32,828 nt of DNA from a bacterium ADurb.Bin236 (GTDB lineage: Bacteria > UBP15 > UBA6099), in the NCBI GenBank assembly GCA_002069885.1, contig MWCD01000043.1, positions 1 through 32,828 on the forward strand, in the 5' to 3' direction. The number at the start of each line of letters is the position of its first letter. Position 1 is the stretch's first letter. Shown here piece by piece: positions 1 through 32,828 of the stretch. A program made the position numbers and the translations under genes. The notes beneath the pieces are model-generated. The model saw nothing but the letters and a program-made list of their open reading frames with translations. It was not told where the DNA came from and did no database searches.

Positions 1-17
1 GGCCGTGGGAGTCGGCC
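1..17. repeat. short GC-rich inverted repeat at the left edge
   Basis: The first 17 bases form a GGCCG/CGGCC stem of 5 bp around a 7-nt loop, followed by another GC-rich stretch up to about base 35, then abruptly AT-rich DNA. It looks like the end of a dispersed intergenic palindromic repeat cut by the window edge. Only one copy is visible here, so calling it a repeat family member is inference. Confidence 0.25.
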
Positions 18-487
18 CTACAGGGGAACCCGCGAGGTACTTTTATAATCCAATATGATTATACTGGACAAATGTCAGGTGGTCAATCCCGGAAACATTT
101 ATTTTTCTCTGTTTTTAGCTTTTTATATGTTTTCTTACACACCATCGTTTTATAAAGGCTCCTCAACAATGCTGGGCGTTGAATACAGTCAAAATCGGCT
201 GCGCAAATCGAGACCGGGTTGTTTCTGAAAAGACAACGGACCGCATAAACACGAATCCGTGCTATTTTGTCACACCCAGCAGATATAATTCCTGCCGAAA
301 GATCATGATAGCATTGGCCTGTGACATTTATTGGATATATAATGGATCGGTCAGAATGTAGGCATATCGAATGTTCAGGATCGGATTATATGGTAAAATT
401 TGAAAACTCCGAACATAGTCCGCTTTTAAAGAGCCTCCTTCTAATGCCCAATGCTAACAAATTTAGTGATTTGCGAGGGTATTTCTT
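18..487. other. AT-rich leader region upstream of the defence operon, no convincing gene
   Basis: This stretch is AT-rich and contains only one short reading frame (179-361), which begins at a TTG, has no clear ribosome binding site and unremarkable composition, so I do not call it a gene. It holds a candidate promoter (314-343) and, at 475-479, a GAGGG Shine-Dalgarno site 8 nt before the ATG of the helicase gene. No RNA gene or terminator is evident. Confidence 0.5.
314..343 (+). promoter_or_regulatory. candidate sigma70 promoter for the DISARM-like operon
   Basis: A perfect TATAAT (338-343) lies 18 nt downstream of TTGGCC (314-319). Transcription would start near 350 and leave a leader of about 140 nt before the helicase ATG at 488. 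The -35 is only a partial match and the surroundings are AT-rich, so a chance match is possible. Confidence 0.35.
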
Positions 488-3400
488 ATGAATGTCTTTC
501 AGACACACGCCCAAATTGTATCGGACTATGAGAACTACATCCGCAGCTTCCTTAATATTTCAGATGAAGGCATACGAAATGTTGTAGAGGATGAGTTGAG
601 AAAGAAGAAGCTCTGGCCAGAGCCATTGCTCCAATTCAATCCATCTTATGAAACCGAAGAGAAACTCGACGATCTCGTAAATTCAGGAACCCTACATAAA
701 GACATCCGGGACATTTTCAAAGGTTATTCTCTATACAAACATCAGGTAGAAGCAATTCGGTTAGGGACAAGTGGAAAGGACTTCGTTGTAACGTCAGGAA
801 CCGGTTCTGGAAAATCGCTGACATACATAGGCTCCATTTTCCACCACCTGTTGTTGCATCCAAACAGCGAGGGTGTTGCCGCAGTTGTTGTTTATCCCAT
901 GAACGCCCTTATCAATTCGCAGTCAGAGGAATTCTCGCGATACAAAGGCAACTATGAAAAGGCAACCGGGAAAGAGTTCCCTATTACATTCGGTCAGTAC
1001 ACAGGACAGGAAAAAGAGGAAGTTCGCAAAAAGTTACGTGAGAAGCCGCCACAGATTCTCCTGACCAACTACATGATGCTGGAGCTTCTTTTAACGAGGC
1101 TCAGAGAACGAAGCATACGCGACGCTATCTTTGCCAATCTTCGCTTTCTTGTGTTTGACGAACTTCACACATATCGCGGTCGGCAGGGAGCCGACGTGGC
1201 AATGCTTATTCGCCGTATCCGCTCACGCTGCGCAAACACTGTTTCCTGTATTGGAACATCCGCCACAATGGTTTCTGTTGGAAGCGTTGCTTCCCAGAAA
1301 GAACAGGTGGCGAAAGTCGCAACAACGCTTTTCGGGCAACAATTTACATCCGGACAGGTAGTCAATGAGAAGCTCACGCGGTCACTTGCCTATGGAGGGA
1401 CAATTCCCACAGGCAAAGAACTCGCCGATGCGATCAAGTCGGGCATCGATACGCAGCAAGATTCTGAACGGCTCAAATCACACCCTGTAGCCGTCTGGCT
1501 TGAAAACCGTGTTGCTCTCCAAAACATCGAGGGCGATCTGGTAAGGGGCAAGCCCCAGCGCATCAATGATGTCGTTTCAAGCCTGTCCGAGGAATCAGGC
1601 ATGGCGGAAACAGAATGCCGTAAGTTTCTTGCAGACATGCTTCAATGGATTAGCCTTGCAAATAAAAGGCTACAGGACTCAGGCCAGCGTTATACCATTC
1701 TGCCATTCAAGCTTCACCAGTTCATTTCACAGACTGGCTCGGTTTACACAACGCTCGACCAGGATGAAAACAGATTCATCACCCTTGAGCCGGGATTCTT
1801 CAAGCAGGACGAAGCAGACAAGAAACCGATCTTTCCAAATGTGTTCAGCCGTGCAACAGGACATGAATTTATTTGTGTGTCCCGTACCGGGGACCGCTTG
1901 GAACCGCGTGAGTTCCGTGAAAGCTCGGATGAAGATGAAGATGCGACGGACGGCTACCTGATTATTGGGGACGATGTCTGGAGGCCAGAAGAAGACATGG
2001 AATTGCTTCCTGATTCATGGCTTCGCAAAACAAAAAAGGGGTTGGCGCCAGACTCGAAAAAGAAAGCTTTCTTTCCAGTCGAACTTTACTTCGACGAATT
2101 CGGCAACTGCTCTGAATCCAAGCCGTTGAAATGGCGAGGCTGGTTCATGAAGTCACCACTTCTGTTTGACCCTACGGGAGGAGTTTTCTTCGACACAAAA
2201 ACGAGCGAAGGAACAAAGCTCACGAAGCTGGGCAGTGAGGGAAGAAGCACATCGACTACCATAACCGCCTTCTCCATTCTGAATCAGCTCAATGATGCAG
2301 GTTATCATGCAAAGGATCAGAAGCTACTCAGCTTTACGGACAACCGCCAGGATGCCGCATTGCAGGCAGGCCATTTCAACGATTTCGTTCAAGTCATACG
2401 ACTGAGGGCGGGAATTTACAAAGCATTGGAACAGTCGGAGGATAAACGCCTCAACTTCAAGAATCTCGGCGAGGCTGTTTTCAAAGCCCTAAATCTCCCG
2501 TTCCTTGATTACGCCACAAAAAATGAAGAGCCCCAACTTGCGAACGTTCGGCGCATTTACGAACAGTGTTTTCAGTCTTTTCTCTTTTACCGTGCGATTG
2601 CCGATCTGCGACGCAGTTGGAGAATCATTCTCCCAAATCTCGAACAGTGCGGCCTGTTGAACATCGATTATCTGGATTTGGAGGAAGTGGCGCAAACTGA
2701 CGCTTTCTGGCAGGACACCCCGATTCTGAATGAACTTAATCACGAGGACAGGGAAGATTTTATTTGCACCATACTGGATTATTTCCGCCTTGAATTCGCT
2801 ATCCACAGCGAAAACTTTCTCACGCAGTCGAAAATCAAAGAGTATGAAAAGGAGTTCAGAGAATCACTGCGCGCCCCATGGACGCTTGACCGTAACGAAT
2901 CTTTGCGAGAGCCTTATTACATCCGTTACGATACGCTCAAGAAGTCAGCAAAGCTGTTCTCAAAAAGCATGGGGCCGGCCAGCGCATTGGGTAAATTCAT
3001 CAAGCTCTATGTCCGCCAGCAGAATCTCCCTGTTGACCTCAAAGGCGAGAACTACCGCGACTTTATTCTGCACCTTATGAGCAAACTCGAAGAAGCGGAT
3101 TACCTCATCAAGCACACCGCGAGAAACGAGGGGAATGAGGAAGTTCCGATCTACCGGCTCAGGATTGAAAAGATTATCTGGAGCATCGGCGACGGCGAAA
3201 ATGTAAAAGCCGATGTCGTGAAACGGCGCGCATACAAAGAACAGGTAAAGAAGCCCAATTACTTTTTCAAAGAGATGTACCAGCGTGATTTTTCGAAGAT
3301 GAAGAAACTGCGCGGCGAAGACCATACTGGACAACTTAAAAACGAGGCGCGACAAGATCGGGAAGACCGATTCAGAGCGGATTGGTATCTCGACGACGAC

Positions 3401-5665
3401 AAGAAAAACCTTGATGAAAAAAAGATACGAAGCGAGTCAATCAGCGCATTGTTCTGTTCGCCAACGATGGAACTCGGCATAGACATCGGTGGCCTGAGCG
3501 TGGTCCATCTTCGCAATGCGCCTCCAAATCCCTCCAACTACGCCCAGCGTTCGGGCCGGGCCGGTCGAAGTGGACAAGGCGCACTTGTGTTTACCTACTG
3601 CTCCAGTTACTCTCCTCACGACCGCCATTATTTTCAGCAACAGGTTGAACTTGTTGCTGGAGCCGTGCAGGCTTCCCGGCTCGACCTTTGCAACCGCGAA
3701 CTGCTTCTGACTCATCTCAACGCGCTCGCGGTTTCCGAGATAGGCATGCCCGGTCTTGAGGCTGATGAACAGGGAGGCGACCGGCCATCCATAATGAAGT
3801 TCATTGTGGACGACAACGACACGCTTCCGCTTTCGTCTCAGGTTGTTGCCGGACTTGAGATTGCTCCAAAGACCTTCAATGAACTCAAAGCGACTTTCAA
3901 AAGAGTCATTAACGATTTCGCGCCCGACCTCGAATCAAAGGCATCCAACTGGTACTCAGACCAATGGATTGAGCAGAACCTCAGCAAGCTCGCAGAGCAC
4001 CTCGACGGTTCTCTCAATCGCTGGAGGCGGCTGTACCGTTCGGCAAGGACCATCCTAACCAGCGCGTCCCAGAAAATCGAAAGCGGCACGCTCCAGCACG
4101 GGAGCGATGAGTACAAAAAGCAAAAGAGGAATCAGGATCAGGCCTTGCGGCAAATCGATCTGCTCAGGAACGATCTCGGCGGCAGGTCATCGGAATTGTC
4201 CGAGTTCTATCCTTACCGGTATCTTGCTTCCGAAGGGTTCCTGCCCGGATACAATTTCACTCGTCTGCCACTTCGCATCTTTCTTCCAACAGGCGATTCA
4301 TCCGGCGAATTCATATCCAGACCGCGCTACATCGCGCTCAGGGAATTCGGCCCGCTCAATGTCATTTACCACAACGGAAGGAAGTACAAGGTTTCCCAGC
4401 TTGTTGTTCAGGACGCCGAATCAGCATTGACGGATGCGCGAATCAGCAAGAAGGCCGGATACTTCCTGACCGACGATCAGAAAGACATGGAGTTCTGCCC
4501 GTTCACCGGCCTGAGCCTTGGCGACAACGCAAACAAAGAGCATCTTCATCATCTTCTGGAAATGTCCGAATCCCGCGCAGACGAAGTTGACCGCATTTCC
4601 TGTGAGGAGGAAGAGCGGGTGTCGCGCGGTTATGAAATCAAAACATTCTTCTCCGTCGACGGCGGGAATCTTGAGCGCGTGCAGAAAGCCATTGTGCGCT
4701 CAAGCGACAACTCATATCTCAATCTGCGTTATGTGCCCGCCGCGCGGCTTATACATGTGAACTACCAGTGGCGGTACCAGAAAAACGAGGGCTTTCCCAT
4801 CGGCATGGTATCCGGCGACTGGCGCAGTTCCATGCCTGAGCCCGGCAGTAACATTAAAGAGGAGTACCGACTAATCAAACTCTGGACGTCCAACCTTGCG
4901 GATTCACTTTACATTGAACCCATCCAGCCGCTTGGACTCAAAAAAGAAGGCGTCGTTACTTTGGAGCATGCTCTGAAACGCGCCATCGAAAGTGTGTTTC
5001 AGGTCGAACCCAGCGAGATAGGTGTTGTCGCTGTCGGAGACCCCGAAGCTCCCAACATCCTTCTTTACGAAGCTGCGGAGGGAAGTCTCGGCATCCTGTC
5101 ACAGTTCATGGAAGATGTGAATGTATTCCACAAGGTTGTTGAGCAGGCGATTGCCATTTGCCGTTATGATGACCCGGAATACAAAGGCCCCGCAACCTAC
5201 GACGACCTCCTGAGCTATTACAACCAGCGCGACCACAAAACCATAGACCGCCATCTTATAAAGGATGCTCTGGAAAAACTGCTCATTTGCGACATTGAGA
5301 TTCAAACCAATGTCGGGTTTGCCAATTATGAGGAACAGTATCAGAACATGCGCCGCAATCTCGATCCAAACTCATCGACAGAACTGAAGTTCCTCTCTTA
5401 TCTTTATGATAACGGTCTGCGCCTACCTGACGCGGCGCAGAAACGCGTGGAAGGACTATATGTCCAGCCGGACTTTTATTATGAGCCGCGAATCTGGGTG
5501 TTCTGCGACGGCACTCCGCATGACGACCCCGCCGTGCAGGCGGATGACGAGCAGAAACGCCAGGCGATCATCGCAAAGGGCGATGAGGTCTGGGTTTACT
5601 ATTACAGGGACAACCTCGCCGAAAAGATCGCGGCGCGGCCCGACATGTTCAGGAAGGTGCGATGA
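488..5665 (+). CDS. DISARM-like DEAD/DEAH helicase with degenerate DUF1998-like domain and C-terminal nuclease-like tail
   Basis: This is a 1725-aa superfamily 2 helicase and the first gene of the operon. The N-terminal core carries Walker A TSGTGSGKS (residues 102-110), DEAH-box variant DELH (224-227) and the SAT motif (258-260). After a long insertion the second RecA domain ends with QRSGRAGRSG (1020-1029). A later region (about 1500-1600) resembles the DUF1998/MZB domain of MrfA- and DrmB-type proteins, but the usual zinc cysteines are replaced (TYDDLLSYYNQ near 1570-1580). The last 70 residues have a Vsr/DUF559-like pattern, PDFYYE (1661-1666) then VFCDGTPHD, which may be a nuclease fold. 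The protein could be a DrmA/DrmB-like fusion; a DrmA alone is usually shorter. It shares an ATGA overlap with the next gene. A role as DNA translocase in phage restriction is inferred from family and neighbours. The GAGGG site at 475-479 supports the start. Confidence 0.85.
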   Translation: MNVFQTHAQIVSDYENYIRSFLNISDEGIRNVVEDELRKKKLWPEPLLQFNPSYETEEKLDDLVNSGTLHKDIRDIFKGYSLYKHQVEAIRLGTSGKDFVVTSGTGSGKSLTYIGSIFHHLLLHPNSEGVAAVVVYPMNALINSQSEEFSRYKGNYEKATGKEFPITFGQYTGQEKEEVRKKLREKPPQILLTNYMMLELLLTRLRERSIRDAIFANLRFLVFDELHTYRGRQGADVAMLIRRIRSRCANTVSCIGTSATMVSVGSVASQKEQVAKVATTLFGQQFTSGQVVNEKLTRSLAYGGTIPTGKELADAIKSGIDTQQDSERLKSHPVAVWLENRVALQNIEGDLVRGKPQRINDVVSSLSEESGMAETECRKFLADMLQWISLANKRLQDSGQRYTILPFKLHQFISQTGSVYTTLDQDENRFITLEPGFFKQDEADKKPIFPNVFSRATGHEFICVSRTGDRLEPREFRESSDEDEDATDGYLIIGDDVWRPEEDMELLPDSWLRKTKKGLAPDSKKKAFFPVELYFDEFGNCSESKPLKWRGWFMKSPLLFDPTGGVFFDTKTSEGTKLTKLGSEGRSTSTTITAFSILNQLNDAGYHAKDQKLLSFTDNRQDAALQAGHFNDFVQVIRLRAGIYKALEQSEDKRLNFKNLGEAVFKALNLPFLDYATKNEEPQLANVRRIYEQCFQSFLFYRAIADLRRSWRIILPNLEQCGLLNIDYLDLEEVAQTDAFWQDTPILNELNHEDREDFICTILDYFRLEFAIHSENFLTQSKIKEYEKEFRESLRAPWTLDRNESLREPYYIRYDTLKKSAKLFSKSMGPASALGKFIKLYVRQQNLPVDLKGENYRDFILHLMSKLEEADYLIKHTARNEGNEEVPIYRLRIEKIIWSIGDGENVKADVVKRRAYKEQVKKPNYFFKEMYQRDFSKMKKLRGEDHTGQLKNEARQDREDRFRADWYLDDDKKNLDEKKIRSESISALFCSPTMELGIDIGGLSVVHLRNAPPNPSNYAQRSGRAGRSGQGALVFTYCSSYSPHDRHYFQQQVELVAGAVQASRLDLCNRELLLTHLNALAVSEIGMPGLEADEQGGDRPSIMKFIVDDNDTLPLSSQVVAGLEIAPKTFNELKATFKRVINDFAPDLESKASNWYSDQWIEQNLSKLAEHLDGSLNRWRRLYRSARTILTSASQKIESGTLQHGSDEYKKQKRNQDQALRQIDLLRNDLGGRSSELSEFYPYRYLASEGFLPGYNFTRLPLRIFLPTGDSSGEFISRPRYIALREFGPLNVIYHNGRKYKVSQLVVQDAESALTDARISKKAGYFLTDDQKDMEFCPFTGLSLGDNANKEHLHHLLEMSESRADEVDRISCEEEERVSRGYEIKTFFSVDGGNLERVQKAIVRSSDNSYLNLRYVPAARLIHVNYQWRYQKNEGFPIGMVSGDWRSSMPEPGSNIKEEYRLIKLWTSNLADSLYIEPIQPLGLKKEGVVTLEHALKRAIESVFQVEPSEIGVVAVGDPEAPNILLYEAAEGSLGILSQFMEDVNVFHKVVEQAIAICRYDDPEYKGPATYDDLLSYYNQRDHKTIDRHLIKDALEKLLICDIEIQTNVGFANYEEQYQNMRRNLDPNSSTELKFLSYLYDNGLRLPDAAQKRVEGLYVQPDFYYEPRIWVFCDGTPHDDPAVQADDEQKRQAIIAKGDEVWVYYYRDNLAEKIAARPDMFRKVR

Positions 5666-8529
5666 GCGTATCACTACAACCCGGAAAGCTTATTACCCTT
5701 CGGGGAAGAGACTGGATTGTCCAGCCATCAGATGATCCCGATCTTCTGGTCGTTAGGCCTCTCGGCGGCTCCGATGAAGAAATCACCGGCATTTTCATGC
5801 CTCTCGGCATTGCATCGGACAATCCGAAAGATGCCAGATTCAATGAACCCACTTCGGCGGACCTTGGCGACATCAGCACGGCGCGGCTGATTTACGACTC
5901 CGCCCGTCTCGCGTTCAGAAACGGAGCCGGTCCGTTCCGCTGTCTCGCCAAGCTCTCATTCCGCCCGCGCTCATACCAGATGGTTCCCCTCATCATGGCT
6001 TTGCGCCAGGATTCCGTGCGCATGCTCATTGCCGATGATGTCGGCGTCGGCAAGACCATCGAAACGATTCTCATAGTCAAGGAACTGCTTGAACGGCGAA
6101 AAATCAGACGCTTCGCCGTCGTGTGCCTGCCGCACCTCTGCGAACAGTGGCAGGCTGAAATCCGGGCTAAAATTGATCTGGAGGCCGTCATCATCCGCTC
6201 CAGCACTCAGGCGCGGCTCGACCGCGAAATCCACGGCGACACCAGTGTTTACGAGTATTACCCTTATCAGGTTATCAGCATTGACTACATCAAATCCCAG
6301 CAGCGTTCGAGCGTGTTCGTGGAGCAATGTCCGGAACTCGTAATCGTGGACGAGGCCCACACCTGCGCCCGGCCCGCCGGCAAATCAGCTTCACAACAGC
6401 AGCGTTATCATCTTATAAACAACATCGCAAAGAAACCCGGACAGCAGCTTATTCTCCTCACGGCCACTCCCCACAGCGGCAAGCCTGAGGAATTTCATTC
6501 CCTGCTCGGGCTGATAAAGCCATCATTCGAATCCATTGATCTGCCAAGCTCAACCCAGCCGGAACGCAAAGAACTCGCGCGTTACTTCGTTCAGCGCAAG
6601 CGCGCCGACGTGGAGAAATGGATGGGAGAGGAAACGCCGTTCCCGGTGCGCGAGGCTACCGAATGGCCTTATGATCTTTCAAAAGACCACGCCGCTTTTT
6701 TTGAAGACATCCTCGACTTTGCCCGCAAACTGATTGCTCCCGATCCGGAGGGCAGACAAAAGAAGGTTCAGTATTGGACCGCGCTTGCCTTGCTTCGTGG
6801 CATCATGTCCAGCCCGGCTGCCGGAATCGAAATGCTGAACACGAGACTATCCAACCTTGCCTCTTTTGTGGAAGACGACACAAAGGCCACCAGCGAAGAA
6901 GCTGTGGACGCGGAGCAAAACCCGGTCGGAGACACCGAGTTCGGATTCGAGGGCGACAATGCCCCCACCCATGTCGTTGAAAGCAACGACTGGAGCGCCT
7001 ACCAGCGTCAGCAGCTTCGTGAGTTCACCAAACAGTTGGAATCATTGCGCGGCATGGGGCATGACCACAAGCTCATATCCGCCGAGATGATCATCGAGGA
7101 CTGGCTCAAGCAAGGATTCAATCCAGTTATCTTCTGCCGCTACATCAAGACAGCCGACTACGTGGGTGAGCATCTCGCCCCGTTTCTGAAAAACAGATTC
7201 CCCAAGCTTGATGCGCAAGTCATTACAAGCGAGATGCCCGACGAACTGCGGAGAGCGCAGATTGAGGGCATGGGCAAATCCCAACAACGATTGCTCATCG
7301 CCACCGACTGTCTGAGCGAAGGTATAAACCTCCAGGACTATTTCACGGCTGTGTTGCATTATGACCTGCCGTGGAATCCGAACAGGCTCGAACAGCGTGA
7401 AGGCCGTGTTGACCGTTTCGGCCAGAATGCCAAGAAGGTGCAAGCCTGTCTCCTGTACTGTTCAGGAAAAACAATCGACGCCATAGTGCTCGATGTCCTG
7501 CTTCGCAAGGTGCGCGAAATCAAGAAGGACACCGGCATAAGCGTGCCATTCCCGGAAGATTCACAAAGCGTCATTGATACCATTACTCAGGCATTGCTTC
7601 TCAACCCAAACAGGCAGATTCAGACACGTCGGTTCGACCAGCAAATAACGTTCGACTTCGGGGACTTCGGCGAAGCTGCCGAGGCCAAGGTCAACGTCTC
7701 CCGCAAACTGGCTGAAGCCGCTGCCCGTGAAAAAGTGTCGCGTAGCATCTTCGCCCAAAACGCAATCAAGGCGCAGGAGATTGAAGCCGACCTCAAAGAG
7801 ATGGATGAAGCCATCGGCGACCCCAAAGCCGTCGAGGAATTCGTCACCAGCACGCTCAACAACCTTTTCGGCGTGCAGGTCATTCCCCATAAAAAGGGAT
7901 ACCGCGTCGTCATGGGCAACATGCCGCCGCAGTTGCGCGACCTGTTGACGCCCGGCGATCCAGTTCAAATCAGCTTTCTTTCACCAACGCCGGAAGGGTA
8001 TCACTATCTCGGGCGCAATAACCGATTTGTCGAGCAACTCTGCCAACTGGTGATGGCGAACACAATAGCCCGCGTGGACAAACGCGCCGCTCGCGCCGCC
8101 GTCATCCGCACAAAACAGGTTTCCATAAAAACCACTCTGCTGCTCTTCCGCTGCCGTAATGTCATTGAGCAGCAGAAAGGCCGTCAGCAGATTGTCGCCG
8201 AGGAAATGATCCTCTGGGGCTGGCGCGGCACGCCGCAGCAAAAGGAATTCCTCGAACACGCGGAAGCCAAAACTCTTCTCGCCAATGCGCGCGCGGCTTC
8301 CGAACTGTCCCCGCAATCAAGGGCGAATTTCCTCGACAACGAACTCAAGTTGCTGGACACGCTCGTCGCGGATTTCGACACTGTGGCTGAACGTCAGTCA
8401 AAGAAACTTGTCGAAGCCCACGAGCGTTTCAGTTCCCTAATGGATGGCAAACGGTTTCAGGTCGTTTACCCGGTGTTGCCCATGGACCTGCTCGGCATAT
8501 ACGTCCTTCTTCCGGAGGGCGCCCAATGA
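5662..8529 (+). CDS. DrmD-like SNF2-family helicase/ATPase
   Basis: This 955-aa protein is an SNF2-type superfamily 2 ATPase. Walker A is DDVGVGKT (125-132), the DEAH box lies at 230-233, motif III is TATPHSG (267-273) and motif VI is REGRVDRFGQ (579-588). The N-terminal part with its GRDWIVQPSDDPDLL stretch and the LGGSDEEITGI segment resembles DrmD of class 1 DISARM as I remember it. The middle insertion around 400-440 is acidic and probably flexible; the C-terminal 300 residues look helical. The start overlaps the upstream stop (ATGA) and the stop overlaps the methyltransferase start in the same way, which implies coupled translation and equal expression of the three large proteins. It likely translocates on DNA as part of the defence complex. 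Confidence 0.88.
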   Translation: MSVSLQPGKLITLRGRDWIVQPSDDPDLLVVRPLGGSDEEITGIFMPLGIASDNPKDARFNEPTSADLGDISTARLIYDSARLAFRNGAGPFRCLAKLSFRPRSYQMVPLIMALRQDSVRMLIADDVGVGKTIETILIVKELLERRKIRRFAVVCLPHLCEQWQAEIRAKIDLEAVIIRSSTQARLDREIHGDTSVYEYYPYQVISIDYIKSQQRSSVFVEQCPELVIVDEAHTCARPAGKSASQQQRYHLINNIAKKPGQQLILLTATPHSGKPEEFHSLLGLIKPSFESIDLPSSTQPERKELARYFVQRKRADVEKWMGEETPFPVREATEWPYDLSKDHAAFFEDILDFARKLIAPDPEGRQKKVQYWTALALLRGIMSSPAAGIEMLNTRLSNLASFVEDDTKATSEEAVDAEQNPVGDTEFGFEGDNAPTHVVESNDWSAYQRQQLREFTKQLESLRGMGHDHKLISAEMIIEDWLKQGFNPVIFCRYIKTADYVGEHLAPFLKNRFPKLDAQVITSEMPDELRRAQIEGMGKSQQRLLIATDCLSEGINLQDYFTAVLHYDLPWNPNRLEQREGRVDRFGQNAKKVQACLLYCSGKTIDAIVLDVLLRKVREIKKDTGISVPFPEDSQSVIDTITQALLLNPNRQIQTRRFDQQITFDFGDFGEAAEAKVNVSRKLAEAAAREKVSRSIFAQNAIKAQEIEADLKEMDEAIGDPKAVEEFVTSTLNNLFGVQVIPHKKGYRVVMGNMPPQLRDLLTPGDPVQISFLSPTPEGYHYLGRNNRFVEQLCQLVMANTIARVDKRAARAAVIRTKQVSIKTTLLLFRCRNVIEQQKGRQQIVAEEMILWGWRGTPQQKEFLEHAEAKTLLANARAASELSPQSRANFLDNELKLLDTLVADFDTVAERQSKKLVEAHERFSSLMDGKRFQVVYPVLPMDLLGIYVLLPEGAQ

Positions 8530-11500
8530 ACTTTCCCAGCATTCGCATAGAAGGCGCAATCCTCTCTCCGGACATTCTCGACCGCTTGGAGGACATCCAC
8601 GGCCAGCGTCCCGTGGACTTCGGCTTCGATTCCTCCACAAAAGTTAAGGATGCGATCGTTCGCGCATGGGCGGACGCGCAGGATTACTGGCGCATCTTTC
8701 AGCGCAAGGTCGATGGCCTCAGAGCCGATTCCCCGGCCACAACTGAAACGCGCAACCTCTGGATCGTTCCGCTGCTCGGACTCCTCGGATACCAGACTGA
8801 ATACCAGCCTCGTGCCGTGGAGGTCAGCGGAAAGACCTATGCCATTTCCCATCGCGCAACCAATCGCGGACAGACTCCCGTCCACATCATCGGTTGCAAG
8901 GAACCCTCCGGACTGGATAAGAAGCCTGAGAAGGCAGTCCTGCGCATGTCCGCTCACGCCATGCTTCAGGAGTTCCTCAATCTTCAGGAGGAACTTTACG
9001 GCATCGTAACCAACGGTCGCCTCCTGCGCCTGCTGCGCGATAGTTCCCGCCTTGTCAAACTCTCCTATCTCGAATTCGACCTCGACCGCATCTTCACGGA
9101 CGGCCTATTCGCCGATTTCGCCGTCATGTTCCGGCTACTGCACGCAAGTCGCCTGCCGGCCACAATCGAAGGCTCATCAGAAAGCCTCATCGAGCGATAC
9201 CATCAGGACTCTCTCGATTCCGGCGCGCGCATCCGCGACGGTCTCAGCCGCGCTGTCGAACAGGCTATCCGCGACTTCGCAAACGGATTCCTCTCGCATC
9301 CGGATAACGTATCTCTGCGGGAATCCATAAGCTCCGGGACGCTGCTCCCAAAAGACTACTACCAGCATTTGCTCCGTCTCATCTATCGCATCCTCTTTCT
9401 GCTCGTTATCGAGGAACGCGACCTTGTCTATCCCAAGGATGCCGACAAAGCAAAGCGGGACATCTATTACGACTGCTACAGTCTCCAGCGTCTCCGCCGC
9501 TTGTCGGAGAAACGCTGGCTTGCCGACCGTAGCAAGCACGACCTCTGGCTTTCATTGCTCACTGCTTTCCGCCTCTTCGAGGCTGGAGGCCCCGGCGCAA
9601 AACTCGGCATCGCTCCGCTTGCCGGAGATCTCTTCAGCCCAAACGCCATACGCGAACTCGGCCAGTGCATGCTCGGCAACGACGTCCTTCTCGGTTGCCT
9701 TCGCGCTCTCAACATGTACGAGAATCTCGATACCCATCAGACCATCCGCGTTAATTACGCCGCGCTCAATGTCGAGGAGTTCGGCTCCGTATATGAAGGA
9801 CTGCTGGAATATGACCCTGTTTTTAACATCAATGGAAACCGGATTGAATTCGCGTTCGCACAAGGTGGCGAGCGTGCCGCTACTGGCTCACACTACACGC
9901 CTGATGACCTTGTGCAGCCGCTTCTCAAACATTCTCTCGATTATCTCATTGCGGACAAACTCAAGGAATCTGATAAAGAGAAGGCTCTGCTCTCGCTTCG
10001 CGTGGCGGACATTTCTTGCGGCTCCGGCCACATCCTGCTCGCCGCTGCCCGCCGCATTGCCACCGAACTGGCAATCGTTCGCACAAAGGAAGACCAACCT
10101 TCACCTAAAGCGTTCCGCGAGGCGCAGAGGGATGTCATCCGCGAGTGCATCTATGGCGTGGACATCAACCCGCTTGCCGTGGAACTTTGCAAGGTTGCGC
10201 TATGGCTCGAAGCCCACAATCCCGGAATGCCGCTCAATTTCCTCGACCACCACATAAAATGTGGGAACGCCATTGTCGGTTTCACGCGACGCGGTGAGGT
10301 CGAAAGAGGTGTGCCGGATGAAGCCTTCAAAACCATGCCAGGCGATGATAAGGAGACCATTGCGGAACTTCGCAAGCGCAATAAGATGGAGCGTGCGAAA
10401 CGCGAAAAGATTGTCGAGACGGAACTTGAACTCTCGCCGGAGATCAGCAAATACCTCGAAGGCATTCTGACGAGGTGGCGGGACATCTCCAACCTGCCGG
10501 AGCGCACACCAGAGGAAATCGAAACAAAAAAACAACGCTACATCGAATTCACTCAGAGTCCGGACGCATGGCTGCTCAATCAGATTTCGAGCATCCCAAT
10601 AGCTCAGTTCTACCTACCGAAAACTCAGGATATCGAATCAAAAATCATCACAGACGCCGAGTTCCGACTTTACTGGACAGGAAAACATCATCCGCAGGGT
10701 CAGGGAACGGCTGCCGCGCTCGCGCTCGCCCATCAGAAACGATTCTTTCATTGGTTCCTCGAATTCCCGGAAATTATTCAGCGCGGCGGATTCGACTGCA
10801 TACTTGGAAATCCACCGTACATGGGCGGAACGAATCTTAGTGGTACTTATGGCTATCCCTTCTGTGAGTTTGTAAAGTGGGAGTATGCCCCAACCGGTCT
10901 CAGTGATCTTGTTACGTATTTCGTACGCCGTATTTACAATCTGTTGCACAAAAACGGATTCACTGCATTTATAACAACAAACTCAATTAAGGATGGGGAC
11001 ATTCGTAAGGATGGTCTTGAACAGGTGATTGCCAATGGTGGAGCAATCAATTTCGCTGTTAGAGGTATCAAATGGCCGGGGCGTGCAAATCTGGTGGTCT
11101 CACTCGTTGCTATTCACAAAGGGAAATGGAATCGCAAATGTTTGTTGGATGGCAAAGAAGAAAATGTAATTAGCGCACACTTAGAAGGGTACATAGATGC
11201 TGGTCCCCCGATCATCTTGGGCAGTAATACCAACTACATGTATGAGGGGTCCAAGCCACTATCAGACGGATTTATTCTTTCTCATGAGGAAGCTGAAAGA
11301 ATCGTTCAGTCTGATCCGCGTTATAAGGAAGTGATTTTTCCGATCATAAATGGTAATGAATTAAACAATGAACCTTGTCAGACACCAGGAAAAAGCATAA
11401 TCAACTTCTTCAACTGGACGATGGATAAGGCCCGTGAATACGAATTGCCTTTTCAGATCGTAGAACAACGAGTGAAACCTGATAGGGAAAAACAGAATGA

Positions 11501-12308
11501 CAAGATAGGCAAGGAGAAATGGTGGCTGTATCTACGTCCTCGAATCGAGATGTACTCAAAAATTAGCCATTTATCTCGCTGCTTCACGGCTGCTCGTACA
11601 ACTAAGCATCTCAATTTCTCTGCTGCCCCTACCAACTATGTTTTCACGGAGGCACTTAAAGTCTTCACCACGGACCGATGGGACCTGTACACCGTTGTCC
11701 AGTCCACCCTGCACGAAGTTTGGGCGCGAAAGTATAGCGGATCACTTGAAACACGACTTCGTTATTCACCAACAGACTGTTTTGATAATTTCCCATTTCC
11801 CGAAGGCCTTTGGAAGACGGCAAATCCCACGCTTGCGGAGACCGGCGAACGCTATCACGAATTCCGTCGCGCACTCATGAAGCAACTCTGGCTTGGGCTC
11901 ACGGACATCTACAACCTGTACCACGCTTGCGACCTCTCTTCGGAGAAAGTCGCGAAGGTCAGTAAGAAGCCGCTGGCCGAGGCTGAGGCGGGTTATATCG
12001 GCATCCTCGAACTGCGCCGCCTGCACGTGGAACTGGACACCGCCATCCGCGACGCCTACGGCTGGAGCGACCTCGATCTCGGCCACGACTTCCACGAACT
12101 CGAATTCCTTGCCGAGAACGACCGCGTCCGCTACACCATCAGCCCCGACGCCCGCCGCGAAGTCCTCAAACGCCTGCTCGCCCTGAACCACGAACGCGCC
12201 GCCCAGCAGTCCGCCGCACCCGCCCCCAAGAAAACAACCCACCGCAAAAAGGACTCAACCGGCCAACTCTTCGCCGATGAAGGGGAACTCTTCGATAATT
12301 CCAGATAG
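8526..12308 (+). CDS. Eco57I/DrmMI-like N6-adenine DNA methyltransferase
   Basis: This 1260-aa protein is a large gamma-type adenine methyltransferase of the Eco57I/PglX/DrmMI group. Motif I, DISCGSGH (495-502), would bind S-adenosylmethionine, and the catalytic motif IV is NPPYMGG (762-768). About 490 residues precede motif I, as in type IIG and DISARM enzymes; I cannot see a clear intact PD-(D/E)XK nuclease there. The part after motif IV, expected to hold the target recognition domain, is encoded by clearly more AT-rich DNA (about 10830-11660) than the flanks, suggesting recombinational exchange of specificity. The start shares an ATGA overlap with the SNF2 gene. In DISARM-type systems the methylase marks host DNA as self. 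The C-terminus ends in a basic, alanine-rich tail. Confidence 0.88.
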   Translation: MNFPSIRIEGAILSPDILDRLEDIHGQRPVDFGFDSSTKVKDAIVRAWADAQDYWRIFQRKVDGLRADSPATTETRNLWIVPLLGLLGYQTEYQPRAVEVSGKTYAISHRATNRGQTPVHIIGCKEPSGLDKKPEKAVLRMSAHAMLQEFLNLQEELYGIVTNGRLLRLLRDSSRLVKLSYLEFDLDRIFTDGLFADFAVMFRLLHASRLPATIEGSSESLIERYHQDSLDSGARIRDGLSRAVEQAIRDFANGFLSHPDNVSLRESISSGTLLPKDYYQHLLRLIYRILFLLVIEERDLVYPKDADKAKRDIYYDCYSLQRLRRLSEKRWLADRSKHDLWLSLLTAFRLFEAGGPGAKLGIAPLAGDLFSPNAIRELGQCMLGNDVLLGCLRALNMYENLDTHQTIRVNYAALNVEEFGSVYEGLLEYDPVFNINGNRIEFAFAQGGERAATGSHYTPDDLVQPLLKHSLDYLIADKLKESDKEKALLSLRVADISCGSGHILLAAARRIATELAIVRTKEDQPSPKAFREAQRDVIRECIYGVDINPLAVELCKVALWLEAHNPGMPLNFLDHHIKCGNAIVGFTRRGEVERGVPDEAFKTMPGDDKETIAELRKRNKMERAKREKIVETELELSPEISKYLEGILTRWRDISNLPERTPEEIETKKQRYIEFTQSPDAWLLNQISSIPIAQFYLPKTQDIESKIITDAEFRLYWTGKHHPQGQGTAAALALAHQKRFFHWFLEFPEIIQRGGFDCILGNPPYMGGTNLSGTYGYPFCEFVKWEYAPTGLSDLVTYFVRRIYNLLHKNGFTAFITTNSIKDGDIRKDGLEQVIANGGAINFAVRGIKWPGRANLVVSLVAIHKGKWNRKCLLDGKEENVISAHLEGYIDAGPPIILGSNTNYMYEGSKPLSDGFILSHEEAERIVQSDPRYKEVIFPIINGNELNNEPCQTPGKSIINFFNWTMDKAREYELPFQIVEQRVKPDREKQNDKIGKEKWWLYLRPRIEMYSKISHLSRCFTAARTTKHLNFSAAPTNYVFTEALKVFTTDRWDLYTVVQSTLHEVWARKYSGSLETRLRYSPTDCFDNFPFPEGLWKTANPTLAETGERYHEFRRALMKQLWLGLTDIYNLYHACDLSSEKVAKVSKKPLAEAEAGYIGILELRRLHVELDTAIRDAYGWSDLDLGHDFHELEFLAENDRVRYTISPDARREVLKRLLALNHERAAQQSAAPAPKKTTHRKKDSTGQLFADEGELFDNSR

Positions 12309-12326
12309 TTCAAGAGGAAACAAATT

Positions 12327-13418
12327 ATGGCTAAAAAAGACAAACGTAATCTACCAATGAAGCCGGAAACAGCGTCTGAGTTCATCTTGTACCAGGCCGA
12401 TGACGGCCAGACGAAGATTCAGGTCCGGCTCGTGGACGGAACTGTGTGGCTGCCGCAGCGTTCGATTGCGGAGCTTTTCCAGAAATCCACGCCAACCGTA
12501 AATGAGCACATAGCCAACATCTACGAGGAGGGTGAACTGGCCCCCGAGGCAACTGTTCGGAAATTCCGAATAGTTCAACCGGAAGGAACCCGACGGGTGG
12601 AACGGCTGGTGGACTTCTACAACCTCGACATGATTCTCGCGGTTGGCTACCGCGTCCGGTCCCACCGGGGCACGCAGTTCCGCCAGTGGGCCACACGCAC
12701 CCTCAGCGAGTTTCTCGTCAAAGGGTTCGTGATGGACGACGAGAGGCTCAAGCAAGGCCGCAACATCGGCGAAGATTATTTCGATGAGCTTCTGGAGCGA
12801 ATCAGAGCCATACGGGCATCCGAGCGCCGCTTTTACCAGAAGATCACGGACATTTACGCCACGAGCATCGACTACGACCCAAACGTGGAGATTACACAAA
12901 CATTTTACGCAACGGTCCAGAACAAGCTTCACTGGGCCATCCACGGCCACACAGCCGCGGAGGTCATCGTGGAGCGCGCCGACGCATCCAAGCCGCACAT
13001 GGGACTGACTACATGGAAGAATTCTCCGCGCGGCCGCATCCGGAAGGCGGACGCCACGATTGCCAAAAATTACCTCTCGGAAAAGGAAATCAGCGACCTT
13101 GACCGCATCGTGACCATGTATCTGGACTATGCCGAGCTTCAGGCCGACAACCGGCGTCCGATGCACATGGCGGACTGGATCAAGAGGCTCGACGCGTTCC
13201 TGCAATTCAATGAGAAGAATATCCTGGCGAATCCGGGCAAAGTGTCGCACGAGCTTGCCCTTGAGCATGCGGAGGCCGAGTTCGAAAAGTTCGACGCCGC
13301 GCGCCGCAGTCTGGAGGCCACACAGCCCGTCAGCGACTTCGACCACGTCGTGGAGCAGGTCAAGCAACTGGGCAAGGGCTCCGCAAAACCACCGAACAAT
13401 AGAAAAAAGCGGAAGTGA
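12327..13418 (+). CDS. RhuM-family protein
   Basis: This 363-aa protein resembles the RhuM (virulence protein RhuM) family. The N-terminal half has the typical layout: a short beta region with VWLPQRSIAELF, a helix-turn-helix-like segment (STPTVNEHIANIYEEGEL), then RKFRIVQ, the YNLDMILAVGYRVRS motif and FRQWAT. The C-terminal half is helical and contains FYATVQNKLHWAIHG. RhuM genes often sit inside restriction-modification and DISARM-type loci, but their molecular role is unsettled; DNA binding is plausible from the N-terminal part. An AGAGGAAA ribosome site lies just upstream and the gap after the methyltransferase stop is 18 nt, so it belongs to the same operon. Confidence 0.85.
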   Translation: MAKKDKRNLPMKPETASEFILYQADDGQTKIQVRLVDGTVWLPQRSIAELFQKSTPTVNEHIANIYEEGELAPEATVRKFRIVQPEGTRRVERLVDFYNLDMILAVGYRVRSHRGTQFRQWATRTLSEFLVKGFVMDDERLKQGRNIGEDYFDELLERIRAIRASERRFYQKITDIYATSIDYDPNVEITQTFYATVQNKLHWAIHGHTAAEVIVERADASKPHMGLTTWKNSPRGRIRKADATIAKNYLSEKEISDLDRIVTMYLDYAELQADNRRPMHMADWIKRLDAFLQFNEKNILANPGKVSHELALEHAEAEFEKFDAARRSLEATQPVSDFDHVVEQVKQLGKGSAKPPNNRKKRK

Positions 13419-13422
13419 GCAG

Positions 13423-13623
13423 ATGATTCCCGACATGGATCACGACGGAGATATCGACGGCAGGGATTACTACGACGATCTCGGCGGCGCGTATCATTTT
13501 GCTCCGAAAGAGCTTAAAGACGATCTGTCCGCACCGCCGTCACCGGGTATGATAACCGCCGCACGCGTACTATCTGCGTTGTTCTGGATTGCGGTGCTTT
13601 TTTTATTGTTGTGGGTGTTCTGA
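13423..13623 (+). CDS. 66-aa membrane microprotein with an EF-hand-like calcium loop
   Basis: This short gene starts 4 nt after the rhuM stop. The protein begins MIPDMDHDGDIDGRD, an acidic loop spacing Asp residues like an EF-hand or dockerin calcium site (Asp4, Asp6, Asp8, Asp10, Asp12). A linker follows, then a single hydrophobic segment (about residues 47-66, ending LFLLLWVF) that would anchor the C-terminus in the membrane. It has no signal peptide, so the acidic loop may face the cytoplasm. The following TPR gene starts 1 nt after its stop. I do not recognise the family. Function is unknown; a metal-responsive membrane partner of the TPR protein is one guess. A longer upstream extension in this frame overlaps rhuM and is unlikely to be real. 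Confidence 0.6.
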   Translation: MIPDMDHDGDIDGRDYYDDLGGAYHFAPKELKDDLSAPPSPGMITAARVLSALFWIAVLFLLLWVF

Positions 13624-13624
13624 C

Positions 13625-14983
13625 ATGGTTAAGATACCTATATCATCTGAAGAAAAGAATAAAGGCGATAATCCCGCTGACAGACTGACTGACGGTGCCC
13701 GCTCGCTCGAATCTAGGGCATTTCAAAAAGCCATAGACATCTTTGTCTCCATCTTGCGCGACGAACCGGAGAACGGTAACGCTTACCTGAATCTTGGCAA
13801 AGCCTATGTTCAAATGGGAAGGATGCAGGAGGCAGTGAACGCGCTCTTGAAGGCCGCGGAACTGCTTCCCGGCAATGTTGAGGCACATCTGCTGCTGTCT
13901 CAGGCCTACGCCGGAACTGGAAGCCATGACGATGCACTAATGACCCTCAGAAAGGCGGAGAGTCTTTTCCCGGATGAACCTTACGTCCCGTTCAAGCTCG
14001 GAATGTTGCTGGGGGAAATGGATCGTTTGAATGAATCCGCCGAAGCATACAGTAAGGCCGTGACAATCAAGCCTGAGTTTGCCCAAGCTCACAACAACCT
14101 CGGAGCGTTATATGTGAATTGCGGGCTGTACCTGATGGGGGTAAAAACACTCGAAAAGGCTGTGGAATTTGACCCGCAAAACCCGATCTGCAGGGACAAC
14201 TACGGGCGTGCCCTTGCCGGGCTGCGAAAGTTCGATCTGGCAATCGCACAGCAACTGGAAAGCATCAGGCTGAATCCCGGCAGGGCTGCAACCCACAGAC
14301 ACATCGCCGACACTTATTTCAAAATGGGAAACAGAGAACTGGCGTTGAAAGCAATCAGGAAAGCGGTGGAACTCAACAGTGACGACCCGGCGAACTGTCT
14401 CGGCCTCTCTGAAGTGCTGACAGACCAGTTTGAGGATCAGGCCGAGGGGCTGAAATTGTGCAAGACATGGCTGAAGAAATGGCCGGAAGACATTGATGTT
14501 ATAAGCCGGGTGGCAATGATCTACACAGCCTCGCGTGCGACATACGGTGGAAAGGACACTCTCAACATAAACGGCATCGAAAAAGCGGAGGAGCTGCTTG
14601 AACAGGCGTTGAAAAAAGCGCCGGACAATGTCCGTTTGCATAAACAGATGGTGTTGACAATTCAGAACCGCGGCTGGGGTGGGGAATATACCGAAAGAGC
14701 ACTCCGGCATTTGTCCGAAGTCGTGAGAATCCGGCCCGATGATCCCCAGGCGCACTTTGAGTTGGGGGAATGCTATTACAGCGCAAGAGGGAACGTAAAC
14801 ATATACTCCCCTGACATCGAATGTCTTCAGCTTGCAGAGCAGAGCCTGAGAAAAGCCATCCGCCTTGACCCCTGCATGCTGGATGCCTACGAGTGCCTCG
14901 CAAAAACGTATGAAGCACTCGGATGGGATGCCCTCGCGCAGGACACTCGCAAACAGGCCGAGTCTGTCAAAAACCGTGAGTAA
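13625..14983 (+). CDS. TPR-repeat protein
   Basis: This 452-aa protein consists mainly of tetratricopeptide repeats. Successive 34-residue units are visible from about residue 30, for example AYLNLGKAYVQMGRMQEAVNA, AHNNLGALYVNCGLYLMGVK and ATHRHIADTYFKMGNRELAL, with more diverged copies in the middle and another set near the C-terminus. There is no signal peptide or membrane segment. I chose the ATG at 13625 because it lies 1 nt after the stop of the microprotein gene, implying coupled translation; an in-frame ATG 12 codons upstream lies inside that gene. TPR proteins are scaffolds, and its partner here is unknown. Position directly behind the defence operon hints at a linked job, but it could also be an unrelated passenger. 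Confidence 0.85.
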   Translation: MVKIPISSEEKNKGDNPADRLTDGARSLESRAFQKAIDIFVSILRDEPENGNAYLNLGKAYVQMGRMQEAVNALLKAAELLPGNVEAHLLLSQAYAGTGSHDDALMTLRKAESLFPDEPYVPFKLGMLLGEMDRLNESAEAYSKAVTIKPEFAQAHNNLGALYVNCGLYLMGVKTLEKAVEFDPQNPICRDNYGRALAGLRKFDLAIAQQLESIRLNPGRAATHRHIADTYFKMGNRELALKAIRKAVELNSDDPANCLGLSEVLTDQFEDQAEGLKLCKTWLKKWPEDIDVISRVAMIYTASRATYGGKDTLNINGIEKAEELLEQALKKAPDNVRLHKQMVLTIQNRGWGGEYTERALRHLSEVVRIRPDDPQAHFELGECYYSARGNVNIYSPDIECLQLAEQSLRKAIRLDPCMLDAYECLAKTYEALGWDALAQDTRKQAESVKNRE

Positions 14984-15147
14984 GATATTTGGTATGCTTG
15001 TTGTAAATGAAATGAATATTTCTTGCGCATCGAAGGGAGAACTTGTCGCCAAACGTCTGAATGAGTTTCTTGTGATTTGAGGATGCTGCTAATAGCAGTG
15101 GGCCGGGATTATCGTTTACTGATAACAGAGATACTAATGGCTAACCC
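14984..15147. other. convergent gap between the TPR gene and the amidoligase operon
   Basis: These 164 bases separate two convergent units. A small hairpin (CTGCT at 15086-15090, AGCAG at 15094-15098, 3-nt loop) is present without a T-run, so I do not call it a terminator. Nothing else is evident. Confidence 0.3.
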
Positions 15148-15579
15148 TTAAAAATGGGAAGAAGCACAGCGAATCGATGGCATTAGAAATCTTCGCCAGC
15201 AACCGGATGGAACTAATATGAAATCGGGGCGCTGTCTTTCTTTCGGGTACACATAAACCCAGGCAGGTGCTTTCTTCCCACCATTCAGGATCGAAACGCT
15301 TTTTTCAATCCTGATGTAGTGGCTTCGGCTATCGCCGGGGCGATAACCTTCAAGCCGGTCGAGGTGTTCGAGCGTTTTTGCGATATCTGGAAACGTCATG
15401 ACCTCTCCGAGGACCTGCCCGTCGAGCGCATCAAACATCGCGGGGAATCCATAGGGAAGATGATAAAGCCGCCCGGTAGTGACAGCGGGCTCAATAGTGA
15501 GCGCATCGCGGCAGTACCTTTCGTGGTTCCAGAATCCGGACATCAGACTTCCGTAGACAAATAATCTTGATATCCCCAT
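15148..15579 (-). CDS. gamma-glutamylcyclotransferase-like (AIG2/GGCT fold) protein
   Basis: This 143-aa protein has the GGCT/AIG2 fold signature: LFVYGSLMSGF near the N-terminus (YGSL at 9-12) and RLEGYRPGD, in which Glu77 matches the family's catalytic glutamate. Such enzymes release gamma-glutamyl groups as 5-oxoproline or act on gamma-glutamylamines. I chose the ATG at 15579 because a GAGGAG site lies about 10 nt upstream and the YGSL motif follows at once; a longer frame to 15873 runs antiparallel-free but overlaps the amidotransferase gene without motif support. The gene overlaps the end of the amidotransferase gene by 37 nt. With the amidoligase upstream, it probably removes or trims gamma-glutamyl-type adducts. 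Confidence 0.8.
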   Translation of the reverse strand: MGISRLFVYGSLMSGFWNHERYCRDALTIEPAVTTGRLYHLPYGFPAMFDALDGQVLGEVMTFPDIAKTLEHLDRLEGYRPGDSRSHYIRIEKSVSILNGGKKAPAWVYVYPKERQRPDFILVPSGCWRRFLMPSIRCASSHF

Positions 15580-16340
15580 GATGAATAGCTCCTCATCCGT
15601 CCTTTGAAATAAAAATCGTGTTGCCGGAAGTCCATCAGGTCGGCAACATTGAATGCCGACAGCGTGTACGCAGCGATATCCAGCGGAATGACATCCTGTC
15701 TTCCACCGTTGACCCGCTCGAGCGGCCATTCCTCGGACGAGTAGAACACGGCCCGAAATCCTTTGTGATACCACAGGGTTAGCGGCTTGTTGCCTTTGAT
15801 GACCAGAATCGTATCGGGCGCCGATGTGCGCGTGAAAACGGCGGACATGCCGCCACGGACGTCGCTGACGCAAGCCGTGAAGTTCTCGATGCTGTCTTTT
15901 TTATCCGCGAGCCGGAAGATGAACTCGCTGTCAACTTCGCCAACACGCGGCAGCCGGTATTTCTTGAAAAGCCGGTCCGCGTTCAGGATCGTGCCCGCGG
16001 CGGTGCCTATTACGGCTCCCGCCCTAATCGGATGGTTGTTCAGGCTGTTCGCCTCCGTGCCGCGCGTTTTCCATCGAGTGTGCCCAAGGATACAGGTTGT
16101 CGCATTATCGAATCGTCCGATGATTTCTGAATATTTCTCTTCCATGACCAGCTTCGCCGCAGGGCCCGGACGCTTGAAAAGCGAGTACGTGCCGTCGCGC
16201 CGTATCATGGCGAGACCGGCGGCGTCTTTCCCGCGCGCCTGATTGAGCAAAAGCAGCTCAGTAAACATGCGTCCGATTTCTTCGAGTTCCGTTTTACGGC
16301 GGCGTTTGTTGCCAATTAAAACCCCGGTTAATCCGCACAT
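15543..16340 (-). CDS. class II glutamine amidotransferase domain protein
   Basis: This 265-aa protein is a stand-alone class II (Ntn-type) glutamine amidotransferase. Met1 is followed by Cys2, the nucleophile exposed after Met removal. Other family marks are GHTRW (86-90), NNHPI (101-105) and EVDSEF (135-140). By eye, the HNG segment that forms the oxyanion hole in enzymes such as GlmS is replaced by AAG (114-116), which could weaken or change glutaminase activity. No synthetase domain is fused. It would release ammonia from glutamine or hydrolyse a related amide, perhaps serving the amidoligase in the same operon. Ribosome site GGAG lies upstream of the ATG. Confidence 0.82.
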   Translation of the reverse strand: MCGLTGVLIGNKRRRKTELEEIGRMFTELLLLNQARGKDAAGLAMIRRDGTYSLFKRPGPAAKLVMEEKYSEIIGRFDNATTCILGHTRWKTRGTEANSLNNHPIRAGAVIGTAAGTILNADRLFKKYRLPRVGEVDSEFIFRLADKKDSIENFTACVSDVRGGMSAVFTRTSAPDTILVIKGNKPLTLWYHKGFRAVFYSSEEWPLERVNGGRQDVIPLDIAAYTLSAFNVADLMDFRQHDFYFKGRMRSYSSWGYQDYLSTEV

Positions 16341-16355
16341 ATTATTTACACTCCA

Positions 16356-16796
16356 TCAAAGGTTGTGTTCTCTTTTCTTTGGTTCCATCCAGACCTGGGC
16401 GCTATCGAACTGGCGCATTAAATCCGCCGCCTGGCGCATGCTTTTTCCTTCGTAGTTTCTGACTTCACTGATACCGCTCGCGGCCTGATATAAAAATTGG
16501 AGAGCCTGCACAGCCTTCCAGAATTTGTCTTTCGGCGCATCATTCATGTACAGAAGGTTGAATTTCTTTTCGCATATTCTGTCAGGCCCGACGATTCCTT
16601 CATAGATAACGGCATCAATATTTCCATTCGCCAGTTTTTTTGACATGATGCGGCGCATGCGAGAAGTGCCAGGAAGCGAGAAATCCGCAATCACATAAAG
16701 CGATTCATCAGGCTCATTAATTGTGATAATCGGCTTTAGATTCCGTTGCAGATTCTGAAAGCTGTGCTGAGCGTTCCGCTTCTTCTTATTCGACAT
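16356..16796 (-). CDS. conserved-looking small protein of unknown function in amidoligase operon
   Basis: This 146-aa protein has a basic N-terminus (KKKRN), a beta-rich middle with SLYVIADFSLPGTSRMRR and a helical C-terminal third. I recognise no domain, signal peptide or membrane segment. A strong AAGGAG site precedes the ATG, and the gene lies 15 nt upstream of the amidotransferase gene while overlapping the end of the 71-aa gene by 11 nt, so it is translated as part of the operon. It could be a carrier or substrate of the amide chemistry, but nothing in the sequence proves this. Confidence 0.7.
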   Translation of the reverse strand: MSNKKKRNAQHSFQNLQRNLKPIITINEPDESLYVIADFSLPGTSRMRRIMSKKLANGNIDAVIYEGIVGPDRICEKKFNLLYMNDAPKDKFWKAVQALQFLYQAASGISEVRNYEGKSMRQAADLMRQFDSAQVWMEPKKREHNL

Positions 16797-17001
16797 TCCG
16801 TTCTCCTTCCGCTTTGATTTCCTGCCCGGCGATTCCGGCTTTCTCCTTCATGAAATTGATCCATGCAACCCGTTTCATTCCCATGGCTTTGTGAATGTCC
16901 GCTTTTGTCAGTACGCCGAGCCGCCGGAACTGTCCCATCACCACGTAGCAATTCTCTTCGTTGATGAAGCGCTCAATTTTCCCGATGGGGTCATCATCCA
17001 T
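16786..17001 (-). CDS. 71-aa protein of unknown function in amidoligase operon
   Basis: The protein begins MDDDPIGKIERF and has a likely small helical fold with a helix-turn-helix-like stretch (LGVLTKADIHKAMGM followed by WINFMKEKAGI). A GGGAGG ribosome site precedes the ATG. It sits 2 nt after the 80-aa gene and overlaps the 146-aa gene by 11 nt. I do not recognise the family; nucleic-acid binding is possible but speculative. Confidence 0.65.
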   Translation of the reverse strand: MDDDPIGKIERFINEENCYVVMGQFRRLGVLTKADIHKAMGMKRVAWINFMKEKAGIAGQEIKAEGERNVE

Positions 17002-17003
17002 GC

Positions 17004-17246
17004 CTATACCTCCCGCGCGAGACCGCGCTCAATCAATTCGCTTACGAGCGACCGCGCGAGTTCCTCGTCCGTGTTGCCCTTCACCGTCAGTTCGACGTTC
17101 TCCACCATCTTCGCGTTGCGAAGCACCATGTCCACGTACTCGCGGATGGTCTTCACGTCCGAGAACATGGTCGAGCCTTTCATCTGGGTAACGATTTTCA
17201 ACGGCGACCCGCTGAATTTCTCGCCGTCCCGCAGTTCGATACGCAT
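17004..17246 (-). CDS. 80-aa protein of unknown function in amidoligase operon
   Basis: The protein starts MRIELRDGEKFSGSPL and continues as mixed beta/alpha, with a KTIREYVDMVLRNAKM helix and an ELARSLVSELIERGLA helix. I chose the ATG at 17246 because AAAGGAGG lies upstream at ideal spacing; the in-frame ATG 12 codons earlier lacks such a site and overlaps the zinc-ribbon gene. No domain is recognised. Its compact size and operon position make it a possible protein partner or substrate for the amidoligase, which is inference only. Confidence 0.7.
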   Translation of the reverse strand: MRIELRDGEKFSGSPLKIVTQMKGSTMFSDVKTIREYVDMVLRNAKMVENVELTVKGNTDEELARSLVSELIERGLAREV

Positions 17247-17268
17247 TGCAACCGCCTCCTTTCGCAAT

Positions 17269-17493
17269 TTACGCCAACCCAATCGGATGTGACGCGCTAT
17301 GGGCGCTCAAGTCGATCATTCCTTCGAGGAGATCGCCCGATTCCCAGCATCGCGGACAGACCGGTATGTCGACGACCTGTCCGTCATGCTCGAGCCGGAT
17401 AAAGAAACCGCCGCGCTCGAACGGCTCGCGGCAATGGCCGCATGTGAATCTGTTGTTGTAAGGGTTCTTTCCGAACTTCACTCTGATTTTCAT
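17269..17493 (-). CDS. 74-aa zinc-ribbon protein
   Basis: The protein contains two CxxC pairs, CGHC (18-21) and CPRC (46-49), separated by a 24-residue beta-rich stretch, the layout of a zinc ribbon. A GGAGGG site upstream supports the ATG at 17493; a longer frame upstream overlaps the amidoligase gene and has no motif support. It lies 14 nt after the amidoligase stop. Small zinc ribbons often act as adaptors or nucleic-acid-binding partners; the exact role here is unknown. Confidence 0.75.
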   Translation of the reverse strand: MKIRVKFGKNPYNNRFTCGHCREPFERGGFFIRLEHDGQVVDIPVCPRCWESGDLLEGMIDLSAHSASHPIGLA

Positions 17494-17507
17494 TCCGATG
17501 CCCTCCG

Positions 17508-18407
17508 TCACGCCGCCTGTTCGTTTGGTCGGCGTCCGTTCTTGAATGCGCTGTCGCCCTCGAGGTTTGCGAGCAGGTGATGCCGCGCCGTTTTGAACTC
17601 GTCTCCGATGAGTCCGAGGCCGAGCAGGAACACCCGGAAATCGTATTTGCTGTTTATGGGATTCAGGTCGCGTTTGCGGCTGCTTGCCGCGTTGCTGTTT
17701 ATCGCTTTCGCGCCGAGCGCGAGACAGAACTGGCAATAGGCGCGTATTTTACCTGCATGCAGACACCCATTGAACCACCTCATCTCGACGGTATTCCTGT
17801 AAAATATGTTGTGATAATTTAGGGCCCTGTATCGAGTCATATCATAGTGTGTCGGATTGGTATTCTGATAGCCGTACCAGAGCTTGTTCAGCTCTTCATT
17901 TGTTTTCGGTTTGCGTTTTTCAATTTTCTCGATGAACTCGCCGCTTACCTTTTTTGCGTATGATGCGAGTCGCTGTTCGTTGACATCAAGAGCTTTAACA
18001 ATGAGGTCTTCCTGTTTGTTGACGATTTTTGCAAGATTGACGAGGGCTTTCGTGGTGAAGACAGCCGCATCGAGGTGAATGTGAATTCCACATTGGCGGT
18101 TCGTGCGCCCTCCGGCGGCGCGGACCGCCCGGACCACTTCCTGGAGCTGCTCGATGTCCCCGTAAACAAGTATCGGGCTTACGATTTCAGCCCGATACTT
18201 TGCATCCACGTTGGTGAGCGACCCGTCGGCCACCACTTTCCATTTGCGGCCTCGGTCGTCGGTGACTTCCCATGGGTCGTGGCATTGCGGCATCCCGATG
18301 TGGTGCACCGTGCCGCCGACCACCGTCTGGATGGCTCGCGCGACTTTCTCCCGCGTCGCTTTGACCGTCTCGATCTCGATCCCAAACCGAATGCTTTTCA
18401 AATCCAT
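17508..18407 (-). CDS. amidoligase (COOH-NH2 ligase, Amidoligase_2-like)
   Basis: This 299-aa protein resembles the amidoligase family related to glutamine synthetase and gamma-glutamyl-cysteine ligases. Visible motifs are FGIEIE (8-13, paired acidic residues for metal binding), VADGSL (59-64), AEIVSP (73-78), CGIHIHLD (106-113) and TVEMRWFNG (206-214), in the order expected for the fold. Such enzymes use ATP to join a carboxylate to an amine, forming amide or isopeptide bonds. It is the first gene of the operon and has a good GGAGGCG ribosome site and a candidate promoter upstream. Clusters of amidoligase, class II amidotransferase and AIG2/GGCT proteins have been described by comparative genomics in phages and mobile elements. 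The substrate cannot be told from sequence. Confidence 0.85.
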   Translation of the reverse strand: MDLKSIRFGIEIETVKATREKVARAIQTVVGGTVHHIGMPQCHDPWEVTDDRGRKWKVVADGSLTNVDAKYRAEIVSPILVYGDIEQLQEVVRAVRAAGGRTNRQCGIHIHLDAAVFTTKALVNLAKIVNKQEDLIVKALDVNEQRLASYAKKVSGEFIEKIEKRKPKTNEELNKLWYGYQNTNPTHYDMTRYRALNYHNIFYRNTVEMRWFNGCLHAGKIRAYCQFCLALGAKAINSNAASSRKRDLNPINSKYDFRVFLLGLGLIGDEFKTARHHLLANLEGDSAFKNGRRPNEQAA

Positions 18408-18468
18408 CTATTCCGCCTCCGTTTCCGTAAAAAACCCTTTGTTTATAAGGTTTTTTAATTCTACACAC

Positions 18469-18496
18469 ATGTTAAGCCGGGGGCGGGTTAAGTCAA
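18469..18496 (-). promoter_or_regulatory. candidate sigma70 promoter of the amidoligase operon
   Basis: On the minus strand TTGACT (18491-18496) and TAACAT (18469-18474) are separated by 16 nt. Transcription would begin about 50 nt upstream of the amidoligase ATG at 18407. The -35 is a near-perfect match and the location is right for the only operon on this strand. Confidence 0.5.
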
Positions 18497-18554
18497 GCCA
18501 TTTTATTAAGAATAATGTTGATATAATGAGATAATCAAAGGATTGCAATCTTAA

Positions 18555-18579
18555 ACGCTATTATAGCCTATTTTAGCGT
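18555..18579. promoter_or_regulatory. inverted repeat, possible operator between divergent units
   Basis: ACGCTA and TAGCGT face each other across a 13-nt AT-rich spacer in the divergent region, the size of a typical repressor site. No regulator gene is adjacent, so the assignment is weak. Confidence 0.2.
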
Positions 18580-18929
18580 CTATGGAACCTGAATCGTGTC
18601 TAAAACAACAAAAATCGGGAGCCGGAATCAGACGGCATGGAAATCAAACTTCTGACCGACCATTGGTTATTGAATGCTAATGGTTGGCAGAAATCAACCG
18701 AGCCGGTTAAACTGTACCTTAAGAGATTTGTTTAGTCTTACAATTTCGAATTCAATGAGTTTATATGATAGAATTGTGTGTCAGTAATTGGCATCTCAGG
18801 ATGTGTCGCATGATTCCGGATGATTCAGGGGTAGTTGACGACTGTTTGAATGAAGATGGTCTATGAAAGAACTGCTCACGGGCAGGGAGTGAGTTGCAGA
18901 TGTGATATGCGACAAGGAGGGAAAAGCGT

Positions 18930-20354
18930 ATGAGTGATGGTGAAACAGGTGCGAATACGAATTTCGGCATCCAGATTATTAAGTGTCGAGATGACAAAAC
19001 TCCAGTGTGTCTTTCCCCTGTAACAGATTCAACCGGAAGCTCAGAGCCGTTCAAATTGAAAGACGAATGTGAATGTTCTTGGATCAAGAAGGACGAGGGT
19101 TTGGGACCAACAAAACTGCGGCCTCGAATAGAGCCTTGGTTGACAGCGCTATTTCAATCTGAACACCTCTCTTTGCTTGTGGGATCTGGGTTATCGTGTG
19201 CGCTTCACAGGATGACTACTGGTAAAGATATCGCAGTTATGGAACCGGTAAAATTCACCGACTATGATGCTGAAATTAAAGCTGGGGCAAATAAGTCCGC
19301 TATAGCAGCTGGTCGTGCTCACGGCAACATTGAGGACCAAATACGTGTTGCTAACGAGTTGCTATGCGGTCTTGAAATTCTGGCTGAAAGTGATGCTGAA
19401 ATATGTAAGAAGGCCGTGAGTCACAAGAATGAGCTAACTTGTATTCTTGACAAATTTGCAGAATCTATCCTGAAATGTGAAAATGGGCTGATATCCTCGG
19501 AGAGTAAGAACCTCGAACAGACATTTAATTATCTTGTGAGCTTCTTGATGAGCTTTGCCAGTAGAACTGGAACGCGTGACAGGTTGAACATTTTTACGAC
19601 AAACTATGATCGATTTATCGAAGCGGGCGCTGATCTTGCCGGGCTCCATTTGCTTGATCGTTTTGTTGGTTCATTAGCACCAATATTCCGGTCGTCCCGG
19701 CTCGATGTTGATATTCACTACAATCCACCTGGCATACGTGGGGAGCCTCGTTACCTTGAAGGGGTCGCTCGATTTACGAAACTGCACGGTTCTCTCGACT
19801 GGGTAAATATCGGGAAGACCATCAGACGCATTGGATTACCTTTAGGGGCTGTGAGTATCGAGCCATACTTGAAAGCTCCTGGACTTACAGGCGCAGACGC
19901 ACTGCAACTTATGATCTATCCAAATTCTGCCAAGGACCGTGAAACAGCCGCTTACCCCTACGTCGATCTATTTCGAGATTTTGCTGCCGCTGTTTGTCGA
20001 CCAAACAGTACAGTCATCTCGTTTGGTTATAGTTTTGGCGATGAGCACATTAATCGTGTAATAGAAGACATGCTCACGATTCCTTCTGCCCATCTTGTCG
20101 TTATTTCGTATAGCGATCCGTTGGGGCGGATCATGAAGACTTATGAGAAACTGGGACGGCACGCTCAGATCACCCTGCTAATCGGCGACCATCTCGGCGA
20201 TTTCCAAACGTTGGTGGATAACTACTTGCCAAAACCAGCGATTGACCGGACCACCTTCCGCATGGCAGAACTCCTTAAATCGCGATGGGCTACCGGGCAA
20301 TCACAATCTCTTGAAGATAAGAATGATTCAGATGGTGGAGGGAGCGGATCATGA
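18930..20354 (+). CDS. SIR2-like NADase of a SIR2-HerA defence system
   Basis: This 474-aa protein carries a SIR2-family domain. The NAD-binding GSGLS (85-89) lies after a roughly 70-residue N-terminal extension; TTNYD (223-227) supplies the conserved Asn and Asp; KLHGSLDW (284-291) holds the catalytic His286; and SFGYSFGDEHIN (364-375) is the C-terminal nucleotide-binding motif. Defence SIR2 proteins cleave NAD+ upon infection and cause abortive growth arrest. The perfect AAGGAGG site at 18914-18920 fixes the start. The stop overlaps the HerA start as ATGA, the hallmark of the coupled SIR2-HerA pair, whose products are known to form a large complex. All the main catalytic residues appear intact. 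Confidence 0.88.
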   Translation: MSDGETGANTNFGIQIIKCRDDKTPVCLSPVTDSTGSSEPFKLKDECECSWIKKDEGLGPTKLRPRIEPWLTALFQSEHLSLLVGSGLSCALHRMTTGKDIAVMEPVKFTDYDAEIKAGANKSAIAAGRAHGNIEDQIRVANELLCGLEILAESDAEICKKAVSHKNELTCILDKFAESILKCENGLISSESKNLEQTFNYLVSFLMSFASRTGTRDRLNIFTTNYDRFIEAGADLAGLHLLDRFVGSLAPIFRSSRLDVDIHYNPPGIRGEPRYLEGVARFTKLHGSLDWVNIGKTIRRIGLPLGAVSIEPYLKAPGLTGADALQLMIYPNSAKDRETAAYPYVDLFRDFAAAVCRPNSTVISFGYSFGDEHINRVIEDMLTIPSAHLVVISYSDPLGRIMKTYEKLGRHAQITLLIGDHLGDFQTLVDNYLPKPAIDRTTFRMAELLKSRWATGQSQSLEDKNDSDGGGSGS

Positions 20355-22435
20355 GCCAATCTCCCTTCGAACACGCGGGGAGCCTGCGGATTGGCACCGT
20401 TGATTTTGTTTCACCAGACGAGATCAAGGTGGCACTCGATATCGAAGCTCCCGAATCGGTCGCTCTAAACGCTGGCGCACCACGTTCTTTCCCACGGGTG
20501 AACAGTTACGTGCTGATTCCTGTGGACGACGGTTTTCTTGTAGGCCAGATTGAATGGCTCACGGTAGAGCGATCCCCATTCCCGAAGCGGCGGGGTATGC
20601 AGGATTTCGGATTGGTAGATTTGCCATATCCATTACGAAAGATGAGCCTGAATCCACTGGGTACTCTTCGAAAAGCATCGTCTGGAACAAACTCGGAAGA
20701 TGAATATAACTTCCGACGCGGTGCTGATGCTCTTCCGTCAATTGGTGCAGGTGTATTATTGCCGACCGATAAACAGCTTCGTTCGATAATCGAATCAGGA
20801 GAACGCAGAAGGGTTAAGATCGGAATCAGTCCTCTTGCTGGCAATGCAGAAGTGTGTATCGATCCAGATCGCTTGTTCGGTCGGCATCTTGCTATTTTGG
20901 GAAATACAGGCAGCGGAAAATCTTGCTCAGTAGCTGGGATCATCCGTTGGTCATTGGAACAAGCCAAAAAAATGAGCGGTTCATTCCCGAATGCCCGCTT
21001 CATAATTTTAGACCCCAATGGAGAGTATTCAAGGGCTTTTTCAGACTTGAATTCTCCGGCAAAGGCACGAATATTCAAAGTCGCTCCCACTGATGGCACT
21101 GCTGAACAGCTACTTCAGGTTCCTCTATGGTTTTTGAATAGTGCTGAATGGTGTTCGCTTACACAGGCCAGTACAAAAACCCAGAGACCAACATTGATAC
21201 AAGCGCTTCGAACAGTAAGGGATGGTCAAGCCGAGCCAACTGAGAACAAAAGTCATGATATTAGGCGTTTCCTAAGAACAATGCTTAGTATCATCCGAAT
21301 TGAGAAAAACTCAGGTGGACCTTGGGGGGCATTTCCTAAGCCAAAATCGTTCTATGAAAAACTTGCAAAATGGAAGGACGGAATAGAACCGGTTTTGACT
21401 GGATTAGCAGGTGAAGAAGAAACCGCATTGAAAACATTAGTCGACAACATCGAAAATCTTTGTTCTCCCAGAAGATTGCCGTATGCCCATTTCGATTTCA
21501 CTCGGCAGGAAATCGACAATTTGCTAAGTGTGGCCTCATTGGCACATTCTGCTTTTGGGGGCAACGAAGGGGACACAATTCCTACGGATGTTGATGCGCC
21601 TCGTGAATTCAAAGGTGAATCACTGCTACGTAGCGTAGAAGCAACTGCAGAGATGTTAAATGTTGCCGAATATGCTGAGACAATGTTGATTCGTATTCGA
21701 AGTCTTTTGGCGGATACTAGGATGAAGTCCATTGTTAGTGATACGGAAGATCTTACTTTACAAAAATGGTTGGATACTTATATAGGAGAAGATTCAGCAA
21801 AGAGCGGTTGTATAACAGTTATTGATTTGTCCCTCGTACCAACAGAAGTAATTCACATTATCACATCTGTTATTGCTCGCGTGGTTTTTGAGGCACTTCA
21901 ACGATATCGCAAGCTGAACGTTGTGACTCTCCCAACGGTTCTAGTTATGGAAGAGGCACACACATTTATAAAACGATACAAGGAAGATGTTGAGAATCAA
22001 GATGCGGCATCAGTATGTTGCCAAGTGTTTGAACGAATTGCTCGAGAGGGCAGGAAGTTCGGCCTCGGCCTTGTTCTATCTTCTCAACGGCCTTCTGAGC
22101 TTTCACAAACAGTTCTTTCCCAGTGCAACACTTTTATCTTGCATCGAATCAGTAACGACCGCGATCAGGAACTTGTTCACAAATTGGTTCCTGATAACCT
22201 CAGGGGGTTGTTACGGGAACTTCCATCATTGCCATCACAGAATGCGATCCTGTTGGGATGGGCATCCGAGTTGCCTGTACTAGTGAGAATGAATGACTTA
22301 CCTCAATCACAACAACCACATTCGGACGACCCGGATTTCTGGAATGTTTGGACTGGCAAAGATGCCGAGGGTGGGACGGTCGAAAGAAAAACGGATTGGA
22401 AACCGATTGCTGATGATTGGCAGGGAAAACCATAA
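20351..22435 (+). CDS. HerA-type hexameric ATPase of a SIR2-HerA defence system
   Basis: This 694-aa protein has an N-terminal HAS-barrel-like region (about residues 10-70) and a HerA/FtsK-type ATPase core. Walker A is GNTGSGKS (184-191), Walker B VLVMEEAH (530-537), and the downstream REGRKFGLGLVLSSQRPSEL segment is typical of HerA, as is the LHRISNDRDQELV motif. A long insertion (about 270-480) separates Walker A and B. HerA proteins form DNA-translocating hexamers; in defence they associate with SIR2, NurA or other effectors and control their activity. It overlaps the SIR2 gene by 4 nt and is followed 10 nt later by the HEPN-like gene. No NurA-type nuclease is seen nearby. Confidence 0.9.
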   Translation: MSQSPFEHAGSLRIGTVDFVSPDEIKVALDIEAPESVALNAGAPRSFPRVNSYVLIPVDDGFLVGQIEWLTVERSPFPKRRGMQDFGLVDLPYPLRKMSLNPLGTLRKASSGTNSEDEYNFRRGADALPSIGAGVLLPTDKQLRSIIESGERRRVKIGISPLAGNAEVCIDPDRLFGRHLAILGNTGSGKSCSVAGIIRWSLEQAKKMSGSFPNARFIILDPNGEYSRAFSDLNSPAKARIFKVAPTDGTAEQLLQVPLWFLNSAEWCSLTQASTKTQRPTLIQALRTVRDGQAEPTENKSHDIRRFLRTMLSIIRIEKNSGGPWGAFPKPKSFYEKLAKWKDGIEPVLTGLAGEEETALKTLVDNIENLCSPRRLPYAHFDFTRQEIDNLLSVASLAHSAFGGNEGDTIPTDVDAPREFKGESLLRSVEATAEMLNVAEYAETMLIRIRSLLADTRMKSIVSDTEDLTLQKWLDTYIGEDSAKSGCITVIDLSLVPTEVIHIITSVIARVVFEALQRYRKLNVVTLPTVLVMEEAHTFIKRYKEDVENQDAASVCCQVFERIAREGRKFGLGLVLSSQRPSELSQTVLSQCNTFILHRISNDRDQELVHKLVPDNLRGLLRELPSLPSQNAILLGWASELPVLVRMNDLPQSQQPHSDDPDFWNVWTGKDAEGGTVERKTDWKPIADDWQGKP

Positions 22436-22445
22436 CAGGGAAAAA

Positions 22446-23303
22446 ATGAACCAAGCAGAGACGAACTATCATGTCAAAACAGATGAACGCAACCACGACA
22501 CGCACAGTTTTAGCTTTCGTTCCGCACGGTGTTTATTCCGATACCTCGGCGAGATTGATGCCTTAGTCGAACTTACAGAGTTGGCCGCCAGATCATTTCT
22601 ACATTCTGCCAAGCAGTCTGACGATGTACGAGCTTATGTCGAATCTTTATCCAAGCAACTTAATATTTGCGTTAATCTTTCTGAGGTCGACTGCCTTTCG
22701 CATCATTTAGCGCGAAGCTACATTGTCACAGTTTACCAATCTGCGGAGCGCTTTTTACACGAATTTCGCGGAGAACACATATTGCTATATGGTAGGGAAT
22801 GGACAGGTGATCGTAAAGATAGTGATCCATTAACCGTTACTTTGCTGAATGTCGCGAGCAACAGGAAAGAGGCGGAGGATAAAATTGGCATAGACCTCAT
22901 AACTTGCTTTCAGTATTACCGCGTTGTTCGCAATTGGATAATCCATACCAAAGACTCTGATTTGAACAAACCATTGCATGCCTTCTGCGAGATAGTTAAA
23001 TATTTACCTGAACATAAAACATTATTTGGCCAGACAGATGCTCCTAATAAACCCAATGAACTAACATTCGACGACTTTATTTTATTTTCCAGGCTGACAA
23101 AATACATTGCGAAGAAGTTGTGCGAAATATCATACCCTCCCGAAAGCTACTGGAAGAAATCTCTTTTAATGCAATTTAATCATTTGCGTAATAATCCGAG
23201 ACGGATGAAAAATGCGTTAACTGGACTATTGAGAACAGAGTATGGTATGGACAAAGAAATTGCCGCAAGGATATCTAATGAACTTTGCGACTCACTAGCA
23301 TAA
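22446..23303 (+). CDS. candidate HEPN-domain ribonuclease, third gene of the SIR2-HerA operon
   Basis: This 285-aa protein is predicted mostly helical. It contains RNWIIH (162-167), which fits the RNxxxH active-site motif of HEPN ribonucleases, placed at the start of a helix after FQYYRVV, as expected for the fold. I do not recognise a named family. The start at 22446 follows the HerA stop by 10 nt with a weak AGGG site; a frame extending to 22293 lies within herA and is unlikely. HEPN proteins often act as effector RNases in toxin-antitoxin and phage defence systems, so a second effector beside the SIR2 NADase is possible; an adaptor role with a dead HEPN fold is the alternative. The last 15 nt of the gene lie inside the tRNA-like gene downstream. 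Confidence 0.65.
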   Translation: MNQAETNYHVKTDERNHDTHSFSFRSARCLFRYLGEIDALVELTELAARSFLHSAKQSDDVRAYVESLSKQLNICVNLSEVDCLSHHLARSYIVTVYQSAERFLHEFRGEHILLYGREWTGDRKDSDPLTVTLLNVASNRKEAEDKIGIDLITCFQYYRVVRNWIIHTKDSDLNKPLHAFCEIVKYLPEHKTLFGQTDAPNKPNELTFDDFILFSRLTKYIAKKLCEISYPPESYWKKSLLMQFNHLRNNPRRMKNALTGLLRTEYGMDKEIAARISNELCDSLA

Positions 23304-23391
23304 TTGGTAGTGCGCCCCCCTCCATGTGCGCATGAAAAGGTTTCATGCTCAGATGAAGGGGAAGGTTCTGGTTCGAATCCAGAGTGAGTCA
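23289..23391 (+). tRNA. tRNA-like gene with an approximately 30-nt insertion in the anticodon loop
   Basis: Most of the cloverleaf is canonical: a perfect 7-bp acceptor stem (23289-23295 with 23384-23390), a D-arm with GCAT/GTGC and the AATTGGTA loop, a 5-nt variable loop, and a perfect 5-bp T stem (TCTGG/CCAGA) around TTCGAAT. The anticodon stem pairs four C with four G (315-318 with 358-361 of 23 kb) plus a C-A mismatch, but the loop is 37 nt rather than 7. It contains a perfect 8-bp hairpin GCATGAAA/TTTCATGC (23330-23337, 23341-23348). If about 30 nt were removed as an intron, the loop could read CTCCAGA, a Trp-type CCA anticodon; this is only one solution. CCA is not encoded. The 5' end overlaps the HEPN-like gene by 15 nt. 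It may be an intron-bearing, degenerate or non-translating tRNA. Confidence 0.65.
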
Positions 23392-23409
23392 TCAATTTGG
23401 GGGAACAAA

Positions 23410-23442
23410 AAGAACGCCGCCCGGTATTGAAGCGGCGTTCTT
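23410..23442. terminator. bidirectional Rho-independent terminator
   Basis: A perfect 11-bp stem, AAGAACGCCGC (23410-23420) with GCGGCGTTCTT (23432-23442), encloses an 11-nt loop. A-rich sequence precedes it and a T-rich tract follows it, so it can stop transcription from both the plus-strand SIR2-HerA-tRNA unit and the minus-strand phage late operon, which converge here. Confidence 0.8.
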
Positions 23443-23498
23443 GGTTTGTTTCAGTACCATAGATGCTGCGTATTTCCCTCTGGGGATTGCGTTTTTGC

Positions 23499-23900
23499 TT
23501 ACAGCTTTTTCTTAATCCATTTTGTGGCCTTGTGCGACAGCTTATTCATCAGCCCGGACGGCTCGATTTTCACCGCGCCTCCGGTGTCCACGGTCACGCC
23601 CACCCCGGGGATGAGCTTGTCGGTGAAAACCTGCGCCTTTTTATCCTTGAGAGAAATTGTGACCGCGTCGAGCACCTTGTCCACTTTCTTCTCGGACACG
23701 ACACCGGTGGCGAGAATGAGTTCTTTCGCGTGCGTGGAATCGATTTCTCCGGCGGAGAGCCTTTTCAATGCGCTCGAGGCGGCGTGGGCCAGCTCCTCCC
23801 GATCCTTCTGGTTGAGCTTAAACACTATGCCGAGAACAGCGACGATGACCGGCATCAGGGCGATGACGATCTGGATGATCTGGTCTGTTGTGAAATGCAT
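23499..23900 (-). CDS. small single-TM phage protein, possible holin
   Basis: This 133-aa protein starts with a hydrophobic segment (about residues 9-27, IIQIVIALMPVIVAVLGIVF) and continues with a charged, mixed region ending in a lysine-rich tail. It is the last gene of the minus-strand late operon, 35 nt after another small membrane protein. Such small N-terminally anchored proteins next to an amidase gene are often holins or spanin-like lysis factors, but I recognise no family. An AGGGGG site precedes the ATG. Confidence 0.65.
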   Translation of the reverse strand: MHFTTDQIIQIVIALMPVIVAVLGIVFKLNQKDREELAHAASSALKRLSAGEIDSTHAKELILATGVVSEKKVDKVLDAVTISLKDKKAQVFTDKLIPGVGVTVDTGGAVKIEPSGLMNKLSHKATKWIKKKL

Positions 23901-23935
23901 GATATACCCCCTGTTTTTTCGGGCTGCGCCCGGAT

Positions 23936-24331
23936 TTATTGTTTCCGCGAACCCGCGACAGCGCGGGCTTTCGGCTTCTTCTGCTCATGAAGCAAATCGA
24001 GAATATCCCGATGGTTTTCATGCTGGACTGCGTGGTCGTCAGCCATCTTCTTCTGGAACTCCGACAGCGTGGAGGTCAGCTCGGTCATGGACGTGGAATT
24101 CTGAACGACAAGTTCCTTAAGAGAGCAGAGGAACCGCTCGGTCAGTTCCTTCCTTTCCCTGCACACCTCGTCGAGCGCGGTGCTTTGTTTCGCCAGAACG
24201 GCGTCCTTGTCCGTGAGGCGTTTCTCGAACGAATTTAGAAGCTGTGGAATCAGACCTTTGAAGATTCCGATCAGAGTCACGACGAGCGTGAGCAGGATGC
24301 CACCGAGTTGGACGAGAAGATTGTTCTCCAT
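23936..24331 (-). CDS. single-TM, coiled-coil phage protein, possible lysis factor
   Basis: This 131-aa protein has an N-terminal membrane segment (about residues 9-28, GGILLTLVVTLIGIFKGLI) followed by a long charged helical region with coiled-coil character through residue 115. The layout resembles i-spanins and some holins. A GGAGGTGA ribosome site overlaps the end of the upstream gene, whose stop is 3 nt before the ATG. No specific family is recognised. Confidence 0.65.
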   Translation of the reverse strand: MENNLLVQLGGILLTLVVTLIGIFKGLIPQLLNSFEKRLTDKDAVLAKQSTALDEVCRERKELTERFLCSLKELVVQNSTSMTELTSTLSEFQKKMADDHAVQHENHRDILDLLHEQKKPKARAVAGSRKQ

Positions 24332-24334
24332 TAA

Positions 24335-24817
24335 TTATTCACCTCCTTCGGGAACGGGAACCGTATAGTCTTCGCCCCACGAAGTGGGCGGCTCCAGGAC
24401 GACAGCAGATTCAACGATTCTGAAACTCTGCATGAGTCGCGTCGGGACTTTGTTCAGGAACCCAAGGCATTCCTCAGCAGTAAGTTCCGTGACGATGATG
24501 TCACGGCAAACGATGGTGTCGTTCCACACGGGACCACCGCGATCCAGAATCATCGCGTGCGCGTAGATCGGCTTTTCGCCGGATATCATCCGGCGTCGGA
24601 GTCCTTCAGGTTTTACAACTTTTCTCTGGGCGTTCGGCGCAAGTAGCGGGAATTGGAATCCCGGCTCACGGAACGGGCAGAACAGACCGCCGGTCTCGCC
24701 AAAGATTTTCTCCTGTCCGTCTTCCGGGTCGGTCACGGCGACTTTTGGTATGCCCACCTCATAGTCGTCCGTTGCGGCGCTGTACACCGCTCTGAAATCT
24801 CCTTCAATCGTTCTCAT
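24335..24817 (-). CDS. phage protein of unknown function after the fibre gene
   Basis: This 160-aa soluble protein begins MRTIEGDFRAVYSAATDDYEVG. It has a mixed composition, with AEECLGFLNKVPTRLMQSF near the C-terminus, and no membrane segment. It follows the fibre gene by about 20 nt with an AAAGGAG site. Genes in this place often encode fibre-assembly or baseplate accessory proteins, but I see no motif to decide. Confidence 0.6.
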   Translation of the reverse strand: MRTIEGDFRAVYSAATDDYEVGIPKVAVTDPEDGQEKIFGETGGLFCPFREPGFQFPLLAPNAQRKVVKPEGLRRRMISGEKPIYAHAMILDRGGPVWNDTIVCRDIIVTELTAEECLGFLNKVPTRLMQSFRIVESAVVLEPPTSWGEDYTVPVPEGGE

Positions 24818-24837
24818 TTATGAAACTCCTTTCCGGC

Positions 24838-27800
24838 TCAAATCACCGAGCCGTTGATGATGTTGTGCGCAATTTCATTCGAGTTATCCGGGGTGCCGGA
24901 AAACGGGTAAACCTTCGGCCAGCCCGGTTGCACAGCCTTTGAGTTTGTGAAGATGTTTCCCATGACCGCGTTCTTTTTCGCGGCTGCGGTTGTAACCATC
25001 ATGCCGAGGACGCGATTTCCGTTGATAACGCATGACGATCCCACGAACGTGCATGACAGGTTCACGCCGCCCGTGACATTGATGTCGCCGCACACGAAGT
25101 TGCCCGTGACCACCGAGAGCGACGACACGCCATCGATGTGCGCAAGATTCGTATATGCCCACGCGGTATTCGATGTGCCGCCGTAAGAGGAATTGAGCGG
25201 GTCAGCCCACGAGATGGTGTTGCCGGACACGCCGGTGATCATTCGCGTCTCGATGTCCTTGCTGCTCTGGAACGTGACGCAGTAGCCAGGCTGGAAGTTG
25301 TCCACATGCCCCGCCGTGTAAAACGTGCAGGATGTGCCGGTTGCGTAGAACTTCTGGCTGCCGTCTTCGGATTTGATGTTGAACTCGTCGAGGCAGGCGT
25401 TGCCCGCGATCTGCGCCCGGGGGACAATGGCGCTGATGGCGACCTGTTTGTTCGTGCGGATGACGTTGCCGGTCGCCGAGCCCCAGAAGCCGAGGGTCAG
25501 TGTGCCGCGAACCGAATTCCCGGACGCGCGCGAACCCTTGCCGCCCACGCTGAGACCACCGTCCTCTATGACGTTGTTGGCCGCGACGCTGTAGTCGCCG
25601 GCCAGCGTCATCCCGCTCTCGACATAATTGCCGACCGCCAGCGTCTTTTCCGTGGTGCCGCTGATGACCTGCAGGTTTCCCATGACGTAGTTGCCGCTGG
25701 CCGTTGCCGCGTTTTTCAGCTTCACGCTCCCGTGACACAGGTTGTTGTTGAAAACAACCCGGCCTTCATAATCCGTCGCGTCTATCGAGCCGATGTTGTT
25801 GTCGCAGCAGATGAAGGCGACGGTGTTCGAGCCGTCAACAAATATCTGTCCGGCAAAGGTGTTGCCGAGGAACAGGATGTCGCCGCCCGAAAAGGAGTAC
25901 GGGCTGGTCTGGAGCTTCACGGTCGGTTTGTCGGTTCCCACGAACAGCGTTTCCGACGTGTTTCCGATGATGTATGCGTTAAGAAGTCCGATGTTCGTGT
26001 CGGAATTACGCACGGCGTTGATGTCGAGATAGCCGTTGCCGCCACCATCGAAGTAGTTGAAGCAGATGAACGTCTCGTGGGTGTTGTCGCCCGCCGTGAT
26101 CCCGGATGACGGCGGCTGGCTATAGAAACTCTGTCCGGGGGAACCGTCGTAACCGTGCTGGAACGCGCTGTTCACAGTGCAGATGTAGAATCCATACATG
26201 CTGTCGTACACCACATCCACGACGGTTTTGTAATCGCTGTTAGTGCCGTCGCTGAATCCGACCGTCATGCCCACGGCAATCAATCCCGCGTTCACGACCG
26301 CGCTTGTTGCCCGGAACTGGTTGCTGCCCTGATTGACAGCAGAGTAGATGACATCATCGAGTTCATACCTGAAATTGCTCACGCCCTGGAACCGGTTGTA
26401 TTCGATGACCGTATTGCTGTTGAGTTCGCAGTAGATGCCGTGCCGCAGCCGCCGAAACACACAGTTTCGGATTTTGCCGTTCATGATCTCCTGTCCCCAT
26501 ACACCCCATTCGCCGCCGATTCCGATTGTGGTCGCGTAAAAATCGCTTCCGAAATCGGTGGTTTCGGCCTCGATGAAGCAGCCGTCGACGTCGAGCCGGG
26601 AGCCGTAATAGCGGTACGGGCTGATGCCGATACTGTTTTTCGGGACTTTGATCCAGAGGTTCAGAAACTTGTTTCCGGGAGACGCCTGGAGCATGCAGTA
26701 ATCGGAGAATCCCGCGGAGGGAACGAACGTTGGCATTACATCCGGGACGCCTTCCTCCATCGAGCCGAGCCCGTAGAGAATGGTGTTGTGCTTCATGGTC
26801 ACGTGTGAATTGAGGGTGTACGTGCCGGGTTTGACCCAGATAATGCCACCGCCGCTTCCGAGCGCATTGACAGCCTGCTGCAAATCCGAATAGGTGCCGG
26901 GCGCTCCAGCCGGGTCCATGACGATCCATGCCGCCTGCGCCGTGCCGCCGCCCGCGCCGATTTTACCGAGCACCCAGTCCATCGTCGCGGCGTCGGTTCC
27001 TGTCTGCGGATTGAGAAGTTCTGTAATGCGCTTGTTCCCGGCGCTGTTTCCCTTTGCGAGAACTGTAGAGAGGTCAGGCACCGCCGAGGACATCTTGAAC
27101 CAGCGTCCAGTGCCTGAAGTCGGGGCGATGATGCCGTCGCCGTCGTCCGCTCCCGTGGCGGTCTCGTCGAAACGGTACAGGGAACCTTTGTCTTCCACAA
27201 GGCGCACCTGTTTGTCGGAACGGTTCGCAGCCGCGATGTCGCGGAGATTCTGCACGGTCTGAACCGGCGAAGCGAACTTGGCCGCGACACCGGAAAGATC
27301 GCCAAGCGTGGCGAACGGGTTAGATGCGTTGGCGCCCGCCGCGCCGATTGCGGCATTGTAGAGATCGAGAGCGAGGTGATAACGCTCTGTCGGTGTGCCG
27401 CCCTGCATGGAAAGAAGATCGTTGTGATTCTTTCTGTGAATGGCCGTGTCAGCGAGATGCGCACCGATAGATGCGTTCCCGTTCACATCGGGAGAAACCG
27501 GCAGTCCGCCATTGAAAGAGGCTGTGTGTAGACCGGAATGCGCCGGAGATACCTGAGCCTGTGTGCATTGCCCGGACAGGTTTGCGATATTGACCTGATC
27601 CGAACCGCCAGCGCCATGTGTGGCCGCATGGGGCGTGACGACACCGATGCCGCCCTGAACAACGTCGATACGTGAATCAATTTCATTCAGGACTTCCTCG
27701 AGCGTGTCACCGGTGTAATTTGGATTCTGGACGTCGATATCCTCATCCTTGTGCCGGTGTCCGCTTCCAGGACGACCACCGACACGGTTCTGATACCCAG

Positions 27801-28362
27801 TGTCCGCCCCGGCGAGTATCATTCCTGTATTGCGTATGTCCGTGAGAACGCCGCCAGCCTCGATTGCGATGCCAAGGTAGTAATGGTCGGGTTCGGGAGT
27901 CGGAAGCGATGCGCCGATGGCTTTTCGGAGCGTCCAGTCGGTCTTCCACACTTTTACCGGCGTTTCCACGTTTGCGGGGAGCCTGTAGTCTCTTATCGCC
28001 GGGTCTTCCGCATTCGTCATGAGTTGCTCAACGGTGTCAATGAACCAGATTCCGTTTCCATTTGGGAACGCCACCGGCGCGTTCGGCTGCTCGGATGCAT
28101 GGACGTCTTCCGACAGTTCGAGCTTCAGACCGGCGATCCAGATGTCACCGGCATGGATTAAGGGATCGGTTGCGAGGCCGGATAACTTGAACCCGTCGTT
28201 TGGTGATCCGTTTCCGAGAAAATCACACACCGCTCGTCGCAGTCCGGTCTTGCTGATCTTCATGGCGAGGTTCAGGTCAGCGTCCATCACAGGGACGCCT
28301 TCCTGCCATTCCGGCTCGGTCCAGTTTTTCGTTTCATCAAACTGATTTCGGGATACGGTCAT
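24838..28362 (-). CDS. large phage tail fibre/tailspike with right-handed beta-helix
   Basis: This 1174-aa protein starts MTVSRNQFDETKNWTEPEWQEG and has an N-terminal attachment region, a linker with HAATHGAGGSDQV and HLADTAIHRKNHNDL typical of fibres, and then a long C-terminal region. The latter contains the pectate-lyase-like start AWIVMDPAGAPGTYSDLQQAVNAL and IIWVKPGTYTLNS, followed by many short NxVxxN-type turns of a right-handed beta-helix. Such proteins bind or cleave surface polysaccharide. The start overlaps the amidase stop as ATGA and has a perfect GGAGGTGA site. No catalytic residues can be assigned by eye. Confidence 0.85.
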   Translation of the reverse strand: MTVSRNQFDETKNWTEPEWQEGVPVMDADLNLAMKISKTGLRRAVCDFLGNGSPNDGFKLSGLATDPLIHAGDIWIAGLKLELSEDVHASEQPNAPVAFPNGNGIWFIDTVEQLMTNAEDPAIRDYRLPANVETPVKVWKTDWTLRKAIGASLPTPEPDHYYLGIAIEAGGVLTDIRNTGMILAGADTGYQNRVGGRPGSGHRHKDEDIDVQNPNYTGDTLEEVLNEIDSRIDVVQGGIGVVTPHAATHGAGGSDQVNIANLSGQCTQAQVSPAHSGLHTASFNGGLPVSPDVNGNASIGAHLADTAIHRKNHNDLLSMQGGTPTERYHLALDLYNAAIGAAGANASNPFATLGDLSGVAAKFASPVQTVQNLRDIAAANRSDKQVRLVEDKGSLYRFDETATGADDGDGIIAPTSGTGRWFKMSSAVPDLSTVLAKGNSAGNKRITELLNPQTGTDAATMDWVLGKIGAGGGTAQAAWIVMDPAGAPGTYSDLQQAVNALGSGGGIIWVKPGTYTLNSHVTMKHNTILYGLGSMEEGVPDVMPTFVPSAGFSDYCMLQASPGNKFLNLWIKVPKNSIGISPYRYYGSRLDVDGCFIEAETTDFGSDFYATTIGIGGEWGVWGQEIMNGKIRNCVFRRLRHGIYCELNSNTVIEYNRFQGVSNFRYELDDVIYSAVNQGSNQFRATSAVVNAGLIAVGMTVGFSDGTNSDYKTVVDVVYDSMYGFYICTVNSAFQHGYDGSPGQSFYSQPPSSGITAGDNTHETFICFNYFDGGGNGYLDINAVRNSDTNIGLLNAYIIGNTSETLFVGTDKPTVKLQTSPYSFSGGDILFLGNTFAGQIFVDGSNTVAFICCDNNIGSIDATDYEGRVVFNNNLCHGSVKLKNAATASGNYVMGNLQVISGTTEKTLAVGNYVESGMTLAGDYSVAANNVIEDGGLSVGGKGSRASGNSVRGTLTLGFWGSATGNVIRTNKQVAISAIVPRAQIAGNACLDEFNIKSEDGSQKFYATGTSCTFYTAGHVDNFQPGYCVTFQSSKDIETRMITGVSGNTISWADPLNSSYGGTSNTAWAYTNLAHIDGVSSLSVVTGNFVCGDINVTGGVNLSCTFVGSSCVINGNRVLGMMVTTAAAKKNAVMGNIFTNSKAVQPGWPKVYPFSGTPDNSNEIAHNIINGSVI

Positions 28363-28886
28363 TTCTTCACCTCCGCGAGAGACATCTTCTCTGCGACAGC
28401 TTTCCGCACGGCGTTCATGCTCACGTTTTTACCGGGACACGTTTTGCTGTAGCCTTCCTTGCCGATCTTCCGCTGCATTTCTCCGTGTCCGAAAATCGCC
28501 GTGCGGGGATCGAGTCCGTACTTCCGGCACCAGAACGCGAGAAGGTCCGTTAGCTTTTCCATCTGACGCTCGGTCGGTGCATCCTTGTCGAAATCGCCGA
28601 TGAGACAGACATGAAGCGAGTCGGCGTTCGCGTATTTGCAGCCGTTCGAGAATTTGTCTTCCGGCCAGATGCGGTCGACGCGACCGTCCGCGGCCGCGAC
28701 TGGTTTTCGTTTGCTCCACGCGTTGTAGTTGGGATAGCCGTTGCAGATGACAACGTGATAGCCGGGAGCGCCCCAGCCGTTTCCTTTCGGCTTGGGATTA
28801 GTGTGCCACTGGGTGACGACAGCGCCGTCACCCCAGTTGCTCACGGAGTGATGGACGATGAGATTCCTAATTTTTCTATTTGCCAT
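28359..28886 (-). CDS. N-acetylmuramoyl-L-alanine amidase (phage endolysin type)
   Basis: This 175-aa protein resembles amidase_2/PGRP enzymes that cut the bond between muramic acid and L-alanine in peptidoglycan. Near the N-terminus, LIVHHSVS supplies a zinc His; a GAPGYHVVI motif follows; near the end, GHGEMQRK and the TCPGK motif provide the second His and the Cys ligand. It has no signal peptide, so release would depend on a holin or pore. It overlaps the fibre gene by ATGA, an unusual place for a lysis gene, suggesting either an endolysin or a tail-associated murein hydrolase. An AAAGGAAG site precedes the start. Confidence 0.85.
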   Translation of the reverse strand: MANRKIRNLIVHHSVSNWGDGAVVTQWHTNPKPKGNGWGAPGYHVVICNGYPNYNAWSKRKPVAAADGRVDRIWPEDKFSNGCKYANADSLHVCLIGDFDKDAPTERQMEKLTDLLAFWCRKYGLDPRTAIFGHGEMQRKIGKEGYSKTCPGKNVSMNAVRKAVAEKMSLAEVKK

Positions 28887-28904
28887 GAGTGATACTTCCT
28901 TTCG

Positions 28905-29402
28905 TCAGTTCTGTTCGCGCCGCACGGTGATCCGCATGATGCGTTCGAGATTGAAGTTGTTGGACTTTGATATGCGCTCGTGGATGACGTAGTTGAAAAG
29001 AACATGATCCGGGTCGGGCCCGACAAGCCCGAACTCGCGGAGCTGCGCGTTTGCCTCTTCGGCCATGAAAACGACACGAACGTCAATCGTATCGGTCGGC
29101 GTCGGCGAGAAACGATTGTTCACGGCATCCCAGTATGAAACCGTGACCGGCTTCATAAGAACGGGGGCAACGAGGCAAGTCCTGTCTGCGGTCGCTTCCT
29201 CGGGGGCCGTGTCCCACGCGGGATCGCCGCTTCCGACTTGCCATTGTGCGATGCCATTCATCAGATTGCCGAGCGCACCTACCACGAGGCCGAGCCCTGA
29301 GTCGGTCACGATGTTGTGTCCCTCGCGGATGATTTCGGAGCGGCCATTGAGATAGTGCGCTATGTCCATGAAACGGCCTTCAATCGTGAAAGCCGTTTTC
29401 AT
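28905..29402 (-). CDS. phage tail/baseplate protein of unknown function
   Basis: The 165-aa protein begins MKTAFTIEGRFMDIAHYLNG and looks beta-rich, with TDSGLGLVVGALGNL and RERFG-like segments as in phage tail proteins linking baseplate to fibres. I chose the ATG at 29402 because it overlaps the upstream stop as ATGA; alternatives are 29429 (MENSV) and 29468. Function is inferred only from position between the gpI-like baseplate gene and the amidase/fibre genes. Confidence 0.6.
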   Translation of the reverse strand: MKTAFTIEGRFMDIAHYLNGRSEIIREGHNIVTDSGLGLVVGALGNLMNGIAQWQVGSGDPAWDTAPEEATADRTCLVAPVLMKPVTVSYWDAVNNRFSPTPTDTIDVRVVFMAEEANAQLREFGLVGPDPDHVLFNYVIHERISKSNNFNLERIMRITVRREQN

Positions 29403-30454
29403 AGGAATGTGAGTAACGGAGTTCTCCATAAGAGATTGTTGGTTGTCCTTTCTGATAGGATTTGCCATTCGCTTGATGTGAATGCGTCTGTGAGAAGCCA
29501 GTTGTTTGACAGAAGGTCCGCCTGCGCCGGTCGCCAGTCCCCGATGCAGCCGGATTCCTCGTTGTACGTGGCGAGTTCGAGAATCACGGACATGCAGGCG
29601 GGCACCCAAAAACGAAGGATACGAAACAACTTGTTTCGAACTTTCTCGAACATGTGGAAGTCGTAAGTCGCCTTGATCTTGATGCGGATTCTGTCTGGGG
29701 ATTTATCGCCGCCGAGGATATAGTCCGCCGTGTCTGCGGACGTATCCATGTTCATCGTGACGTTAGGATCACTCACCTTGAGCGTCGTGCTGTCGGGATG
29801 GCCGGTCATGAGAATGTTGCGGTTGTACTTGATGACCTCCATGTCCCAGTTCATGATCCCCTGAATCAAGTCAATCAGCCCGCGCCGAGTGCCTTTCTTT
29901 CGGTAGATGGCGACGGCGCGCTTTATCTCGGCCCGCTGGCGCAGCACCGGCAGTTCGCGGTTCAGCAGCCAGCCGACATTCCACGCGAGATGCTCGAGCA
30001 GGTCATCGCGTGCTTCGTTCACATTGGATGTGTCGTTAAGACCGGATTGTGTTGCCCTGAACTTCTCCAGTTCCCATGCGATGATTCCGAGGAACCGGAG
30101 CAGCTCGTCGTTCTCGTCATTTCGTTCGTAGAGTTCCGGGAGATTGCCGTATAGCTTGCCATGATAATCGAATGACATCTCGCATCGGATGCGCGAGCGG
30201 TCAACTTCCACGGGCACATCAATCCATGCGCCGAATGCGTCTTGAAAGAACACACGGTAGTAGTTGTAGAAACCGTGCGCGGGAGACGGGTCGACAAAGG
30301 ACTCCACCGCCGGGGCGGCGTCGGACACGACGATTCCGTCATGGATGTTCCGGGGATAATCCCTCGTTTTCCTGACGAGAATAGTCCGAGCCGCGTCCGG
30401 AGGATTTGTCCATGACACGATTATCGAGTTATCACGATCATGCGACGTCAGCAT
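29399..30454 (-). CDS. baseplate/tail protein, P2 gpI-like
   Basis: This 351-aa protein has an N-terminal fibronectin-III-like segment (IIVSWTNPPDAARTILVRK to about residue 85) and a central region (about 100-210) with LPELYERNDENDELLRFLGIIAW, LLEHLAWNVGWLL and YRKKGTRRGLIDLI, the pattern of the P2 gpI tail family found in contractile baseplates. An AAGGAG site precedes the ATG at 30454. It follows the 778-codon gene by 9 nt and overlaps the next gene by ATGA. The match implies a contractile-tail phage or tailocin. Confidence 0.75.
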   Translation of the reverse strand: MLTSHDRDNSIIVSWTNPPDAARTILVRKTRDYPRNIHDGIVVSDAAPAVESFVDPSPAHGFYNYYRVFFQDAFGAWIDVPVEVDRSRIRCEMSFDYHGKLYGNLPELYERNDENDELLRFLGIIAWELEKFRATQSGLNDTSNVNEARDDLLEHLAWNVGWLLNRELPVLRQRAEIKRAVAIYRKKGTRRGLIDLIQGIMNWDMEVIKYNRNILMTGHPDSTTLKVSDPNVTMNMDTSADTADYILGGDKSPDRIRIKIKATYDFHMFEKVRNKLFRILRFWVPACMSVILELATYNEESGCIGDWRPAQADLLSNNWLLTDAFTSSEWQILSERTTNNLLWRTPLLTFL

Positions 30455-30463
30455 GGATGCTCC

Positions 30464-32828
30464 TTACTTCTTCAGAAACGGCGCTATGGTGAGAAACGCG
30501 GGCAGGATATTGTGAAGGTCGTTCATGACGCTGAACGCCGCAAGCATCGAGCGGAACTGATCGGCGCGGGAAACTGTCGCACTCGAATAGTCCGGCTGCG
30601 TAAGGATTGTGAGCGGCGCTCCGTCCGCGTCCGGTGGCACGAGGACTTCGCCGACCTTGATGTGGCCGGACGGCGCGTCCTGCGCCAGAGGCTCGTCATA
30701 GGGCGAGAACTCGAAGATGGCCGAATAGGGAATACCGGAGAGCGCGATACCGGGAGCGTAGAACTTGCCCTTGAGATATGCCGATCCAAGAGCGACCGCG
30801 ATTGCGGACGGAAAGTTGTATCTTTTCCCGGTGAAGATTGGTTCCTGATAGGGAAGCAACTCGACCGTGACGTAATCTGGATTGATGACGTCGGTTGTGA
30901 GGAGCGGAATGTCTGTCCCAACGGAACACTTGAATCCGTCCGGGGCGAGCTGTGTATAATCCGTTCCGCCGCCGCCCTGCACCGGAAGGCCGCTGCTGGA
31001 TACGAGTGTGGTGTCGTCGCAGATGAAGACATCGTTGCCGCCGTTCGTATCATGCCAGCTCGCAGTGGCACCGTTCTTGTCATAAGTCACGGTGTTGGAA
31101 GAGCTTGGCGCACCGGTGATGTTGTTCTTCTGGAACGCGACATAGTTCTCGGAACGGGATTTGATGACCGGCGTGAATTCCTGCGCGAGCGGCATGGACT
31201 TGGTGTTGTTGGAATTGAGAACATTCCAGCCAATGTGGATGTCCCCTTTGCATGTTTCGCGGTAAACGGTGCCGAGCCAGTCCGGGAACTCGTTGTTGTT
31301 GTGATCGCGCAGATTGTCCGAGCCCGCGTAACACTCGCGGTTTTCGCCGTCGCCGCAGATGAAGGAAATGCAGGAGAGTTCGAGCCCGTCGTGGTCGTAT
31401 GTGATCTTCACCGGTTTGCCGACATCAGCATCGGCGACACCGTCCAGATGCAGGACGCGCTCGGTGTAGTTGTTGCCGTTCATGATGCGGTAACCGGCAC
31501 GAATCTTCATATTGCCGTTGTACTGAAACCCGCTCAGTCGGTAGTAATCGCTTATCGAGCCACCACGGAAAATATGTGCGTTGTTGAGGACGACACCGAT
31601 CTTGCTATCGCCGGGGAGCGACTGCACCATGACCGACCACATCGTGTCGTATTTCTCGTTGTTCTGATCCCCCTCGATTGCGAGGAATATCTCTTTGCCG
31701 ATGGGCGGCGTGGTGTGCCCATCGTTGAGAACGACCTCGATCTGCGTGTTTGTCGGATTGCGCCATTCGGTGCGGTTGTTGCTGATGCGGCTGGCCATCG
31801 CGATCTGGTCGCCGTTCATGACATCGACCGCGGATGTGAATGACGGAGAAACTGGTGCCGTGTTCAAATCCCATGCGGCGGCATTTCCGGCAAGTTCGAG
31901 AATTATCGGGAGCGGGTCAAACCCGTTGCCGTCATCGTTCCCGCTCATTTCGCCCTGCAGCGAGTTGTAGGGACGCGTCACGTTGTCGTTGTTGTTCTGA
32001 TTGAATATGGAACCGACCGCGCCTTCCTCCGAGCTGCTTGCGCCACAGATGAGAACGCCGGAGCCGTCCATGCCGCTGCCCGGCAGCGCTACGAGGTCAC
32101 CTTTGGCCGATAGAGCCCTGACAGAATCCGTCACAACCTCCATCGCGTGGATTGTGATAGTGCCGAACGTAAGCGGCTGGCCGAACATCTTTACAGCCGA
32201 AGGCGGGTTGGGAATGCGGACGCTCGCCATGATGGGCTTTGCGAACTTGAGTTGCATCGTGAGGGGCAGGATAGACGCGAGGAATGTCCGAGCGCCGGAT
32301 TCCACACCCGTGAACTTCCAGAAGCCGGGGATGGAGAAAAACACATTGTTGTCCTCGTTCGAGAACCAGAAAGCGTCCACGACAGCCCCGGACTCAGCGT
32401 CGAACTCCGCGATGATGACGTTGCCGGGAATACTGTCGTTCGACACAATGCACGCGAAGAAGTAGCTGTCACCTGTTCCCGCAGCATTCGGAGCAACGCA
32501 TCCGAGCGGAATCACGGCGATGAGTTCGCCGACGTTCGAGCGGAATGTGGACGTGAAGTGAAGATCGACATCTGTATCCGTGAAAGCACCCGTCGCTGGA
32601 TCGAAATTCAGAATTTTCGGAATCACGCTGTCCGGCGGTCCCTGCATGAACATTTCAAGCGGCAGTTCGTAAGCCGGTGCGATGAGAGTTTCTACGGCGG
32701 GGTCGTAATGCGCGAGAAGCGTCGGGATGACGAAAAGCGTCCCCGTCTTTCCGGTCGGGTTGAGCAGTTCATCCAGCCCCGATGTGTTCCGGTCGTACAT
32801 CTTCGTGACGCGGAGCGGGCCTTCAACG
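30464..32828 (-). CDS. large phage structural protein, 5' end outside the window
   Basis: The frame is open from the stop at 30464 to the window edge at 32828. The first ATG in view (32800) lies behind the in-frame codons VEGPLRVTK and has no ribosome site, so the true start is probably upstream. At least 787 residues are visible. The protein is beta-rich, with repeated Asn/Gly-rich, Ser/Thr-rich segments and no catalytic motif that I recognise. Position at the head of the tail-gene run suggests a tail sheath accessory, baseplate or adhesion protein; there is no motif to decide. Confidence 0.7.
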   Translation of the reverse strand, partial: VEGPLRVTKMYDRNTSGLDELLNPTGKTGTLFVIPTLLAHYDPAVETLIAPAYELPLEMFMQGPPDSVIPKILNFDPATGAFTDTDVDLHFTSTFRSNVGELIAVIPLGCVAPNAAGTGDSYFFACIVSNDSIPGNVIIAEFDAESGAVVDAFWFSNEDNNVFFSIPGFWKFTGVESGARTFLASILPLTMQLKFAKPIMASVRIPNPPSAVKMFGQPLTFGTITIHAMEVVTDSVRALSAKGDLVALPGSGMDGSGVLICGASSSEEGAVGSIFNQNNNDNVTRPYNSLQGEMSGNDDGNGFDPLPIILELAGNAAAWDLNTAPVSPSFTSAVDVMNGDQIAMASRISNNRTEWRNPTNTQIEVVLNDGHTTPPIGKEIFLAIEGDQNNEKYDTMWSVMVQSLPGDSKIGVVLNNAHIFRGGSISDYYRLSGFQYNGNMKIRAGYRIMNGNNYTERVLHLDGVADADVGKPVKITYDHDGLELSCISFICGDGENRECYAGSDNLRDHNNNEFPDWLGTVYRETCKGDIHIGWNVLNSNNTKSMPLAQEFTPVIKSRSENYVAFQKNNITGAPSSSNTVTYDKNGATASWHDTNGGNDVFICDDTTLVSSSGLPVQGGGGTDYTQLAPDGFKCSVGTDIPLLTTDVINPDYVTVELLPYQEPIFTGKRYNFPSAIAVALGSAYLKGKFYAPGIALSGIPYSAIFEFSPYDEPLAQDAPSGHIKVGEVLVPPDADGAPLTILTQPDYSSATVSRADQFRSMLAAFSVMNDLHNILPAFLTIAPFLKK

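What the first reader, a model, noticed from the sequence alone, without database searches (positions are those of the whole stretch)
18930..23303. SIR2-HerA defence pair extended by a candidate HEPN ribonuclease
SIR2 and HerA are known as a two-gene NAD-depleting system. Here a third gene 10 nt downstream encodes a helical protein with RNWIIH, an RNxxxH HEPN motif. The unit would combine an NADase, a DNA-translocating ATPase and an RNase, and I know of no described system with this composition.
Basis: partly seen in the sequence, partly recalled or inferred. Interest (0 to 1): 0.75.

Follow-up and report, generated by a model that had tools for sequence, protein, structure and literature searches.

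The report
SIR2-HerA pair beside HEPN-like gene
Next to a well-known two-gene anti-phage system (SIR2-HerA) lies a gene for a probable RNA-cutting protein of an undescribed HEPN-like family; elsewhere that family sits alone or beside restriction systems, so it looks like a mobile add-on rather than a fixed third part of the system.

Summary
SIR2 (18930-20354) and HerA (20351-22435) are a clear SIR2-HerA pair with intact catalytic motifs. A third gene, T3 (22446-23303, 285 aa), starts 10 nt later behind a Shine-Dalgarno-like AGGGA and matches no curated family. The RNWIIH motif alone is weak: R[NDH]xxxH appears in 13% of shuffled copies. But in nine divergent relatives (23-48% identity) R162, N163, H167 and an upstream glutamate, E101, are invariant. 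AlphaFold puts E101 in the second long helix and RNxxxH at the end of a later helix, where HEPN ribonucleases carry these residues. The best structural match of the core is Gifsy-1 HepS, understood to be a HEPN protein, though at a middling Z of 7.4. So T3 is probably a HEPN ribonuclease of an undescribed family. The three-gene system is not supported: none of 16 other SIR2-HerA loci carries T3, and no T3 relative lies near SIR2-HerA. T3 relatives stand alone or beside restriction systems; the closest lies between hsdS and hsdR. Two close SIR2-HerA relatives also sit behind hsdM. T3 is most likely a mobile auxiliary effector attached to SIR2-HerA once. A tRNA-like RNA overlaps its 3' end.

The parts
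18930..20354 (+). SIR2 (sirtuin-like NADase) gene, 474 aa
   Evidence: PADLOC PDLC04079 E 1.5e-156, Pfam PF13289 E 1.1e-7
19602..19604 (+). SIR2 N225 of FTTNYD, predicted catalytic Asn
   Evidence: identical in 7 aligned SIR2-HerA sirtuins
19785..19787 (+). SIR2 H286 of KLHGS, predicted catalytic His
   Evidence: identical in 7 aligned SIR2-HerA sirtuins
20351..22435 (+). HerA-type DNA-translocase ATPase gene, 694 aa, overlapping SIR2 by 4 nt
   Evidence: PADLOC PDLC04098 E 1.8e-257, Pfam DUF87 E 7e-26; 54-74% identical to HerA of other SIR2-HerA loci
20900..20923 (+). HerA Walker A, GNTGSGKS
   Evidence: invariant in the alignment of five HerA proteins
22437..22441 (+). Shine-Dalgarno-like AGGGA before the third gene
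   Evidence: read directly
22446..23303 (+). T3: HEPN-like protein, 285 aa, undescribed family
   Evidence: no Pfam, NCBIfam, PADLOC or PHROG family; nine homologues aligned; AF2 model mean pLDDT 81.7
22746..22748 (+). T3 E101, invariant acidic residue in the second long helix (78-115)
22929..22946 (+). T3 R162-N163-x3-H167, predicted RNase active site, end of helix 149-166
   Evidence: invariant in nine homologues; helix limits
23289..23391 (+). tRNA-like RNA with an extended anticodon arm, overlapping the 3' end of T3
   Evidence: Rfam RF00005 49.8 bits, E 1.4e-9; MFE -46.7 kcal/mol, z -5.7

Best explanation
A standard SIR2-HerA anti-phage pair has an auxiliary effector gene, T3, attached downstream and probably co-transcribed. 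HerA assembles into a hexamer and SIR2 docks on it; on phage infection the complex turns on NAD+ depletion (inferred from studied SIR2-HerA systems, own knowledge). T3 is most likely a metal-independent HEPN endoribonuclease that pairs two RNxxxH sites in a dimer and cleaves RNA, perhaps tRNA, when released or triggered, so that an infected cell stops growing (inferred). T3 probably works on its own or as a back-up. Its family is mobile and is found alone or beside restriction-modification systems, so its place behind HerA here is a one-off recruitment that uses the SIR2-HerA transcript, not a conserved third subunit. Shown: gene identities, operon layout, invariant HEPN-type residues and their helix positions in a predicted model, contexts of relatives. 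Inferred: HEPN fold, RNase activity, target, trigger, co-transcription and back-up role.
For: SIR2 and HerA family hits and intact motifs. T3 homologues keep E101, Y157, R159, R162, N163, H167 at 23-48% identity. The model puts RNxxxH at the end of one helix and E101 in an earlier long helix, as PMC3710099 describes for HEPN. The core's best VIA-align match is Gifsy-1 HepS, Z 7.4, 144 residues, rmsd 4.5, against 4.9 for the next chain. T3 relatives are standalone on plasmids (L002-L005), inside an hsdMS...R operon (L012), beside a type ISP restriction enzyme (L013) or near a cytosine methyltransferase cluster (L009). 16 other SIR2-HerA loci lack T3. Auxiliary HEPN RNases beside BREX and R-M systems are described (PMC12839542; PMC3710099).
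Against: Foldseek gives no significant match for either model. Profile-profile comparison with HEPN_RiboL-PSP/MAE_28990 gives only about 1-2% probability (score 21 against shuffles up to 15) and does not align the RNxxxH motifs. Z 7.4 is within the range of chance helical-bundle matches stated by the tool. The Ex3[KR] form is kept in only two of nine homologues. No expression data.
Confidence: 0.6

Rival explanations
1. One integrated three-gene system: T3 is a dedicated third subunit, and infection sensing by HerA-SIR2 drives both NAD+ depletion and RNA cleavage.
For: 10-nt spacing with its own Shine-Dalgarno-like site, same strand, no terminator-like site on the + strand between HerA and T3.
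Against: No second example: 16 SIR2-HerA loci with flanking DNA, including HerA up to 73% identical, have no T3; the T3 relatives inspected have no SIR2-HerA nearby.
Confidence: 0.15
2. T3 is an independent anti-phage or toxin gene that merely lies next to SIR2-HerA among accessory genes of a prophage-like cluster, with its own regulation and no shared function.
For: Family members are mostly solitary on plasmids and chromosomes; the locus lies between phage-type amidoligase and endolysin/baseplate genes.
Against: Tight spacing suggests co-expression; promoter-like sites in the region are at chance level (9 found, 7.9 expected).
Confidence: 0.2
3. T3 is an all-helical protein that is not a HEPN RNase; the conserved RNxxxH belongs to another fold, for example an RNA- or nucleotide-binding regulator.
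For: No curated HEPN family matches; Foldseek and profile comparisons are not significant.
Against: The described HEPN sequence features are present at the expected helix positions, and the best structural match is HepS.
Confidence: 0.2

Closest known systems
SIR2-HerA anti-phage system
   Same: Two overlapping genes, catalytic Asn/His of SIR2 and Walker A of HerA intact, same PADLOC models
   Different: Here a HEPN-like gene follows 10 nt downstream; the NCBIfam equivalog SIR2_antiphage is far below its cut-off (120 of 500 bits), so this is another clade than that model
HEPN ribonucleases (Anantharaman 2013, PMC3710099), as auxiliary effectors of R-M and BREX (PMC12839542)
   Same: Rx4H with Asn after Arg, at the end of a helix, conserved acidic residue in the second long helix, encoded beside defence systems
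   Different: No match to any described HEPN family in Pfam, NCBIfam or PADLOC; partner here is SIR2-HerA
Gifsy-1 prophage HepS (PDB 9oij)
   Same: Best structural match of the T3 core (Z 7.4, 144 residues); also prophage-borne
   Different: 8% sequence identity; similarity is moderate and the function of T3 is untested
PrrC/RloC anticodon nucleases
   Same: HEPN-type RNases; PrrC is genetically linked to a type I restriction system, a context also seen for the T3 relative in L012
   Different: T3 has no ABC-ATPase domain; relation taken from the literature, not tested

Membership tests
SIR2-HerA system | SIR2 domain with catalytic Asn and His | tested here: met
   N225 and H286 conserved in seven aligned sirtuins; PADLOC E 1.5e-156
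SIR2-HerA system | HerA/FtsK ATPase with Walker A, adjacent to SIR2 | tested here: met
   DUF87, PADLOC E 1.8e-257, GNTGSGKS invariant, 4-nt gene overlap
SIR2-HerA system | NAD+ depletion on phage infection | not testable with these tools
   needs an assay
HEPN superfamily | Rx4-6H motif at the end of helix 3 | tested here: met
   R162/H167 invariant in nine homologues, at the end of predicted helix 149-166
HEPN superfamily | polar residue (N, D or H) right after the Arg | tested here: met
   N163 invariant
HEPN superfamily | conserved acidic residue in helix 2, typically in Ex3[KR] | tested here: inconclusive
   E101 invariant and in helix 78-115; basic residue at +4 in only two of nine
HEPN superfamily | HEPN four-helix fold | tested here: inconclusive
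   all-helical AF2 models, pLDDT 82-84; best VIA match HepS Z 7.4; Foldseek not significant
HEPN superfamily | profile similarity to a described HEPN family | tested here: inconclusive
   no Pfam/NCBIfam/PADLOC hit; hhalign about 1-2% probability
HEPN superfamily | metal-independent RNase activity | not testable with these tools
   needs an assay
SIR2-HerA-HEPN as one conserved system | trio recurs in unrelated genomes | tested here: not met
   0 of 16 SIR2-HerA loci carry T3, and no T3 relative inspected carries SIR2-HerA in the flank read
Auxiliary/back-up effector beside defence systems | gene immediately next to or inside different defence loci | tested here: met
   window (SIR2-HerA), L012 (inside hsdMS...R), L013 (970 bp from a type ISP enzyme)

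The most novel reading that the evidence does not exclude
A three-effector system: SIR2-HerA senses infection and activates both NAD+ depletion and a HEPN RNase made from the same transcript, with the overlapping tRNA-like RNA as its target or inhibitor.
Probability: 0.08. Interest if true: 0.7.

Novelty: new variant of a known kind. Interest (0 to 1): 0.36.

Why it matters
If T3 is a HEPN RNase, it is a new HEPN family that the defence databases used here miss, found beside SIR2-HerA, type I and type ISP restriction loci across several phyla. It would extend to SIR2-HerA the principle of recruited back-up RNases so far described for R-M and BREX, and it gives a simple test of whether NADase and RNase effectors cooperate. 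SIR2-HerA inside type I restriction operons (two loci) is also worth following.

Tried and rejected
Foldseek against PDB and BFVD with full and core models gave no significant match. Profile-profile comparison with HEPN families was inconclusive (one shuffle failed and gave an artefactual score, ignored). hmmsearch of the T3 profile against PDB sequences found nothing. Viral-contig and phage scans for T3 found none. In genomes T3 is rare: 2 of 386 (the window's own and one distant member) and 1 of 400 (the same distant member). No att-like direct repeat of the tRNA-like element was found in the window. Papers on SIR2-HerA structures were not held.

Full report
Observation. SIR2 (18930-20354) and HerA (20351-22435) overlap by 4 nt and score 1.5e-156 and 1.8e-257 against the PADLOC SIR2 and HerA models. 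The sirtuin motifs GSG, TTNYD and KLHG, and the HerA Walker A, are intact. T3 begins at 22446, 10 nt after HerA, behind AGGGA, and no + strand terminator-like site lies between them.

Is the motif more than chance? By itself, no. Shuffled T3 sequences contain Rx4H in 59% and R[NDH]xxxH in 13% of cases, and T3 has another RNxxxH in its N-terminus. The evidence comes from relatives. Homologues were found on plasmids of Methylobacterium, Bernardetia, Rhizobium and enterobacteria and in MAGs of Planctomycetaceae (48% identity), Bacteroidales, Proteobacteria and Methylococcaceae. In the nine-sequence alignment only 15 of 285 residues are invariant, among them E101, Y157, R159, R162, N163 and H167; the N-terminal RNxxxH is not conserved. 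A more distant relative (L011) has YFRLRRNKIIH.

Fold. AlphaFold models of T3 and of its core (residues 20-232) are all-helical with mean pLDDT 81.7 and 83.9. R162-H167 close helix 149-166, and E101 lies in helix 78-115. PMC3710099 describes HEPN domains as carrying Rx4-6H at the end of helix 3, a polar residue (mostly N, D or H) after the Arg, and often a conserved acidic residue in helix 2. Foldseek found nothing significant. VIA-align ranked Gifsy-1 HepS (9oij) first for the core: Z 7.4, 144 residues, rmsd 4.5, next row 4.9. The tool warns that such Z values can be chance for helical proteins, so I count this as moderate support. That HepS is a HEPN protein is my own knowledge; PMC9879122 reports a predicted HEPN gene, STM14_3211, in the same prophage. 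Profile-profile comparison with HEPN_RiboL-PSP and MAE_28990 members was inconclusive. No curated library names T3.

Context. T3 relatives are solitary on plasmids (L002-L005), lie between ilvN-like and ilvC-like genes (L015, by eye), or stand near restriction systems: in L012 the order is hsdM, hsdS, PLD-domain gene, T3, hsdR; in L013 a type ISP enzyme follows T3; in L009 a cytosine methyltransferase cluster follows. None has SIR2 or HerA in the flank read. Conversely, a T3 profile run with full sensitivity over all frames of 16 SIR2-HerA loci (E. coli, Citrobacter, Proteus, Bradyrhizobium, Sinorhizobium and Paenarthrobacter plasmids, viral contigs, MAGs) found no T3, while it recovered the known relatives. 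The closest HerA relatives, L030 (73%) and L027 (64%), lie in loci that begin with hsdM, with SIR2 directly behind it; in L030 hsdS, a Schlafen-HATPase gene and hsdR follow. So SIR2-HerA and T3 each occur as cargo of type I restriction operons. The trio may be a remnant of such a locus; this is inference.

Surroundings. Left of the locus lies a defence cluster: a DruE-like helicase (488-5665), a DpdE/DrmD-type helicase (5662-8529), a DrmMI/type IIG methyltransferase (8526-12308) and a RhuM-family gene (12327-13418). Nearer are a phage-type amidoligase and a glutamine amidotransferase; to the right are an endolysin/amidase and a baseplate gene. The locus thus sits among phage-related genes. SIR2-HerA in P4-like satellites is known (PMC9122126), and two viral contigs here carry it beside P2-like tail genes (L033, L034, by eye).

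Mechanism. Most likely T3 is an auxiliary HEPN endoribonuclease, probably co-expressed with SIR2-HerA and acting as an independent or back-up abortive effector. HEPN, PIN and Schlafen RNases embedded beside BREX-type systems have been catalogued as back-up effectors (PMC12839542), and HEPN RNases beside R-M systems in PMC3710099. Searches of the held library found no paper describing HEPN with SIR2-HerA; I read only passages of the few closest papers, so the combination appears undescribed but is a new instance of a known theme.

Verdict. The HEPN assignment is probable (about 0.8 by my judgement). The three-part system is unlikely on present evidence (about 0.15).

Noticed in passing
window 23289-23391 (+): tRNA-like RNA (Rfam tRNA 49.8 bits) with intact acceptor, D and T arms and an anticodon arm lengthened by about 35 nt; it overlaps the last codons and stop of T3. 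ARAGORN and the default Rfam pass miss it; no full-length copy in the other genomes of the phylum.
   Followed up: partly
L030 123-11807; L027 2434-9750: SIR2-HerA directly behind hsdM of a type I restriction operon (in L030 followed by hsdS, a Schlafen-HATPase gene and hsdR).
   Followed up: partly
window 488-13418: Defence cluster: DruE-like helicase, DpdE/DrmD-type helicase, DrmMI/type IIG methyltransferase, RhuM-family gene; a mixed composition that I did not match to one named system.
   Followed up: no
L064 870-11390: In Paenarthrobacter plasmid pCZY the SIR2-HerA pair and a recombinase gene lie between two inverted copies of an integrase-HTH-hypothetical module, suggesting a mobile unit.
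   Followed up: no
L015 1077-2813: T3 relative and two small ORFs lie between ilvN-like and ilvC-like genes of a Methylococcaceae MAG, an odd place for a defence gene.
   Followed up: no
window 12327-13436: Two long overlapping ORFs on opposite strands (363 and 361 aa); the + strand one is a RhuM-family gene, the - strand one was not searched.
   Followed up: no
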